A stretch of 64,000 bases of DNA from the NCBI RefSeq assembly GCF_009653635.1, contig NZ_PPFD01000002.1:124001-188000 (forward strand). Direction: 5' to 3'. How positions within the stretch are numbered: the first letter of the stretch is position 1; each line of letters starts with the position of its first letter. Of the stretch, positions 1-64,000 are shown piece after piece. This DNA is from Endozoicomonas sp. OPT23 (GTDB lineage: Bacteria; Pseudomonadota; Gammaproteobacteria; Pseudomonadales; Endozoicomonadaceae). The notes under the pieces were generated by a model. That model made no database searches, had not been told where the DNA came from, and worked only from the letters and a program-made list of their open reading frames with translations. Both the position numbers and the translations under genes were made by a program.

Positions 1-1111
1 GTGTATTGATTGCCTGAGAGGAGAGACTGGCTCTCTGCCTGCCATTGATGCAACAGTTACTGGTCGTGATCACATGGTTTTTACTCACCATGAGCCAATT
101 GGTGTTGTTGTGGCTGTCAGTGCTTTCAACCACCCTCTCAACCTGATCGTTCATCAAATAGGCCCTGCCATAGCTGCTGGCTGTCCGGTTATTGTTAAAC
201 CATCAGAAGACACCCCTGTTTCCTGTCTGAAACTGGCTGATATGTTCCATCAGGCTGGGTTGCCTTTGTCGTGGTTGCAGGTGCTGATCACTGACAGCAT
301 TCCGGTAGCAGAACATCTGGTGACGTCTGAGCGTGTGGCTTTCTTCTCTTTTATTGGCAGTGCTCGAGTCGGCTGGTTGCTTCGCTCAAAACTGGCTCAG
401 GGCGTTCGTTGTGCATTGGAGCATGGCGGTGTAGCGCCAGCTATTGTTGCTGAATCAGCTGATCTGGATTTTGCAGTATCAAGGTTACTCAAAGGTGCGT
501 TCTATCATGCCGGGCAGGTGTGTGTGTCGACTCAGAGAATCTTTGTTCACAAGAGTCAGAGCCAGGCTTTTATCAAGAAGTTTTCACTTGAAGCCAAACA
601 GTTAAAAGTGGGGAATCCGACAGAAGATACAACAGAAGTCGGGCCACTAATCAGGCTGGCTGAAATCGACAGAGTTGAAGAGTGGGTTAATGAAGCTCGG
701 CAGAATGGAGCAACAGTTACTTGCGGTGGTCAGAAGGTCGGTCAGACCTGTTACATGCCAACCGTTATTGTTGAGCCGTCAGTTAGCGACCGTGTCAGTC
801 AGCAAGAAGTATTTGGGCCTGTTGTTTGTATCTATGAATACGACGATATCAATACAGCTATTAAACAGGCCAATGACCTGCCTTTTGCTTTTCAGGCTGC
901 TGTGTTCAGTAATAATCATCAGGAAATTTTACTGGCTTATAAAAAGCTGAATGCATCAGCCATCATGGTTAATGAGCATACTGCCTTCAGAACAGACAGC
1001 ATGCCTTTCGCTGGTTTGAAAACTTCAGGTCTGGGAGTCGGAGGTATTCCTCATACCTTTAAAGACATGCAGATAGAGAAAATGATGGTGATGCACAGCC
1101 CTCACGGTTAA
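1..1111 (+). CDS. Aldehyde dehydrogenase family protein, 5' end cut by window
   Basis: The reading frame is already open at base 2 and runs into the first in-frame ATG at 74, so the true start lies outside the window; about 369 C-terminal residues of a usual 480-500 are visible. NAD(P)-dependent ALDHs oxidise aldehydes to carboxylates. Visible motifs in order: the cofactor segment ending IVKPSEDTP, the FIGSARVG version of the Rossmann FTGS..VG motif, the general-base Glu in LEHGG, the nucleophile Cys in GQVCVSTQRIF, and EVFGPVV near the C-terminus. The GQVCVSTQR context resembles the phosphonoacetaldehyde/glyceraldehyde-3-phosphate/lactaldehyde dehydrogenase branch, but the substrate cannot be set from sequence. 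It is convergent with the SnoaL-like gene, with only 8 bp between stops. Confidence 0.9.
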   Translation, partial: CIDCLRGETGSLPAIDATVTGRDHMVFTHHEPIGVVVAVSAFNHPLNLIVHQIGPAIAAGCPVIVKPSEDTPVSCLKLADMFHQAGLPLSWLQVLITDSIPVAEHLVTSERVAFFSFIGSARVGWLLRSKLAQGVRCALEHGGVAPAIVAESADLDFAVSRLLKGAFYHAGQVCVSTQRIFVHKSQSQAFIKKFSLEAKQLKVGNPTEDTTEVGPLIRLAEIDRVEEWVNEARQNGATVTCGGQKVGQTCYMPTVIVEPSVSDRVSQQEVFGPVVCIYEYDDINTAIKQANDLPFAFQAAVFSNNHQEILLAYKKLNASAIMVNEHTAFRTDSMPFAGLKTSGLGVGGIPHTFKDMQIEKMMVMHSPHG

Positions 1112-1119
1112 GTCATAAA

Positions 1120-1503
1120 TTATGATACTTCACTGCAGTGTGCGTGCCATATTTTCCAACCCAGCTCACTTTTTTCCAGGCAGTAAGTGACTTTGAGTTG
1201 TACTGTTTTGGTGACTTCCGGTTCACCTTCCTCGTGGCCTTCCAGTGACCAGAACAGGGCGCAGGTTGCCATCTTATCGTTGGTTCTGAGCATGGCGATT
1301 TCATAATCCACCTTACTGATCTCCCAGAGACCAAACATCATGGTGAACCAGCCTCTGATTTCATTACGACCCTTCATACTTTCACCGCTCTGATCCCAGA
1401 ACAGTGAGGCATCTAAATGGTGGGTCATGACACCCTGAATATTCCTTTTTTCAAAATATTTTTTATGTTGTTCGAAAAAGGCTTCGATTTCTTTTGAAAC
1501 CAT
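1120..1503 (-). CDS. SnoaL-like / nuclear transport factor 2-fold protein
   Basis: A 127-residue single-domain protein with the layout of the NTF2/SnoaL (DUF4440-like) fold: an N-terminal helical part (EIEAFFEQHKKYFEKRN), a central GRNEIRGWFTMMF segment, and C-terminal beta strands alternating polar and hydrophobic residues (CALFWSLEG, KTVQLKVTYCLEK, GWKIWHAHCS). Members are small cone-shaped barrels acting as ketosteroid isomerase-like enzymes or as unknown ligand binders. No catalytic Asp/His pair can be assigned confidently, so function is open. There is no signal peptide, so it is probably cytoplasmic. The start ATG has only a weak upstream AGG. It lies downstream of the DUF2147 gene on the same strand, but a terminator (1575-1607) separates them. 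Confidence 0.75.
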   Translation of the reverse strand: MVSKEIEAFFEQHKKYFEKRNIQGVMTHHLDASLFWDQSGESMKGRNEIRGWFTMMFGLWEISKVDYEIAMLRTNDKMATCALFWSLEGHEEGEPEVTKTVQLKVTYCLEKSELGWKIWHAHCSEVS

Positions 1504-1574
1504 ATCTGTCTGAACCTGATAAAAAAGAGTGCCCCTAGAAAAATAGACGAGATAAAAAGGAAAAACAAAAGTAA

Positions 1575-1607
1575 TTAAAAGAATAAGGGCTGCAAACGCC
1601 AGCCCTT
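1575..1607 (-). terminator. Rho-independent terminator after the DUF2147 gene
   Basis: Arms AAGGGCTG (1585-1592) and CAGCCCTT (1600-1607) enclose a 7-nt loop; on the minus strand the stem is followed by a T-rich ATTCTTTTAATT stretch. It sits 23 bp past the stop of the DUF2147 gene. Confidence 0.75.
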
Positions 1608-1629
1608 GAGCTTTTTGGTGACGGGACTC

Positions 1630-2061
1630 TTATTCAGCTTTTTCCCAGATCTGGGTTCTACCCAGCAGAGAAAATCCTATATAGCCTCGTACCTTCAGCT
1701 TTTCACCACCCTCGATAAGTTCCATATTGGCGCTGTAAACTTTACCTGAAGCAGGATCCAGAATTTTACCGTCATCATAACGGTCGCCGTCTCTACTCAT
1801 GTTCCAGATAAAAGTCATGCCTTCAATCGGCTTGTCTTTGAGATCACCTTCACATTTGTCGCAAAGTGACCCTTTAGAGTCCGGCTTGAGCAGTGCATCA
1901 ATGCGTCCTTTCAGCAGTCCGTCTTCTTCCCAGATAGTCACCAGCGACTGGGCTTTTTTGGTTTCGTCATTAATGGTTTGCCATTTTCCGGTGTAATCAT
2001 TGGCTGAGGCCATAAATGGCAGAAGCAATAATGAAGCTGTTAGCAGAATCTTCTTGAACAT
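1630..2061 (-). CDS. DUF2147 domain secreted protein
   Basis: 143 residues. The N-terminus MFKKILLTASLLLLPFMASA is a clean Sec signal peptide with an ASA|N cleavage site, so the mature protein (~123 residues) is periplasmic or outer-membrane associated. The mature part has DUF2147 hallmarks: a GKWQTIND start, a LKGRIDAL strand, a CDKCEGD Cys pair near residues 67-70, IEGMTFIWNM, a DGKILDPASGKVYSANMEL segment, and a GYIGFSLLGRTQIWEK C-terminus. The family is a small lipocalin-like barrel of unknown biochemical role; calling it one is family knowledge, not visible here. The ATG has AAGG six bases upstream. Its upstream region contains repeat copy A and faces the CHMI-type gene divergently. Confidence 0.85.
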   Translation of the reverse strand: MFKKILLTASLLLLPFMASANDYTGKWQTINDETKKAQSLVTIWEEDGLLKGRIDALLKPDSKGSLCDKCEGDLKDKPIEGMTFIWNMSRDGDRYDDGKILDPASGKVYSANMELIEGGEKLKVRGYIGFSLLGRTQIWEKAE

Positions 2062-2086
2062 CTTTAACCTTATTGTATTTTCTTGT

Positions 2087-2180
2087 GATGAGTATGTAGA
2101 TAGACGAATCGAACATTAAGTTGCTGTTTGCCCGCCGCAGGCGGGCAAACAGCTTATACATTCGAATGTCCGAGTACTTA
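2087..2180 (+). repeat. Palindromic intergenic repeat, copy A
   Basis: First of eight ~95-bp related elements. The left end matches the family (a GTATGTAGA..ATCGAACATT version), the right end is ATTCGAATGTCCGAGTACTTA. The core is a perfect 14-bp hairpin, 2123-2136 pairing with 2140-2153 around loop GCA; inner arm CCCGCC/GGCGGG, outer arm GCTGTTTG/CAAACAGC. It lies in a divergent promoter region between the DUF2147 and CHMI-type genes. Confidence 0.85.
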
Positions 2181-2333
2181 TGTCAGATTAAGATAAACGA
2201 CCGTTTGAAAACAAGTCGTATTCTGCACGTTGCTCTTTTATTCTTCAGAAGCTTGAAAGCAAAGTGCTTTATTGACAGCAGGGAGCAGTCAGTAGAGAGT
2301 GGGTAAGCTATAAAATGGAATATAAGAGTCGTT

Positions 2334-2672
2334 ATGCCCCACTGTATTGTTGAGTATTCTGCAGAACTTGAAGGCGATCTCAGTATCAGCCAGTTAATAA
2401 ACACTGCTCATGAAGCTGTTTTGTCTTCGGAGTTGTTCCGTCCTGAAGACACTAAATCTCGTGCTTATCCGTGTTATCAATACAGAACAGTCAACAGTGA
2501 TGACTCGTTTATTCATGTCGTCGTTAAGATTCTTCCAGGACGAGAAACAGAGATTAGAAACAGTTTGAGCCAGTCAGTGTTGTCTGCAGTCAGCAAGTTT
2601 GCTTCTGATGTGAATATTGTCACGGTGGAAGTGGTTGATCTGGATGAAAGTTACACAAAAGTAATTCGTTGA
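2334..2672 (+). CDS. 5-carboxymethyl-2-hydroxymuconate delta-isomerase family (tautomerase superfamily)
   Basis: 112 residues, full length for the CHMI (HpcD/HpaF) family. It begins MPHCIVEYS, so after Met removal Pro-1 is available as the catalytic base that defines the tautomerase/MIF superfamily. Further family features are the SRAYPCYQYR segment (cf. SRA.....Y.G in HpcD) and a VVVKILPGR strand. In E. coli C this enzyme isomerises CHM in homoprotocatechuate degradation; no other hpa/hpc genes are in this window, so the substrate here may differ. A hairpin terminator follows at 2685-2709. Probably cytoplasmic, and likely a trimer by family analogy. Confidence 0.85.
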   Translation: MPHCIVEYSAELEGDLSISQLINTAHEAVLSSELFRPEDTKSRAYPCYQYRTVNSDDSFIHVVVKILPGRETEIRNSLSQSVLSAVSKFASDVNIVTVEVVDLDESYTKVIR

Positions 2673-2684
2673 ATGTTTGCTAAT

Positions 2685-2709
2685 GGAAGGTGAGCATGCC
2701 CGACCTTCC
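2685..2709 (+). terminator. Hairpin terminator after CHMI-type gene
   Basis: GGAAGGT (2685-2691) pairs with ACCTTCC (2703-2709), followed by the T-rich TTCTCAATCTTT. It lies between two convergent genes. Confidence 0.6.
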
Positions 2710-2719
2710 TTCTCAATCT

Positions 2720-3475
2720 TTATTGCTGACAGTATTCAACCACATCCTGATAAGACAGCTTGCCACCAAACAGGTCCAGCGCACTGCCAATGGTAATGTG
2801 CACTTTTCCTTGTCCGGTTTTATTTACGTTTTCGATATCTGGCAGTGTGGTAATACCACCGGCATAAGTCACGGGAATAGGGGAGTGTTCAGCAAGTAAT
2901 GAAACCAGTTTCAGGTCAGGCCCCTGCATCATTCCTTCAACCGAAGCCGCATGTACCAGAAATTCATCACAGTATTCAGCCAGCTCCTGTAGTGTTTCCT
3001 TGCTGACTTTAGTATCAGTAAAATTCTGCCAGCGGTCAGTAACAATAAAATAGTCGTCGTCTTTCGCCTTGCAGGATAAATCCAGAATCAGCCTATCTTT
3101 GCCCACCGCAGCAACCAGCTTATGCAGGTTCTCAAAGTTTATTTTGCCATCCTTGAAAACATAGGATGTCACTATGATGTGGGAGGCTCCCATAGTGATA
3201 AACTCTGCAGCATTCTCAGCGGTTATCCCTCCACCTATCTGCAAACCTCCGGGCCAGGCTGAAAGGGCTTCTCTCGCTGCTTCGTCATTGTCAGGGCCCA
3301 GTTTAATGATATGACCGCCTCGAAGGTTGTCTTTCCTATAGAGGTTGGCGTAGTCACCGGCAGACTGGTCACTTTCGAAATTAACCGTGGCGGAGTTGTC
3401 CTGATCTTTCAGGGTACTGCCTACAATCTGTTTGACCTTACCCTGATGGAGGTCGATGCAGGGACGAAATTGCAT
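2720..3475 (-). CDS. hisA: HisA, eukaryotic (HIS6) type: ProFAR isomerase
   Basis: 251 residues with a TIM-barrel (phosphate-binding) sequence starting FRPCIDLHQGKVKQIVGSTL. It matches the eukaryotic/plant HIS6 form of phosphoribosylformimino-AICAR isomerase rather than the bacterial HisA start (IPALDL..G..VRL.QG). Catalytic Asp candidates are in CIDLH (residue ~8) and LILDLSCK (residue ~138). Phosphate-binding glycines are LQIGGGIT (~77) and VTYAGGIT (~203). It catalyses the fourth step of histidine synthesis, ProFAR to PRFAR. It is not in a his operon here: flanking genes are a tautomerase and a glycosidase. Alternative: a HisA-like isomerase with another substrate. AGGA lies 9 bases before the ATG. 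Confidence 0.85.
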   Translation of the reverse strand: MQFRPCIDLHQGKVKQIVGSTLKDQDNSATVNFESDQSAGDYANLYRKDNLRGGHIIKLGPDNDEAAREALSAWPGGLQIGGGITAENAAEFITMGASHIIVTSYVFKDGKINFENLHKLVAAVGKDRLILDLSCKAKDDDYFIVTDRWQNFTDTKVSKETLQELAEYCDEFLVHAASVEGMMQGPDLKLVSLLAEHSPIPVTYAGGITTLPDIENVNKTGQGKVHITIGSALDLFGGKLSYQDVVEYCQQ

Positions 3476-3543
3476 GCCGGAAAGTCCTGTTGTTATTACC
3501 CTTACGGGTATTTATTTCAATGGCGCAGAGTAATCTAACACAG

Positions 3544-3637
3544 CGATAAGTGTGTAGACGCACGTAATCGAATATTAAATGGCTATATCCCCGCCGATGG
3601 CGGGGATATAGCTTAGAATTCATATGTTCGGGTACTT
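3544..3637 (+). repeat. Palindromic intergenic repeat, copy B
   Basis: The left end AAGTGTGTAGACGCACGTAA and ATCGAATATTAAAT are near consensus. Perfect 14-bp hairpin, 3582-3595 with 3599-3612 around loop GAT; inner CCCCGCC, outer GCTATAT/ATATAGC, so the outer arm differs from copy A and still pairs fully. Right end AATTCATATGTTCGGGTACTT. It sits upstream of hisA and just past the GH125 stop. Confidence 0.85.
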
Positions 3638-3649
3638 GGTGCATCAACA

Positions 3650-5140
3650 TCAGTGAAATGGCCGCTTTATTTGAGTCAACAAGTCAGAGTCACTGTTCAG
3701 CAGCTCGACAATCAGCTCGGAGAAGGCTGCGTTTCCCCAACCAAAGTCTGATCTCGTGTAGTCGCTGTATGAGTCATCAGGGTAACTTTCGTGGATCAAT
3801 CCTGTAGTCCCTGTTGAGTCGAGTAACGCATAGATGAGTTCGATTTTTTCAGCTGGATCATTACTGGTTCTGGTTTGAGATATCAGAGACAGAGGCCATA
3901 TACGGCCACTGCCAGTATGCGGGCTGCCAACGCCGCTTCTTACTGAGTCTTCACCAGTAAAGTAAAATGGGTTGCTAGTCTGGTTCAGAATATTTGGGCG
4001 GGTATCGGTGTAACACTTTTCTGAATAAACACCTTTGGCAAATAAAGGCAGCGATAACAGGGAGGGGTAATTAGCATCATCGATGAAGAAGCGACTACCA
4101 AAACCGTCCACTTCATAGCTGTACTGACAGTTTGAATCAGCTGCCTGCAGGGTTCCATATGTATTAATGGCTTCAGTAATCTGTGCGGAAAGCTGAGTCA
4201 TTCTGGCTCTCAGTTCATCGTTTGCCATGCCTAGCTGTTGGTAGATCTCAGCCAGTTCCGACAGCTCATAGGCCAGCATGCTGTTTATTGGAATATTAAA
4301 CGGCAGTTTGCTGGCATCATCACTGGGGCGAAACAGGGTTCTAACCATCCCGGTTACTTTTTCCGGGATACCTGTTCCGTTTTTAAGTGTGTCCAGGTCA
4401 CCGGCACCAGGGCGAACAAAGTAATAATAAAAAGGGGAGTTCGGATTCTTCAGTATCGTCGCGTCTTCGGTCCAGGCTGTGAGTAGATTAATCAGTGAGG
4501 TCGTGGTCATTGCCCAGTTGAGACCTTCGTTTAATAGCTCTGAAATCTGTTGGCCGCTCGCGGAAGTAAGAAGTATTCGTTGCAGTTTTAAGTGAGCTGC
4601 CAGAGAGTCTGGTTCGAATTTTCTTTCATAGACGTTTCCTTGCATTCCCGGGCGATTGAATTGCCCATAGGTCTTATCGTTCATATTGGGAGATGAGTCA
4701 CCACCAGGAACGACAAAGGCATTGGCAAAAGGGTCTTCTTTCAAAAACTCTGACTGAGAATTAACTAGACCGACGAACAGACGGAACAGGCGTTCATCTT
4801 TAGGTACCAGAAAGGCAAGAGGCGTAAGCTGGTTGGTACTGTCCCTGATCCACATAGCTTTGATATCACCGGTCACTATATAAGTTCGCAGGTCAGTTAA
4901 ACTCGAATCCTGATCGACATTTTCATAAAACACAGTGTTATCGAGGGTATAAGCAAAGGTATTTTTAAACAGTTGTGCAAGATCTTTGTCAGTAATCACT
5001 GGAGCGTAGCGAAGGAGATAACTCTCCACCGCTTCAGAGGTGAATTTTTTTGTTGCAGGCCTGATATCCGGAACACTGGCATTCGTTTGAGAGAATGCAA
5101 GCAGCAGTACCATCATACAAAGGCATAATCTTGTTTTCAT
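3650..5140 (-). CDS. Glycoside hydrolase family 125 (DUF1237) secreted exo-mannosidase
   Basis: 496 residues from the ATG at 5140; a GAAAGAGG Shine-Dalgarno lies just upstream, whereas a longer frame to 5170 has none. The N-terminus MKTRLCLCMMVLLLAFSQTNA is a signal peptide. The mature protein carries GH125/DUF1237 hallmarks: TYIVTGDIKAMWIRDSTNQ (substrate-site WIRD), FVVPGGDSS..MND, KFEPDSLAA, a DGFGSRFFIDDAN block, GVGSPHTGSGRIWPLSLI and FGWGNAAFSELI near the C-terminus. GH125 enzymes are inverting exo-alpha-1,6-mannosidases acting on N-glycan-type mannosides; the periplasmic location and specificity here are inferred. Possibly used on host glycans. It lies downstream of nothing co-oriented; the S1/P1 nuclease gene diverges from it. 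Confidence 0.9.
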   Translation of the reverse strand: MKTRLCLCMMVLLLAFSQTNASVPDIRPATKKFTSEAVESYLLRYAPVITDKDLAQLFKNTFAYTLDNTVFYENVDQDSSLTDLRTYIVTGDIKAMWIRDSTNQLTPLAFLVPKDERLFRLFVGLVNSQSEFLKEDPFANAFVVPGGDSSPNMNDKTYGQFNRPGMQGNVYERKFEPDSLAAHLKLQRILLTSASGQQISELLNEGLNWAMTTTSLINLLTAWTEDATILKNPNSPFYYYFVRPGAGDLDTLKNGTGIPEKVTGMVRTLFRPSDDASKLPFNIPINSMLAYELSELAEIYQQLGMANDELRARMTQLSAQITEAINTYGTLQAADSNCQYSYEVDGFGSRFFIDDANYPSLLSLPLFAKGVYSEKCYTDTRPNILNQTSNPFYFTGEDSVRSGVGSPHTGSGRIWPLSLISQTRTSNDPAEKIELIYALLDSTGTTGLIHESYPDDSYSDYTRSDFGWGNAAFSELIVELLNSDSDLLTQIKRPFH

Positions 5141-5276
5141 AATTGGCCTCTTTCTTGGTTGACTGATCACAGCACATTATTGGACTAAGCCGTGCTAAGC
5201 CGTCATACAACAAAATAATTCAAAATCTTTGGCTATGCTGAATTTAAGATAAACCGTCAGAATCAGTGGAAAGACA

Positions 5277-6146
5277 ATGCTACGTCTCCTAATTGCTGTG
5301 ACCTTTCTTATATCTTCATCTGTTTATGGCTGGTTTGATGCTGCTCATATGACCAGTAGCTGGATCACCTGGCAGAACCTGAAACCTGATGTTCGCAGAG
5401 AGGTAAAACTGCTGATCAGAGAATTCCAGAATGTAGAACCTAAAACGGATGACTTTGTCCGGTCTTCATCGTGGATGGATGGTGTTAAGGGAAGGGGGTT
5501 ATGGGTAACAGGCTATTGGCACACAATCAGTGAAGAAAGTGTTAAGAATGGGAAGGTCCATGGGCCGTATCAACAGCACGGCGTCTGGTTGGTTAATGAA
5601 GCGGTTGATACCCTGTCCAGTACCAAATCAAGCATGTTCAGTCGCGCTTTTATGCTGCGAGCTCTGATTCATGTCAGTCAGGATCTTCACAGCCCGATGC
5701 ACGTTTGTGATGATCGCGATGACAGGCCTGAGAGCAGTAAAAAGTGTTATAAGGCGTTCAGAATCAGCCCGGTTAAGTTCCATGACGAAACCATTGATAA
5801 TCTCGCTAGCCTTTGGGACTCAGGTGTTTTGGCATTCCCGCCGGACAGAATGGAAGACAAAAAAGCTAATCGGAATATTGCTCGCTTCTCAAAGAAACTG
5901 TTAGCTCGTACTGATAAAGCAGCCCTGCCTGATCTCAATGAGTTAAATCCTCTGAAGTGGGCAACGGAAAGTCTGGAAATTCAAAAGCAGTTTGCTTTGA
6001 AAGGTATTCGATCAGGCAGTGCCTTGAGCGCTGAATATATAAAAGAAGGACAAAGAATATCTGAGCAAAGAATCGTTATAGCAGGCTACCGATTGGCTAA
6101 CCTGCTGAACCACATTTTTGAGAAAAACAGTGAGCTTGGGTCGTAA
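5277..6146 (+). CDS. S1/P1-type nuclease, secreted
   Basis: 289 residues. The short signal peptide MLRLLIAVTFLISSSVYG leaves Trp as the first mature residue (WFDAAHM), as required in S1/P1 nucleases, where the N-terminal Trp amine and carbonyl bind zinc. Other zinc ligands are visible: GYWHT, H..HVSQDLHSPMH (the HxxxDxHxPxH block near residues 127-139) and FHDETIDNLASLWDSG (HD..NL...WD). The C-terminus holds YRLANLLNHIF, as in the family. These Zn3 enzymes cleave single-stranded DNA/RNA and release 3' phosphates, here presumably periplasmic or extracellular for nucleotide scavenging. Length is usual (260-300). GGAAAG precedes the ATG. It is convergent with the META-domain lipoprotein gene. 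Confidence 0.9.
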   Translation: MLRLLIAVTFLISSSVYGWFDAAHMTSSWITWQNLKPDVRREVKLLIREFQNVEPKTDDFVRSSSWMDGVKGRGLWVTGYWHTISEESVKNGKVHGPYQQHGVWLVNEAVDTLSSTKSSMFSRAFMLRALIHVSQDLHSPMHVCDDRDDRPESSKKCYKAFRISPVKFHDETIDNLASLWDSGVLAFPPDRMEDKKANRNIARFSKKLLARTDKAALPDLNELNPLKWATESLEIQKQFALKGIRSGSALSAEYIKEGQRISEQRIVIAGYRLANLLNHIFEKNSELGS

Positions 6147-6155
6147 TATGATGTT

Positions 6156-6884
6156 TTAAGGGCTCGGAATATTCACTGCGTCAGTGACGTGCCCTTGAGA
6201 GATCAGCTTTCCTTTATGCCTGACCTCTGCGTACACAGAATAGCTGTGCCCTGTCTGTACTAGTGATGGCGCATAGGGTAATTCGAACTGAAGCGGTGCG
6301 TCCAGACGATGTTTTAGTCTGATTTTTTGCTCGCCAATCAACCCGTAACGATTGCCAGGTTTACCGTTATCCCGCAGTTGTACTCTAACCATGGTTCCTG
6401 CCGGGAAAGAGCCCTTGGCGGGTTTGACCTTACCGCTGACAACTTCGGACTCTGGTATAAATACCAGTTTTCGATTCATATCACGATTGTTGATGATCAA
6501 CCTGTCATTGGACATCAGCATCTGGTCCACACCTTGAAAAGCAGACAGGAAGCGGTCTTCCTGTTGCATGATTTCAGGCAGGCAGAGTAGGCGAGTCGAG
6601 CCGGGACGAACCAGAGTCAGCTCGTTATTCTTGATTTTATAGTTACCAAAGTAATTGTTGCAGGGACCTTTACCTTTAAAGCGGCCTTCTGTTGCTCCCT
6701 GAACATCAAACGTCAGTGTTACTCTTCTACTGTCTATAGGCGGTTGACCATCAATATTTAAAAGTACCCAGGTTTTTTCCTCAACAGCTGCCGGAGTGAC
6801 CACTGCACCTTCCTGAAGCATGCCACAGGCAGTAATCATACTTCCTGCAGTCAGCAGCAAGCTGTATCGACCGAGTTTCCACAT
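6156..6884 (-). CDS. META-domain lipoprotein with C-terminal YbaY-like domain
   Basis: 242 residues. The N-terminus ends in a lipobox (SMITACGM, Cys ~20), so a lipid-anchored envelope protein is predicted. Residues ~35-140 match the META/HslJ domain: EKTWVLLNIDGQPP, GRFKGKGPCNNYFGNYKI and STRLLCLPEIMQQEDRFLSAF, the last two with the typical Cys pair. Residues ~148-235 resemble the YbaY/lipoprotein beta-barrel domain: VSGKVKPAKGSFPAGTMVRVQLRD, then FELPYAPSLVQTGHSYSVYAEVRHKGKLI. HslJ-type domains are linked to novobiocin and stress tolerance; YbaY is of unknown role. The fusion of the two is a domain-level inference from motif reading. No operon partner. Confidence 0.8.
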   Translation of the reverse strand: MWKLGRYSLLLTAGSMITACGMLQEGAVVTPAAVEEKTWVLLNIDGQPPIDSRRVTLTFDVQGATEGRFKGKGPCNNYFGNYKIKNNELTLVRPGSTRLLCLPEIMQQEDRFLSAFQGVDQMLMSNDRLIINNRDMNRKLVFIPESEVVSGKVKPAKGSFPAGTMVRVQLRDNGKPGNRYGLIGEQKIRLKHRLDAPLQFELPYAPSLVQTGHSYSVYAEVRHKGKLISQGHVTDAVNIPSP

Positions 6885-7028
6885 GATATGAAGTCTTCCG
6901 CAGATGAGCCCTACGACAGTGTAGCAGCAATGAAAAAGAGCAAGCGCCTAATTCTGGCTGTTAAAAATATGGGGAACTATCCTGAAGATGAAAACAGCCG
7001 AGTACATAAACCTTGATTAAGATAGTGG

Positions 7029-7409
7029 TTATTTTTGCCAGTCAATTTTACCCCATAGAGGTGACTGATCCATGGGAGACCCGTTGTAGTTTATGGTGAT
7101 TTCTTCATTAGCAGGAATATTTTTTATGGCCAGAAACTCAATGACACCATCATCCATATCCAGACGATAAAGGGCGTTGGGCGTATAAGAGTGGTTGTAT
7201 ATGGATCCCAGTCCAAGAGCAAGAGCACCGGCTTTCATCTCTTTTCCCCAACTGAAATAATAGTTATAGAGCTCGGTCTGGTCGATATTTTCAAGTTGCT
7301 CTGGCGGAAGTTCAAGAACAGGGCAGCGTTCGATAATGGTTTCCCGCTGAATTTTCTTGTTGGAAAAAACACCACGTCCTTTCCCTGACGAATGAGAGAC
7401 ATAAAGCAT
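7029..7409 (-). CDS. Small SET-domain protein (putative lysine methyltransferase)
   Basis: 126 residues made only of a minimal SET domain: GKGRGVFSNKKIQRETIIE at the N-terminus (SAM-binding GxG), LGLGSIYNHSYTPNA (the NHSxxPN pseudoknot motif with SAM-binding Asn-His) and IPANEEITINYN (EExxxxY with catalytic Tyr). No pre- or post-SET Cys cluster is present. Such stand-alone SET proteins occur in many bacteria; substrates are mostly unknown, and protein-lysine methylation is inferred from family only. The terminator at 7517 belongs to deaD upstream, so this gene probably has its own promoter in 7410-7516. Cytoplasmic, no signal peptide. Confidence 0.85.
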   Translation of the reverse strand: MLYVSHSSGKGRGVFSNKKIQRETIIERCPVLELPPEQLENIDQTELYNYYFSWGKEMKAGALALGLGSIYNHSYTPNALYRLDMDDGVIEFLAIKNIPANEEITINYNGSPMDQSPLWGKIDWQK

Positions 7410-7516
7410 ATGGGCCTGCCTTTATTATTCTTTTATGGCAATTCTATCGGCCTTTTTCGGAGAGTCATACTGCGAGTGGGTAATGTGGGTAAGGATAAGA
7501 GAGGAGAGGCAGGCAT

Positions 7517-7546
7517 AAAAAAAAGGCAGATCAAATGATCTGCCTT
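7517..7546 (-). terminator. Rho-independent terminator of deaD
   Basis: GGCAGATCA (7525-7533) pairs with TGATCTGCC (7536-7544); on the minus strand the stem is followed by eight T residues (7517-7524). Strong canonical terminator 32 bp past the deaD stop. Confidence 0.9.
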
Positions 7547-7575
7547 TCTGCAAAGCTAACGACAGGACTGATTAA

Positions 7576-9456
7576 TCAGCTCTGTGTTTCTTTACGAGGA
7601 CGACGCTGACGGCGTTCACCACCGCGATCGTTTCTTTCACCGCGCTGCTCACCACCACGACGAGGGCTGTCACCCTCACGACGTGGGCGACGAGGTGGGC
7701 GGGAGTCACGCTCACGACCATCATCAACCCAGGCACTGAGTTCCAGAGCCTTGTTGCGAACTTTAATGCTCTTCAGGTTATCCAGAGTGGAAGCATCTAC
7801 GCCTTCTGGCAGGTAGATAGAAGAGCAGTTGTCAAACAAACGGATATGACCGATGTCACGACCGGAGATCTTGCTCTCGTTAGCAATAGCACCCACCAGG
7901 TCTCCTGGAGTGATGCCCTGGTCACGACCAACGCTTACACGATAGCGAACCTTGCCTTCATTGTCTTCACGACGGTCACGACGAGGACGTTCAGCTCTGT
8001 CACCACGATCAGCACCGCGACGATCGCCTCTATCACCGCGACGATCGCCTCTGTCACCGCGATCATTGCGATCATTGCGTTCACGACGCTCGCGTTGTGT
8101 ACGCTCAGGCTCTTTGCCATCCGGGAACGGACGATCTTTCTGAGCGAGGAAGCACAGCGCAGCCGTCAGATCTTCAGGGCTCAGATCATTTTCTGTCGCC
8201 AGTTCACCCACGATTTCGCGGAATGTGTCCAGCTGTTCACCCATGTCCAGGGCTTTCAGAACATCGTCCTTGAACGCCTTGATGCGCACGTCACGAACAT
8301 CACGCATGGATGGCAGGTTCATGGTTTCGATGCGCTGACGGGTAGCCTGTTCGATAGAACGCAGCATACGACGTTCACGGTGCGTAGCGAACAGAATCGC
8401 AACACCTTCACGACCGGCACGACCAGTACGACCGATACGGTGAACGTAAGCTTCGGTGTCGTAAGGAATGTCGTAGTTAACAACGTGAGACATACGCTCA
8501 ACGTCCAGACCACGAGCTGCTACGTCAGTAGCGATCAAAATGTCCAGAGAGCCTTTCTTCAGACGATCTACTACTTTCTCACGCAGAGCCTGACTCATGT
8601 CACCGTTCAGGGCCGCTGCTGCAAAACCACGAGCTTCCAGCTTTTCAGCCAGCTCCACAGTAGCAGTCTTGGTGCGAACGAAGATGATCATGGCGTCGAA
8701 GGCTTCGACTTCCAGAATACGGGTCAGTGCGTCCAGTTTGTTGAAACCGCTGACCATGCACACTTTCTGAGTGATGGTATCAACAGTGGCAGTCTTCGCC
8801 TTGATCTCAACAGTGACAGGGTTGTTCAGGTGCGTGTCGGCAATTTTGCGGATCTGACGTGGCATAGTGGCAGAGAACAGTGCAACCTGACGTTCTTTAG
8901 GTGTCTGCTCCATGATCCATTCGATGTCATCAACAAAGCCCATGCGCAACATTTCGTCGGCTTCATCGAGAACCACGGCCTTGAGGCCATCCAGCTTCAG
9001 GCTGTCACGACGCAGGTGGTCCATAACACGGCCAGGAGTACCAACGATAACGTGAGCGCCGCGTTGCAGGCTGCGCAGCTGGCCACGCATGTCAGCACCG
9101 CCGTATACAGGCAGTACATGGAAGCCTGTCATGTTGCGAGCATAAGTTTGGAAAGCTTCAGCTACCTGAATAGCCAATTCACGGGTTGGTGTCAGAACCA
9201 GAACCTGTGGCGAGCGCTGTTTCAGATCGATCTTGGACAACAGAGGCAGTGCGAAAGCCGCCGTTTTACCGGTACCGGTCTGTGCCAGTCCCAGCAGGTC
9301 TCTGCCTTCCAGAATGTAAGGGATACTTTGAGCCTGGATAGGGGATGGCGTTTCGTAGCCAACGTCCTGCACAGCTTTCTGTACCGCTTCAGACAGCGGG
9401 AGGTCAGCGAAAGTAATGGATGGTTGTTCAGTTACGGTTGAGTCGTTTTCAGACAT
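7576..9456 (-). CDS. deaD: DEAD-box RNA helicase DeaD/CsdA
   Basis: 626 residues from the ATG at 9456 (GGAG six bases upstream; a TTG directly before it is less likely). All DEAD-box motifs are in order: Q motif (PSPIQAQSIP), motif I AQTGTGKT (~58), PTRELAIQ, motif II DEAD (~165), motif III SAT, then HRIGRTGRAGREG (motif VI). After the helicase core comes an Arg/Asp-rich disordered tract (~450-500, RNDRGDRGDRRGDRG), then a DbpA-type RNA-binding fold (VSVGRDQGITPGDLVGAIANESKISGRDIGHIRLFD) and a basic C-terminal tail. DeaD acts in ribosome assembly and mRNA unwinding, especially in the cold. A long leader (9457-9954) precedes it, as is known for E. coli deaD, fitting cold or autogenous control. 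Confidence 0.97.
   Translation of the reverse strand: MSENDSTVTEQPSITFADLPLSEAVQKAVQDVGYETPSPIQAQSIPYILEGRDLLGLAQTGTGKTAAFALPLLSKIDLKQRSPQVLVLTPTRELAIQVAEAFQTYARNMTGFHVLPVYGGADMRGQLRSLQRGAHVIVGTPGRVMDHLRRDSLKLDGLKAVVLDEADEMLRMGFVDDIEWIMEQTPKERQVALFSATMPRQIRKIADTHLNNPVTVEIKAKTATVDTITQKVCMVSGFNKLDALTRILEVEAFDAMIIFVRTKTATVELAEKLEARGFAAAALNGDMSQALREKVVDRLKKGSLDILIATDVAARGLDVERMSHVVNYDIPYDTEAYVHRIGRTGRAGREGVAILFATHRERRMLRSIEQATRQRIETMNLPSMRDVRDVRIKAFKDDVLKALDMGEQLDTFREIVGELATENDLSPEDLTAALCFLAQKDRPFPDGKEPERTQRERRERNDRNDRGDRGDRRGDRGDRRGADRGDRAERPRRDRREDNEGKVRYRVSVGRDQGITPGDLVGAIANESKISGRDIGHIRLFDNCSSIYLPEGVDASTLDNLKSIKVRNKALELSAWVDDGRERDSRPPRRPRREGDSPRRGGEQRGERNDRGGERRQRRPRKETQS
8016..8057 (-). repeat. 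21-bp tandem repeat inside deaD
   Basis: Two near-identical 21-bp units (8016-8036 and 8037-8057, one mismatch, A/G) encode RGDRR-type repeats in the disordered linker of DeaD. The length is a multiple of three, so copy-number change would keep frame. Confidence 0.7.
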
Positions 9457-9882
9457 CAAGTGCTCCGAGAAAATACGCGATGATAGAGATCAGTGCGTTT
9501 GCGATAGACAGTCTGACTCGCAGCCGGGGCAAATGGTTCCGGTCTTATGCTGTGAGCAGTCTCTGGGCACACTGATCAGCCTTTCTTTTTTCATAAAAGA
9601 GAGGCTTTTACTGGGTGTCCATGACTTCGTTGAGAATCCCGATTGAGGGGGCAGGACCGGCCAAAATGGTTGGCGTGATTACGCACAAAGCCGGTCGAAA
9701 CGGAGTACCAGGACATCTTGCAAGAACGGTTGTTTTGATCTGGATCAATGTTCGTTCTGCAGAAAGCCGCACATTCTATCGCTATTTTTCAGCAATAGAT
9801 ACTGTTTTTGGCCGCTATCTTACAGGTGTTTATGGCTACCATTTTGTTGCTTGTCTCCCTGTGAGAGTCGCAGTAGATAAGG
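9457..9882 (-). other. Long gene-free leader/promoter region of deaD
   Basis: About 430 bp with no convincing gene. An open frame at 9615-9887 (+) has no recognisable protein features. A hairpin AGCC..GGCT at 9578-9606 is present. The region most likely holds the deaD promoter and a long 5' untranslated leader; E. coli deaD also has a very long leader. No promoter hexamers are assigned. Confidence 0.5.
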
Positions 9883-9932
9883 AATAACCAATCTGCTACC
9901 TGCTTTTGAAGGCTACAGATTGGTTATTTTTT
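9883..9932 (+). terminator. Strong hairpin with T tract on the plus strand
   Basis: AATAACCAATCTG (9883-9895) pairs perfectly with CAGATTGGTTATT (9916-9928), followed on the plus strand by TTTT. It lies 23 bp past the acyltransferase stop on the minus strand, where the tail is poorer (ATTCCTTAT). It may terminate the acyltransferase imperfectly, or end an unrecognised plus-strand transcript. Confidence 0.7.
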
Positions 9933-9954
9933 GATACTTATCCATTTAATGGCT

Positions 9955-10530
9955 TTAAAACTGATGAGGAATCTTGCCGCTGATGTTTTTATAGAAAGCC
10001 TGAATCTCTTTAAGATCTGCTTCATAGTTACCCGTGGTGTGGAACATAGGTCCAAAACCACCCAGTTTCTTTTTAAAATCCAGAAAGCCAAGGGCAATTG
10101 GTACACCAGCACCATTTGCTACATGGTAGAAACCACTTTTCCACTCCTGAACCTTACTGCGAGTGCCCTCTGGTGGAATGGTTACCACCAGGTTGTCCGA
10201 TTCATTAAAGCGATCAACGACCTGTTGAACCAAGCCTGTTTTTTGACTTCTCTCAACCGGAATACCACCCATCCAGCGCATGACAGGGCCTGCAGGCCCT
10301 TTAAACAGGGTGTTCTTTCCCATCCATGACACCTTGATGCGGTAGGCAAAGGCGATGGCAATCAGAAACACAAAGTCCCAGTTACTGGTATGCGGCGCTG
10401 CAATCAATACATATTTTTTGGCTTTAGGGTATTCCTCAGTCATTTTCCAACCGGCCAGCTTTAACCCAATCAGGGAAATGGCACGGAAAAAACTATTGAT
10501 AACCGGGGTGTCAAAGATTGTACGACTCAT
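9955..10530 (-). CDS. 1-acyl-sn-glycerol-3-phosphate acyltransferase family (PlsC-like)
   Basis: 191 residues. Acyltransferase motif I is H-x4-D in APHTSNWDF (~47-54), motif II KNTLFKGPAGPVMRWMGGIPVER, and motif III PPEGTRSK (the EGTR box that binds the phosphate). A hydrophobic stretch before and after motif I (YVLIAAPH, FVFLIAIAFAYRI) suggests membrane association. The protein is shorter than PlsC (240-250) and belongs to the short lysophospholipid acyltransferase-like group found in many bacteria; acyl-CoA/ACP donor and acceptor are not predictable. It stands alone, divergent from the TetR gene. Confidence 0.85.
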   Translation of the reverse strand: MSRTIFDTPVINSFFRAISLIGLKLAGWKMTEEYPKAKKYVLIAAPHTSNWDFVFLIAIAFAYRIKVSWMGKNTLFKGPAGPVMRWMGGIPVERSQKTGLVQQVVDRFNESDNLVVTIPPEGTRSKVQEWKSGFYHVANGAGVPIALGFLDFKKKLGGFGPMFHTTGNYEADLKEIQAFYKNISGKIPHQF

Positions 10531-10683
10531 CTAACTGGCTGACCGAATTGAAAAATGCTCGGGAATTATACTATTGAAGGAATGAAAGTATATGAATCAG
10601 ACAGAGACTATCTGAATGGCTGATTTTTGTTTATTCCAGCCTAAGTAGAATAGCTGGGCACTCTATTTGCTGGAAAAAGAAAT

Positions 10684-11328
10684 ATGATAAATCAGCAAGT
10701 TACTCTCAACAGACGAGAGCCAACCCAGCAGCGTTCCAGAAAGATTGTTGCTGCAATAGTTCAAGCCTGTCGTAAGATTCTCAAAAATGAAGGCCCCGAT
10801 GCTCTCAATACTAATTACATCGCTGAAGTGGCTGAGGTGAACATTGGCTCACTTTATCGCTGGTTCGATAATAAAGAGAGCATCGTCGCTTACACCTATG
10901 AGCTGATGGTGGCTGAAGAGATTGATTCCCTGATGCCTCTGTTCAATGAAATCAGCCAGGACGTAAAACCCGATGAGGCCATTGTCTATATGGTCGATAC
11001 GCTACTGACTGCGCAGAAACGGTTTGTAAAGCTACATCAGTATTTTTATCAGCAGCACCAGTCCGAGTATTACGTGGGCAGTCAGCCTTATATTGATGGT
11101 CAGCAATCCTGGATGCAGGCTACAGGGCAATGGATCAGCGATGTGATTGGCCGTCATCATTCAGAACTCTCTCCAGAGCAGTGTCGATTTAAGGCCTTCA
11201 TCCTGACCAGAGCTATAGAAGGTGTGATGTTGTCTGCCGTAACCGATGATCCTGATATTCTTGAGCAGGAAAAGTTCCGTGAAGAATTACTGAAGTTGGC
11301 TCTTCTGTATCTATTTTCGCGAGATTAG
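10684..11328 (+). CDS. TetR/AcrR family transcriptional regulator
   Basis: 214 residues. The N-terminal TetR helix-turn-helix covers residues ~12-60: EPTQQRSRKIVAAIVQACRK, then GPDALNTNYIAEVAEVNIGSLYRWFDNKESIVAY with the typical GSLYRWF recognition helix and FxNKE end. The remaining ~150 residues are helical ligand-binding and dimerisation sequence without a family-specific motif I recognise. It lies 189 bp upstream of fadD in the same direction, so control of fadD and fatty-acid or acyl-CoA sensing are plausible inferences. A palindrome CAAACGTTTG in the gap could be its operator. Confidence 0.9.
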   Translation: MINQQVTLNRREPTQQRSRKIVAAIVQACRKILKNEGPDALNTNYIAEVAEVNIGSLYRWFDNKESIVAYTYELMVAEEIDSLMPLFNEISQDVKPDEAIVYMVDTLLTAQKRFVKLHQYFYQQHQSEYYVGSQPYIDGQQSWMQATGQWISDVIGRHHSELSPEQCRFKAFILTRAIEGVMLSAVTDDPDILEQEKFREELLKLALLYLFSRD

Positions 11329-11358
11329 ACGTCAACTTCTTCTTACGTATACGAACAA

Positions 11359-11416
11359 AAACGTTCAAGTATTCATCTCAAGCAGGTATGATTCTGTTCC
11401 AAACAAACGTTTGAAT
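11359..11416. promoter_or_regulatory. Candidate regulator binding sites upstream of fadD
   Basis: Perfect 10-bp palindrome CAAACGTTTG at 11404-11413, and a related AAACGTTCAAG box at 11359-11369, both sharing AAACGTT. They sit between the TetR gene and fadD, about 110-160 bp before the fadD ATG. Binding by the neighbouring TetR protein is inferred only. Confidence 0.4.
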
Positions 11417-11517
11417 GTTGGTCTTACTCAACATATCGACGACGACACAGGTACATTTCCAAGCAGTGAACTCGTGCCTGACAACCAGATTAAAAATAAT
11501 AAAACGAGGGTTGATTC

Positions 11518-13230
11518 ATGGATGCCAGTTTCTGGAATGGCAAACGCGCACCCGGCATTTCCGATCAGGTTGACCTGAACCGCTTTGATAACCTGCAGGC
11601 ACTAATCGCTGATGCAGTCTCAAGGCATGGAGATAAACCCGCTTTTACCGGAATGGGTCAAACCCTGAGTTTCAAGGATATAGACCGTCTCAGTGATCAG
11701 TTTGCAGCCTGGCTTCAAAACCACACGACACTTGAAGCAGGAGATCGGGTTGCGATTCAGATGCCCAATATCCTGCAATATCCGATCGCCGCTTTCGGTG
11801 TGATTAAAGCGGGTATGGTAGTGGTTAACACCAACCCTCTCTACACCGCTCGAGAGATGAAACACCAGTTTAATGACTCCGGTGCAAAGGCGCTTATCTG
11901 CGTCAATATTGTGGGGCATCTGGTGGAAGATATTCTTGCTGAAACCGGTGTTGAGCATCTGGTGGTTACCGGCTTGGGAGATTTGCTTTCCTGGCCAAAG
12001 AGGCCCTTTATTAACCTGGCGGTGAAGCACCTGAAAAAAATGGTGCAACCTTACACTTTGCCAACGGCTTTGAGCTTCAGAGACGTATTGGGGCTGGGAG
12101 CAAAGACGCAATACCAGCCAGCAAAGGCTGTCTCTAAAGACCAGCTAGCTGTGCTGCAATACACTGGGGGAACAACAGGTGTCGCAAAGGGAGCCATGCT
12201 GACTCATGGAAATCTGTTGAGTAATGTGTTGCAGACAGAGTCCATGCGCGGCCAGGTGTTTGCCGATGGTTCGCCGTACACTCGGCCTGAAGGCGATACT
12301 GTTGTAGCACCGTTGCCTCTGTACCATATCTACGCGTTCACGGTGCATATGCTGTCGTACTTTTCTTTGGGTGCACATAATATTCTGATTGCTAACCCAA
12401 GAGATATCGACGGCTTTATCAAGGCGATCAAGCCCTACAAACTGGATTCCTTTATTGGTCTGAATACCCTGTTTGTCGGCCTGATGAATCACCCTGAGTT
12501 CAGCAGTCTTGATTTTTCTGAGTTGAAAATCACAACCTCGGGTGGCACTGCTCTACAGCAATCAACAGCGGACCGTTGGCACAAGGTTACGGGCTGTCGT
12601 ATAGGTGAAGGTTACGGGCTGTCAGAGACTTCGCCAATCGTTTCCGTTAATCCGGGTGGTGAGTATGTTGAAGATGGAACTGTCGGTGTAGCTATGCCTT
12701 ATACATCGATCAAGGTTGTCGACGATGAAGGTAAAGAGCTGTCTTTCGGTGAGGCGGGTGAGCTTTGTGTTCAGGGCCCTCAGGTGATGGCCGGTTACTG
12801 GCAGCGCCCGGAAGATACCGCAGAAGTACTCAGTGATGATGGCTGGTTTAGAACTGGCGATATCGCTGTTGTTCGAGAGGATGGTTATATCAGTATTGTT
12901 GACCGCCTGAAGGACATGGTTCTGGTTTCCGGCTTTAATGTATATCCCAATGAAGTTGAGGATGTAGTGTCTCGGCATGAGAAAGTACTGAACTGCGCGG
13001 CCATAGGTATTCCAGATGAAAAGACCGGTGAAGCGGTTAAACTTTTTGTTATTCCTCAGGACAAAACAATTACCGAGCAGGAGTTGCAGGCATTTTGCAG
13101 GGAGCAGCTGACAGCTTATAAAGTGCCTCGTAAGATCGAGTTCAGGGATGAGTTGCCTATGACTCCCGTTGGTAAGGTACTTCGAAAGGATCTGCGGGCA
13201 GAGGAGCTGAAGAAAACCGAGCCGGCATAA
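11518..13230 (+). CDS. fadD: Long-chain fatty acid-CoA ligase
   Basis: 570 residues, close to E. coli FadD (561) over its whole length. The ANL-superfamily P-loop is LQYTGGTTGVAKGAMLTHGNL (~220). Further motifs are PLPLYHIYAF, GYGLSETSPIVS, the GWFRTGDIAVV hinge region, the fatty-acyl-CoA synthetase signature around DRLKDMVLVSGFNVYPNEVEDVV, and the catalytic Lys near the C-terminus in TPVGKVLRKDL. It activates imported long-chain fatty acids to acyl-CoA with ATP at the inner membrane, feeding beta-oxidation and phospholipid synthesis. Directly downstream of a TetR regulator; no other fad gene in the window. A GAGG-containing site precedes the ATG. Confidence 0.96.
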   Translation: MDASFWNGKRAPGISDQVDLNRFDNLQALIADAVSRHGDKPAFTGMGQTLSFKDIDRLSDQFAAWLQNHTTLEAGDRVAIQMPNILQYPIAAFGVIKAGMVVVNTNPLYTAREMKHQFNDSGAKALICVNIVGHLVEDILAETGVEHLVVTGLGDLLSWPKRPFINLAVKHLKKMVQPYTLPTALSFRDVLGLGAKTQYQPAKAVSKDQLAVLQYTGGTTGVAKGAMLTHGNLLSNVLQTESMRGQVFADGSPYTRPEGDTVVAPLPLYHIYAFTVHMLSYFSLGAHNILIANPRDIDGFIKAIKPYKLDSFIGLNTLFVGLMNHPEFSSLDFSELKITTSGGTALQQSTADRWHKVTGCRIGEGYGLSETSPIVSVNPGGEYVEDGTVGVAMPYTSIKVVDDEGKELSFGEAGELCVQGPQVMAGYWQRPEDTAEVLSDDGWFRTGDIAVVREDGYISIVDRLKDMVLVSGFNVYPNEVEDVVSRHEKVLNCAAIGIPDEKTGEAVKLFVIPQDKTITEQELQAFCREQLTAYKVPRKIEFRDELPMTPVGKVLRKDLRAEELKKTEPA

Positions 13231-13237
13231 TTAAATC

Positions 13238-13296
13238 TGAGCCAATGGTAGAACACCGCTAGTAACAAGCACCGTCATTGGCTCATTTTGCTCTTT
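13238..13296 (+). terminator. Terminator of fadD
   Basis: TGAGCCAATG (13238-13247) pairs perfectly with CATTGGCTCA (13276-13285), followed by TTTTGCTCTTT. The 28-nt loop is long, but the arms are perfect. Confidence 0.65.
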
Positions 13297-13368
13297 ATTG
13301 CATCACCCCTTCGATTTTTATCCTATCCTGAAGCTGCAGTCGGTTATGGCTAATTGGTACGAGGCAGT

Positions 13369-14064
13369 ATGTTTTTTCGGCAGTATTTTGATACAGAGAG
13401 TTGCGCGTTTAGCTACTTATTGGCTGATAAGCAAAGCCGAAAGGCCGTGATTGTTGACTCTGTAAAAGGACAGACTGAACTCTATTTAAATCAGTTGAAG
13501 GAATTATCCCTGAATTTAAAAATTGTTATGGACAGTCATATTCATGCTGACCATATAACGGCCTCTGGTTTGCTCAAAAAAGAAACAGGGTGTCGTCTTC
13601 TTCAGGGTGAGCCGTCCTATTCAGAAGGGGTCACAGATACGTTTAATGATGGTGATTTAATTCAGTTAGATGCACTGGGAATCAGAGCAATACATACTCC
13701 TGGTCATACTGACGACTCCTATTGTTTTTTTATTGATTGTGAATCCAGACCAATACTTCTAACAGGAGATACTCTCCTGATAAGAGGGACAGGGAGAACG
13801 GATTTTCAAAATGGCTCTGCCAATGAGCAATATCATAGCTTATTTGAAAAGTTGAAAAAGCTACCAGAGCATACAAGAATTTACCCGGCTCATGACTACC
13901 ATGGAATGACAGAAAGTACTCTGAGAGAAGAGTTTGAGTGGAATCCGAGGTTAAAAGTCTCGACTAAAGAAGAATATATAGAGCAGATGAAAAAGCTTAA
14001 TCTTCCAAAACCGGCTCGCATAGATCAGGCAGTGCCGGCAAATCTGAAATGTGGGATAGAGTGA
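13369..14064 (+). CDS. Persulfide dioxygenase-like MBL-fold hydrolase (ETHE1/Blh type)
   Basis: 231 residues from the ATG at 13369, with GAGG just upstream; an in-frame TTG at 13354 is less likely. Metallo-beta-lactamase motif SHIHADH (~60) supplies metal ligands, followed by TPGHTDDSYCF, LLTGDTLLIRGTGRTDFQNG and the IYPAHDYHG C-terminal His motif. The GTGRTDFQ.G and YPAHDY.G pair is diagnostic of the ETHE1/sulfur dioxygenase branch rather than glyoxalase II. These mono-iron enzymes oxidise glutathione persulfide to sulfite and GSH in sulfide detoxification. No rhodanese or SQR is adjacent; the region downstream is the promoter of the H-NS-like gene. Cytoplasmic. Confidence 0.85.
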   Translation: MFFRQYFDTESCAFSYLLADKQSRKAVIVDSVKGQTELYLNQLKELSLNLKIVMDSHIHADHITASGLLKKETGCRLLQGEPSYSEGVTDTFNDGDLIQLDALGIRAIHTPGHTDDSYCFFIDCESRPILLTGDTLLIRGTGRTDFQNGSANEQYHSLFEKLKKLPEHTRIYPAHDYHGMTESTLREEFEWNPRLKVSTKEEYIEQMKKLNLPKPARIDQAVPANLKCGIE

Positions 14065-14289
14065 TGTTTAAACAGTTTAAGATATAACGAACAGATACGG
14101 TTCAAACATCGTTCTATTTGGATAATCGTCAATAGCTTTTTTTTGTTTTTTTTATTGGCTCCATTTATTACTGTCTGTATCTGTTTTGTTTTTTAATTGC
14201 CATAACTCTTATTTGACGGTTTACAGCAAATCAGGGCAATGTTATTTTCGCACCTGCCCGTAATGCCCTTTTTCTCGGTTTAATAAATA

Positions 14290-14721
14290 ATGAATATTTT
14301 TGAAGAGTCCCTTAATGTCCTGAAATCAAAAATGCAGTTGCGAAAACTGTTTCAGGATATGCATGTCGAAGACCTGGAAAGCATAATTAAAAGAGTCGAA
14401 GCTATTCACCAGGAAAAGGTGGACGAGTCCGAGGCTAATGAAGAAGAAGTTCAGCGTAAGCGTGACGACATTGCTGCTGTCATCAGCCTGATGTCTGAAA
14501 AAGGTCTGTCCATGGACGACATTGCAGGTGCAGCAACTGAAGAGAAGCCTCACAAAGGCAAGGGCAAGCAGCGTCAGCGTTACAAGTTTGAATATGAAAA
14601 CGGTGAAGGTTCCCGTGTTCAGTGGGAAGGTGCAACGACCGGCCGTATTCCTGCAGACTTCAACGAATACCTGACTCGCTCCGGTAAAAACCGTAAAGAC
14701 TGCATCGTTTCTATTCTGTAA
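14290..14721 (+). CDS. H-NS family nucleoid-associated protein
   Basis: 143 residues, the size of H-NS (137). The N-terminal half (1-80) is helical and highly charged (LFQDMHVEDLESIIKRVEAIHQEK, then EEEVQRKRDDIAAVISLMSEKGLSMDDI), like the H-NS oligomerisation domain. A basic linker (KPHKGKGKQRQR) leads to the C-terminal DNA-binding part RYKFEYENGEGSRVQWEGATTGRIPADFNEYL, comparable to the Y.Y.DENGE...W.G.GR.P segment of H-NS, although the core AT-hook-like QGR is replaced by TTGR. Role inferred: silencing of AT-rich DNA and chromosome organisation. It is preceded by ~220 bp of AT-rich DNA, often the site of autoregulation, and followed by a strong terminator. Confidence 0.85.
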   Translation: MNIFEESLNVLKSKMQLRKLFQDMHVEDLESIIKRVEAIHQEKVDESEANEEEVQRKRDDIAAVISLMSEKGLSMDDIAGAATEEKPHKGKGKQRQRYKFEYENGEGSRVQWEGATTGRIPADFNEYLTRSGKNRKDCIVSIL

Positions 14722-14750
14722 TTGATCACGGAAAAAATGAAATGATAAAA

Positions 14751-14777
14751 AACCCGGCTATCAGTGCCGGGTTTTTT
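14751..14777. terminator. Bidirectional terminator between the H-NS-like gene and scsC
   Basis: AACCCGGC (14751-14758) and GCCGGGTT (14766-14773), flanked by T runs on both strands (TTTTTTT after it, AAAAA before it). It suits both convergent genes. Confidence 0.9.
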
Positions 14778-14844
14778 TGTTCTCGAAGCTGCTTCGAAGC
14801 TTTACTCCAAAAGCGAGCTGTTCAAGCTAGCTCTTAAAAAATGA

Positions 14845-15576
14845 TTACTTAAGACGCTTGGCAATCATCTCTTTCAGCGCAGGCATCTGGGTGTAACCCT
14901 TCAGAACCTGATCAGAGAAAACCAGTGCTGGTGTACCTCTGATGCCTAGCTCCTGAGCCAGCTGTATGTTTTCCTGAATCTTCTTCTGAACCTTGTCGTC
15001 AATCTTCAGGTTGTCCACGTCGACACCTTCAGCCTTCAGTGCTGCTTTGATAGAGCTGCTGGAATGACGGCCAGGCTTGGAGATCAGGCGATTATTAACC
15101 GCGATGTATTTTTTCTTGTCCTGCTGGAAAACAGCCATGGCATAGTTGGCAGCTTCCAGAGACTCAGGGCCCAGAATAGGCAGCTCTTTAATCACAACCT
15201 TAACATCCGGGTTTTCTTTAACCAGTTGTTGCAGTACAGGGTCCTGACGCTTGCAGTAGCCGCAGTTATAGTCAGAGAACAAGGTGATGGTCAGTTTGGC
15301 GTCAGGGTTGCCAATAAATGGCGAGTCTGGATCGTTAAACAGCAGAGCGTTACGGTCTTCCAGAGTCTTGGACTCGGCATGCTGTTGAGCCATGGCTTCA
15401 CGCTTGCGGTATTCGGTCATGGCTTCGATCAGAATTTCAGGATTCTTGATCAGGGTTTCACGAACCAGATCTTTAACCTGTTGTTGCTGTTGGTCATCCA
15501 GAGTTGCAGCGCTCAGGCTGCTTGAGGCCAGCAACATGGAACCGGCAAGAAAGAGTGCTTTTTTCATATCTCTCAT
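14845..15576 (-). CDS. scsC: DsbA-family thiol oxidoreductase, ScsC-like
   Basis: 243 residues. Signal peptide MKKALFLAGSMLLASSSLSA (starting at the second Met; the choice between ATG at 15576 and 15567 is open, since GAGAG sits close to the second). Residues ~25-75 are helical with a Gln run, resembling the trimerisation region of ScsC/DsbG-like proteins. The thioredoxin fold carries CGYC (Cys ~105 and ~108) in FSDYNCGYCKRQDP and a cis-Pro in GIRGTPAL (~215). Located directly after scsB on the same strand, so it is presumably kept reduced by ScsB in the periplasm and acts as disulfide isomerase/reductase, in Salmonella linked to copper tolerance. scsA and scsD are absent. The repeat C hairpin lies in the gap to scsB. 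Confidence 0.85.
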   Translation of the reverse strand: MRDMKKALFLAGSMLLASSSLSAATLDDQQQQQVKDLVRETLIKNPEILIEAMTEYRKREAMAQQHAESKTLEDRNALLFNDPDSPFIGNPDAKLTITLFSDYNCGYCKRQDPVLQQLVKENPDVKVVIKELPILGPESLEAANYAMAVFQQDKKKYIAVNNRLISKPGRHSSSSIKAALKAEGVDVDNLKIDDKVQKKIQENIQLAQELGIRGTPALVFSDQVLKGYTQMPALKEMIAKRLK

Positions 15577-15600
15577 CTATGAGTTGTTAGTATTTTGCCC

Positions 15601-15690
15601 ACTGTGTGTTTGGACACCTGCAATCGAATGTTCATACTATTTGTGTACCCGCCGAAGGCGGGTACACAAATATTGAGATTCTTTTGTCAG
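15601..15690 (+). repeat. Palindromic intergenic repeat, copy C
   Basis: Perfect 16-bp hairpin, 15638-15653 with 15657-15672, loop GAA; inner ACCCGCC/GGCGGGT, outer TATTTGTGT/ACACAAATA, another outer-arm variant. The left end GTGTTTGGACACCTGCAATC and GAATGTTC is diverged from consensus and the right end is poorly kept. It lies between scsB and scsC inside a probable operon. Confidence 0.75.
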
Positions 15691-15702
15691 TGTTTGCCAC
15701 AC

Positions 15703-17817
15703 TCACTGGGAAGAAACCTTATTTACTGCATTCACAACAGAATCCGAGCTTAGAATTACCGGTAAAGGCAGGCCTTTTGGTGCATCAGGGCCGTAGACTA
15801 TATTAAACGGCACACCAAAGCGTCCGTATTTTTGCAGAAACGCACTGATCTCATCGGATGGACGAGTCCAGTCGCCTTTCATCAAAATTATATTGTCTTT
15901 CTGCAGCAGAGTTTGAACTGGGTCGTTATCTATTACCGCCAGCTTGTTGGCTTTGCAGGTCACACACCAGTCGGCAGTCACATCGACAAAGACTGTTTTA
16001 CCTTCGTTGACCAGCGTGGCTATCTGAGCTTGGTTTAGTGGTTGCCAGTTCAATACTTCTTTCTGTTGCTGATTTCTAGGCAATGAACCTGTCAGCCAGC
16101 CAGTGAGTGCGACAGAGGAAAGTGCCAGTGCCAATGCCAGCGAAACAGCTTTGGCCTTGCTCCAGTTAGGCTTGAATCGAATGACTATGGCAGTAAACAG
16201 TAATGTAGAAACAAAGAGCATAACCAACGCCAGCCACTGAATATCCACGAATGCTTTCAATAGACTAAACAGCCAAAGCATGGTTGCTATCAGCATCAGT
16301 GCCAGAACACGGCGCAGGTTAACCATCCACATGCCTGGTTTCGGCATCCACTTCAGCAGGGAAGGTCTTGCAGCAATTAAAATATAAGGCAGTGACAGAC
16401 CCAGACCCAGAGCCGTGAAAATCAGGAACAGTTCAAAACTGCTGCTGGAAAGAGCGAAGGCTACTGCAGTGCCAAGGAATGGAGCCGAGCAAGGGGTGGC
16501 TAACAGTGTCGCAAACATGCCCTGTACAAAGTGACCGGCAACACTGTCATCGCCAGCTTCAGCGACTTTGGTGGACATAAAGGAAGGCAGACGTATCTCA
16601 AACACTTCCAGAAGGTTGGCAGCAAAGAGAGCCGTGATGGCAACCATAAAACCAATAAACCATGGATTCTGGAACTGAATGCCCCAGCCAATACTGCCGC
16701 CAGTGATTTTCAGAATGAAGAGAAAACCGGCCAGAATCCAGAAGGAAAAAATAATGCCTGCGGCGGACGCCAGAAACTGTTGACGTGTTTTCGACCGCTT
16801 CTGTCCTGCGGCCTGAACGACAGAGGACAGCTTCATTCCGAGCACAGGCAGCACACAGGGCATCAGGTTTAGTATCAGGCCTCCCAGCAGGGCAAACCCC
16901 AGCATCAGAATCAGGCTGGCGCTGGTTACCTCTTCAGAAGATACAATACCCTCAATTACGTTTATTGATTGTTCACTGGCATTGTTGCCATTGATCAGAG
17001 TGATCGTGAGATTTTTATCTTTAAGCTCAAACTCACCCAGCCAGCTGGAAACATCCACGGTAGCATTGAGTTGAGATCCATCTGTTCGAACGGCAGGAAG
17101 ACTGAAAGAGATATCTTCCAGGCCATCGATAATGACATCGGTTTTTTCATTCCAGCCCGCTGTTGACTGAGCGGCAATCTCAAGCTGCTTAGTCACTGGA
17201 TCAAATACTGCTTTCTCAGCGCTGATACCAGTGTCAGGCATTAAAGCAGGAACTGTGGAGAGTGCCCGATCAATCCTGAAGGAAGCGTTTGTATCTGATT
17301 TCAGCTGAGAAGGTGTGAAATCCAGCTGAATATCGTAATCAGTCAGTACACAAATGGTTGTGCAGGAGGAGAGTCTCAATCGGCCATTCAATGCTACAGG
17401 CTGATTAAGGTCATGTACTTTCAAAATCAGTGGGAAGACGGCACCGTTTTTATAACCGAGAGTATGGAGCCCAAGCAGTTCAATTCTGTGCGGTAAAGGC
17501 CAGAGCCATTCAACGCTTTCGAGGTTCTTACTCCCATTTGGAGAGTCTATTTTCCAGTCGATAACGGGAGGAATGCCCGCATCTCCCGGTGAGCGCCAAT
17601 AGGTTTTCCACTCACCAGACAATTTCACATCCAGTGCCGCAGTAACCGTTTTATCCTGTGGATTAATTTCACCAGACAGTATCAGCTGAACCTTGGCTTC
17701 CGGCTGCTGTGGATTAATCAGCCAGTCTGTGGATAGTGCATAACTTCTGCTGACAAAAGAGCACAGAAAAAGGGTCAACCATAGAAGGAAAACCTGTGGC
17801 CGAAAATGCGTATTCAT
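15703..17817 (-). CDS. scsB: Protein-disulfide reductase ScsB/DsbD family
   Basis: 704 residues in three parts. A signal peptide (ending near SRSYA) leads an N-terminal periplasmic DsbC-corrector-like domain (to ~270) containing LSSCTTICVLTDY with its Cys pair. The central membrane domain (~295-590) has the two DsbD Cys motifs LMPCVLPVLGMK and ATPCSAPFLG in eight or so hydrophobic segments. The C-terminal thioredoxin domain has FVDVTADWCVTCKANK (CVTC). This matches ScsB, which passes electrons from cytoplasmic thioredoxin across the inner membrane to periplasmic partners. The partner is most likely the ScsC-like protein encoded next. Repeat D lies in its upstream region. Confidence 0.9.
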   Translation of the reverse strand: MNTHFRPQVFLLWLTLFLCSFVSRSYALSTDWLINPQQPEAKVQLILSGEINPQDKTVTAALDVKLSGEWKTYWRSPGDAGIPPVIDWKIDSPNGSKNLESVEWLWPLPHRIELLGLHTLGYKNGAVFPLILKVHDLNQPVALNGRLRLSSCTTICVLTDYDIQLDFTPSQLKSDTNASFRIDRALSTVPALMPDTGISAEKAVFDPVTKQLEIAAQSTAGWNEKTDVIIDGLEDISFSLPAVRTDGSQLNATVDVSSWLGEFELKDKNLTITLINGNNASEQSINVIEGIVSSEEVTSASLILMLGFALLGGLILNLMPCVLPVLGMKLSSVVQAAGQKRSKTRQQFLASAAGIIFSFWILAGFLFILKITGGSIGWGIQFQNPWFIGFMVAITALFAANLLEVFEIRLPSFMSTKVAEAGDDSVAGHFVQGMFATLLATPCSAPFLGTAVAFALSSSSFELFLIFTALGLGLSLPYILIAARPSLLKWMPKPGMWMVNLRRVLALMLIATMLWLFSLLKAFVDIQWLALVMLFVSTLLFTAIVIRFKPNWSKAKAVSLALALALSSVALTGWLTGSLPRNQQQKEVLNWQPLNQAQIATLVNEGKTVFVDVTADWCVTCKANKLAVIDNDPVQTLLQKDNIILMKGDWTRPSDEISAFLQKYGRFGVPFNIVYGPDAPKGLPLPVILSSDSVVNAVNKVSSQ

Positions 17818-18277
17818 GAAACTCCAAAGATACTGCCTGGGTGTAAATAAGTACCCAGCGTACGAATCAGCAATTTAATATTCGATTACGTGTGTCCACA
17901 CGCTTAACGTCGGGTATAAACAACATACGTTAAGTATCCAGTTTTGGATGCAAAAACAATGATTATTTCAGTTCGTAGACAAATCTGGTGATGCAGATCT
18001 TCCGGGGAGTGGTTTGTACTTATATTAAGTCATTCGACTTTCGTTATTTCTTTCAACAGAAACCCTGATCAACCCTCTGGATTTCCTGTGGATAACTTCT
18101 GAACAGTTGATGTCTACTGAGCTTAACGTTCTGATCAAAAAATGATCAATCATTGGTTTGTTAAATGACCAATAACTTCTACCATCCGTAGTATTACGGA
18201 AAGAAGAAGTCACTGACATCGTTTGTCAGACTTTCACTTTTTATGACGTGATTTTTTACATGAAAGTATCTGATTCA
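17818..18277. other. Gene-free region between ydfG and scsB
   Basis: Holds repeat copy D (17846-17910), several GATC sites, one exact DnaA-box-like TGTGGATAA (18087-18095) and a hairpin ATTGGT..ACCAAT near 18150. No protein gene is supported. It presumably contains the scsB promoter. Confidence 0.5.
17846..17910 (-). repeat. Palindromic repeat, copy D, lacking the central hairpin
   Basis: Read on the minus strand, the left end (AAGCGTGTGGACACACGTAA, then TCGAATATTAAATTG) is near consensus and the right end (ATTCGTACGCTGGGTACTTA) follows directly. The GC-rich hairpin found in other copies is missing, making this a deletion derivative of about 65 bp. Confidence 0.75.
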
Positions 18278-19156
<879 letters not shown>

Positions 19157-19184
19157 CTATGACTGTAAACCGTCACAGTACTTT

Positions 19185-19279
19185 AATAAGTACTCGGACA
19201 TTTGAATTCGTATGCATTTCCCCGCCTACGGCGGGGAAATGACAATCTAATATTCGATCACGTGTGTCTGCACACTTAC
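19185..19279 (-). repeat. Palindromic intergenic repeat, copy E
   Basis: Inverted relative to copy A. On the plus strand it begins AATAAGTACTCGGACATTTG and ends TATTCGATCACGTGTGTCTG plus CACACTTAC. Perfect 12-bp hairpin, 19215-19226 with 19230-19241, loop TAC; inner CCCCGCC, outer CATTT/AAATG. It lies between the symporter gene end and the ydfG start. Confidence 0.85.
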
Positions 19280-19284
19280 GGAAA

Positions 19285-19313
19285 CAAAAAAGGCGGACTT
19301 AAAAAAGTCCGCC
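19285..19313 (-). terminator. Terminator of the DUF4212/symporter operon
   Basis: On the minus strand GGCGGACTT pairs with AAGTCCGCC, followed by a run of six T (plus-strand A run 19286-19291). Strong. Confidence 0.9.
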
Positions 19314-19356
19314 AATTGGATGAAACCGGTTGAATGGATCAGGCGATCATATCAAC

Positions 19357-21150
19357 TTATGCATTAGCAGTTTGACCACCTTCTACAGGAGCGGCTGCAT
19401 TGTTGCTGCTTGGTACACGGATTTCTTCAACCAGGTCCTGAATGTGCTGTGGTGGCGGCGCAGTCAGATGGCAGATTACGAAGGAAACCGAGAAGTTGAT
19501 GATCATACCCAGAGTACCGATACCTTCTGGAGATACACCGAACCACCAGTGTTCAGGATTGTTATCCGCAGGGTTAACAAACTTGAAGTACACAATGTAG
19601 GCAAAGGTGAATGCCAGACCGGCGATCATACCGGACACAGCACCTTCACGGTTCATGCGCTTGTAGAAAATACCCATCAGGATGGCAGGGAAGAAAGACG
19701 CCGCTGCCAGACCGAACGCGAAGGCAACTACCTGCGCCACGAATCCGGGTGGATAGATACCGAACAAACCGGCTATTACTATTGCTGCACCTGCCGCTAT
19801 CCGTGCTGCCAGCAGTTCCTGTTTATCAGAAATATTGGGAGCAAGGTTCTGTTTCAACAAGTCATGGGATACCGATGTTGAAATTACCAGCAACAAACCG
19901 GCTGCTGTAGACAGGGCTGCTGCAAGACCACCTGCTGCAATCAATGCGATAACCCAGCCTGGCAGACCTGCAATTTCAGGGTTAGCCAGTACCATGATGT
20001 CACGGTCTACATAGAGTTCGTTAACGCCTTCAGTCGGAGCATTGTTGATCAGACGCTCGCCGCTTTCACCACGTTCGTCGGTGAAGGATGGCTTACCAGC
20101 AAAAGACTTACCGGCAGTGTACTGAATCTTGCCGTCTTCGTTCTTATCAACCCAGGCGATCAGACCGGAGTTTTCCCAGTTAGAGAACCACTTTGGCAGT
20201 TCTTTATAGGACGCTTCACTTACGGTGTTCAGCAGGTTGATACGGGCAAAGCTGGCTACTGCAGGAGCAGTGGTGTACAGAATCGCAATGAACAGCAGAG
20301 CGAAACCGGCAGACTTACGAGCATCACGTACTGTTGGAGTGGTGAAGAAGCGTACGATTACGTGTGGCAGACCGGCGGTACCGACCATCAGGGCCATGGT
20401 AATAAAGAATACGTCGATGGTTGATTTAGAACCATCCGTATACTGGGCAAAGCCAAGTTCTGCCGAGAGCCCGTCGAGCTTTTCAAGCACAGACATTCCC
20501 GTTCCTGTCACTTCTGAACCAAAGCCCAGCTGTGGGATTGGGTTGCCGGTGATCAGCATGGAGATGTAGATCGCAGGAACCATAAAGGCAAAGATCATTA
20601 CACAATACTGGGCTACCTGGGTGTAGGTGATACCCTTCATGCCGCCGAGTACAGCGTAGAAGAATACGATACCCATACCGATCAGTACGCCACTGACGAT
20701 GTCCACTTCGAGGTAACGGGAGAATACAATACCTACGCCGCGCATCTGCCCTGCCACATACGTGAAGGAGATGAAGATAACGCAGATAACCGCCACAACA
20801 CGGGCGATCTGGGAGTAGTAACGCTCACCAACAAAGTCAGGCACAGTAAACTTGCCGAATTTGCGCAGGTAAGGTGCCAGGCACATGGCCAGCAGTACAT
20901 AACCACCGGTCCAGCCCATCAGGTAAACAGCACCGTCACGGCCTACAAAAGAGATAATACCGGCCATGGAGATAAACGACGCTGCCGACATCCAGTCAGC
21001 ACCGGTTGCCATACCATTGGCAATCGGGTGTATGCCTTTACCGGCAACATAGTATTCACTGGTGGAGCCGGCACGGCTCCAGATTGCTATACCTATGTAC
21101 AGCGTGAAGGTCACGCCTACAAACAGGTAAGTTAATAATTCCGTGCTCAT
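19357..21150 (-). CDS. Sodium:solute symporter family protein (VC_2705 type)
   Basis: 597 residues with about 13 hydrophobic segments of the SSS (SLC5-like, LeuT-fold) family. Typical stretches are SEYYVAGKGIHPIANGMATGADWMSAASFISMAG (N-terminal sodium/substrate site), FTVPDFVGERY, YVAGQMRGVGIVFSRYL and GLAAALSTAAGLLLVISTSVSHDLLK. A ~90-residue insert around 320-400 containing a DKNEDGKIQ EF-hand-like stretch is a feature of this subfamily. The small DUF4212 gene directly precedes it with one base between stop and start, the known small/large pairing. Related to ActP acetate permease; acetate or another small organic acid is a reasonable but unproven substrate. Inner membrane. Confidence 0.9.
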   Translation of the reverse strand: MSTELLTYLFVGVTFTLYIGIAIWSRAGSTSEYYVAGKGIHPIANGMATGADWMSAASFISMAGIISFVGRDGAVYLMGWTGGYVLLAMCLAPYLRKFGKFTVPDFVGERYYSQIARVVAVICVIFISFTYVAGQMRGVGIVFSRYLEVDIVSGVLIGMGIVFFYAVLGGMKGITYTQVAQYCVMIFAFMVPAIYISMLITGNPIPQLGFGSEVTGTGMSVLEKLDGLSAELGFAQYTDGSKSTIDVFFITMALMVGTAGLPHVIVRFFTTPTVRDARKSAGFALLFIAILYTTAPAVASFARINLLNTVSEASYKELPKWFSNWENSGLIAWVDKNEDGKIQYTAGKSFAGKPSFTDERGESGERLINNAPTEGVNELYVDRDIMVLANPEIAGLPGWVIALIAAGGLAAALSTAAGLLLVISTSVSHDLLKQNLAPNISDKQELLAARIAAGAAIVIAGLFGIYPPGFVAQVVAFAFGLAAASFFPAILMGIFYKRMNREGAVSGMIAGLAFTFAYIVYFKFVNPADNNPEHWWFGVSPEGIGTLGMIINFSVSFVICHLTAPPPQHIQDLVEEIRVPSSNNAAAPVEGGQTANA

Positions 21151-21151
21151 C

Positions 21152-21433
21152 TTACGCGTCTCCTTCCTGAACGTTGTACTTACGGTCCAGCTTGTTCATT
21201 TTCCATGCGTAGACATAGATCAGAATCACGAATGCGTAGATAGAGCCTTGTTGGGCAAACCAGAACCCTAGTGGGAAGCCACCGAGCTGGAACTGGTCAA
21301 GGAAGTCGACGAAAAGGATGCCGGCGCCAAAAGAGACGGCAAACCATATTACAAGCAATTTTAGAAGGAGACTTACATTCTCCTTCCAGTAGGCGGCGGC
21401 CGCCGTTTTTTGTTGATCTTGTGAGTGAGCCAC
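21152..21433 (-). CDS. DUF4212 small subunit of sodium:solute symporter
   Basis: 93 residues, start GTG at 21433 with AGGAG nine bases upstream. Two transmembrane helices are visible (LLLKLLVIWFAVSFGAGILF and FWFAQQGSIYAFVILIYVYAW), separated by the conserved LGGFPLGFWFAQQGS loop, and the C-terminus is charged (KLDRKYNVQEG). This is the family that always accompanies the VC_2705-type large symporter, whose ATG follows the TAA after a single G; translational coupling is therefore likely. Probably an accessory subunit in the inner membrane. Confidence 0.9.
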   Translation of the reverse strand: MAHSQDQQKTAAAAYWKENVSLLLKLLVIWFAVSFGAGILFVDFLDQFQLGGFPLGFWFAQQGSIYAFVILIYVYAWKMNKLDRKYNVQEGDA

Positions 21434-21829
21434 TGAAAGCCTCTCCTATTATAATTTTCTTATTCGAGATGCGCCCGCTAACAGTATCAGGAACGAGGTT
21501 TTATGCCTTTTCGACTTTAGTCTGAATTTTACTTTATTCCTCACGTAAGTAATTGCCGTTGAAGTCATTTCAAACGATTGTTTAATTGCTGCAGATCAAT
21601 TTCAGGCAAGTGATTATCTTCAATAATGAAGCCAACCAATATCCACGGTCGAAAGGCTTGATGATCAAAGTGGTAGTCATCTTTCAGTCATTATTTTCAG
21701 ACGGACTACCATCAGAGTTGCAGTACAAACCTCCGGTCGCAGTTTTCCCCTCGCAGAGTCAGGCTGCACTTTAATTCATTCTGACTCCGCCGATAAATCC
21801 AGCTCCTTCAAATAACAGGGAGATTTAAA
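21434..21829. other. Divergent promoter region, no gene seen
   Basis: About 400 bp between the DUF4212 gene (minus) and the small secreted protein (plus). It is moderately AT-rich with no recognised repeat, hairpin or reading frame with protein character. Likely holds both promoters. Confidence 0.5.
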
Positions 21830-22090
21830 ATGAAACTGATTGCTCTGACTGCAGCTGCACTGATGATCGCCATGCCGTTTGCCCAGGCTGATGAAAACAA
21901 AGCCAAGACTGAAAACATGGTCTGCTACCCAATGAATAATACTGCAGCACCTATTACCGGTGTTGAAGTGGGACAGTTCACTTCTACATTTACGCCTGCT
22001 TTCTTTATCAGTAGTGAGCGTGACTACATGGCTTGTCAGGATATTGCGAAGAGAAAAGGCGGTGTGGTCATTATTGACCCAAATGCCTGA
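21830..22090 (+). CDS. Small secreted protein of unknown function
   Basis: 86 residues. The signal peptide MKLIALTAAALMIAMPFAQA is clear, with cleavage before DENKAK; AGGGAG lies eight bases before the ATG, and a strong terminator follows at once, so this is a real monocistronic gene. The mature ~66 residues contain two Cys (MVCYPMNN and MACQDIAKRKGG), possibly one disulfide, and strands GVEVGQFTSTFTPAFFIS and GGVVIIDPNA. I do not recognise a family. Periplasmic location is predicted. Confidence 0.75.
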   Translation: MKLIALTAAALMIAMPFAQADENKAKTENMVCYPMNNTAAPITGVEVGQFTSTFTPAFFISSERDYMACQDIAKRKGGVVIIDPNA

Positions 22091-22114
22091 TAATCGAACC
22101 TGACATTTATCCCT

Positions 22115-22140
22115 AAGCCCGGTATTCTGCCGGGCTTTTC
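22115..22140 (+). terminator. Terminator after small secreted protein
   Basis: AAGCCCGG (22115-22122) and CCGGGCTT (22130-22137) with a 7-nt loop, then TTC..TTTT. Confidence 0.85.
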
Positions 22141-22162
22141 AATTTTATCTATTCTTATTTAT

Positions 22163-23596
22163 ATGCCCTCAACTGGAAAACCTGTGATGGATCACTCATT
22201 GTCTGAGTCCGATCGAAAACGAATTACCCTCGAAAAGTCTATTAACCCTGCAGGCGTCCTTGCGTTAGCAACCGGATCTATTATTGGTTTTGGCTGCTTT
22301 ATCCTTCCTGGCAGCATGCTGCAGATGGCAGGACCTTTGGGAGCTGTGCTGGGTATTTTACTGGGTGGCTTAATCATGCTGATCATAGGAAAAAGCTATG
22401 GCTATATGATTGCCAGGCTGCCCGTTTCAGGTGGCGAATTTGCTTACGCTTACCATGGTTTTGGTCGCAACCATGCTTTTGCCTGTGGCTGGTTCTTAGC
22501 GCTTGGCTACGTCAGTATTATTCCGCTGAATGCAACAGCTCTGACTTTGCTGGTACAGTTTATCGACCCTGACCTACTCAGTTGGGGCTATCTATACAGT
22601 ATTGCCAATGATGATATTTATCTGGGTGAGCTGGTGTTGGCCGGTGGTGCGATTCTGTTATTTGGCTTTCTTAATATTATTGGCTCAAAGTTGGTCTCGC
22701 AGACGCAAACTTATATGGTGGCGATGCTGATTATCGCTGTTGCCATTATTGCTTCTGGTGCAGCAACGTCTGATCTTTCATCTGCTGCTCATCTGACCCC
22801 ATTCTTTAGTCAGGAAAGAGAGGCTTGGGCTGGGGTTCTTAAAATTCTGGCCATTGCTCCTTTCTTGTTTGTTGGTTTCGATACTATTCCTCAGTCAGCG
22901 GAAGAGTATGAATTCAAGCCAGCACTGGCCAGTAAACTGATTACTTACGCTATAGTCGTCGGCTCTTTGATTTATGTTGCGGTACTGCTGGCAACAGCTG
23001 TGGTGTTGCCTTGGCAGGAGCTGGTTGCCGAAGATCATGAATGGTTTACCGGTTTCGCATTGGAAGCCGCAGTGGGTAAGACGGGTATTATCTTTCTGGC
23101 CGTTGCGATCAGTATGGGGGTTTGCACCGGTATTAATGGCTTTATGGTTGCAACCAGTCGGCTGCTGTTTTCCATGGGGCGGGCAAAGGTGCTTCCTGAC
23201 TGGTTTACCAAAGTGGAAGGTGAACACCATGTGCCGCGGCATGCCATTATTTTCTCTGTGCTATTAGCTTTAGTCGCTCCGTTGTTCGGTCGCAATGTGA
23301 TTATCTGGGTGGTGGATATGGCCGCACTGGGTACTGCTTTTGGCTATATGTACACCTGCTTCAGTGCCTGGAAGAATGGTAGAAAGTTTGTGTCTCTATT
23401 AGGAGGGCTACTTTCTTTTGGCATCCTGCTGTTACTGACCGTCCCAGGAAGTCCTGGTGTAATGGCAGAAGAAAGCTGGTGGGCGTGCTTGATCTGGCTG
23501 GTTCTTGGAGCGGCGTTTTATTGGGGAGAAAGGAAGAAGCTTGCAGGTATTTCAAAAGAAGAAATGGATTATCTGATCCTGAATAAGAAAAACTGA
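22163..23596 (+). CDS. APC-family amino acid permease
   Basis: 477 residues (469 if it starts at the second ATG, 22187, which has a GGA nine to ten bases before it; neither start has a strong Shine-Dalgarno). The first helix carries the APC unwound-segment motif ALATGSIIGFGCFILPGSMLQMAGPLGA, followed by ARLPVSGGEFAYAYHGFGRNHAFACGW. About twelve hydrophobic segments. FDTIPQSAEEY in helix 6 and GFMVATSRLLFSMGRAKVLPDWF in the helix 8-9 region are typical of the YveA/ethanolamine-permease-like branch. Substrate unknown, most likely an amino acid or amine imported with protons. Inner membrane. Ends before a shared hairpin terminator; convergent with the DUF1302 gene. Confidence 0.88.
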   Translation: MPSTGKPVMDHSLSESDRKRITLEKSINPAGVLALATGSIIGFGCFILPGSMLQMAGPLGAVLGILLGGLIMLIIGKSYGYMIARLPVSGGEFAYAYHGFGRNHAFACGWFLALGYVSIIPLNATALTLLVQFIDPDLLSWGYLYSIANDDIYLGELVLAGGAILLFGFLNIIGSKLVSQTQTYMVAMLIIAVAIIASGAATSDLSSAAHLTPFFSQEREAWAGVLKILAIAPFLFVGFDTIPQSAEEYEFKPALASKLITYAIVVGSLIYVAVLLATAVVLPWQELVAEDHEWFTGFALEAAVGKTGIIFLAVAISMGVCTGINGFMVATSRLLFSMGRAKVLPDWFTKVEGEHHVPRHAIIFSVLLALVAPLFGRNVIIWVVDMAALGTAFGYMYTCFSAWKNGRKFVSLLGGLLSFGILLLLTVPGSPGVMAEESWWACLIWLVLGAAFYWGERKKLAGISKEEMDYLILNKKN

Positions 23597-23624
23597 TAGA
23601 AAGAGTTGGAAAGCGGAGTTAATA

Positions 23625-23656
23625 AAAGGCCAGAGATTGATGAATCTCTGGCCTTT
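23625..23656. terminator. Shared hairpin between convergent permease and DUF1302 genes
   Basis: AAAGGCCAGAGATT (23625-23638) pairs perfectly with AATCTCTGGCCTTT (23643-23656), loop GATG. The T tract on either side is short, but arms ending in AAA/TTT make it work in both directions. Confidence 0.75.
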
Positions 23657-23720
23657 ATCTTTGTAGAGGCTATGTAGAGGCTATGCCCTAACAAGCATTG
23701 CCCAGTTAGAGTTTATTCGA

Positions 23721-25724
23721 TTAAAACTTGTAACCAACAGAGCCGGTAATCACACCTTTACGCAGAACGTTCTTGGCATCACCACCCCAGGTCAGCTTAC
23801 CAATTACATCGTTGTATTCAGCAGTCAGACCCATATTGATCTTCTTCTCACCTTCTTCAAAACGACCCAGACGGTGGGAGTTACCCTTGAAGTCATGAGT
23901 CCAGCGGAAAGTGGATTTCAGGTTCAACCCCTGCATACCAACGTTGTTCCAGTTGGCGCCCAGCATCAGGTTGTAACCCATGCTGAGTTTGTCGAGGCGA
24001 TCGTCGGCGGTCTGGTCTGGATTCGCTTCAGTAGCATAAGCTTCAGCGCCCTTTGCAGTGTAACGGTCAAAATCATCAAGACCGGAGATCAGCTCGAAAG
24101 CGCCTTCAGCAACTACGTACATCAAATCTGTGCCAAGTACTGCGCCAAAGGGTTGAACGACAGAAAGGGAGCCATTATAGAGCTCTACTTCTTTAGAGTT
24201 TCGATACCAGCTGCCGTAATTGGTGTATTCTCGGCCAGGTTCAGCAAGGGATGGATTCATTTTGCCACCACCTAAAACTTGTCCGGCGCCAACTGTAGCT
24301 TGATACAAAATGTCATCAGGGTGATCTACATAAATTGGAGCATTTGGTCGGTAGGTTAACTCGCCCGCAATTCGCGTATAGCCAAATACTTTGGTATTGA
24401 ATGTCAGGCCATATACTTCAATACCCTCAGGATATGCTGTAGTCGCAGTGACGTCGTTGTTTAACATTCCCAGAGCAGCTAAGGTGCCAGCAGTTTTTCT
24501 GATACCAGCTGCACTATCAATTCCCAAAAGTGGAAGTAAGGCAGTTTGTCCACTTAATGCAAGGTTTTGAGCCAGTTGAGTTAAGGATGCGCCAGCTGCT
24601 TGAGCTCTTGATCCAAGATTCTGGACGGCATTTTCATCCAGCTTTATATCAATGAACTGTAGTCTGGAGTTGTACTTCGCGTAATGAAGCCCAAACTCTG
24701 TATCTTTAAGAAATTCAGGTTTGTAGTTCAGTTTGAAGCCAAACTGATCTTTGTCTTTAGCGTTACTAGTAGTCAAATCTGCAACTTTGAAAAAGTCGCC
24801 GGTTGGTTTAATGTCTGCAGCACCAAGAGCACCTGCAAATAGCTGGTTTTTTAAGCCTTCAGGAAGCTTGCTATAAGCCAAATCCTGCCCCGGAACGAAA
24901 ATATCCAGATTAGATCCAAAAGTACCACGGCCCAGTGATACAGATTTTTCCCAGTCATACTGAATAAAGCCGGAAGCACTCAACTGGTCGTTGAATTTGA
25001 AGTCCATCTGAACCATACCCTGAGGCAGGAGCAGATCATTGTCTGAACCGGGAATGCTGTTCAGGGCAAAGTCATAGGCGTTCAGGTTCTTGAGACCGCC
25101 ACCGTAAAACAGGGTCTCGCCCCAATCCAGAGTCTGGTTACCAACACGCAGGGTGAATTCTTCGCCACCGGAAAAGGTGTGGCTGCCATAAACATAGGCT
25201 TCCTGAAGTTTTACACCACGACCCTGGTTGTCTTTTACTTCATCACTCCAGCCGGAGAAGGTTCCGGTCTGATCACCCAGTACATCAGGGTATTTCGCAA
25301 AGTCTTCGGCGTTATTTTCCGCCCACTTGTTTTTACCATTGATCAGGACGTCGTCGTAAAAAGCAGTACCACGAACAAACAGGCCGTAGTTGTCTTTTTT
25401 CAATTCCAGGGTAGAAGACAGTTTGAGGGCTTTGCTGACAAAACCTCCATCAAATGATCGAAGGCCATCATTAGAGTTTCGACCACTGGTTGGTGCACCA
25501 GTATTACTGTCAGTTGTAGTCTCATACCCTTTCAGGTCATATTTTGTACCAACCGAAATGGTTGTATTCAGAGAACCTTCAACAGAACCATCAGCCAGAT
25601 CAAAGTCATAGGCATGAGCGGGAGCTATCAGCATAGAGCCGGCCAGCATAAATCCGGCGGCGGCAGGTGCCAGCATCAAACGGCCACGAGGCGTTCGTGC
25701 AGTCAAGGGGGTTACATCTTTCAT
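23721..25724 (-). CDS. DUF1302 outer-membrane protein
   Basis: 667 residues. The N-terminus has a long basic region (ARTPRGRLMLAP) then a hydrophobic stretch ending PAHA, a signal peptide. The mature part starts YDFDLADGSVEGSLNTTISVGTKYDLKG and contains GNQTLDWGETLFYGGGLKNLNAYD and ELTYRPNAPIYV, standard DUF1302 blocks. The C-terminus ends KGVITGSVGYKF, with a terminal Phe as in beta-barrel proteins. DUF1302 proteins are predicted outer-membrane barrels, often beside DUF1329 lipoproteins and RND-type exporters; no such partner is here. Residues ~365-420 (Ala/Leu-rich) look like an insert. Function unknown; transport of a hydrophobic compound is a guess. Confidence 0.85.
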   Translation of the reverse strand: MKDVTPLTARTPRGRLMLAPAAAGFMLAGSMLIAPAHAYDFDLADGSVEGSLNTTISVGTKYDLKGYETTTDSNTGAPTSGRNSNDGLRSFDGGFVSKALKLSSTLELKKDNYGLFVRGTAFYDDVLINGKNKWAENNAEDFAKYPDVLGDQTGTFSGWSDEVKDNQGRGVKLQEAYVYGSHTFSGGEEFTLRVGNQTLDWGETLFYGGGLKNLNAYDFALNSIPGSDNDLLLPQGMVQMDFKFNDQLSASGFIQYDWEKSVSLGRGTFGSNLDIFVPGQDLAYSKLPEGLKNQLFAGALGAADIKPTGDFFKVADLTTSNAKDKDQFGFKLNYKPEFLKDTEFGLHYAKYNSRLQFIDIKLDENAVQNLGSRAQAAGASLTQLAQNLALSGQTALLPLLGIDSAAGIRKTAGTLAALGMLNNDVTATTAYPEGIEVYGLTFNTKVFGYTRIAGELTYRPNAPIYVDHPDDILYQATVGAGQVLGGGKMNPSLAEPGREYTNYGSWYRNSKEVELYNGSLSVVQPFGAVLGTDLMYVVAEGAFELISGLDDFDRYTAKGAEAYATEANPDQTADDRLDKLSMGYNLMLGANWNNVGMQGLNLKSTFRWTHDFKGNSHRLGRFEEGEKKINMGLTAEYNDVIGKLTWGGDAKNVLRKGVITGSVGYKF

Positions 25725-26012
25725 GTATGGGATCCTTGGTTTTATTATTATTTTTTTTGTGTTGGTTTTTCTTATTGTTTGGTCAGTAATAGTTACTTAT
25801 TCAAACAGTTGTTTCAAGACGTTCTAGGGCATTTTATAGTATTTTTATTGCTTGTTTCTAACTTTTAAAGTTATTTTGTCGTATTTTTGTTAAAAGCATT
25901 CTGTCGTTTAAATGATTGGTAATGTATTAATTAATGCTCAATTCATATATTTCAAGGGGCGCGGAGCAGGTGGGTAGAAAGGCAGGCTTCATTGGAAGAG
26001 GTTTTCAGGTTA
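25725..26012 (-). promoter_or_regulatory. AT-rich upstream region of the DUF1302 gene
   Basis: About 290 bp (352 with the terminator at 26013) with long T runs (TTTTATTATTATTTTTTTTG near 25740) and no gene. It presumably holds the promoter of the DUF1302 gene. No specific site is called. Confidence 0.5.
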
Positions 26013-26050
26013 CAAAAAAATGCTGACACCTGGCTAACCCAGGTGTCATG
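26013..26050 (-). terminator. Terminator after the 153-residue hypothetical gene
   Basis: On the minus strand TGACACCTGG pairs with CCAGGTGTCA around GTTAG, then GCATTTTTTT. Strong. Confidence 0.9.
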
Positions 26051-26076
26051 GAAGTATTTGGGTGGTTAAATAATGA

Positions 26077-26538
26077 TCAGTGACGGGTGTCACTGGCAGG
26101 CAGGATGTTAGGGTGATCAAGCCATTCTTCCGGAGCTTCGGTTTCCGGATCGATTGCTTCAGCATCACCAGGTTCTGCCTGAGTGGCTAGCACAGCAACG
26201 TCTTTGGCAAAGCCTTGCAGCAGTTCTATAACCTCCTCGCGATCAGGATCAAGGCTTTCATCCAGTGAAATGGTAAAGAGAGGTTTGTCGTTAACGTATT
26301 CCTCACCCTTTCGGGTCAGGGCCATATGCAGGCCGAGGTCATCAAATTCCCCGGCAACTTCGGACAGCTTGAATGTCACAGACTGCGCTTCCCTGAGCAC
26401 AGACAGTAGCTTCAATGCCTCAGCGGCAGTGATATCTCCCGAATCAACGCAGGCTTCAACATACTCTCTGGCGGATAATTCCGAATCCAGATAGTTGTCG
26501 ACGAGATCCTGCAGTTGCTTATATTTGTTATGACTCAT
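26077..26538 (-). CDS. Hypothetical acidic protein
   Basis: 153 residues, strongly acidic, with a good GGAGG site directly before the ATG and a strong terminator after it. The N-terminal part (YKQLQDLVDNYLDSELSAREYVEACVDSGDITAAEALKLLSVLREAQS) looks helical, perhaps a small helical bundle. The middle has a short strand (PLFTISLDESLD). The C-terminal ~30 residues (DAEAIDPETEAPEEWLDHPNILPASD) are acidic and probably disordered. No signal peptide or membrane segment. I recognise no family. It follows ilvM on the same strand after ~180 bp and is probably a separate unit. Confidence 0.7.
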   Translation of the reverse strand: MSHNKYKQLQDLVDNYLDSELSAREYVEACVDSGDITAAEALKLLSVLREAQSVTFKLSEVAGEFDDLGLHMALTRKGEEYVNDKPLFTISLDESLDPDREEVIELLQGFAKDVAVLATQAEPGDAEAIDPETEAPEEWLDHPNILPASDTRH

Positions 26539-26717
26539 GGACCCTCCTTACAGCGCTATCAGTTGGCCGAAACACGAAGACGGTAATAGCGGTCATCCAT
26601 GCTTGTAGATAGAGCGCATAAATTCAGTGTACCCGATTGGTGTTTAAATGAAACACTCAATACTGAATCCTGGAACAGGCCTGTTGCTTGATGATGACAG
26701 ACCTGATTCAAGAGCTA

Positions 26718-27023
26718 CTACGACCATAAGCCCGCTTTCACAGAAACCGAAGTCACTTGAGGCTTCTGTACTTCGATGACATCGTAGAGCTTATTTAGCT
26801 GCGCAGTTAGCAGTTCAACAGGGCGATGACTGCTGACCTGAAGACAGGCCTGAAGATGATTGCCACAATGGGAGCTACTCATGGAAAACTGGTCCAACGA
26901 AAAACCACGATGACGGACCACTCTCAGCAGTCGCTCAACCACTTCAGGCTTTTTATAGCAATGGATATCAAGACTGTAAGTGCTTATAGCTGTATTCATA
27001 GCTGCGTTAATTGTTGCGCTCAT
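26718..27023 (-). CDS. ilvM: Acetolactate synthase isozyme II small subunit
   Basis: 101 residues forming one ACT-like domain: [57 protein letters not shown]. The RVVRHRGF and QLNKL.DV blocks match E. coli IlvM (87 residues); an N-terminal extension of ~15 residues is present. It is the regulatory subunit that activates IlvG in the first shared step of valine, leucine and isoleucine synthesis. Its ATG overlaps the ilvG TGA by 4 bases (ATGA), the usual sign of translational coupling and an equimolar complex. ilvE, D and A do not follow, unlike the E. coli operon. Confidence 0.92.
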
Positions 27024-28687
27024 GCTGATTGCTCGCTGGTTGTTGGCTCTTGCGTCATCATTTCGTGGTTGCTGGCTCCGGGTGGCACCAGTGGCCAGAC
27101 GTTTTCACGTTCATCGATGCAGACATGAAGAATCCAGGCACCTTCGGCCTGCAACATCTCTTCCATGGCAGGAAGCACTTCCTGCCGCTGGGTAATCATT
27201 CGTCCGGGAATATCAAAGGCACTGGCCAGAGTGACAAAGTCCGGATTGTCGGAGAGGTCGGTTTCGCTGTAGCGTTTATCAAAAAAAAGTTCCTGCCACT
27301 GCTTCACCATGCCAAGACGCTGGTTATCCAGCAGCACAATTTTCACCGGCAGTTTTTTCCTTTTTATGGAAGCCAGTTCCTGAACGTTCATCATGAAAGA
27401 ACCATCGCCGGACACCAGAACAACGGTATCTTCAGGCCGAGCTGTAGCCGCGCCGATAGCAGCCGGAAGACCAAAACCCATAGTGCCAAGACCGCCACTG
27501 CTAAGGTGGTTAGCTGGATGGGTGAAGGTCATATGCTGAGCCACCCACATCTGGTGCTGGCCTACATCGCAACTCACTACAGAGTTTTCAGGCAATCTTT
27601 TTGATAATTGATTGAGCAGCAAGGGGGCATAAATATCGTCACCGGGTTTGTTGTAGTTTCCGCTTTCAGATTTTCGTGCCTGACAGTTTTCCAACCATTG
27701 TTCACATTGGGTGGATACAGTAAGACTCTTAAGGTTCTGTTTGAGGCAGCCACCTAACGTGATTTCCGGACGTCTTAGTTTGCCGAATTCGGCTTCATCA
27801 ATATCGAGATGAATCACTTTGGCGTTAGGTGCAAAACTATCGAGTTTGCCAGTAACCCGATCATCAAAACGTGCGCCGATGGCAATCAGCAGGTCCGATT
27901 CCTGAACAGCCATATTGGCGGCTGGCGTACCATGCATTCCCAACATACCCATGTAACCAGGGCTGTCCGGGTGTACTGCCCCGAGGCCTTTTAATGTGCA
28001 GACGCTGGGCATTCCTGTGGTGTTCAAAAACTCTCTCAATGTTTCAACGGCGTCAGCCATACCTACGCCACCACCGACATAAGCTACAGGCTGCCTGCTG
28101 TTTTTAATCATTTCTCTGGCTGCTGTGATCTTTGGTGATTCTTCAAAAGCCTGAAAGGTTGAAACAGAACTCAGCGGTGGCTGGAATCGGGCTTCCGCCA
28201 ATTGAACGTCTTTAGGAATGTCGACCAGAACTGGCCCGGGTCTGCCGGAACAGGCCAATTCAAAGGCTTTATTGAGGGTTTCGCAGATATCATCAGGATC
28301 AGTGACTAAAAAGCTGTGCTTGGTGCAGGAAAGGCTCATTCCGAGGATATCCATCTCCTGAAAAGCATCAGTGCCCATTAAGCTGGTTGGAACTTGCCCA
28401 GTGATGGCCACAACAGGAATGGAGTCCAGCATGGCATCCGCCAGTGCGGTGATCAGATTGGTTGCACCGGGTCCGGATGTAGCAATGCAAACGCCAGGTT
28501 TGCCACTGGAGCGAGCATAACCAACGGCAGCAAAGGCTGCGCCCTGTTCATGGCGGCAGAGCAGGTGATCAACATCGGAATCAAGAAGTGCATCATAAAC
28601 CGGCATGATAGTTCCGCCGGGGTAACCGAATACATGGCGAACCCCTCTTCGGGAAAGGTTTTGTACCAGTGCGTTAGCGCCATTCAT
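27020..28687 (-). CDS. ilvG: Acetolactate synthase isozyme II large subunit
   Basis: 555 residues from the ATG at 28687 (start [11 protein letters not shown] as in IlvG; GAGGACG upstream). The frame stays open further upstream but loses similarity. ThDP enzyme features: the catalytic Glu in [23 protein letters not shown] (~46), [29 protein letters not shown] (~75-105), and the ThDP-Mg motif GDGSFMMN..E in the last third. It condenses two pyruvates (or pyruvate with 2-oxobutyrate) to acetolactate or acetohydroxybutyrate. The gene is intact, unlike frameshifted E. coli K-12 ilvG. Upstream lie a short hydrophobic frame, an attenuator hairpin and a leader peptide, so control by branched-chain amino acid supply is strongly suggested. 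Confidence 0.96.
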
Positions 28688-28862
28688 TGGGTCGTCCTCG
28701 TCCTTGAAAGTGAGTGTTCGCTTCCTTGCAGATGATGGTTTGACGGGCCATGCGCTTATTCTGGAGAAAAGCCTGCAACTGCTGAAGAACACCGACGACC
28801 AGTAGAGCCAGGACAAGAGTGACGGCAATAATCAGTAGGCTGTCGATGTTCAGAGCTAGCAT
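28674..28862 (-). CDS. Short hydrophobic ORF between attenuator and ilvG
   Basis: 62 codons. The ATG at 28862 has GAGG eight bases upstream, a good initiation site. The first ~35 residues are one hydrophobic helix very rich in Leu, Ile and Val ([20 protein letters not shown]), followed by a basic tail (NKRMARQ). It overlaps the ilvG start by 14 bases, so its translation could feed ribosomes into ilvG. It might be a small membrane protein, or a second leader sensing charged Leu/Ile/Val tRNA. I know of no named homologue. Confidence that it is translated is moderate. Confidence 0.5.
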
Positions 28863-28910
28863 GTTGTATTCCTCAATAAAGTGTTTGAAAATTTTCTTAA
28901 GCCCAAATAC

Positions 28911-28946
28911 AAAAAAACCCCCGGACCTTTCGGTGCGGGGGTTTTT
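28911..28946 (-). promoter_or_regulatory. ilvGM transcription attenuator (rho-independent hairpin)
   Basis: On the minus strand CCCCCG (28936-28941) pairs with CGGGGG (28918-28923), extended by the inner pair ACC/GGT around a GAAA loop, followed by TTTTTTT. It lies 15 bp after the stop of the leader peptide and ~50 bp before the hydrophobic ORF: the position of an attenuator, not of a gene-end terminator. Confidence 0.85.
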
Positions 28947-28961
28947 CTTCTGTGTTTTCTA

Positions 28962-29042
28962 TCAGCCCACAGAACCCCGCGCGGAGATGCTAATCACCAC
29001 GACTAGTAGCAGAATAAGGTTGCTGATGGGGTTAAAGCTCAT
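28962..29042 (-). CDS. ilvL: ilvGM leader peptide (IlvL-like)
   Basis: 26 codons read on the minus strand, starting ATG AGC TTT AAC and ending at TGA (28962-28964). Residues 9-19 are L-I-L-L-L-V-V-V-I-S-I: ten of eleven are Leu, Ile or Val, the end products of the pathway encoded downstream. The attenuator hairpin with its T run follows within 16 bp. Layout and codon content match the ilvL leader of the E. coli ilvGMEDA operon, where ribosome stalling at these codons under low charged tRNA prevents terminator formation. The Shine-Dalgarno is weak (GAGCCCAGA region). The assignment is from position and composition, not sequence identity. Confidence 0.85.
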   Translation of the reverse strand: MSFNPISNLILLLVVVISISARGSVG

Positions 29043-29268
29043 GACAGTTCTGGGCTCGCTGTAAATTCTTAAGCTATTCAAATTCAGTTCATTCTACTGA
29101 AATTAGCTACGGTTAATACGTGTTGTGTAGGTATAACACAGGGTTTGGACATTCGCCAATGGAAAATGTTCACTGAGACTTAGGGTCTATTTTGAAACAG
29201 GCTTTAAAATGAACTCTGTTATAAAATAGTCGCTTCTCTCAAATCGTTGTCAGGCTCACCCTCACGTC
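29043..29268. promoter_or_regulatory. Divergent promoter region ilvLGM / csdA-csdE
   Basis: 226 bp between the leader peptide start and the desulfurase start, with no coding potential. It holds an inverted pair GTGTT (29120-29124) and AACAC (29135-29139) of unknown meaning, and a TATACC-like hexamer on the minus strand around 29130. Promoters of both units must lie here; they are not assigned precisely. Confidence 0.45.
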
Positions 29269-30960
29269 ATGAAGTCTTTTCCAGAATTAAACGCCCAATT
29301 TCCTGCTCTGCAACAACAGGCTCACGGGCAGCCACTGGTCTATCTGGATAATGCTGCCACTACTCAAAAGCCTGAGTGCGTTATCGAAGCGGTTGATCGC
29401 TACTACCGCGAGAGCAATGCTAATGTTCACAGGGCTTCACATTATTTGAGTGGTAAGGCGACCAGAGCTTTTGAAGAAGCTCGTGAGAAAGTAAAACTGT
29501 TTTTGAATGCTGGCAGCTCTGATGAAGTTATCTGGACTCGCGGTGCGACGGAAGCACTCAATCTGGTGGCTCAGAGTTGGGGCAGAAGTCAGCTGAAACA
29601 GGGGGATGAGATTCTACTGTCAGCGATGGAGCATCACGCCAATATTGTTCCCTGGCAACTGGTGGCTGAGCAAACCGGTGCGGTGATCAAGGTGATTGCT
29701 GTTACGGAACAGGGAGAGCTTGATCTCGGTAGCTTCCGTGATCAGCTGAATAGTAGAACCAGGCTGCTGGCAGTCACTCACGTATCCAATGCCATTGGAA
29801 CGATTAATCCAGTTGAGTTGTTGATCAGGGAAGCTAAAGCTATTGGCGCTAAAGTTCTGATCGATGGTGCACAGGCCGTCGCTCATACTCGGGTTGATGT
29901 TCAGGCTCTGGATTGTGATTTTTATGTGTTCTCGGGTCACAAGGTTTTTGGACCCACAGGTATTGGTGTTCTCTACGGTAAAAAAGAACTGCTGGAAGTC
30001 ATGCCACCCTGGCAGTCAGGTGGAGAGATGATTAAAAAAGTGAGTTTCTCCGGAACCAGCTTTAATACCCTGCCTTTTAAGTTTGAAGCAGGAACGCCCA
30101 ATATTGCTGGTGTTATTGGTTTGGCTGCTGCTCTTGAATTTGTCACCGGTCTCGATATGGCTGAAGTTTCAGAGCATGAAAATAAGCTTCGCCTGAAAAC
30201 CGAACAGGAACTGTCACTGATTCCTGAGGTTCGGCTGATAGGCACTGCGAGCAGTAAAGCTTCTGTTGTGTCTTTTCTGGTAGAAGGTTTTCATAATCAG
30301 GACATAGGCCTGTTACTGGATCAGCAGGGAGTTGCGGTGAGAACAGGCCATCACTGCACCATGCCGTTGATGGAGCACCTTGGTTTACCGGGCACAGTTC
30401 GAGCATCCTTCTCTATCTACAATACGGAAGAAGATGTTGAGCGTTTTGTGAATGCTCTTAAGAAAGTGATTAACCATGAGACGGTTGCCAGCAATGAGCT
30501 TGAGGTTCTTCCTGCCATTTTCGATGAGATGCCCGGTGAAGAAGGCTCCGAACTGTCAAAACAGGTCATTGAAGAGCGACTGTTGAAAATACGAAACTGG
30601 CAGGATAAATATCGTCAAATCATGCTGATGGGAAAAGTGTTACCGGCACTGCCAGATCGTTTGAAAAACGACGATAACCGTTTGCATGGTTGTGAAAGTA
30701 ATGTCTGGTTGCACCATTTTTATGATGAAGAGACACTATCTCTGCACTTTGCCGCAGACTCCGATGCCCGTGTTATCCGTGGTTTGATAGCAATAGTTCT
30801 GTCAGCTGTGAATGGATTAAAGGCCAATGATATTTCTGAAAGCATAGTGAACCAATGGCTTAATCGATTGGGTTTGATGGAGCATCTGAGCCCGTCACGA
30901 GGCAATGGGCTCAGAGCTATTATTTCTGAAGTAGACTCTATTGCGCACCGCTATTGCTGA
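29269..30960 (+). CDS. Fused cysteine desulfurase (CsdA/SufS) and SufE/CsdE sulfur acceptor
   Basis: 563 residues, two domains. Residues 1-405 are a group II cysteine desulfurase: YLDNAATTQKP, the PLP Lys225 in FSGHKVFGPTGIG and the catalytic Cys363 in RTGHHCTMPL. Residues ~420-563 are a SufE/CsdE domain: IRNWQDKYRQIMLMGKVLPALP, then the acceptor Cys475 in LHGCESNVWL. Separate CsdA and CsdE are ~400 and ~147 residues, so both are complete. The desulfurase takes sulfur from cysteine as an enzyme persulfide and hands it directly to the SufE Cys within one chain. tcdA (csdL), the E. coli partner, is 2.2 kb downstream on the other strand. Start ATG has only a weak ribosome site. Confidence 0.93.
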   Translation: MKSFPELNAQFPALQQQAHGQPLVYLDNAATTQKPECVIEAVDRYYRESNANVHRASHYLSGKATRAFEEAREKVKLFLNAGSSDEVIWTRGATEALNLVAQSWGRSQLKQGDEILLSAMEHHANIVPWQLVAEQTGAVIKVIAVTEQGELDLGSFRDQLNSRTRLLAVTHVSNAIGTINPVELLIREAKAIGAKVLIDGAQAVAHTRVDVQALDCDFYVFSGHKVFGPTGIGVLYGKKELLEVMPPWQSGGEMIKKVSFSGTSFNTLPFKFEAGTPNIAGVIGLAAALEFVTGLDMAEVSEHENKLRLKTEQELSLIPEVRLIGTASSKASVVSFLVEGFHNQDIGLLLDQQGVAVRTGHHCTMPLMEHLGLPGTVRASFSIYNTEEDVERFVNALKKVINHETVASNELEVLPAIFDEMPGEEGSELSKQVIEERLLKIRNWQDKYRQIMLMGKVLPALPDRLKNDDNRLHGCESNVWLHHFYDEETLSLHFAADSDARVIRGLIAIVLSAVNGLKANDISESIVNQWLNRLGLMEHLSPSRGNGLRAIISEVDSIAHRYC

Positions 30961-30972
30961 GGTGCAGTCAAG

Positions 30973-32043
30973 TCACATAGAAAATACTGTGAGAAGTACT
31001 ATGACAATTCCGCTGAACATTGAGGCTGACAATTTCGATGCGCCACTGATGAGGTTGTTGACACTCTCACCCCATGACAGGCTGCCAGTGTGAATGCCTG
31101 AGACGCGAGCTTCTTCAGAGATGTCCTGGTCAGCATTATTGATGTACCAGGTGTTTGGTCTTGAGTCTGGAGTACTCAAAGTAACCGGATAGTTAGCACC
31201 GCCAATGATTTCGACTGCCCGATCCAGAGATAAAAACTCACTGCTCTCCAAGGTGATACTCACAGGGGAAGACGCAATTCTGAGGCTTGGGTTAACCTGT
31301 ACGCCGGCAAGTGATCTCAGGCCTGCAGGGGTGTGAGTGAAAGCAACGTCATTTCCCGTTAATGAACCGCCCTCAAGCCTCATGCCGTAGTCATAATTAC
31401 CTGAAATTGTGACATTGGTCAGAGTGAAATCGGTGTCAAAACCTTGTATAAGCTTCTTGCTGCGATCGCCACTGATCAGTCTGCTGTTCTGTATTTCTAC
31501 CTGAGCATCGTAGCCATTGCACAACAGGAAGGCATCTTCAGAGTCTTCGAACATCACCAGGTTTTTCAAGAGCACATTGTAGCGTTGCGATACATCGTTC
31601 ACATCCGGAACAAGTATAAAAGGGGCTTCGGAGTCGTCGCCCGAAGGAGCAATGGGTTCAGAAAAGCTGACTTGTATTCTGGGAGGATTACTAGCGATCT
31701 GACTGTTATTGTTAGCGGCACAAATCTCAATTGTACCTGTTGCAGGAACCTGACCGGCAGAATTTGGGTTAACCATTAACTGTCCAGTGAGAGACAGGTT
31801 TTCCAGAATCAGGTACTTCTTACTTGCACCATTAGCATTAATCAAATCCTGTAAATTATCAGAGGCGCGAACAAACACGGATTCATTTTGTGTAGCACCA
31901 CAAAGGGCTAATGCTCTGAGCTCTTCATTGGTAGCCATTTGTGCATACGACAAAGAGCTGATACTGGCAGTGCTCAGAAGCAGGAAAACAGATCTTCGGT
32001 GAAAAGTATGAAGTGGTTTAGCAATAGTATTGATGATTCCCAT
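30973..32043 (-). CDS. Predicted secreted right-handed beta-helix protein, unknown function
   Basis: 356 residues. The N-terminal basic region and hydrophobic stretch SVFLLLSTASISSLSYA form a signal peptide. Residues ~60-290 alternate short strands and Asn/Ser/Gly turns (YLILENLSLTGQLMV, YNVLLKNLVMFEDSEDAFLLC, VEIQNSRLISGD, FTLTNVTISGNYDYGMRLEGGSLTGNDVAF), which look like pectate-lyase/NosD-type parallel beta-helix coils. The C-terminus has a hydrophobic end (MFSGIVIVLLTVFSM), possibly a membrane anchor or sorting end. No catalytic motif is recognisable. Convergent with the desulfurase fusion gene (12 bp gap). Surface or periplasmic location is inferred. Confidence 0.7.
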   Translation of the reverse strand: MGIINTIAKPLHTFHRRSVFLLLSTASISSLSYAQMATNEELRALALCGATQNESVFVRASDNLQDLINANGASKKYLILENLSLTGQLMVNPNSAGQVPATGTIEICAANNNSQIASNPPRIQVSFSEPIAPSGDDSEAPFILVPDVNDVSQRYNVLLKNLVMFEDSEDAFLLCNGYDAQVEIQNSRLISGDRSKKLIQGFDTDFTLTNVTISGNYDYGMRLEGGSLTGNDVAFTHTPAGLRSLAGVQVNPSLRIASSPVSITLESSEFLSLDRAVEIIGGANYPVTLSTPDSRPNTWYINNADQDISEEARVSGIHTGSLSWGESVNNLISGASKLSASMFSGIVIVLLTVFSM

Positions 32044-32095
32044 GATAAGCCTGCAACATCAGAGAAGGAGATCACAGTCTAGTACATCATATAAG

Positions 32096-33085
32096 TCAGC
32101 CCTGTTTTGAAATGGATGATGAGTTTGACTTTCTTCGCCAGTAAATGGCTAGGATAATGCCGCTGATGTTATGCCAGATACTGAAGAATATGGCTGGTAG
32201 AGCAGTGATCGATAAGAAGAACTTATGAGCAAGAACGACTGCTAATCCTGAATTTTGAACACCTACTTCGATAGCAATGGTCTTGCAGGTTTTTTTATCG
32301 TGACCTAAAAGTCTGGCAGCCTGGTAACCCAGAGTCAGACCAACCAGATTGTGGCAGATAACCGCAGAGAGTAGAGCTAAACCTGTTTCAGCCATTGCCT
32401 CTGCATTTATAGTATCTGCATTTATGGCAACCACAGTTGCAATAGTCAGAGCAATGATAACGCCGGATAACAGTGGTAGCCCAGCATGGAGACTTCCGAT
32501 TCGATGATGAAACAGGCCATTGAGAAAAATACCCAGTGATACGGGGAGTAGAACAATCTTCATCAGACTGAACATCATTGCCGGTGTATCGACACCAATT
32601 TTTGTGTCTGTCAGAAGTCCAATGAGCAAAGGCGTCAGAAAGCAGCCCAGCAACGTCGTGCAGCTAGTCATGACAATAGAGAGCGCAACACTAGCTTTGG
32701 CTATATAACATAGAACGTTTGAGGCAGTCCCTCCGGCTACGCTTCCAACCAATATCATTCCGATCATAAAATTTTCAGGCAACCCTGTGATTTCTGCAAT
32801 CAGTAATCCAGCCACAGGCATAACCATAAATTGCAGACAGACTCCAGCCACTACTGCGGAGAGTTGAGATTTCAGAGCAATAAAACTATGCCAACTGAGA
32901 GTAAGGCCCATAGTCAGCATAATCAGGCTGAGACCTGCAGGAATAAAATCTTGAAGTGGCTGAAAGTAAGCCGGATTCTGCCAGGAAAATAACGATAGGC
33001 CTATAGCGAAGAGTGGAAACAGGGCTACTGAAATTTCGTGTTCAATAAATCTGTATTTATCAAGGACAGGTTTATCAGCAGCCAT
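32096..33085 (-). CDS. Bile acid:sodium symporter family (BASS) transporter
   Basis: 329 residues with about nine to ten hydrophobic segments. Family features: GLSLIMLTMGLTLSWHSF (helix 2), the conserved LVGSVAGGTASNVLCYIAKASVALSIVMTSCTTL block that forms the crossover sodium site, and GVQNSGLAVVLAHKFF near the C-terminus, equivalent to the E/Q-N-x-x-L-A sites of ASBT homologues. Bacterial BASS members carry pantoate, pyruvate or other organic anions with sodium; the substrate is unknown here. Inner membrane. It lies between tcdA and the beta-helix gene, all on the minus strand; the gap to tcdA is 26 bp, so they may be co-transcribed. Confidence 0.9.
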   Translation of the reverse strand: MAADKPVLDKYRFIEHEISVALFPLFAIGLSLFSWQNPAYFQPLQDFIPAGLSLIMLTMGLTLSWHSFIALKSQLSAVVAGVCLQFMVMPVAGLLIAEITGLPENFMIGMILVGSVAGGTASNVLCYIAKASVALSIVMTSCTTLLGCFLTPLLIGLLTDTKIGVDTPAMMFSLMKIVLLPVSLGIFLNGLFHHRIGSLHAGLPLLSGVIIALTIATVVAINADTINAEAMAETGLALLSAVICHNLVGLTLGYQAARLLGHDKKTCKTIAIEVGVQNSGLAVVLAHKFFLSITALPAIFFSIWHNISGIILAIYWRRKSNSSSISKQG

Positions 33086-33111
33086 TGTCTAACCATTGGT
33101 GAATATTTCTT

Positions 33112-33924
33112 TTACCTGACTGTCAGTTTTTTAATAATTCGTGAAACAGCTACAAACCCAAAGGTAGCAGTTACTACAGTTGTTGCACCAAATCCGCTGG
33201 CACAGTCCATTTTTGTTGACCCAAGGTTATCGGGTTTCTGTTGGCAGACGGTACCGTCAGGCTGTGGATAAACAGCCTGTTCGCTGGAGAATACGCATTC
33301 GACACCAAACTTCCGCTTGGTGTTTTTTGAAAACCCGAAATAGTCACGAAGATGACTCTTCACCTTTCTGGTTAACGGGTCATGCCAGGTCTTTGCGAGA
33401 TCTGTAATCTGAATCAGAGTTGGATCTACCTGACCGCCAGCGCCACCAGTAGTAATGATAGGGATTTTATTTCTTTTACAGTGATTAACCAGAGCGGCTT
33501 TAACCCTGAAGCTGTCGATAGCATCCAGAACATAGTCGAAATCATGAGTAATCAGTTCCTGAAGGTTATCTTCGGAAATAAAGTCCTCGATGATATGGGA
33601 CTGACAATCGGGATTAATCTGTCGAATCCGCTCTGCCATCACTTCGCACTTGGACTGACCAACAGTACTCGTCATAGCATGGAGCTGACGATTGATATTG
33701 GTGACACAAATATCATCCAGATCGATCAAGGTGATAGAACCTACACCTGTTCTGGCTAAAGCTTCTGCAGCCCAGGAGCCGACTCCGCCAATACCGATGA
33801 CACAAACATGGGACTGGCGTAATTTTTCTACAGCCTCGGAACCATACAGTCGTCGTGTACCACCGAAACGGTTGTTATAGCTTTCTGAAGGAGTATCTGT
33901 GGATAGGTCAGAAGTACCAGACAT
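33112..33924 (-). CDS. tcdA: tRNA threonylcarbamoyladenosine dehydratase TcdA (CsdL)
   Basis: 270 residues, as E. coli TcdA (268). The N-terminal E1-like Rossmann fold shows RFGGTRRLYG, VCVIGIGGVGSWAAEALARTGVGSITLIDLDDICVTNINRQLHA (ATP site, residues ~35-78), DYVLDAIDSFRVKAALV and TTGGAGGQVDPT. The Cys in FGVECVFSSE corresponds to a conserved residue. The C-terminus is hydrophobic (FGATTVVTATFGFVAV), a known membrane-associating feature. It cyclises t6A37 to ct6A37 in ANN-decoding tRNAs with ATP, helped in E. coli by the CsdA-CsdE desulfurase relay. That relay is encoded nearby as one fused protein. Confidence 0.95.
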   Translation of the reverse strand: MSGTSDLSTDTPSESYNNRFGGTRRLYGSEAVEKLRQSHVCVIGIGGVGSWAAEALARTGVGSITLIDLDDICVTNINRQLHAMTSTVGQSKCEVMAERIRQINPDCQSHIIEDFISEDNLQELITHDFDYVLDAIDSFRVKAALVNHCKRNKIPIITTGGAGGQVDPTLIQITDLAKTWHDPLTRKVKSHLRDYFGFSKNTKRKFGVECVFSSEQAVYPQPDGTVCQQKPDNLGSTKMDCASGFGATTVVTATFGFVAVSRIIKKLTVR

Positions 33925-34016
33925 GTTCTACCAGAGTCAGTTATCAATAGCGGCGCAGGATTATAATACTGACCATGCAATGAAAGCTATGCTCCCAATG
34001 TGTTGTACGTTTGTTG

Positions 34017-34061
34017 AGGTTATCCCCAAACTCTGTGGATAACCTTGGGATTAAGTTTGGG
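34017..34061. promoter_or_regulatory. Overlapping inverted repeats with DnaA-box-like sequences upstream of tcdA
   Basis: AGGTTATCC (34017-34025) and GGATAACCT (34037-34045) form one 9-bp stem, while CCCAAACT (34025-34032) and AGTTTGGG (34054-34061) form another that cannot coexist with it. Two DnaA-box-like nonamers, TTATCCCCA (34020) and an exact inverted TTATCCACA (34034-34042), are embedded. Position is ~95 bp before the tcdA ATG. Function unknown. Confidence 0.45.
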
Positions 34062-34121
34062 ATGGTTTCATCAGAGCCAAGTTAACAGCCTTTCAAGCAA
34101 AGCTGGTTAAAAAATAAACAA

Positions 34122-34150
34122 AACCGAAAGTGGTGAGACTTTCGGTTTTA
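34122..34150 (-). terminator. Terminator of lamB
   Basis: On the minus strand ACCGAAAGT pairs with ACTTTCGGT around CTCACC, followed by TTTGTTTATTTTTT. 36 bp past the lamB stop. Confidence 0.85.
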
Positions 34151-34182
34151 GACTTACTATTTGTTTAAGTCAGATAGCGTTT

Positions 34183-36094
<1,912 letters not shown>

Positions 36095-36137
36095 AGAAAA
36101 CCAGCACAGACTATCACTTTCATGTACTGGTTTTTGA
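36095..36137 (-). terminator. Terminator after malQ
   Basis: On the minus strand AAAACCAGTACA pairs imperfectly with TGTGCTGGTTTT around a ~14-nt loop, followed by CTTTTT. It separates malQ from lamB. Confidence 0.65.
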
Positions 36138-36165
36138 TTGGCAGTGGTTAAGCCAAGTGCTTGTA

Positions 36166-38352
36166 TCAATCTTTACGAATAATAGAAATGTTTTGAAAGA
36201 ACATCTGGTTTTCACTGTCCCTGAATATGTATTCAAGATTACTGGTCAGCTTGCGACGCCAGTTAGGGTATTCGTCACTGGTACCTGGAATATTGACAGG
36301 CGTTTCAACTTCCAGAATATCTTCGAGCTGAATGCTGATAATGCGCGATGAAGTGCGTGCCAGAAAGTAATGCAGCTTCTCAAAAAGATCTCTGGAAAAT
36401 GTCATCGTATGAATGTCATTCGGGTTCATACCCCAAGGTGCTTCGCCTGCTTCAATCATGGTTCTTAACAGTGCCGTTTTCTCCTTGTGGCGATTGACCT
36501 TTTCACTCTCCGTTTTGTTGCTGTCATAAATGTCGAGCTGGTGACGCAGGTTAAGATCAAGACATTCCCACCAGGCTTTGAAGGTAGGAATATCATGATT
36601 GCTGACACAGGTCAGGGCGACGCTTTTAAAGGATTCAGGTCTGGTGAAGTAGTCACCGAGACATTCAAAAAGGACAACTTCGTTGGAATAGAAGCGTGCT
36701 GGTGGAAGTGCCTTTTTAATTTCCGGTGGTACGGTGCCCAGGTCTTCGCCAAAGACCAGACATTTATGCCGAAGACTTTCCAGCTTGATAATACCCAGCA
36801 GGTCATCGAGGGGGTAATAAACGTAAGCACCGAAGTCTGCAGTTTTGCCCTGAGGGCACCACCAGAGCCTGAGCAGACCCATGACATGGTCAATACGGAG
36901 CGCCCCGCAGTGGCTCATATTGGCACGTACCATTTCAATAAACGGCGCATACTTCTGCTGCTTCAGAGTAGCAGGATTAAAAGGTGGCAAGCCCCAGTTC
37001 TGTCCTTGTGGAGCAACGGCATCCGGTGGTGCTCCTGCTCCGGCATTCAGGCAGTAAACGTCAGGATTAGACCAAACATCAGAACCTCCGCTATCAACAC
37101 CAACAGCCAGATCCCGATAAATGCCGACCAGCATGCCTGCTTCCAGTGCAGCCTGCTGAGCTTCAGCCAGTTGTAATTCAGACAACCATTGCAGGTACAT
37201 ATAATAGGTAATCTGATGCTGGTTTTGACTGGCGAACTCATTAACCGCATTAGAGTCATGCTGCTGAAACAATTCTTCCCAGCATGGCCAGCCCCAGTTA
37301 TTGAAATCAATGGCTTTGTAATGGGCGTAAATAGCTTCGTACAGAGCGTGTCGTTTTAAGCTGTCGCCACGGCTGGCACAGTATTTTTTGAATTCTTTCG
37401 CTCTGGCTGATTCTGGTTCAAGGTGGTGTGTAGTGAAGTGTTCAAACAGAACTTCAAGCAGCTGATATTTCAGGTGAGCAACCAGTCCATAGTCAACAAA
37501 CTCTTCCGCACGAGCCTGTGACAGCAGTTCCTGAAACCCCTTATCTTTGAATTTCTTCTGTGCCGCTTCACACTCCTGAAAATCAGCAATGGCGGTGACA
37601 TCCAGATAAAGAGGGTTGATAAAGTTACGGCTGGAGGGGCTGTAAGGGCTGCAATGGTGAGGATTGGCCGGGTAGAGGGAGTGGATGGGGTTGAGTCCAA
37701 CAATATGCGCCCCCTGTGCAGCCAGTTCCGTTGCCAGATACTTAAGGCTGCTGAAGTCTCCCATTCCCCAGTCATGCTCGGTTCTTATGGTATAAAGCTG
37801 GACACTGCTTCCCCAGATTTTTGTACCCTGTGTCAGTTCACCGGGTTCATAGCAGGTTTCAGGTGTGACAATCACCAGAGTGTCAGCGCTCAGTGTTCTT
37901 TCCTTGAGACTGAGCTGGTGGTAGCCAAGGGAAAGGTTGTCCGGTAAATGCCAGGTTAATCTATGGTATTCAGTGCCTTCTACGGTCTGAACCGATTCGG
38001 TTTCAAGCTTTGCTGTGTCTACGGTTAAAGGCAGTGTTTCACCATTTTCCAGTTCCAGCGCACCTTTCAGCTGAACGTTCAGCTTGTCGGCGGGCAGGTT
38101 AACAGGAACCGGACTTGAGTGACCTTGAGTCATTACTACCACGGGGGGAATAAGCTGGTTCCAGTCGTATAACAGCCGGTCCTGAAAACTGCGGGTGATG
38201 TTTTCATCGCTGGAAACATCAACACCCATAGCTTCCAGTATGGGAATTTTGTACTCAGTGGGTACTGTGACCGGATTCCCGGCCCAGTCGGAATACTCTC
38301 CAGATACACCATAAAATGCAGCCAGTGTTTCTATACGGGCCAGATCAGACAT
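36166..38352 (-). CDS. malQ: 4-alpha-glucanotransferase (amylomaltase)
   Basis: 728 residues, GH77. It has the extra N-terminal ~150-residue domain of enterobacterial MalQ (LAAFYGVSGEYSDWAGNPV start), then the barrel: WGSSVQLYTIRTEHDWGMGDFSSLKYL, IVGLNPIHSLYP. The active site is in ALRIDHVMGLLRLWW (nucleophile Asp), VFGEDLGTVPPEI (acid/base Glu) and SNHDIPTFKAWW (transition-state Asp). It disproportionates maltose and maltodextrins in the cytosol, making glucose and longer chains for the phosphorylase encoded at 48592. It follows malK after 63 bp that contain a 16-bp tandem duplication, and probably belongs to the malEFGK transcript. Confidence 0.95.
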   Translation of the reverse strand: MSDLARIETLAAFYGVSGEYSDWAGNPVTVPTEYKIPILEAMGVDVSSDENITRSFQDRLLYDWNQLIPPVVVMTQGHSSPVPVNLPADKLNVQLKGALELENGETLPLTVDTAKLETESVQTVEGTEYHRLTWHLPDNLSLGYHQLSLKERTLSADTLVIVTPETCYEPGELTQGTKIWGSSVQLYTIRTEHDWGMGDFSSLKYLATELAAQGAHIVGLNPIHSLYPANPHHCSPYSPSSRNFINPLYLDVTAIADFQECEAAQKKFKDKGFQELLSQARAEEFVDYGLVAHLKYQLLEVLFEHFTTHHLEPESARAKEFKKYCASRGDSLKRHALYEAIYAHYKAIDFNNWGWPCWEELFQQHDSNAVNEFASQNQHQITYYMYLQWLSELQLAEAQQAALEAGMLVGIYRDLAVGVDSGGSDVWSNPDVYCLNAGAGAPPDAVAPQGQNWGLPPFNPATLKQQKYAPFIEMVRANMSHCGALRIDHVMGLLRLWWCPQGKTADFGAYVYYPLDDLLGIIKLESLRHKCLVFGEDLGTVPPEIKKALPPARFYSNEVVLFECLGDYFTRPESFKSVALTCVSNHDIPTFKAWWECLDLNLRHQLDIYDSNKTESEKVNRHKEKTALLRTMIEAGEAPWGMNPNDIHTMTFSRDLFEKLHYFLARTSSRIISIQLEDILEVETPVNIPGTSDEYPNWRRKLTSNLEYIFRDSENQMFFQNISIIRKD

Positions 38353-38374
38353 TACAACTTACCTTAATCAAATA

Positions 38375-38406
38375 CAGGTGCTCTCAAATCCAGGTGCTCT
38401 CAAATT
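38375..38406. repeat. 16-bp tandem duplication between malK and malQ
   Basis: CAGGTGCTCTCAAATC (38375-38390) is directly repeated at 38391-38406 with one change. It lies in the short gap between the malK stop and the malQ start. Probably a recent slippage or duplication event. Confidence 0.7.
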
Positions 38407-38415
38407 CGAGTGTTC

Positions 38416-39549
38416 TTAATCAAACTCAGGTACCCGGGTTCGCTCAAAAGCGACACCCTGTGCATTAAACAGATGGCAGAGTTCGGCAGGGAACTCGATA
38501 TTGATGGCTGAACCTTCATCTCGTTGATGGCAGTCTTCCACACGAACCGTGAAATGCTCTCTGATGCAGTCGTGCTGCATATAGATATAAGACTCAGCAC
38601 CAAGCCTTTCAAGCGCGACAACTTTACCTGTTACAACGTTATCGCTATTGGTTTCAGCTATAACATCCTGAGGGCGAACGCCCAGTACAACAGCATCACC
38701 TTTTTTGATGGACGCTGTATTGACGTAAGCCTGTATGATCTCTCCGCTGCCCAGTTTTACTCTACTCAGCTCTTCTCCTGCTTCTTCAAGAGTGCCATCA
38801 AAAAAATTCATTTTTGGAGAGCCGATGAAACCGGCTACGAACAGATTGGCAGGGCGGTGGTAAAGCTCAAGAGGTTTCCCTACCTGTTCCAGGTTTGAGT
38901 CAGCTCCTTTTTGAAGTGGGCTGAGCACTACAATCTGGTCAGCCAGTGTCATGGCTTCAACCTGATCATGGGTAACATAGACAGATGTCGTTTGCAGTTT
39001 ACGATGCAGTCGAGACAGTTCCTGTCTCATCTGGACTCTGAGTGCTACGTCAAGATTGGATAAAGGTTCGTCGAAGAGAAAAACACGTGGTTGCTGAACA
39101 ATAGATCGACCAATAGCAACTCTTTGTCGTTGACCGCCGGACATGGCTTTAGGCCTTCGCTCCAGCAGTGGTTCCAATTGAAGGATACTTGCGGCTTCCT
39201 GAACCCGGGCGTCGATTGTGCTTTTATCCGCTTTTGCCAGTTTCAGGCCGAAGGCCATGTTTTCAGCGACTGTCATATGAGGGTAGAGTGCATAGGATTG
39301 AAACACCATGCCAACACCACGTTCATTAGGAGGCCAGTCGTTAACCTTTTCGCCGCCAATGAACAGTTCGCCCGAGGTTATCTCTTCCAGGCCGCAGACC
39401 ATTCTCAATAACGTAGATTTTCCACAGCCAGAGGGGCCGATGAAAGCGGCAAATTCCCCTTCAGCGATATTCAGATTAATATTTTTCAGTACCCAGGTTG
39501 CAGCCTGATCATAACTTTTGGAAACATTAACAAGCTTTACTTCAGCCAT
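38416..39549 (-). CDS. malK: Maltose/maltodextrin ABC transporter ATP-binding protein
   Basis: 377 residues, as E. coli MalK (371). Walker A GPSGCGKST (38-46), Q-loop in VGMVFQSYALYPHMTV, ABC signature AMSGGQRQRVAIGRS, Walker B VFLFDEPLSNLD, and H-loop YVTHDQVEAMTLAD. The C-terminal ~140 residues are the OB/TOBE regulatory domain (FIGSPKMNFFDG, LGVRPQDV) that in E. coli binds MalT and enzyme IIA-Glc. A dimer powers MalFG. Between malG and malK lie 69 bp. GGA seven bases before the ATG. Confidence 0.95.
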   Translation of the reverse strand: MAEVKLVNVSKSYDQAATWVLKNINLNIAEGEFAAFIGPSGCGKSTLLRMVCGLEEITSGELFIGGEKVNDWPPNERGVGMVFQSYALYPHMTVAENMAFGLKLAKADKSTIDARVQEAASILQLEPLLERRPKAMSGGQRQRVAIGRSIVQQPRVFLFDEPLSNLDVALRVQMRQELSRLHRKLQTTSVYVTHDQVEAMTLADQIVVLSPLQKGADSNLEQVGKPLELYHRPANLFVAGFIGSPKMNFFDGTLEEAGEELSRVKLGSGEIIQAYVNTASIKKGDAVVLGVRPQDVIAETNSDNVVTGKVVALERLGAESYIYMQHDCIREHFTVRVEDCHQRDEGSAINIEFPAELCHLFNAQGVAFERTRVPEFD

Positions 39550-39618
39550 AGTGGATTCCGTTAGTGAACATCGCTATGAGCTATTCAGCCCCAGCTCCAG
39601 CTTGAAACTTTGGGTTCT

Positions 39619-40506
39619 TCAGCCTTTGACGCCGCCTGCCGTCAGCCCACCGACAATCCAGCGCTGACAGAACAGGAATATGACTGATATAGGCAGCCCG
39701 GAAAGTACGGCAGCTGCTGCAAAGTCACCCCAGAGATAATTCTGTGGATTAAGATACTGACGAGAACCTACTGCCAGAGTCAGGTTATCCATGCTTTGCA
39801 GCAGTACTGATGCAACCGGGTATTCTGCAACCGTGGCGATAAAGGCAAGAATAAATACCACGGCCAGAATGGGCACGGACAGAGGCAGAAGAACATATCT
39901 GAATGCTTGCCAGGGTGTTGCGCCATCAATCGCGGCAGCTTCCTCAAGTGAATTATCGATGGTTTCAAAGTAACCCTTAATCAACCAGATATGCAGTGCC
40001 AGACCACCAAGGTAGGCGACAGTGACAGCTCCAAGGTGATCAAGCCCGAGCCACGGGACGTAATCACCCAGTTTGTCGAACAGCGAATAGATAGCTACCA
40101 GCGCCAGTACTGCCGGAAACATCTGCAGAATCATCATGGCGGTCAACATATGTTCCTTAAACCTGAATTTAAGTCGGGCAAAGGCATAAGCTCCGGTTGT
40201 GGAAAGCAGCAGAATAATTGTCGTAGAAATAAAGGCCACTTTAATGGAGTTCCAGAGCCAGAGCAGTACCGGAAAAGGTGGGTCGGTAATGGTGCCGTCT
40301 GAATTTTCCCAGGGTAGGCCAAAAGCAAGGTACCAGTGCTCAAGACTGGGTGTGTCAGGTATAAGGCTGCCGGTTGCAAAATTACCTGAACGGAATGACA
40401 CCGAGATGATCATCAGGAAAGGAAACATGATCAGGCATAGAAACAGGATCATAAAGATTCTGGCAACCCAGACACGAGAGGCCAGATTTCTTGGTTGAAC
40501 CATCAT
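39619..40506 (-). CDS. malG: Maltose ABC transporter permease MalG
   Basis: 295 residues from the ATG at 40506 (GAGGAG nine bases upstream); E. coli MalG has 296 and begins likewise with (A)MVQP. A TTG at 40527 would overlap malF but is less likely. Six transmembrane helices. The [11 protein letters not shown] and [16 protein letters not shown] stretches and the EAA loop [26 protein letters not shown] (contacting MalK) are nearly identical to E. coli, and the C-terminus ends [10 protein letters not shown]. Forms the inner-membrane channel with MalF. The start is 13 bp after the malF stop. Confidence 0.96.
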
Positions 40507-40519
40507 TGTCGTTTGCTCC

Positions 40520-42076
40520 TCACTCAACCATGCGCTTGGTCACCCGAAGGTTGACCCAGGCTATAGTGCCGACGATAAGGAAAATAAAGGTGGCAATGGC
40601 AGAAGCCAGTCCGTAGTCCTGGCCATATTGTCCGAACGCCATGCGGAATGTATAGCTGACCAGAATATCGGTAGCGCCAGCAGGAACGGTTGCTCCGATG
40701 ATATTAGGACCACCTCCGGTCAGGAGAGCGATCAGTACAAGGTTGTTAAAGTTAAAGGCGAAGCTGGCAATCAGCAGAGGTATCAATGGTTTGATAATCA
40801 GCGGCACCGTTATTCTGGTTAAATTTTGCCAGGGCGTTGCACCATCAATAGCAGAGGCTTCATAAAGATCACCTGGAATAGCCTTCAGCAAACCAATGCA
40901 CAAGATCATCATATAGGGGTAGCCGAGCCAGGTATTGACAATAACGACCATGGTTTTGGCGAGGAACTCATTGCTGAACCATTCGGGCTCTATACCAAAC
41001 AGCAGGTTTAGCAGCATATTGATCTCGCCAAAATTCTGGTTAAACAGGCCACGGAAAATCAAAATAGAAATAAAGGCAGGAACTGCATAAGGCAGTATCA
41101 AAAGCAGGCGATAGACACCATTACCCTTTAATGGCTCCCACTGCACCAGACAGGCCATCAGCAGGCCAATGATCAGAGTGAAGATGACTGACAGTAATGA
41201 AAAGAGAGTGGTCCAGATAAAAATCTGTAGAAACGGCCCCTGAATACCTGGATCGGTGATTACCCGGGTGAAATTATCCCAGCCACTGTAAACCACAAAA
41301 CCGGGGCCTACGCTTTCCGCCTCACTCAGTTCGCCTTCAAAATAGGCGGGCACTTCTTTGAAGTAGCCAACACTGAAGTCAGGAATCAACCTGTTACCAT
41401 TGCGAACATCCTGAAGAATATTACCGCCAATATCCCGGTATATATCCACCATAGGGCCAAACTTTCGAAGGCTTATCATGGACAACTGAAGCCCACTTGG
41501 AAGTTTTACATCCTGAGTTTTCAGAAGCTGCCTGAGCTTTATCGTTTCTCTAAAAGCCAGTTCCTTACCATCAGGAATGGTATTTTGCAGTTTTGCCGAG
41601 ATAAGAGCAGGTTCGGATTCTTCAGTAAAAGGCTGTGATACCAGAAACTCTGTTTCGCTGGGGATAAAAACAACTCTATATTGGTTGTCTGATTGAAAAA
41701 CCTTGAATGGGTAAGACTCACCTTCGATGCGATAAGTCTTGCTCAGCAGTATCTCCTTGACCCGCTCCAGTGGCAGCAGGTTATTAGAGCTGTAATTGGT
41801 AAAAGCGACATTGACTGTGTAAATCAGAGGGAAAACGATAAAAGTAGAGACGCCAAGGATAGCGGGGTAAACATAACGATAGTTATAACCTTTGGCACTG
41901 ATAAAAACCCATGTACCTGAGCAGACAACGAGTACGATAACCAGGGCAAAAGCGGTTTCGCCCTGTGCATACATTAATGTGACACCATAGAGTAGTATCA
42001 GGTCGATGGCAGCAATAGCTCCCCATGCAAGCCATTTCAAAGGGGAGCTGGCTGGTTGTTCTGTAGCTGCCGCCAT
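40520..42076 (-). CDS. malF: Maltose ABC transporter permease MalF
   Basis: 518 residues (E. coli 514). Three N-terminal hydrophobic segments (to ~95) are followed by the large periplasmic P2 loop (~95-275), which in MalF contacts MalE, then the core helices. The EAA loop is [22 protein letters not shown]. The closing stretch [38 protein letters not shown] is typical. A GGAGG lies eight bases before the ATG. malE is 200 bp upstream, with repeat copy F in the gap. Confidence 0.95.
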
Positions 42077-42123
42077 GGGCAGAACCTCCAGAAATTACTG
42101 TCAGTATGACACTACATCCAACA

Positions 42124-42213
42124 GTTAAGTGTGTTGACCGATCGAATATTAAATTGCGTTTTCCCGGCGCAGGCGGGCAAAAAGCTTCTGAATTCGTATG
42201 CCTGAGTACTTTA
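42124..42213 (+). repeat. Palindromic intergenic repeat, copy F, inside the mal operon
   Basis: The left end GTTAAGTGTGTTGACCGATC and GAATATTAAATTG, and the right end TGAATTCGTATGCCTGAGTA, fit the family. The central hairpin is decayed: GCGTTTTCCCGGC against GGCGGGCAAAAAGC around GCA, with mismatches and one missing base. It lies between malE and malF. Confidence 0.8.
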
Positions 42214-42276
42214 GGTTGAAAGAGTCAGAAGCAGAGCTGGGAGATTAAGCTAGATAAAATCACAGCTCTGTCGTTA

Positions 42277-43503
42277 CTAATTAACGATCTGCTTAGCCGC
42301 CTCATTCAGTGCCTGTCGATAATTCTGGCGACCTGAAGTAATGTTCCGCAGTGCTGCACTCATAGCGGCCCAGAATTTACCCATTTCCGGAACATTAGGC
42401 ATGATCAGACCATTGATGGCATTTTCATAGGTAGCGAGAATACGAGGGTCGGATTTCAGCTCTTTCATGTAACTCTTATTGGCTACAGCGCCCAGAGGTA
42501 CGTCGCTGTTCATGGTTCTGAGTCCATCATCGGTCAGCAGATAATTCTCCAGAAATTCTTTGGCCAGAGCCTTATTGGGGCTGGCATTGTTTAATGTGGC
42601 TCCCCAGACACCGACGAAAGCTCTGGCCCTCTTGCCATTGAGACTGGGTAGTTGAGCGACACCGTAGTTAAGTTTTTTACCTTTAATTCGACTCTTCTCA
42701 AGGTTGGCCCAAGCCCAGGGACCGGTGATCATCATTGCAGTTTCACCCTTGTTGAAACTGGATTCCATTACGCCGTAATCCACGCCTCTGGGCAGCACAT
42801 CTTTTTCTATCAGCCGGGTCAGCATTTTTGCTCCGGCCATGGCACCAGCGTTGTTGACGCCTGTTTTGTTCACGTCATAACCCGTAGAGGTTTGTTTGAA
42901 CACATAGCCACCATTAGCAGCAAGCAGAGGCATGGTGAAGTAGGGCTGAATCTGATCCCACATAATAGTTGTGACAGAGCCGCCTTTGCGTTTTGCCAGT
43001 TTGTCCTTCAGTGGGAACATTTCTTCAAAAGAAGCGGGCGGTTCTGGAAGAATATCCTTGTTATAAATAAGGCTGATGGCTTCCAGTGAAATGGGGTAAC
43101 CGTAAATTTTGCCGTTGTACGTCATGGCTTGCCAGCCAATATTGTCGATTTTTTTCTTGAATGAGTTAGCAGGTCTGACTGGAGCCAGCAGGCCACTTTT
43201 GGCCCACTCTCCGTAACGGTCATGAGCCCAGAAGAGAATATCCGGGCCGCTGCCAGAAGCGGCTGATTGCTGAAAGCGATCGGTTATTTTCTCCGGAATT
43301 TCAACTTTGACCTTGATACCGGTATCTTCCTCGAAGAGCTTTCCGACTTCTCTGATACCGTTATAGGCTTTGTCTCCACCGACCCAGAGAACCAGTTCAT
43401 CGTCTTTGAATGCCTTAGCCTGAGAGGACGTGAGTAGCGTACTGAATACAAAAACGACTGTAACAATGGTATTGGTTAAACTGGCCGATAGTAGCTTGAT
43501 CAT
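42277..43503 (-). CDS. malE: Maltose/maltodextrin-binding periplasmic protein
   Basis: 408 residues from the ATG at 43503 (GAGGAG ~10 bases upstream; a TTG at 43524 is also open). A signal peptide (MIKLLSASLTNTIVTVVFVF..) ends near SSQAKA. The mature sequence follows the MBP pattern: ELVLWVGGDKAYNGIREVGKLFEEDTGIKVKVEIPEKITDRFQQSAASGSGPDILFWAHDRYGEWAKSGLLAPV, YGYPISLEAISLIYNKDI, and GETAMMITGPWAWANL, with ligand-stacking aromatic positions kept. It delivers maltodextrins to MalFGK. First gene of the leftward operon; its promoter lies in 43504-43962. Confidence 0.95.
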   Translation of the reverse strand: MIKLLSASLTNTIVTVVFVFSTLLTSSQAKAFKDDELVLWVGGDKAYNGIREVGKLFEEDTGIKVKVEIPEKITDRFQQSAASGSGPDILFWAHDRYGEWAKSGLLAPVRPANSFKKKIDNIGWQAMTYNGKIYGYPISLEAISLIYNKDILPEPPASFEEMFPLKDKLAKRKGGSVTTIMWDQIQPYFTMPLLAANGGYVFKQTSTGYDVNKTGVNNAGAMAGAKMLTRLIEKDVLPRGVDYGVMESSFNKGETAMMITGPWAWANLEKSRIKGKKLNYGVAQLPSLNGKRARAFVGVWGATLNNASPNKALAKEFLENYLLTDDGLRTMNSDVPLGAVANKSYMKELKSDPRILATYENAINGLIMPNVPEMGKFWAAMSAALRNITSGRQNYRQALNEAAKQIVN

Positions 43504-43962
43504 CAGTTTATGACTCCTCAGCAAAGCCTGCTTTAAGGAAATAAAAGGTGGTACTGTCCAGGATACTGAGGTCCACGATATTGAGTTCTATTTTCAAAAG
43601 AAGACCATGAATAGAAGACAGTAGTACCAGCATTATTTAATCAGGATGAGATACCTTTATGTAATTCTATCCTGACAATAAACGACAAAGTATTAGTTTA
43701 TCGAATCTGGTGAATAGAGTGAGTTAATAATGTGCCGGGTTAGGTTATTTATCAATAAAGTTCTTCTTACTTAATGTTCTTTTAATGATGATTCTTATTT
43801 TGGAAAATTATGTGTGGTTCGTATTATTTCAATATTGTGAATATATATTAACTTTAAATTTTTACGTTAATAGATATTTGATAAAACGCTGCTATTATTA
43901 ATCTCTATTTATATCTCTGATGCCTGAATAATAAAATAATAGAATGGAATAAGTGGTGTTTT
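43504..43962. promoter_or_regulatory. AT-rich divergent region between malE and the orphan secreted gene
   Basis: 459 bp, the right half very AT-rich (43740-43950). One imperfect MalT-box-like GGATGAG (43644-43650; 7 of 10 to the E. coli consensus) and an inverted pair TCAGGAT (43641-43647) / ATCCTGA (43669-43675) are present. Promoters for malE and the orphan gene are expected here. The very low GC continues into the orphan gene and suggests foreign DNA. Confidence 0.45.
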
Positions 43963-46617
43963 ATGAAGTACATTTGTTCAAAGTTAATGAACAGGTTGAT
44001 AGCCTTTTCATTCTTCTTGTCATTTTTGACTGTGTCTTTTTCCTCATCCGCACAGATTGAATCCTTGGATACGGTAAGAGGCGCTATAGCAATACCTGGA
44101 ACATCGTCAGAATGGTTGCTGTTTGAAATACAGGAGTACCATCAACAGAGTCAGGTGTTGAGTTCTTTTATTAATGATTATCCGGGACTGGAAAGAAAGT
44201 CCCATTTTGGTTGTGGGAAGTTGAAGCTGATGATGGCTTATGCCGAGCTTGCTCAACCAGAAGATCGCATTCCCTGGTTTTTTATAGGGAAAGGAGTTCC
44301 AGATGATGCAGGGTTTCCAGAAAATAGTTCCGATCAACAGGAAATTGATCCAACATTCCCCTGTTTTACGAGCAGTGAAGGATATGATCCAGTAATTCAT
44401 ACTATTCGTATCGATTTGAAAGATCATGAGAAAGTAGATATTCCTACAGGACGTTACATCCCAGAGTTAGCACACAACCAGACAAGGTCTCTTCTAGATG
44501 AGATCAAAAATGCAAGAAGTCATAATGAAGAGGAACTGGGGACAGAAAGGACGATACCCATTGAACTTCCAATTAGCCTTGAAAATGTAATCACTCCAGC
44601 ACCGAGAAGTCATGCTGGTAATGGAAAAGATGCCGGAAAACAAAAAACAAAACGAAAAAAAGTAGTCGATGGTGCACGGGGAGTATGGAATAAAATAACG
44701 GGTAAAGGTGGGAGTGAAGAAAAGCATGATATTACTTCACCTAGTGATAAATCTGATCAGGAACCACCTCAGGACCCCAATCAGCCAGATGATAAAAATA
44801 AGGCAGCTGCATCTGGCAGTCAGGGGGGGGCAAATTCATTAATGTCTCTATTAAAGTTCCTTAAGGGTTTTACTGGTGTAGTTGTCCATCTTCACCTTCC
44901 TCTGTCCACTACGTATTTCCTTCCTGAACATTTGAAGCATCTTTTCTGGGTGCTCCCTGTTGAAGCTGCAAAGCTGAGCTGGTTTGGCAGGAATCTCATG
45001 GTTCAATATCACCGATGGAATCAACCTGAAACCAGTCTTGAAGAGTTTTTCAGTACGACTGAAATCCGCGCTGGTTTTTTTGAAGACAGTATTCTAGATG
45101 CATGGCACCTTAGTTATCTGAACACTTTGTATTTATATGAAGCGAAAGGAGCGGCTATTGCGCTAAGTGCAGTTGAGGGTGTCTATGAAAAAAACAAAAA
45201 AGAAATTGATGAATTTCTGGTATATCTGGAAAAATTCAGTGATATATATGCCAATAGAGAGTTGAAGAAGCAAAGAGATATAGCCCATCAGAAAAAAATC
45301 GATGCAGCTGAAAATAAATTGAAAGACTTCGTGTCTTTGTCTCAAGAAGAGCAGGTGGGTAGTGTTCTTGAAATGGCTGAAGACTCAGATATCTATCATG
45401 CGTATATTTCTGATAAAAAGCTTCGGGATATTTATAGTTCATTGGCTTTGTCAGGTTTTTCTTCTGATGCTGCTGAACAGAAGCTTCGTAATAAACGTAC
45501 TGAGTTGATTACATGGTTGTCTAAAACTAAGGAGTATACTTACAAAGCCCTGCCATTTTCAGAAAAAATTGAGGAACTGGTCTCCTTTCACCTCAATGCT
45601 GAGGGTAAGTGTGAATTGTCTGAGATGAAATCAGAATTAATTTATACCGGAGGTAAGAGGGTGGCTGGAGATGATGAGTTTACAGATGTTTATAATGAGA
45701 ATTTAGAGAAGTTTGATGCATACATGATGCATATTGTAGTGGCAAGCCTTAGAGAGATGATCAAACGAAAAGATAGTAAATCATTAATCTGTATACCACC
45801 TGAATTTGGATTGTCGCTGGATGTAGTTAAAGTTTGCCCTGCATTCAATGCAATGAGTGATAAAGAAGGTGAGGTAACCCATAAACAACTTGATGACGTT
45901 CTTTCTGAATGTGCCTATCTTCATCACAACAGATTTCATCAGGAGTATTTAAGCTGGTCAGTCGAGCAGCGTTTGGAAAATACACTGACAGTTGATGAAA
46001 GTCTCGATGTGATACGGGGAGGAAGAATCGACGAGAGAAAACTTGCCATTCGATATGCATCTCAGGTTGTTGAAAGACAGATCTTGCAAAGGCAGATTGA
46101 AGGGGCCGCTTCTCCTGAAGTATTCAGCCAGATGACTCCTCGTGAAAAAGATAATGAAATTCTGAAACATCAAAATGTCTGGTTTAAAGAGCAACGTAGA
46201 ATTCTTGAAAAAACATTGGGCAGAAAAAATCTGGTCGCGTTTGAACATATGTCCGAAGAGGATAGAGCGTTAAAGTGGTATGCCCATAAGATTAATCGTA
46301 AAAAAGAATGTTCGATGACTCCCTTGAGAGACCACCACTTCTACTACTATCTTCTGGATAAGAGTGAAAGGGACAGGATCTCAAGTGTCTTAGCTGAAGC
46401 TGAATTAGCGGGCTTTTATAAGTTTCTACCAGAAGCAGATTTTAGAGCCAAACTGACCTGTGAATCTCAGGAAGTGAAGAGGCTCACAGTTATGTTTGGA
46501 GACTGTAATGCTTATAAAGAAGCCAGAGAGAAAGGCACTCACAGGAGTGTAAAGCAGATCGGTGAAATTAAGGAAGCCTGTAAACATGAAAGAAAAATAA
46601 AAATTATGCAGAGGTAG
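43963..46617 (+). CDS. Large secreted orphan protein, unknown function
   Basis: 884 residues. The N-terminus has a signal peptide (hydrophobic AFSFFLSFLTVSFSSSA, then Q). Residues ~30-180 form a first domain with several Cys; ~205-300 is a low-complexity basic then acidic linker (KQKTKRKK, PPQDPNQPDDKNK); ~300-345 is moderately hydrophobic; from ~400 on the sequence is helical and charged, perhaps coiled coil (FSDIYANRELKKQRDIAHQKKIDAAENKLK), with scattered Cys to the end. A run of eight G at 44823-44830 lies in the linker. Base composition is clearly lower in GC than the neighbours. I recognise no domain. It could be an exported effector or surface protein of a host-associated bacterium, but that is a guess. 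No operon partner. Confidence 0.75.
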   Translation: MKYICSKLMNRLIAFSFFLSFLTVSFSSSAQIESLDTVRGAIAIPGTSSEWLLFEIQEYHQQSQVLSSFINDYPGLERKSHFGCGKLKLMMAYAELAQPEDRIPWFFIGKGVPDDAGFPENSSDQQEIDPTFPCFTSSEGYDPVIHTIRIDLKDHEKVDIPTGRYIPELAHNQTRSLLDEIKNARSHNEEELGTERTIPIELPISLENVITPAPRSHAGNGKDAGKQKTKRKKVVDGARGVWNKITGKGGSEEKHDITSPSDKSDQEPPQDPNQPDDKNKAAASGSQGGANSLMSLLKFLKGFTGVVVHLHLPLSTTYFLPEHLKHLFWVLPVEAAKLSWFGRNLMVQYHRWNQPETSLEEFFSTTEIRAGFFEDSILDAWHLSYLNTLYLYEAKGAAIALSAVEGVYEKNKKEIDEFLVYLEKFSDIYANRELKKQRDIAHQKKIDAAENKLKDFVSLSQEEQVGSVLEMAEDSDIYHAYISDKKLRDIYSSLALSGFSSDAAEQKLRNKRTELITWLSKTKEYTYKALPFSEKIEELVSFHLNAEGKCELSEMKSELIYTGGKRVAGDDEFTDVYNENLEKFDAYMMHIVVASLREMIKRKDSKSLICIPPEFGLSLDVVKVCPAFNAMSDKEGEVTHKQLDDVLSECAYLHHNRFHQEYLSWSVEQRLENTLTVDESLDVIRGGRIDERKLAIRYASQVVERQILQRQIEGAASPEVFSQMTPREKDNEILKHQNVWFKEQRRILEKTLGRKNLVAFEHMSEEDRALKWYAHKINRKKECSMTPLRDHHFYYYLLDKSERDRISSVLAEAELAGFYKFLPEADFRAKLTCESQEVKRLTVMFGDCNAYKEAREKGTHRSVKQIGEIKEACKHERKIKIMQR

Positions 46618-46626
46618 AAGTTATCT

Positions 46627-46678
46627 AGCCTGCAATATAAGCAAGTGCTAATATTTGGTTTTTCTTATGTTGCAGGCT
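46627..46678. other. Long hairpin just before the osmC-type start
   Basis: AGCCTGCAATATAAG (46627-46641) pairs, with minor mismatches, with CTTATGTTGCAGGCT (46664-46678). The only Shine-Dalgarno-like AGG before the OsmC ATG (46686) is within the right arm. It may be a terminator of the orphan gene lacking a T tail, or an element hiding the ribosome site. Confidence 0.5.
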
Positions 46679-46685
46679 CTCAATC

Positions 46686-47141
46686 ATGGCTGTGAATAAA
46701 ACACTTTCCGTTACTTCCAGAATGACAGACTCCTGTCGCATTGAAGCTCAGCTTGGCAATCATCTGGCTGTGATTGACCAGCCAAAAGTGGCTGGTGGTA
46801 ATGATGAAGGCCCAACACCTCTTGAATTTTTCCTGTTCTCGTTGGGTGGTTGTGTGGCTAGCATTGCCCGTATAGTTGCTAAACAGCAGAAGATTACCCT
46901 TAGAAGTATTGATGTAACGGTTGAAGCGGCACTGAATACAGCAGTACTGGCTGGGAAGACGACAGACGATCGAGCAGGTTTTCAAAGCTTCCATGTCAGC
47001 GCAAGTATGGATGCGGATCTGACAACTGAAGAGAAAAAACAGTTTCTTGATACCGTGTGCGCCCGTTGTCCAGTACACGACAATATTACTAAAACATCAG
47101 TTGTTGAGCATGTTCTGGCCGAGCAAGTTGAACCGGCATAA
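46686..47141 (+). CDS. OsmC family protein
   Basis: 151 residues. OsmC/Ohr fold with both redox Cys: FFLFSLGGCVASIARIVAKQQKI (first Cys ~56) and VCARCPVHDNITK (second Cys ~122). The CPVHDN context is of the YhfA/OsmC-like group rather than Ohr. Members reduce hydroperoxides or act on small thiols; some are of unknown role. Cytoplasmic, with no signal peptide. The upstream hairpin covers its presumed ribosome site. Repeat G lies between it and the convergent mak gene. Confidence 0.88.
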   Translation: MAVNKTLSVTSRMTDSCRIEAQLGNHLAVIDQPKVAGGNDEGPTPLEFFLFSLGGCVASIARIVAKQQKITLRSIDVTVEAALNTAVLAGKTTDDRAGFQSFHVSASMDADLTTEEKKQFLDTVCARCPVHDNITKTSVVEHVLAEQVEPA

Positions 47142-47166
47142 CCGCTTTTCTTCAGCAACATATCTT

Positions 47167-47261
47167 GTTAAGTGTGCAGATACACGTAATCGAATATTGG
47201 ATTGTCATTTCCCCGCCGTAGGCGGGGAAATGACATACGAATTCAAATGTCCGAGTACTTA
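47167..47261 (+). repeat. Palindromic intergenic repeat, copy G (best-preserved)
   Basis: Left end TTAAGTGTGCAGATACACGT and ATCGAATATTGGAT; right end GAATTCAAATGTCCGAGTAC then TTAA, so the termini TTAAGT/ACTTAA are inverted. Perfect 15-bp hairpin, 47203-47217 with 47221-47235, loop GTA; inner CCCCGCC, outer TGTCATTT/AAATGACA. Lies between two convergent genes and may also work as their terminator. Confidence 0.88.
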
Positions 47262-47302
47262 AAGGTACTGTTGCTGAAGTTTTTAGTCTTTTCAGACAGT
47301 TG

Positions 47303-48202
47303 TTAAAGCCAGGCGGCACCTCTCACACCAGAGGAATCACCATACTGTGCCGGTACGATTTTCGTATTCAGGTGATCAGAAAAAACATAGTGACTGATCT
47401 CTTCAGGAAGGTGTTCATAGAGTTCACTGATGTTTGACATGCCTCCGCCTAGCACTACCACCTCAGGGTCAAAGATGTTGATGACAGATGCCAGAGCCCT
47501 GGCCATGGCGTTAACATAATGCTGAAAATGCTCGATGGCAGACAGTTCACCTGCAGCAAATCTTGCCATAACCGCATGGGCATCGGGAATAGTTTTAGCA
47601 TCAAGGTTCACTTTTTCACGATACCGTTTTGCCATGCCTGTACCGGAAAGGAACGTTTCAATGCAGTTCTGGCGTCCGCAATAACAATCTTGTATTGGGC
47701 CATCTTTTTCTACTGAGTAATAAGGAAGAGGGTTATGTCCCCATTCACCAGCAATAGCATTGGGACCAGTGATCAATTGTTTTTGATAAACCAGACCACC
47801 GCCGCAGCCGGTTCCTATAATGACAGCAAAGCAGCTTCTGGTTCCTGCTGCAGCCCCGTCAGTTGCTTCAGAAAGCGCAAAGGCATCAGCATCGTTCACC
47901 AGCTTTATTTCTCTGCCTAAAAGGGTCTTCAGGTCTGCAGTAACATTCCTGTCATTCAGATACAGAGTATTGGCATTCTTGATAAGACCAGTATCAGGGC
48001 TGACAGCACCGGGAAGGCAAATACCAATACTCACTGCCGGGCCAACTTCGGCTTCAGTCTCGTTGATCATACTCTGCAGGTTGATCAGACAGTCCTGATA
48101 GTTTTTTGGCGATGGTCGCCTTTTTCTCAGCCGTACTTCACCGTCTTCAGACAGTACGGCAATCTCGGTTTTTGTTCCGCCAATATCTATCCCAATCCGC
48201 AT
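47303..48202 (-). CDS. mak: ROK-family sugar kinase, Mak (fructokinase)-like
   Basis: 299 residues from the ATG at 48202 (MRIGIDIGGTKTEIAV; GGAG about 11 bases upstream; an ATG at 48223 has none). N-terminal phosphate motif DIGGTKTE, catalytic Asp in LVNDADAFALSEATDGAAAG, second ATP motif VIIGTGCGGGLV, then AGEWGHNPLP and the zinc motif CYCGRQNCIETFLSGTG, and VVVLGGGMSN. The end YGDSSGVRGAAWL is identical in style to E. coli Mak (302 residues). ROK kinases phosphorylate fructose, mannose, glucose or GlcNAc; next to maltodextrin genes, glucose released by MalQ is a plausible substrate. Divergent from glgP. Confidence 0.88.
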   Translation of the reverse strand: MRIGIDIGGTKTEIAVLSEDGEVRLRKRRPSPKNYQDCLINLQSMINETEAEVGPAVSIGICLPGAVSPDTGLIKNANTLYLNDRNVTADLKTLLGREIKLVNDADAFALSEATDGAAAGTRSCFAVIIGTGCGGGLVYQKQLITGPNAIAGEWGHNPLPYYSVEKDGPIQDCYCGRQNCIETFLSGTGMAKRYREKVNLDAKTIPDAHAVMARFAAGELSAIEHFQHYVNAMARALASVINIFDPEVVVLGGGMSNISELYEHLPEEISHYVFSDHLNTKIVPAQYGDSSGVRGAAWL

Positions 48203-48591
48203 TGGACTTATATCTCCAGCCATCGTTAAGTATCAGACTTATTTGCACATACGGTCATGCTACAGCACAGCAGAAGGAGAGCGAATAAGTCCTGCCGGAT
48301 TGGAAATCGCATTTATACTAGAACCCAGTATTGAGTCAGATAGTTTTTTTGTGGTCGTGCACAATAAAAGACATATGACTTGTAATGGTCTTGCACCTCA
48401 ACAGCTGTTTCATGGTGTATTAACGGGTGGCAAAGCGGTCAGCCAGCTGAATGCCAGAGAGTATTCAGACGCATGAATTTATCAGTTCTTTGCCTACCGC
48501 AGGCGGGCAAAAGGCAATTTAATATTCGATGACACATGTCTATACGCTTAACCATGCTGATACATGATTAATGTAAGAGAGTGGGATTCAC
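48203..48591. promoter_or_regulatory. Divergent region mak / glgP with repeat H
   Basis: About 390 bp holding the promoters of both genes and repeat copy H near glgP. No protein gene is supported. Confidence 0.5.
48458..48553 (-). repeat. Palindromic intergenic repeat, copy H
   Basis: Inverted copy. On the plus strand it starts AGAGTATTCAGACGCATGAA and ends AATTTAATATTCGATGACAC plus ATGTCTATACGCTTAAC. The hairpin is imperfect: CTTTGCCTACC against GGCGGGCAAAAG around GCA. Ends 39 bp before the glgP ATG, so it is probably within the glgP leader. Confidence 0.75.
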
Positions 48592-51051
48592 ATGACTGCA
48601 AACAAGGCAGGGCAGACAGTAAAGGCTGCCGTTAAAGCCAAAGATATCTCTGAAGGTATTCTTCGCCACCTGCAACAGTCTCTCGGTGTCGAGATGGAAG
48701 AGGCAGGCCCGGCAGAATTCTGGGAAGCGCTGAGCCTGGTTGTTCGGGAAATAGATCTTCAGCGCATTCGGGCGACCCGTAAGAAAGAACGGGAAAATAA
48801 AGCCCGTCGGGTTTACTACCTGTCTCTTGAGTTTCTTGTGGGCAGATTGCTCAGTAATAACCTTCATAATCTTGGGATCTTTAAAGAGGCTGAAAAAGCA
48901 CTGTCTGAGATGGGCGTATCCCTGACCGATGTTCTTGAGCACGAAGCTGACCCTTCTTTAGGTAATGGTGGACTGGGGCGATTGGCTGCCTGCTTTATGG
49001 ATTCTCTTGCAACCCTTGATACACCAGCCATAGGTTATGGTATCAACTATCGCTTCGGCCTTTTCCGTCAGAGTTTTGCAGGTGGTCGTCAAGTAGAAAC
49101 GCCCGATGGCTGGCGGGAAGACAGCTTTCCCTGGGGGATTGAACGGCCCAAGCGTAAGCAACTGATAAAACTGTATGGAAGAGTGGCCGAGCATGCAGGG
49201 AAAGCGGTTTGGGAAGATACCCGGTCAGTGTTGGGCATGCCCTGGGATGTGCCGGTTACGGGTTATAACACTGAAACCGTTAACACCCTCAGGCTTTGGG
49301 AAAGCCGGGCAACAGAAGGTTTTGATTTGAACAGTTTTGATGCGGGTCGCTATCAGGATTCCCGCTCTCAGGAAATAACCGCCGAAAATATCAGTCAGGT
49401 TCTCTATCCCAATGACAATCATCCGGCTGGTAAAGAGTTGCGACTGATCCAGCAGTATTTCTTTGTCGCTTGCTCCATGGCAGATCTCATTGACCGCTAT
49501 AAACGAGAGAATGGTGATGGCTGGGATCACTTTGCAGATAAGGTCGTCATGCAATTGAACGACACTCACCCTGCTATTGCGGTCGCTGAATTAATTCGCA
49601 TTCTGCTGGATGAAGAAGACTTCAAGTTCCCCGATGCTTTGGTGTTGTGTCGTAAAGTCTTTGCTTATACCAATCATACCCTTCTGCCCGAAGCTCTGGA
49701 GAAATGGCCTCAGAGACTGATTGCCCGAGTTCTGCCAAGACACATGCAGATCATTCACATGATCAACTATCACTTCCTGCATTCTGAAGTAGATGCTGTA
49801 TGGCCGGGTGATGACAGCATGAAACGCAGACTCTCCATTATTGAAGAGCCGGACCGCCCAGGAGACGATCAGATGGTTCGCATGGCCTATCTGTCGGTGA
49901 TTGGCAGTAACAAGGTTAATGGAGTAGCAGCGATTCACTCAAAGCTTGTTCAGGATATGCTGTTCCCTGAATTCCACCGAATCTGGCCGGACAAGATTGT
50001 TAATGTCACCAACGGTGTTACCCCTCGTCGCTGGCTGGACCACTGCAATCCGGAGCTGGCAGAGCTGATTGATAACAGCATTGAGGGTGACTGGCGCGGT
50101 GAGCTGGATTTACTGTCAGACCTGAAACCTTTTGCCAATGATGAGGCTTTCCAGAGGAAGTTTGCTGAAATCAAACTGAACAATAAGCGTAAACTGGCGG
50201 CTATTATCAAGGAACTCTGCAATATTGAAGTTAACCCTGAAGCCATTTTTGATGTTCAGATTAAACGACTTCATGAGTACAAACGTCAGCAACTGAATCT
50301 TCTGCATATTATGGCGCTGTACCGTAGGCTGCTTGAAAACCCGAATCTGGACGTGCCACCAAGAGTCTTTATCTTTGGTGCCAAGGCAGCACCAGGTTAC
50401 CTGGTTGCCAAGAGCATCATTCATGCGATTAACAGGCTGGCTGATCGAATCAACAACGACCGACGGATAAAGGACAAGATCAAGGTCGTCTTTATTCCGA
50501 ACTACAGAGTGAGCCTGGCAGAACGAATCATTCCTGCTGCTGATGTGTCAGAACAGATCTCTACAGCCGGTTTTGAAGCATCAGGCACTGGTAATATGAA
50601 AATGGCTCTGAACGGTGCCCTGACCGTGGGTACTATGGACGGAGCTAATGTCGAGATTGCTGAAGAGGTCGGTGATGACAATATCTTTATCTTCGGCATG
50701 ACCGTTGATGGGGTTTCCGAGCTTCGCAGTCGGGGCTACAACGCCTGGGATGTGTACCATGCCTCTGATGAACTGAAAAGTGTTATCGACTGGCTGGGTT
50801 CTGGTGATCTGAGCCCGGAAGAACCGGATGCTTTTAAACCGATTGTCGAGTCTTTGCTGGATAGAGGCGATTACTTCCTGACACTGGCGGATTACCAGGC
50901 CTACAGTGATGCCCATGACCGAATCGTTCAGACCTGGAAGAATCCTCGGGAGTGGTGGCGCAAGGCTATCATCAATACGGCTTCCATGGGTAAGTTCTCT
51001 TCAGACCGCTCCATTGCAGACTACAATCGTACGATCTGGAATATGAAGTAA
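48592..51051 (+). CDS. glgP: Glycogen/maltodextrin phosphorylase
   Basis: 819 residues (E. coli GlgP 815, MalP 797), GT35. RRVYYLSLEFLVGRLLSNNL and DPSLGNGGLGRLAACFMDSLATL are at the N-terminal half; NDTHPAIAVAELIRILLDEE, NVTNGVTPRRWL and IKRLHEYKRQQLNLLHI follow; the PLP Lys is in SGTGNMKMALNGALTVGTMDGANVEI. It cleaves alpha-1,4-glucan ends with phosphate to glucose-1-phosphate. It is followed by pgm, which takes the product on; context with mal genes makes either name (malP or glgP) possible. Cytoplasmic. A terminator after the stop separates it from pgm. Confidence 0.95.
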   Translation: MTANKAGQTVKAAVKAKDISEGILRHLQQSLGVEMEEAGPAEFWEALSLVVREIDLQRIRATRKKERENKARRVYYLSLEFLVGRLLSNNLHNLGIFKEAEKALSEMGVSLTDVLEHEADPSLGNGGLGRLAACFMDSLATLDTPAIGYGINYRFGLFRQSFAGGRQVETPDGWREDSFPWGIERPKRKQLIKLYGRVAEHAGKAVWEDTRSVLGMPWDVPVTGYNTETVNTLRLWESRATEGFDLNSFDAGRYQDSRSQEITAENISQVLYPNDNHPAGKELRLIQQYFFVACSMADLIDRYKRENGDGWDHFADKVVMQLNDTHPAIAVAELIRILLDEEDFKFPDALVLCRKVFAYTNHTLLPEALEKWPQRLIARVLPRHMQIIHMINYHFLHSEVDAVWPGDDSMKRRLSIIEEPDRPGDDQMVRMAYLSVIGSNKVNGVAAIHSKLVQDMLFPEFHRIWPDKIVNVTNGVTPRRWLDHCNPELAELIDNSIEGDWRGELDLLSDLKPFANDEAFQRKFAEIKLNNKRKLAAIIKELCNIEVNPEAIFDVQIKRLHEYKRQQLNLLHIMALYRRLLENPNLDVPPRVFIFGAKAAPGYLVAKSIIHAINRLADRINNDRRIKDKIKVVFIPNYRVSLAERIIPAADVSEQISTAGFEASGTGNMKMALNGALTVGTMDGANVEIAEEVGDDNIFIFGMTVDGVSELRSRGYNAWDVYHASDELKSVIDWLGSGDLSPEEPDAFKPIVESLLDRGDYFLTLADYQAYSDAHDRIVQTWKNPREWWRKAIINTASMGKFSSDRSIADYNRTIWNMK

Positions 51052-51085
51052 GTCAGCCACTTATGTAAAAGGTAGCCATTCTGGA

Positions 51086-51129
51086 AAAGTGGATTACAGA
51101 ATAAAGGCTGTAATCCACTTTCTTTTTTT
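51086..51129 (+). terminator. Terminator after glgP
   Basis: AAAGTGGATTACAG (51086-51099) pairs perfectly with CTGTAATCCACTTT (51108-51121), then CTTTTTTT. Confidence 0.92.
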
Positions 51130-51250
51130 CTGAATACGATTACAGAGTGCGAATTTGTAGAAAATCAGGACAATGAGACATTGTGCTGATGATGCCTTGA
51201 TGGAATCATGCGCATGAAAGTTACAGATCGTCTTCTAGTAAGGACTCGCT

Positions 51251-52906
51251 ATGCACCCTCAGGCCGGTAAAATTGCTACCGATGATATGCTGACCAATAT
51301 TCCACGGCTGGTCAGTGATTATTACACCATTAAACCGGATGCCAGTAATCCAGCTCAAACGGTTCAGTTTGGTACTTCTGGTCATCGCGGTACTTCATCG
51401 GCTGGCTGCTTTAACGAGTCTCATATTCTGGCTATCAGCCAGGCTATATCTGAATACCGTGCAGAGCATGGCATTATCGGCCCAATGTTTATCGGTATGG
51501 ATACCCATGCCTTATCTGAACCGGCATTGATCAGTGCCATTCAGGTGTTTGCTGCCAATGGTGTTCATGTACGTATTGATGAAGGCCGCAGTTACACGCC
51601 AACACCGGTTATCTCCCACGCTATTGTCAGCTACAACCGTGACCTTGGTCATGACCGTGCTGGTATTATGGCTGATGGTGTTGTGATTACTCCGTCCCAT
51701 AACCCGCCACAGGATGGTGGTTTCAAATACAACCCTCCTCACGGTGGTCCTGCCGGCACTGATGTAACCAATGTCGTACAAAAGCGAGCCAATGACCTGA
51801 TCGCTAACAATCTGGCAGGTGTTAAATCCATGCCGTTTGAAGAGGCTCTGGCTTCTGAGTACGTGGCTCAATACGACTACATAACGCCTTATGTCGCTGA
51901 CCTTGAAAACGTCATCGACATGGAAGCCATCCGCAAGGCTGGTGTGAAGATTGGTGTTGATCCAATGGGTGGTTCAGGCCTTTATTATTGGGAGCCGATT
52001 GCCGAAAAGTACGGTCTGGATATTGAGATGGTCAGCCGTAAAGTCGATCCGACTTTCTCCTTTATGCATCTGGATAAAGATGGCGTCATTCGGATGGATT
52101 GCTCTTCTGAATACGCAATGGCGGGTTTGATCGGTCTTAAAGATCGTTTCGACATTGCCTTTGGTAATGATCCAGACTTTGACCGTCACGGAATCGTGAC
52201 CCGCTCCCATGGTCTGTTGAATCCTAATCATTATCTGGCCGTTGCGATCAGTTATCTCTACACCCATCGAAAACAGTGGGCAGCTGACGCAAAAATCGGA
52301 AAAACGCTGGTATCCAGTGCCATGATTGACCGGGTAGCAGAAGGCATCGGTCGTGAAGTTTGTGAAGTACCTGTTGGTTTTAAATGGTTTGTTGATGGCC
52401 TCTCTTCCGGTGAGCTGGCCTTTGGTGGTGAAGAGAGTGCAGGTGCTGCTTTCCTGAGAAAGGACGGTTCTACCTGGTGTACAGATAAAGACGGTTTTAT
52501 TCTCGCTCTGTTGGCTGCCGAGATTACTGCAGTTACGGGTAAAGACCCGGGCCAGCTTTATCAGGAACTGACTGAAAAGTACGGAGCGCCTGTCTACGAA
52601 CGTCTTCAGGCTTCAGCGAATACCGAGCAGAAGAAAGTGCTGTCAGGCATGACTCCGGATATGGTGAAAAGTGAAACGCTGGCTGGCGATAACATTATTG
52701 CCAAACTGACTGAAGCGCCGGGTAATGGTGCCGGTATTGGTGGTTTGAAGGTGGTTACCGAGAAAGGCTGGTTTGCCGCCAGGCCATCAGGTACTGAAGC
52801 GATCTATAAGATTTACACAGAGAGCTTTGAAGGTAAGGAGCATTTGAAAAAAATTCAGGAAGAAGCTCAGGCCATGGTTTCTGAAGTGTTTACAGCAGCT
52901 CAGTAA
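51251..52906 (+). CDS. pgm: Phosphoglucomutase, alpha-D-glucose-specific
   Basis: 551 residues (E. coli Pgm 546). Start [25 protein letters not shown] with AAGGA six bases upstream. [10 protein letters not shown] near residue 40, the phosphoserine loop [26 protein letters not shown], the Mg loop [12 protein letters not shown], the sugar loop [11 protein letters not shown] and the phosphate-binding [17 protein letters not shown]. Interconverts glucose-1-P (from the phosphorylase just upstream) and glucose-6-P. Cytoplasmic. Confidence 0.97.
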
Positions 52907-52940
52907 ACTATTTGTTACTGGTTAAAAGTAAAAAATAGAT

Positions 52941-52973
52941 GGGATTATCAGTGAATGGATAATCCCGTTTTTT
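52941..52973. terminator. Terminator between pgm and the DUF2726 gene
   Basis: GGGATTATC (52941-52949) and GATAATCCC (52958-52966), then GTTTTTTG on the plus strand; the minus strand also runs into ATCTATTTTTT. Likely bidirectional between convergent genes. Confidence 0.88.
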
Positions 52974-52976
52974 GTA

Positions 52977-53672
52977 TCAGTCGTGGGTTGAGTGATCCAT
53001 TCTTGCACCCCTGCATTCAGGGTATTTATCACAAACCCAGGCATATTCACCTGCATGGGTGCCTTTGTTGATCTGTTTTCGAGTCATAGTTGACTGACAT
53101 TTTGGGCAGGTTGGTTCAACCTCATCCAGTTCTGCTGCACTATTCTCAGGGTGCTCTCCCGGCATCGATTTTCTGGTCTCAAAATCTGATTCCGGTAACT
53201 CCATATCATCAATACCACAGGCCGAGAAAACTTCACGGCGAAGGGTTGGTACATCGCGGTAGGGCTTGGCATCGTATTCAAGCAGAGTCAGCCCTGCCGT
53301 ATCACAGAGTGCTCTCAGTTCCGAGTTATCCGTTGTTTTCCCCATACGATCCAGTTGAATAGCGCAAAGCACATTCATTTCCCGGCGATCACAGACGACG
53401 AAATCAAACTTTCTGAGACGAAACCTCAGTGGCAGCTTTTTACCAGCACCACTGGCAACCAGTACATCGTCTACCGATAAACCCGGTATAACGGCCAGAT
53501 GACTGCGCACTGCAATATCCAGCTGCCCGAGAAAAGAGCGGTACTCAGGACTGAACAGAGGCTTTTTAACGTCGACAGCTGTAGGTCGAAAACGCAGCCA
53601 GAGCAGCAGTCCGGCAAAAATTACCAGGGCAGCCGCTGCTGTCGGAATAAAGTAAGGATGATCCAGTATCAC
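52977..53672 (-). CDS. DUF2726 membrane-anchored protein with C4 zinc finger
   Basis: 231 residues. One N-terminal transmembrane helix (AAAALVIFAGLLLWL), then the DUF2726 nuclease-like domain (FSPEYRSFLGQLDIAVRSHLAVIPGLSVDDVL, RFRLRKFDFVVCDRREMNVLCAIQLDR, GLTLLEYDAKPYRDV), which resembles restriction-endonuclease-like folds. The C-terminus carries a topoisomerase-type C4 zinc finger (CPKCQSTMTRKQINKG, then CDKYPEC, with matching spacing). Nucleic-acid binding at the inner membrane is suggested by these domains, but the function is not known. Stands alone. Confidence 0.8.
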   Translation of the reverse strand: MILDHPYFIPTAAAALVIFAGLLLWLRFRPTAVDVKKPLFSPEYRSFLGQLDIAVRSHLAVIPGLSVDDVLVASGAGKKLPLRFRLRKFDFVVCDRREMNVLCAIQLDRMGKTTDNSELRALCDTAGLTLLEYDAKPYRDVPTLRREVFSACGIDDMELPESDFETRKSMPGEHPENSAAELDEVEPTCPKCQSTMTRKQINKGTHAGEYAWVCDKYPECRGARMDHSTHD

Positions 53673-53848
53673 TGTAATTCCACGGATGGATAATTTGAAG
53701 ACACTATTGTGACACAGAAGATTTTTTCTGACAGTCTGGAAAGTTCAGCTTCAGGCTGAAAAAAAGAGGTATATTCCGTACTTTTTTTGACAGTTACAGT
53801 ATATTCCCTACAAAACCAATAATAATTACAACAAATAATGGCATCGAT

Positions 53849-55498
53849 ATGAAGAAATACGACTACATTATTGTGGGGGCAGGTTCAGCAGGTTGCGTGC
53901 TTGCCAATCGATTGTCTGCTGACCCGGATATCAGTGTCTGCCTGGTAGAAGCGGGAGGCAGTGACCTCTCTCCTTTCGTTTATACACCCGCTGGTACTGC
54001 GGTTACTATGCAGCACAAAGGTTTCAACTGGTTGTACGACACAGTTGATCAACCTGTTCAAAACAATCGAAAAGTATTTTGCCCCAGAGGAAAAACTCTC
54101 GGTGGCAGCAGTTCTGTGAATGCCATGCTTTATGTTCGTGGTCAGCAGCAGGATTATGACCACTGGGCCTCTCTTGGTAATGAAGGCTGGTCCTATAAAG
54201 AGCTGTTGCCCTATTTCAAAAAGTCCCAGCATCAGGAACGAGGTGCTTCTGAATTTCATGGTATCAATGGGCCATTGAATGTTGCAGAGCCCAGAAGCAA
54301 GCATGCAGTGTGTGATGCTTTTATTCAGGCAGCAGTTGAATCCGGAGAAACGCTTAATACTGACTTTAATGGCGAGAGCCAGGACGGTATTGGCTGGTTT
54401 CAGGTTACCCAGAAAGAAGGGAAGAGGCACAGCGCTGCAGCCGCTTATCTGCATCCAGTCATGGATAGACCTAATCTCACCGTTATTACCAAAGCCACTA
54501 CGTCAAAGGTTCTACTCGAAGGAACCCGTGCTGTCGGTATAGAAATCAGACAGGGTGTGATCACCAGAAAGCTTCATGCCAGCAAAGAAGTCATTTTATC
54601 TGCAGGTGCTTTTGGCTCACCGCAAATACTGTTGCTGTCAGGTATTGGCAGTAAGGAGAAGCTGCTTCCCCACGGTATTAAGTTAGAGCATGAACTGAGC
54701 GGTGTTGGAGAAAACCTGCAGGAGCATGTTGATGCTCTGGTCGTGGTTAAGGATAAAAGTGGTACTGCTGTTGCTCCGGGCAGACCGTTAGGGATTTTAC
54801 GGGGAATCGGCGACATCTTTTCCTACCTGACTAAAAAAGAAGGTTTCCTGACGAGTACCATGGCAGAGGCAGGGGCATTTATTAAGTCATCGCCGGATGT
54901 TGTAACTCCGGATATTCAACTGCACATTATTCCTGCTGCAATGGAAGATCATGGTCGTAAGTACTCTCGATACTTCCAGTATGGCTTTACCGTCCATGTT
55001 TGTGTGCTGAGACCAAAAAGCCGAGGGAGTGTGTCTTTGTTTTCAGCAAATGCCGGGGATGATCCGGCTATTGATTTGAATATGCTTTCGGAACAGGAAG
55101 ATCGAGATATCCTGGTTAAAGGTATTCGTAAAGTGCGAGAGTATCTGGAAGCCAATGCTCTGAAAAGATACAGGGGACCTGAATATCTACCCGGTGACGA
55201 TCAGGTCAGCGATCAGGCTCTGGAAGAATATATTCTCAATAGCGCCAATAACATCTATCACCCTGTGGGCACCTGTAAAATGGGCTCTGATGATATGGCT
55301 GTTGTCGATAAGACGCTGAAAGTGCATGGTTTGAAAGGGCTACGAGTCGTGGATGCTTCCATCATGCCAACGGTAATCAGTGGTAACACGAATGCGCCTA
55401 CCATAATGCTGGCTGAAAAAGCGGCGGATTTGATTATTGAAGATCAGCTATCAAATCAGGTGATAACCGAGTCGCAGAAAGAAACCGAGGTAGCTTAA
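53849..55498 (+). CDS. GMC-family FAD-dependent oxidoreductase (choline/alcohol dehydrogenase-like)
   Basis: 549 residues. FAD ADP-binding motif YIIVGAGSAGCVLANRLS at residues 6-23, GMC signature 1 in RGKTLGGSSSVNAMLYVRGQ and signature 2 GAFGSPQILLLSGIG. The catalytic His lies in YHPVGTCKMG, and the partner Asn/His region in SGNTNAPTIMLAEKAA. BetA-like length. GMC dehydrogenases oxidise alcohols such as choline, long-chain or polyethylene-glycol alcohols; no betaine genes are adjacent, so the substrate is open. No signal peptide; peripheral to the inner membrane by analogy. Convergent with the unknown-plus-SDR operon. Confidence 0.92.
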   Translation: MKKYDYIIVGAGSAGCVLANRLSADPDISVCLVEAGGSDLSPFVYTPAGTAVTMQHKGFNWLYDTVDQPVQNNRKVFCPRGKTLGGSSSVNAMLYVRGQQQDYDHWASLGNEGWSYKELLPYFKKSQHQERGASEFHGINGPLNVAEPRSKHAVCDAFIQAAVESGETLNTDFNGESQDGIGWFQVTQKEGKRHSAAAAYLHPVMDRPNLTVITKATTSKVLLEGTRAVGIEIRQGVITRKLHASKEVILSAGAFGSPQILLLSGIGSKEKLLPHGIKLEHELSGVGENLQEHVDALVVVKDKSGTAVAPGRPLGILRGIGDIFSYLTKKEGFLTSTMAEAGAFIKSSPDVVTPDIQLHIIPAAMEDHGRKYSRYFQYGFTVHVCVLRPKSRGSVSLFSANAGDDPAIDLNMLSEQEDRDILVKGIRKVREYLEANALKRYRGPEYLPGDDQVSDQALEEYILNSANNIYHPVGTCKMGSDDMAVVDKTLKVHGLKGLRVVDASIMPTVISGNTNAPTIMLAEKAADLIIEDQLSNQVITESQKETEVA

Positions 55499-55534
55499 CT
55501 GGCATTGAGTTTAATGCCAGTTAAGCAGTTCCGT

Positions 55535-56485
55535 TTAGCTTCTGGATCGAGCGATCAGATTTTCTGGTCGCTCAATACCAATACGTTCAAAGTAGTGATC
55601 CGGAATGTCGCAAGGGTCCTTGTAGATATGAATCTTGCAGGGAGAGAAACCTATACGACCGTCTTCCGGTGTCTGTACGACAAAGACAGGACGACCGGTT
55701 TTTAATATTGATGCAACTTCCATTGCGGGTTCATGGCAGCAGTAGACTGGAAAGTCTTTACGTCCATAGGTCAGGGAGCTGGCTTCTTTCACCAGTGAGT
55801 TATTGTAAGGTGCTTCATAGTGTCCCATCTGTACCAGACGTCCTCCGCTGGGGCAGGGGTCGGGCATAAAGGTAAACTTTTCGTCGTCTTCTACCAGTCG
55901 AAATGGCAGCAGGTGGGAACGGGTAAAAGTAATCAGTTGAAGAATTTTTTCCTTTACGGGCAGAGTGCCATCAGGGTCCATACCTTCCGGCTGCATCACC
56001 TCCTGCAGCAAAGTCATAGTCGCTTCTTCACCACACAGACCATGGAAGAGACTGGTCAGACAGGCGACGCGTGACATCATGCCATCATGAGTGGTTAAGG
56101 CTTTCTCAATCAGAGTTTCAGTCAGGCTAACCGTACTGTCTGTATCTTCAGCTTCACACGCTGCTTTTATGTCAGCGAGATACTGCTGCCAGAGAGGCAT
56201 GGTCTGTTTGAAGTCAACATCACGCTCCGGAAAGGTCTGATAATCCTCCGTATCTGACAGAGCTTTGGCAGCAACCGTTTGATCGTGAATATAACTGAGG
56301 TGCTTGAGTATGCCTTTTTCCCAGCCCCGGTAGCTGTAGTACATAGTTGCCAGCTCAACACTGAGTTCTTTCAGAAAACTCAGTGCTTTTAGAAAATCTT
56401 CAGAGCGGGCAGCGTCGATGAGCTTGTCTGCTGACGGTTGGCCAGCCTGCTGTAGAAACTCTTCCGTAAAAATTCTATCTGCCAT
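55535..56485 (-). CDS. Unknown protein with conserved-looking Cys motifs, in operon with an SDR
   Basis: 316 residues from the ATG at 56485, one base past the SDR stop and seven bases after a GGAG. The N-terminal ~190 residues are helical (FLKALSFLKELSVELATMYYSYRGWEKGILKHLSYIHDQ). The C-terminal ~110 are Cys-rich: PDPCPSGGRLVQMGHY, FPVYCCHEPAMEVASIL and FSPCKIHIYKDPCDIPDHYFERIGIERP. The PC.SGGR, C.HE and PC pattern could bind metal or form an active site. No family name is recalled with certainty. Tight coupling to an SDR and convergence with a GMC dehydrogenase suggest a role in small-molecule oxidation or turnover. Confidence 0.75.
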   Translation of the reverse strand: MADRIFTEEFLQQAGQPSADKLIDAARSEDFLKALSFLKELSVELATMYYSYRGWEKGILKHLSYIHDQTVAAKALSDTEDYQTFPERDVDFKQTMPLWQQYLADIKAACEAEDTDSTVSLTETLIEKALTTHDGMMSRVACLTSLFHGLCGEEATMTLLQEVMQPEGMDPDGTLPVKEKILQLITFTRSHLLPFRLVEDDEKFTFMPDPCPSGGRLVQMGHYEAPYNNSLVKEASSLTYGRKDFPVYCCHEPAMEVASILKTGRPVFVVQTPEDGRIGFSPCKIHIYKDPCDIPDHYFERIGIERPENLIARSRS

Positions 56486-56486
56486 A

Positions 56487-57230
56487 TCAGGCTCCAATAT
56501 ATCCGCCATTTACGGCCAGACTTTGACCTGTTACCCATTCAGCTTCTTCTGATGCGAGATAGATGCAGGCTGCGGCAATGTCTTCCGGTTTACCAATACG
56601 TCGGGTTGCAAAGAACTTCTCTGCACCAACGGTGAGTTCTGCAGGGACGGTGTTGATAAGTCCCAGTACCAGAGAATTGAAAGTAACACCGTGACGACCA
56701 TGTTCCTTGGCCAGGGTTCGCATTAAACCTTCAGAGCCGGCTTTTGCCGCTCCGTAAACCGATGAACCAATATTGCCGACTCTGGCGGCATCGGAAGACA
56801 GGTTGATGATTCTGCCCCACCGCTTTTCTCTCATGCTTTTTAAGGCAATGTGAGTGCAATTCATGGCACCAGTCATATTGACATCAACAATCTCCTGCCA
56901 TTTGGCCGGGTTTGAATCCATAAAATTTTCCAGATTCAAACCGTGGGGGAGTGCTCCGGCATTATTAACGACAATATCGACAGAACCGAGTTGTTCAGTG
57001 ATTCTGGCAAAAGCCGTTTCACAGGTTTCATAGCGGGTAACATCAAAGGGGATAGCAATGGCCTTGCCGCCATTGTCATTGATTTCAGCGGCAACGGCTT
57101 CGGCTCGTTCCGGGAAGTAATCATTGACCGCTACGGTAGCTCCACGGGCAATAAAAGTTCTGGCAATTTCAGCCCCTATACCACGGCCGGCGCCGGTAAC
57201 CAGCACAACTTTGCCTTCAAATCTGAACAT
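56487..57230 (-). CDS. SDR-family oxidoreductase (FabG-like)
   Basis: 247 residues, classical SDR length. NAD(P)-binding VTGAGRGIGAEIART (residues 12-26), NNAGALPHG, catalytic Ser in IINLSSDAAR, Tyr-x3-Lys in VYGAAKAGSEGLMRTLAKEHG, and the usual end EWVTGQSLAVNGGYIGA. Resembles 3-oxoacyl-ACP reductase and related alcohol dehydrogenases; substrate unknown. The following gene starts directly after its stop. Upstream spacing to the csp gene is ~300 bp. Confidence 0.9.
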   Translation of the reverse strand: MFRFEGKVVLVTGAGRGIGAEIARTFIARGATVAVNDYFPERAEAVAAEINDNGGKAIAIPFDVTRYETCETAFARITEQLGSVDIVVNNAGALPHGLNLENFMDSNPAKWQEIVDVNMTGAMNCTHIALKSMREKRWGRIINLSSDAARVGNIGSSVYGAAKAGSEGLMRTLAKEHGRHGVTFNSLVLGLINTVPAELTVGAEKFFATRRIGKPEDIAAACIYLASEEAEWVTGQSLAVNGGYIGA

Positions 57231-57472
57231 GATGACCTGCTCTTTCTTTTTCTAGTTTTATGCGCCAAGGCACTTGAGCTGGCAGGTAATACAGATATGA
57301 AAGTATCACTGCCTTTTAAAGCCATGATATAGGGAATAGGGAGAGTGAGCTTAGCCTGAAAAGACTAAAGCTAAAATGACAGATGCTTTTCTAATCGCAT
57401 CTTACTTAGATGCAGGTACTGAAAATAATAGCTGACAAATATTGCTCAGCTAGATTTAAAAATAACCTGACA
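57231..57472. other. Intergenic region between csp terminator and SDR gene
   Basis: About 240 bp (306 between genes) without coding character; expected to hold the promoter of the SDR operon. No repeat or site recognised beyond the csp terminator. Confidence 0.5.
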
Positions 57473-57508
57473 ATGCCGGGCGACCTAAGGGTTGAGGTGA
57501 CCCGGCAT
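57473..57508 (-). terminator. Hairpin downstream of the cold-shock gene
   Basis: ATGCCGGG (57473-57480) pairs with CCCGGCAT (57501-57508), with a further inner ACCT/AGGT pair. The minus-strand tail TGTCAGGTTATTTTT is a modest T tract; the plus side has ATTTTTTG. Confidence 0.65.
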
Positions 57509-57536
57509 AGAGATTTTTTGTATAACCTTCGCAGGT

Positions 57537-57800
57537 TCAGGCAGGAAGTGATGCTTCCTGTTCACTCTGAACTCCGCTTTCCTCGCCAGACCCGACTGGT
57601 ATAACCCGAGTAGCGATCAGGCCCTTTGGCCCCTGGCCGATTTCGAACTGAACCAGTTGCCCGGCTTTCAGAGTTTTGAAACCGTCCATTTCAATAACAG
57701 AGTAATGAATGAGAACGTCTTGATTTTCAGTGGCATCCTGAGCTTGAATAAACCCGTATCCTTTAGGATTGTTGAACCACTTCACTGTACCTTCCAGCAT
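57537..57800 (-). CDS. Cold-shock domain protein
   Basis: 87 residues from the ATG at 57800 (MLEGTVKWFNN); an ATG at 57809 and a longer open frame are possible. A single cold-shock domain with RNP1 KGYGFIQ and RNP2 VLIHYS, plus GTVKWFN at the start, binds single-stranded RNA/DNA. A Gly/Glu/Ser-rich tail (~20 residues, SGEESGVQSEQEA) follows the domain, unlike the standard 70-residue CspA, and the usual GF/FVH residues are partly changed (IHYSVIEMDGFKTL). Probably CspD-like or a diverged member. Cytoplasmic. Confidence 0.88.
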   Translation of the reverse strand: MLEGTVKWFNNPKGYGFIQAQDATENQDVLIHYSVIEMDGFKTLKAGQLVQFEIGQGPKGLIATRVIPVGSGEESGVQSEQEASLPA

Positions 57801-58142
57801 AGCTTCCATTTCCTTCTTGGTCGCTTCCTTAACAGCGCGATTCCTACTTTTAACAGTGAAGGAACTGCTGGGAAACTGCAACCCTTGTTGTTTTATTTTT
57901 AGTCACATTTATGTTTTCTGTAGCATCCTTGTTACAGTGCTCTGCTTCGGTGATGTCTTCCCGGCAGCACTTGCTACCAAATAGTACAGCCGACATTTCC
58001 CTATAGAACCTGACCATTATAAGACCAAGTTGTACTAATAGAACAGCCTGCATTAAGACTATTGTTAACATTTGAGAATGTTTTGTCCAGTTAACAGAAA
58101 ATATCAGTAAATAGTATGAGAGCGGGTAACCGTCGTACTGTT
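57801..58142 (-). other. Upstream region of the cold-shock gene
   Basis: About 340 bp without a supported gene, AT-rich in places (57890-57910, 58080-58120). A long 5' leader is common for cold-shock genes and is possible here. No cold-box sequence is called. Confidence 0.45.
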
Positions 58143-59123
58143 TTATTCGGTTTCAGGTTTACCTTTAAGCAGGGGAAGGTCGCGATTCCAGGACCACTCT
58201 ATCCACGAGCCATCGTAGTTTCTGACATTTTCATAACCAAGCAGCTGAGTCAGGACGAACAGCGTTTGAGCTGAGCGGACACCGGACTGGCAATAGACAA
58301 TGATGGATTTGTCAGAAGTAATGCCTTTTTCAGAGAAGATATCCTGTAACTTTTCTGGATTGAGAAAACCGCTTTCGTTAACGGTTCGGTCAAAAGCCAG
58401 CCAAGAGCTGCCTGGAATTCTTCCCGCTCGATGAGATCCGGACTTGCGTTTTCGCCCGGTAAACTCTTCAAAGCTTCGAACATCGAGAACGATAGCCTTG
58501 TCATCCTGAAGTGTTTCTTTTACATCGGTCAGGCCAGCGAGATATTCCGGATGAGGAGTGCCTGTAAATCGGTATTTTGTTGTCTTTGGGCTTTCCGGAG
58601 GCATGATCGCCTGTTTAAAACCAAGAGTAGACCATGCCTTTAGACCGCCATTGAGAAGAGTAATATTATTGTGTCCGTACAGCTTCAGTAACCACCAGAG
58701 CCTTGCTGCGTCTGCGCTCTGGTAATCGTCATAAAGAACAATCTCTGTGTCCGGTGTGGCGCCTAAATGGCTGAGCAGCTTTTCCATTTTGGTCTGGCTT
58801 GCCCTCATGCCGGAAACAGGAAAATCTCCTTCATTGGCCTGATAGGCAGGACGCCAGACATTATGAGCTTTGGGAATGTGTCCCAGTAGATAGCTGACCC
58901 TGGGACGGACATCCAGTACCAGTACAGGGTCGCCCTGAGCCAGACGGCGGTTAAGCTGTTCGGGTTGAATCAATGCTTCTGCCTCTGCACGCACAATGCA
59001 GAGACAATAGACAGCAGTTATAAGTAGAAGTTTTATTATGATCAGAGGCGTTTCATAGTGCCTTTTTCCGGCAACGGAAATCTGGCCATGAACTGTCGGT
59101 CTAACCAGTCTTTCCAAACCCAT
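58143..59123 (-). CDS. Secreted two-domain rhodanese-like sulfurtransferase
   Basis: 326 residues from the ATG at 59123 (GAGG nine bases upstream); the gene then overlaps the preceding oxidoreductase by 82 bp. After ~27 residues comes a hydrophobic segment (IIIKLLLITAVYCLCIV) ending RAEAEA, a signal peptide with a long n-region. Two rhodanese domains follow: residues ~55-170 (VLVLDVRPRVSYLLGHIPKAHNVWRPAY) and ~195-315 (AIVLDVRSFEEFTG..HRAGRIPGSSWL), the second with active-site loop YCQSGVRSAQT and its Cys. The layout is as in SseA (3-mercaptopyruvate or thiosulfate sulfurtransferase). Probably periplasmic. The start choice is uncertain. Confidence 0.82.
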   Translation of the reverse strand: MGLERLVRPTVHGQISVAGKRHYETPLIIIKLLLITAVYCLCIVRAEAEALIQPEQLNRRLAQGDPVLVLDVRPRVSYLLGHIPKAHNVWRPAYQANEGDFPVSGMRASQTKMEKLLSHLGATPDTEIVLYDDYQSADAARLWWLLKLYGHNNITLLNGGLKAWSTLGFKQAIMPPESPKTTKYRFTGTPHPEYLAGLTDVKETLQDDKAIVLDVRSFEEFTGRKRKSGSHRAGRIPGSSWLAFDRTVNESGFLNPEKLQDIFSEKGITSDKSIIVYCQSGVRSAQTLFVLTQLLGYENVRNYDGSWIEWSWNRDLPLLKGKPETE

Positions 59124-60190
59124 ATCAGGCGACCTCTTGCCTTCAGCCAACCGCGGGATGCGATGGCTCTACCGTCCGCACAGCTTAGCAAAGAAAGAAA
59201 TTTTGATTGGGGCTGAAAGACTTGAAGCCCTTCTCCTGTCAATGAAGCCTGCAAGTTGGCGTAGAGAGTGGGTGCCTGGCGTACGGCATAGACCCCACAT
59301 TTTGCCAGCCCCTTTGTATCTGAATCAGGGCCTTGAAAGTCTGCAACATCACCACAGGCAAAGACGTTATTGTGGCTGGTGGACTGAAGGTTCTGGTTTA
59401 GTGAGATAAACCCTCTTGAATTCACTGCAAGACCGGAGTTTGCAGGCCATTGAACAGGAATAGCAGGTGTTGCCAGAATCAGCTGATCATACGCCAGAGT
59501 CTGCTGACGTGTGCTGACCAGTATTTTTTCTTCTCTTGCTTCAGCGACTTCAAAGCCGGTGTGAAGCTGAATGTTTTTCCTTTCCAGTTCCTCGAGCATA
59601 AGGTTTTGTACCTTGCTGGAGTAGCCAGACAGAATCTGCTGACCAGATACCAGTAAGTGAATATCCAACTGTTGATTGGCTTTGAAGCGCTCCCTGAGAG
59701 CCAGTGCCACTTCAACGCCCGCTGCGCCAGCTCCGGCAATAGCCAGACTGAAGGGTTGTTCAGAAAGTCTTGTTTCGGATTCCAGCCACCCCAGAAACTG
59801 CTCTACCGGCTTTATAGAAATGGCATTGCTGGCATCAATGATCCTGCTTTGGGTTGATCCGGTGTTGATGGATAGAAAATCGTACTCCAGTACTTGTCCG
59901 GATTCCGTTGTCACCGTTTGAGCATCGGGGTCCAAGGCTGAAACCTGTTCTTCAATAAATTCACACCCTGATTTTTCCGCCAGCGTCTTCAGGTCAATAT
60001 GGGATTGCTCAACACTGTAGTGTCCGGCAATAACGCCTGGCAGCATACCCGAGTAAGGCGTGTAGCGTTTGCCAGAGATCAGGATGAAGCGGCATTCAGG
60101 AAAACTGTCCTGCTGAATTTTATTCAGTAAAAGTGCATGAGTATGACCGCCGCCGACCAGAATAAGAGTGGACACCTTATTTTCATTCAT
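59042..60190 (-). CDS. FAD-dependent pyridine nucleotide-disulfide oxidoreductase (SelD N-terminal-domain-like)
   Basis: 382 residues from the ATG at 60190 (AGGA touching the start). LILVGGGHTHALLL at the N-terminus is the FAD motif of the subfamily often fused in front of, or encoded next to, selenophosphate synthetase SelD. It has YTPYSGMLPGVIAGHY, the second Rossmann motif LAIAGAGAAGVEVALALRERF and VFACGDVADF. No redox Cys pair is evident. This stand-alone version overlaps a rhodanese gene. Function in sulfur or selenium chemistry or as an NADH dehydrogenase is inferred from neighbours and family only. Cytosolic or membrane-peripheral. Confidence 0.85.
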   Translation of the reverse strand: MNENKVSTLILVGGGHTHALLLNKIQQDSFPECRFILISGKRYTPYSGMLPGVIAGHYSVEQSHIDLKTLAEKSGCEFIEEQVSALDPDAQTVTTESGQVLEYDFLSINTGSTQSRIIDASNAISIKPVEQFLGWLESETRLSEQPFSLAIAGAGAAGVEVALALRERFKANQQLDIHLLVSGQQILSGYSSKVQNLMLEELERKNIQLHTGFEVAEAREEKILVSTRQQTLAYDQLILATPAIPVQWPANSGLAVNSRGFISLNQNLQSTSHNNVFACGDVADFQGPDSDTKGLAKCGVYAVRQAPTLYANLQASLTGEGLQVFQPQSKFLSLLSCADGRAIASRGWLKARGRLIWVWKDWLDRQFMARFPLPEKGTMKRL

Positions 60191-60417
60191 TCCTAAACTC
60201 TTGAAATATTTGATGGTCAATAGTCTAGACTCTGTTGACCTATAGGCCTTGCAGCCCAACAAGTTAATACGATTTATGCAAAACGGATATAAACCTACTG
60301 TCACGTTTAATGGCAGGCTCTAGAGCATAAGTGAGCCTGTCCGAGTGACATGATCAGACTTGAAGATCCGTTTGTCTCATCAACCTATCCCCGTAAAGGG
60401 CAGCTTGAGGGCGAGTA

Positions 60418-61683
60418 GTGGCCACCGGAAAACTAACACTTTTTCCCCTGACCATGGTAGTCACTGGCAACATGATGGGGGCAGGTATCTTTTTATTACC
60501 CTCTTCTCTGGCTGGTCTGGGGTCTATTTCTCTGCTGGGTTGGCTGATTACAGTGGTAGGCGCATTTCTGCTTTCACTGATTTTTGTCCGATTAGGTTCC
60601 AGCTGTCAGCAGGGGATAGGTATTCATGCCTTTATTAGTGAAGGGATGGGGCTTCGTATTGGTCTGGTCGTTATTTATGGCTACTGGGTGTCTATCTGGG
60701 TAGGCAATATTGCAGTGGCTATCAGCGGTGTCAGTTACCTGAGTAATTTTGTACCTTCTTTATCTGATCCCTGGTTGGCGAGCCTCACTGGGTTGGTGGT
60801 GATCTGGTTTCTCAGTCTATTAAATATGTGGGATATAAGGCGAATAGGGCAGTTTCAGGTAGTCACGACCTGTTGCATGCTGGTTCCTGTGATTCTGACT
60901 TGTCTGTTGGGTTGGGGAAGCTTTCAGTTTGAAAATTTGCTGAACTCGGTCAATGTCACTGGCAAGCCTACAGGCTTTGCTCTGTCAGAATCTATTACCC
61001 TGACACTCTGGTCGTTCATTGGTCTGGAATCGGCCTGTAACCTTTCCAGTCATGCTAAAAACCCTTCTCGTGATGTTCCCTACGCAACTTTGCTTGGCAC
61101 CTTGATTGCCGGTGCCTGTTATTTGGTGAGTACAACAACCATTATGGGTGTTATACCCAATGATGTTCTGCAGTACTCAGCTGCACCCTTTTCAGATGCA
61201 GTCAGTCTACTACTCGGGCAGTGGGGGGGAACTCTGGTTGGGGTTCTGGCTGTTATTGCCTGCCTGGGAAGTCTGAATGGCTGGATCCTCATGCACTCAC
61301 AAATTGCTTGTGCTGCTTCAAGGAACGGTATCATGCCAGCAGTTTTTGGTCGGTTGAATCGTTTCAATTCACCCTGGTTGGGCCTGTTGATTACAGCCGT
61401 TCTGATGAGTTTTATGATTCTATTGTCGGTGGAGCCCACAGTGCAGGAGCACTATCGAGTCGTCACTCTGACAGCTGTGAATATCATGCTGGTGATTTAT
61501 CTATTGGCAGGCATATCCTGCTGGCGGATTCTCAGGAGAAGTCATCAGGGCTTAAGTACAACCTGGGGAATAGTTATCCTGAGTGCTTTGGCCTACTGCT
61601 TCTGGGGTTTATTGAGTTCAGAATCTGGCATACAGACTTATCTCTATGCACTGTTGTTTAATTCTGCACAGGCCTCGCCCTGA
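60418..61683 (+). CDS. APC-family transporter, AdiC/PotE-like
   Basis: 421 residues, start GTG at 60418 with GAGGG seven bases before it. Twelve hydrophobic segments. PLTMVVTGNMMGAGIFLLPSSLAGLG (helix 1 with the GxG substrate site), WLITVVGAFLLSLIFVRL, TLWSFIGLESACNLSSHAKNPSRDVPYATLLGTLIAG and STTTIMGVIPNDVLQYSAAPFSDA closely follow the E. coli AdiC/PotE/CadB antiporter group. The conserved Trp/Ser-Phe-Ile-Gly-x-Glu helix-6 motif is intact. An arginine/agmatine, putrescine/ornithine or lysine/cadaverine type exchange is possible, but no decarboxylase gene is next to it. Inner membrane. Confidence 0.88.
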   Translation: MATGKLTLFPLTMVVTGNMMGAGIFLLPSSLAGLGSISLLGWLITVVGAFLLSLIFVRLGSSCQQGIGIHAFISEGMGLRIGLVVIYGYWVSIWVGNIAVAISGVSYLSNFVPSLSDPWLASLTGLVVIWFLSLLNMWDIRRIGQFQVVTTCCMLVPVILTCLLGWGSFQFENLLNSVNVTGKPTGFALSESITLTLWSFIGLESACNLSSHAKNPSRDVPYATLLGTLIAGACYLVSTTTIMGVIPNDVLQYSAAPFSDAVSLLLGQWGGTLVGVLAVIACLGSLNGWILMHSQIACAASRNGIMPAVFGRLNRFNSPWLGLLITAVLMSFMILLSVEPTVQEHYRVVTLTAVNIMLVIYLLAGISCWRILRRSHQGLSTTWGIVILSALAYCFWGLLSSESGIQTYLYALLFNSAQASP

Positions 61684-61737
61684 TCAAGAGTCGCTCTAAA
61701 TATTGCGCTTCAGGGCGACACTTGTTCAGAGTAAGGT

Positions 61738-63288
61738 TTAAGCTGCGCTTGCTTCCTGTTTCTCTTTTGGCAGCCCGTAAATAGTTCTTATCTGTTCTCT
61801 CTTATCCACCGACTCAAGGTGTACATCAAAGCCCCACAGTAAATGCATGTGCTTGATGATTTCCTGAGTACTGTCCATGTCTAGCGGCCGGTTCTGGTGC
61901 ATGTAGTGGCGCAGCGTAAGCGAACGGTCACCTCGAGTATCAACACTGTAGACCTGAATGTTAGGCTCACGGTTACCAAGGTTGTATTGGGCTGACAGCG
62001 CTTCCCTGACATGACGATAGCCTTGATCATCGTGAATAGCGCTGACTTCGAGATAGTCATCGGCATCGTTGTCGTTAATAGCAAACAGTTTCAGGTCACG
62101 CATCACTTTGGGTGACAGATACTGCATGACAAAGCTTTCATCCTTGAAGTTCTTCATGGCGAAATGCACGGTTTCCAGCCAGTCAGTATCGACCAGATCC
62201 GGGAACCAGCGTCGGTCTTCTTCCGTCGGGTGTTCACAGATACGACGGATGTCCTGAAACATGGCAAAGCCCAGAGCGTATGGGTTAATACCGCTGTAAC
62301 GCTGATCGTCAAAGTCTGGTTGGTAAACGACATTAGTATGTGACTGAAGAAACTCCATGATAAAGCCTTCAGTTATGTGACCACGGTCGTACATTTCGTT
62401 CATCAGTGTGTAATGCCAGAAAGTAGCCCAGCCTTCGTTCATTACCTGTGTCTGACGTTGTGGATAAAAATACTGAGCCACTTTACGAACGATACGAATG
62501 AGTTCCCGCTGCCAGGTTTCCAGTAGAGGCGCATTCTTCTCAACAAAATAGAGCAGGTTCTCTTCTGGGTCTTTTGGATAACGCGGCCTTTGTTCTGTTT
62601 CCTCTTCGGCTTTGATAGGCACTGTTCGCCAGAGATCGTTCAGGTTTTGCTGAATATACTCTTCCCGGTCCTTGGCTTTTGCACGTTCTTCTTCCGGTGA
62701 AATAGGTCGAGGGCGTTGATAACGGTTAACTCCCTGATTTTGCAAAGCGTGGCAGGCATCAAGCAGTGTTTCTACAGCATCAACCCCATGCTTTTCTTCA
62801 CACTGGGCAATATAATTTTTGGCGAACAGCAGGTAATCGATGATGGAGTCTGCATCGGTCCACTGCTGGAACAGATAGTTACCTTTGAAGAAAGAATTGT
62901 GCCCATAACAGGCGTGAGCAATCACCAGTGCCTGCATCGGCATGGTGTTCTCTTCCATCAGGTAAGCAATACAGGGGTTGGAATTAATGACGATCTCATA
63001 GGCCAGCCCCATTTGACCACGCTCATAATTCTTCTGGTTGTTGAGAAACTGTTTACCGAAACTCCAGTGGTTATACATCAATGGCATGCCCACAGAGGCA
63101 TAAGCATCGAGCATTTGCTCTGAGCTGATCACTTCTATCTGGTTCGGGTAAGTGTCTAACCGATACTTTGCAGCAATCTCGGCGATCTTACCGTCGTATT
63201 GGGTCAGCAGGTCAAAGGTCCATTCAGAGTCCGTTGAAATAGGCTCTTTGGCTCTGGGACGGTCTGAAGGTCTTATCATGTCAGGCAT
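61738..63288 (-). CDS. SpoVR family protein (YcgB-like)
   Basis: 516 residues (E. coli YcgB 510) from the ATG at 63288, with AGGAGG six bases upstream. Family blocks: [108 protein letters not shown] and [20 protein letters not shown]. The HxxxH and E-G-W-A features suggest a metal site, but function is unknown outside Bacillus spore cortex work. Overlaps the end of the DUF444 gene by 8 bp. Part of the widespread yeaG (PrkA kinase)-yeaH-ycgB stress/starvation cluster. Confidence 0.93.
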
Positions 63289-64000
63289 ACTGACCCTCCT
63301 TTTTCTCAAACAGTTTGCGGAATACCGGATAGATGTCGCCATTGTTGCGAATCTGCTGCATGGCAAAGTGTCCGGGATAATCTCTTTCTATGTCTTTGTA
63401 CTCGTACCATAAGTTCTGATGATGCCTGTCGGTAATTTCTACATAGGAGTAGTACTGGCAAACTGGTAAGAGGTTTTCGATGATAATGTTGCTGCAGCGT
63501 GAAGAATCGGCTTCCCAGTTATCACCGTCAGAAGCCTGAGCTACATAAATATTCCATTCGCTGGGGGAGTATCGATCCTTGATGATATCGTCAGACAGTG
63601 ACAGTGCACTGGAAACCACTGTGCCGCCGGTTTCACGGGCGTAGAAGAAATCGTGTTCGTTACACTCTCTGGCTTCACTGTGATGACGGATAAAGACCAC
63701 TTCAATTTGCTCATAATTCCTTTCCAGAAAAAGATAGAGCAGCAGGAAGAAACGTTTGGCTGTGTCTTTTATTTCCCGGGTCATGGAGCCGGAAACGTCC
63801 ATCACGCAGAACATGACACACTTACTGGAAGGCTGAGGCACTTTAACCAGATTGTTAAACTTCAGATCAAAGTCATCAATAAACGGCAACCGTTTAAGCT
63901 TTTTATTTAACTCGATGATTTTGTCCTGTAGCTCTTTCTTCAGAACTTCGTCAGTGTTGCTCTGGCTGACTTCCATTTCTCTGAGCTGTCGTTTAAGAGC
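63281..64000 (-). CDS. DUF444 family protein (YeaH/YhbH), 5' part outside window
   Basis: The frame runs open off the right edge (the first bases in frame encode ALKRQLRE before MEVSQSN), so about 240 C-terminal residues of ~420 are seen. Contains a von Willebrand-type motif [36 protein letters not shown] (DxSxS) and [28 protein letters not shown] (the MIDAS-like T), both typical of YeaH/DUF444. In E. coli it is co-transcribed with the kinase YeaG; the kinase gene would be expected just beyond the window. The TGA overlaps the SpoVR ATG. Confidence 0.93.

Follow-up and report, generated by a model that had tools for sequence, protein, structure and literature searches.

A palindromic repeat dispersed in the genome of Endozoicomonas sp. 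OPT23, most probably an IS630/Tc1-mariner-type MITE, has an unusual shape-conserved centre

The repeat unit of pneumococcus (RUP) of Streptococcus pneumoniae is described as an element of ~107 bp, present in roughly 110 copies and targeting TA, whose terminal repeats resemble those of IS630-Spn1, an IS630 element, whose movement is proposed to occur in trans and which is over-represented between convergent genes (PMC2229807, PMC3049150). ERIC/IRU and Correia/NEMIS are likewise presented as small MITE-like repeats with 5′-TA-3′ termini (PMC2229807), and a preference for TA is given as characteristic of IS630/Tc1-mariner elements (PMC6400869, PMC5481204, PMC2229807). Here we describe a repeat of Endozoicomonas for which RUP is the nearest known kind, as judged by description. 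It differs from RUP in that a sister species is the only place where an autonomous element was detected, and in that its GC-rich centre is variable in sequence and conserved by pairing; compared by description too, ERIC/IRU and Correia/NEMIS share its TA termini but belong to other hosts.

Endozoicomonas sp. OPT23 is a marine-sponge isolate reported with 30 scaffolds, 4.9 Mbp, a G+C content of 46.84% and few transposase genes (PMC6955870). The assembly analysed here (G000) comprises 30 contigs with 4,936,507 bases in total; its 64-kb stretch G000:C12:124001-188000 is the window. As a reference we used the closest congener of OPT23 by DNA (G001), treated as a sister species, which is collinear with it across the window and most of a 448-kb stretch of C12. 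Among named organisms, the closest relatives recovered with one window protein are Endozoicomonas species and strain Hp36. All eight copies announced for the window by the original prediction are real, with refined coordinates: there are six full-length copies, a decayed one and one that lacks the hairpin. The copies of this putative MITE are as follows (window coordinates).

2089..2180, plus strand: full-length copy; ends partly decayed (22%); 14-bp perfect hairpin; RNA fold z -7.19
3547..3638, plus strand: full-length copy; stem variant CTATATCCCCGCC
15604..15698, plus strand: decayed copy; ends ~33% diverged; 16-bp perfect hairpin; profile score 30 bits; fold z -6.48
17848..17906, minus strand: copy with internal deletion, 59 bp; both ends retained, hairpin deleted
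19187..19278, minus strand: copy of the young subfamily; fold z -5.95
42126..42212, plus strand: copy whose left end has a short deletion and whose hairpin is broken; fold z +1.41
47169..47261, plus strand: copy reading TA-AGTGTGCAGATACACGTAATCGAATATT, 15-bp perfect hairpin with 3-nt loop, GAATTCAAATGTCCGAGTACT-TA; fold z -6.21
47203..47235, plus strand: central hairpin of the copy 47169..47261, TGTCATTTCCCCGCC GTA GGCGGGGAAATGACA; across the family, its structure is conserved by covariation
48458..48550, minus strand: older copy; hairpin partly decayed; fold z -0.64

The six full-length copies have profile E-values of 2.7e-29 to 1.7e-15, five of the six having been in the profile seed. A profile-free grouping also recovered direct repeats at 2107, 3566, 42139 and 47188, and linked 17869, 19188 and 19215, as inverted repeats, to other copies. 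All eight lie between the main ORFs and the two ORFs that overlap them, one of 94 aa at 15392-15676 and one of 70 aa across 3547-3638, look spurious, which agrees with the intergenic location and the lack of coding capacity that had been proposed. Elsewhere in the window, the segments at about 40035-41293, 42329-43388 and 48642-51040 have paralogues, 70-76% identical, at about 678-694 kb of G000:C12.

The family extends far beyond the window. We aligned 54 copies (40 of OPT23 and 14 of G001; six of the 60 extracted copies were omitted for gaps or truncation), whose consensus is TAAGTGTGTAGACACACGTAATCGAATATTAGATTG-TCATTTCCCCGCCGNAGGCGGGGAAATGA-CATATGAATTCATATGTCCGGGTACTTA, and derived a covariance model from them. 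In OPT23 it matched every one of the 150 candidates scored, which gives at least 150 matches; it also matched at 47 places in G001 and nowhere in eight other congeners. Using a single copy as query, the whole OPT23 genome returned at least 40 places at E <= 1e-15 and 23 short hairpin re-matches, 40 of the 133 candidates having been scored, while a sequence-only profile detected 31 copies in the 448 kb of G000:C12, decayed and partial ones included, that is ~340 copies genome-wide by extrapolation. Counted with a single flanking base at either end, 62 of the 66 near-full copies measure 94-96 bp, and three near-identical young copies of OPT23 are identical across their aligned columns, gaps being ignored. 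The repeat is thus not confined to this region, nor is it one duplication: its ends are common to the copies and the flanks are not. In G001 the spread is uneven, at least seven of the 47 matches being on the 206-kb contig C134 and a single weak copy on the 412-kb contig C79.

The distribution of the family is narrow. OPT23 was the sole match among the 293 genomes of an order-wide sample searched with stricter filters, and family-wide 4 of 37 genomes matched, namely OPT23, G001 and two sister-genus genomes, each of which has a single weak match. The element was not found in phages, plasmids and viral contigs, its exact pattern had no match in a genome-contig collection excluding its own genome, and a repeat search (R1) had none in 14 congener stretches around one window gene. 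No Rfam family reached its gathering score in the window, and searches of an open-access library turned up no account of an Endozoicomonas MITE, which fits the earlier view that no named family is known to have this consensus.

The element is laid out as TA-AGTGTGYAGACA...hairpin...TGTCYGGGTACT-TA over ~92 bp. Its imperfect terminal inverted repeats are AGTGTGYAGACA and AGTACYCGGACA; the two consensus ends agree at 16 of 27 positions, and the outermost TAAGT/ACTTA are complementary in 94% of cells. The termini had been read as beginning with TTAAGT, but the base before TA is T in just 36% of 66 copies and the element proper starts with TAAGT. TA stands at both ends of 49 of 66 near-full copies and of 23 of 27 high-scoring ones, and no strong target preference beyond TA was seen in the 66 near-full copies.

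Comparison with G001 indicates that the copies are insertions. No copy was detectable in G001 at any of the eight window sites, the syntenic places of 15604 and 47169 included, and at 48458..48550 the syntenic blocks are 95 bp apart in OPT23 versus 5 bp in G001. Moreover, 30 of the 31 copies in 448 kb are flanked by syntenic blocks, with no orthologous copy in G001. One empty site is exact: G000:C12:192372-192463 reads ...CTGGTTGTTG-TA-element-TA-GCTGTTTCG..., with flanks ...GTTG-TA and TA-GCTGTTT, and G001 reads ...CTGGTTGTCG-TA-GCTGTTTCG..., a single TA in otherwise continuous DNA; the own left terminus of this copy lacks one A. A second site (260211-260302) is consistent with a single-TA empty site, and most other spacers are too diverged between the two genomes for base-exact junctions. 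A TA target-site duplication is therefore seen at one exact and one consistent site, at which an element carrying its own TA would look alike. A candidate for an old insertion shared by both species (226251 in OPT23, 222480 in G001) was rejected: the only G001 copy in 412 kb has the opposite orientation to the nearby OPT23 copy, and these are thus two separate insertions.

In OPT23 itself, no match to DDE_3, the IS630-type transposase domain, was found, although nine congeners do have DDE_3, G001 included. A search with the right end of the repeat, allowing up to three mismatches, gave 79 matches (70 in OPT23 and 9 in G001) against none for a reversed-pattern control, and one of the G001 matches starts 48 bases past a DDE_3 match, in the correct orientation. 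It belongs to a full-length, TA-flanked IS630-family element of 1,147 bp, at G001:C156:92708-93854 (L284:2209-3355), with the ends TAAGTAGCCAGACAA and TAAGTACTCAGACAA. Two frames of this IS, a helix-turn-helix (HTH) frame (158 aa) and a DDE_3 frame (210 aa; 126 bits with the IS630 family of NCBIfam, whose cut-off is 100), meet at GGCAAAAAAATAGGG, an A7 run that looks like a programmed frameshift site. Its right end agrees with that of the repeat at 23 of 27 positions, and none of 21,138 TA-initial sites on one strand of 412 kb of G001 is as good; the left ends agree moderately, at 18 of 30, a value that three of the 21,138 background sites reach. Because the search had used the right end as its query, the independent evidence is its position by the DDE_3 gene together with the TA-flanked left end 1.1 kb upstream. 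One full-length copy of this IS was seen in G001, along with a 111-bp piece of its right end, 99% identical, at G001:C133:3369-3479.

Similar ends occur in more distant elements. Plasmid-borne relatives of the G001 transposase have at most ~40% identity to it (187 records, all below 60%), and no relative was found in viral contigs. Among the three relatives that we inspected, the IS of Rippkaea PCC 8801 (pP880101) has clear TAAGT....ACA ends, agreeing with each other at 22 of 26 positions; that of Halomonas HAL1 (pHAL1) has such ends tentatively, other placements tying on the first 16 bases, and in the Iodobacter element none were found. The repeat thus has the same type of TA-flanked ends as the G001 element and the Rippkaea and, tentatively, Halomonas ones, but while these IS630s are autonomous and of ~1.1 kb, it retains the ends only, the hairpin replacing the gene. 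Of the 100 DDE_3 matches that the nine congeners hold, we examined the ends at this partner, at one further G001 locus and at 12 other loci (11 in eight congeners and one in G001); at these 12 they are unlike those of the repeat. A search with the left end, again with up to three mismatches, gave 99 matches in OPT23 and 20 in G001; no coding element was present in 18 fetched stretches (13 from OPT23, 5 from G001), most of which were chosen for left ends that the R1 matches lack, or at C12:4407, and many of the stretches inspected are short deletion forms of the repeat.

Altogether, we regard these repeats as very probably a family of non-autonomous IS630/Tc1-mariner-type MITEs of ~92 bp, transposition in trans being deduced from sequence comparisons. 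Another TA-specific transposase, as yet unfound, could instead have moved such a MITE in an ERIC-like manner, the likeness to the G001 IS630 then reflecting cross-relatedness rather than a true helper. OPT23 indeed has no DDE_3 match, the left-end agreement of 18/30 is modest, and ERIC and Correia are also TA-ended and, as presented in PMC2229807, without a proven helper. Yet the 23/27 agreement falls at the precise end of the IS630, in the correct orientation and with a TA-flanked left end, and the Rippkaea (clearly) and Halomonas (tentatively) relatives have TAAGT....ACA ends too, so that this alternative seems to us rather unlikely.

The original prediction had spoken of a REP/MITE-type element mobilised in trans, as opposed to a classic ~30-bp REP. 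REP/REPIN elements mobilised by a RAYT (Y1) transposase are, like the present repeat, intergenic palindromes of high copy number, and the eight Y1 matches found in G001 would suit such a system. However, Y1 had no match in OPT23, the same search being positive in 5 of 14 control genomes. REPs carry the tag GTAG at the base of their hairpin, while in our 54-copy consensus no GTAG/CGTC-type tag is found there, GTAG being placed within the left end and GCAG replacing it in many copies. To our knowledge, TA ends and long terminal inverted repeats, both present here, are not REP features. Because of the TA ends, the single-TA empty site, the matching IS630 ends in G001 and the lack of a Y1 match in OPT23, we favour the MITE half of that earlier reading over the REP/TnpA-REP half, to which we give hardly any credence.

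For such a MITE, the following course of events can be proposed. The conserved ends would have been bound by a transposase of the IS630 subgroup represented in G001, which would have inserted the element at TA; the mobile unit itself may have arisen from such an IS by internal deletion and gain of a palindrome. Against this stands that OPT23 has near-identical young copies and no DDE_3 match, so that the helper must have been lost, missed in gaps or externally supplied. The family is probably orphaned in this genome, its autonomous partner being absent or hidden in assembly gaps. Copies may persist mostly between genes, where insertion would do least harm, and the hairpin may then be kept for a useful RNA or DNA shape, or kept perfect by arm-to-arm template-switch correction.

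A related repeat is found in the sister genus. It shares the ends of the window family (AATC...TATT, GTCTGGGTACTTA) and has a different hairpin, built around CAGCCCA...TGGGCTG in the genome G309. In 400 kb of G309, the sister-genus profile finds four copies and the window-family profile none. The copies are:

L283:1501-1595 and L282:119-213: sister-genus copies
G309:C22, 219796, 224509 (the L283 copy), 272815 and 281073: sister-genus copies

Given that an architecture of ends plus hairpin recurs in the sister genus, it seems to be older than the genus.

The centre of the Endozoicomonas element behaves differently from its ends. In the central hairpin, 71 cells carry double changes with pairing kept, where 300 row shuffles gave 19.6 on average and never more than 31, and a separate covariation test on 11 pairs with slid controls gave the same picture. 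In the left-end, right-end and outer-terminal inverted repeats, double changes are no more frequent than in shuffled rows; the five positions flanking the central stem have slightly more than expected, 33 (shuffled mean 12.7, maximum 29), with pairing of just 52%. The repeat is thus made of two modules, ends conserved as sequence and a hairpin of at least 13 bp conserved as structure.

Pairing also outlasts the ends. We measured 71 of 96 OPT23 elements, the other 25 having too little of their ends or stem in the alignment. In the 18 of these 71 that are old, with ends at least 20% diverged, 85% of stem positions are paired and six stems are perfect, a measure lowered by the visible misalignment of the stem in at least two of the 18. 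Neutral simulation from 31 young copies, with recovery by the same profile, gave ~68-74% pairing and 0-4% perfect stems in the same bins, and none of about 2,000 neutral samples matched on end divergence reaches the observed old-copy mean, in a test that takes no account of ancestors that may have had different ends at birth. In the window, the fold is lost in two of the six copies folded, those with a decayed hairpin (42126, 48458), the other four having z values of -5.95 to -7.19. These results suggest post-insertion selection or self-correction of the palindrome: the stem-loop may be useful and under purifying selection, or its arms may correct each other by template switching, two readings that our data fit equally.

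Hairpin-less deletion forms of 30-83 bp that keep both ends are also found (L183, L185, L187-L191, L193, L197, L288, L289 and window 17848-17906). Their breakpoints differ by eye, and therefore no hairpin-less form is seen to have multiplied. Conversely, a search for the hairpin outside the elements found none in the window and L001-L045, its two matches being known copies. A second palindromic insert, of ~160 bp and with ends GGAGCCTG.CGGACTTA, lies inside a repeat copy at L042:1337-1498 (G000:C26, about 529470-529631), with TAG apparently duplicated; it has no relative in 448 kb of OPT23 or 412 kb of G001, and a single instance of its end motif was seen in a locus of E. elysicola (L201:2788-2804).

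Such a strongly covarying hairpin, retained in old copies and mostly located between genes, could also be expected of an immobile regulatory or terminator element made by the host. A terminator scan nevertheless found only one of the eight window copies to be terminator-like (3547..3638, on the minus strand at 3582-3612), and the hairpin is not a classical intrinsic terminator, in which a T run follows a GC-rich hairpin. Furthermore, the copies have no consistent orientation to genes and represent insertions when compared with G001, where one empty site shows a single TA; a host-made origin is thus highly improbable.

Most copies lie in spacers. Using gene calls made by a simple longest-ORF rule, 29 of the 31 copies in 448 kb have their midpoint in the ~11% of sequence outside called ORFs, five of these overlapping an ORF edge by 3-20 bases, and the other two are inside ORFs of 70 and 134 codons that are possibly spurious. 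Among 52 high-scoring OPT23 loci, a set that overlaps with the former, the midpoint is within a called ORF in five (L004, L018, L030, L040, L043) and two could not be classified. Of the 45 remaining loci, 4 are between divergent genes, compared with 64 of the 237 spacers of at least 60 bp in 448 kb; in the all-age 448-kb set this is the case for 5 of 31 copies. An orientation bias relative to genes was considered and rejected, the counts in OPT23 tandem spacers being contradictory (20 same versus 9 opposite in one sample, 5 versus 13 in an overlapping one). Some copies lie between the arms of inverted repeats, for example CTTCAGCAACA..TGTTGCTGAAG (window 47140-47290; L009; L046), in a manner resembling insertion into a terminator loop. 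Insertion into terminator loops was itself not retained: flank inverted repeats (L001, L009, L046 and others) score at least 8 in 5 of 60 copies, compared with 2.1% of 3,540 mismatched flank pairs, a weak excess.

With the probable assignment to IS630 MITEs, an undescribed repeat found in many gene spacers of a probable sponge symbiont gains a mechanism and a candidate helper. The pair of sister species, of which just one has a detected helper, also offers a system for studying the fate of an orphaned MITE. The opposition between ends conserved as sequence and a centre conserved as shape makes the repeat a testable case for the use of MITE hairpins by their host, or for the self-repair of palindromes. 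It is possible, though we would only tentatively propose it, that the hairpin was domesticated after insertion, its pairing being kept by compensatory change while the transposase-binding ends decay following loss of the helper. If so, hundreds of dispersed, shape-conserved stem-loops in the gene spacers of OPT23 would be mRNA 3′-end, processing or DNA-topology sites.
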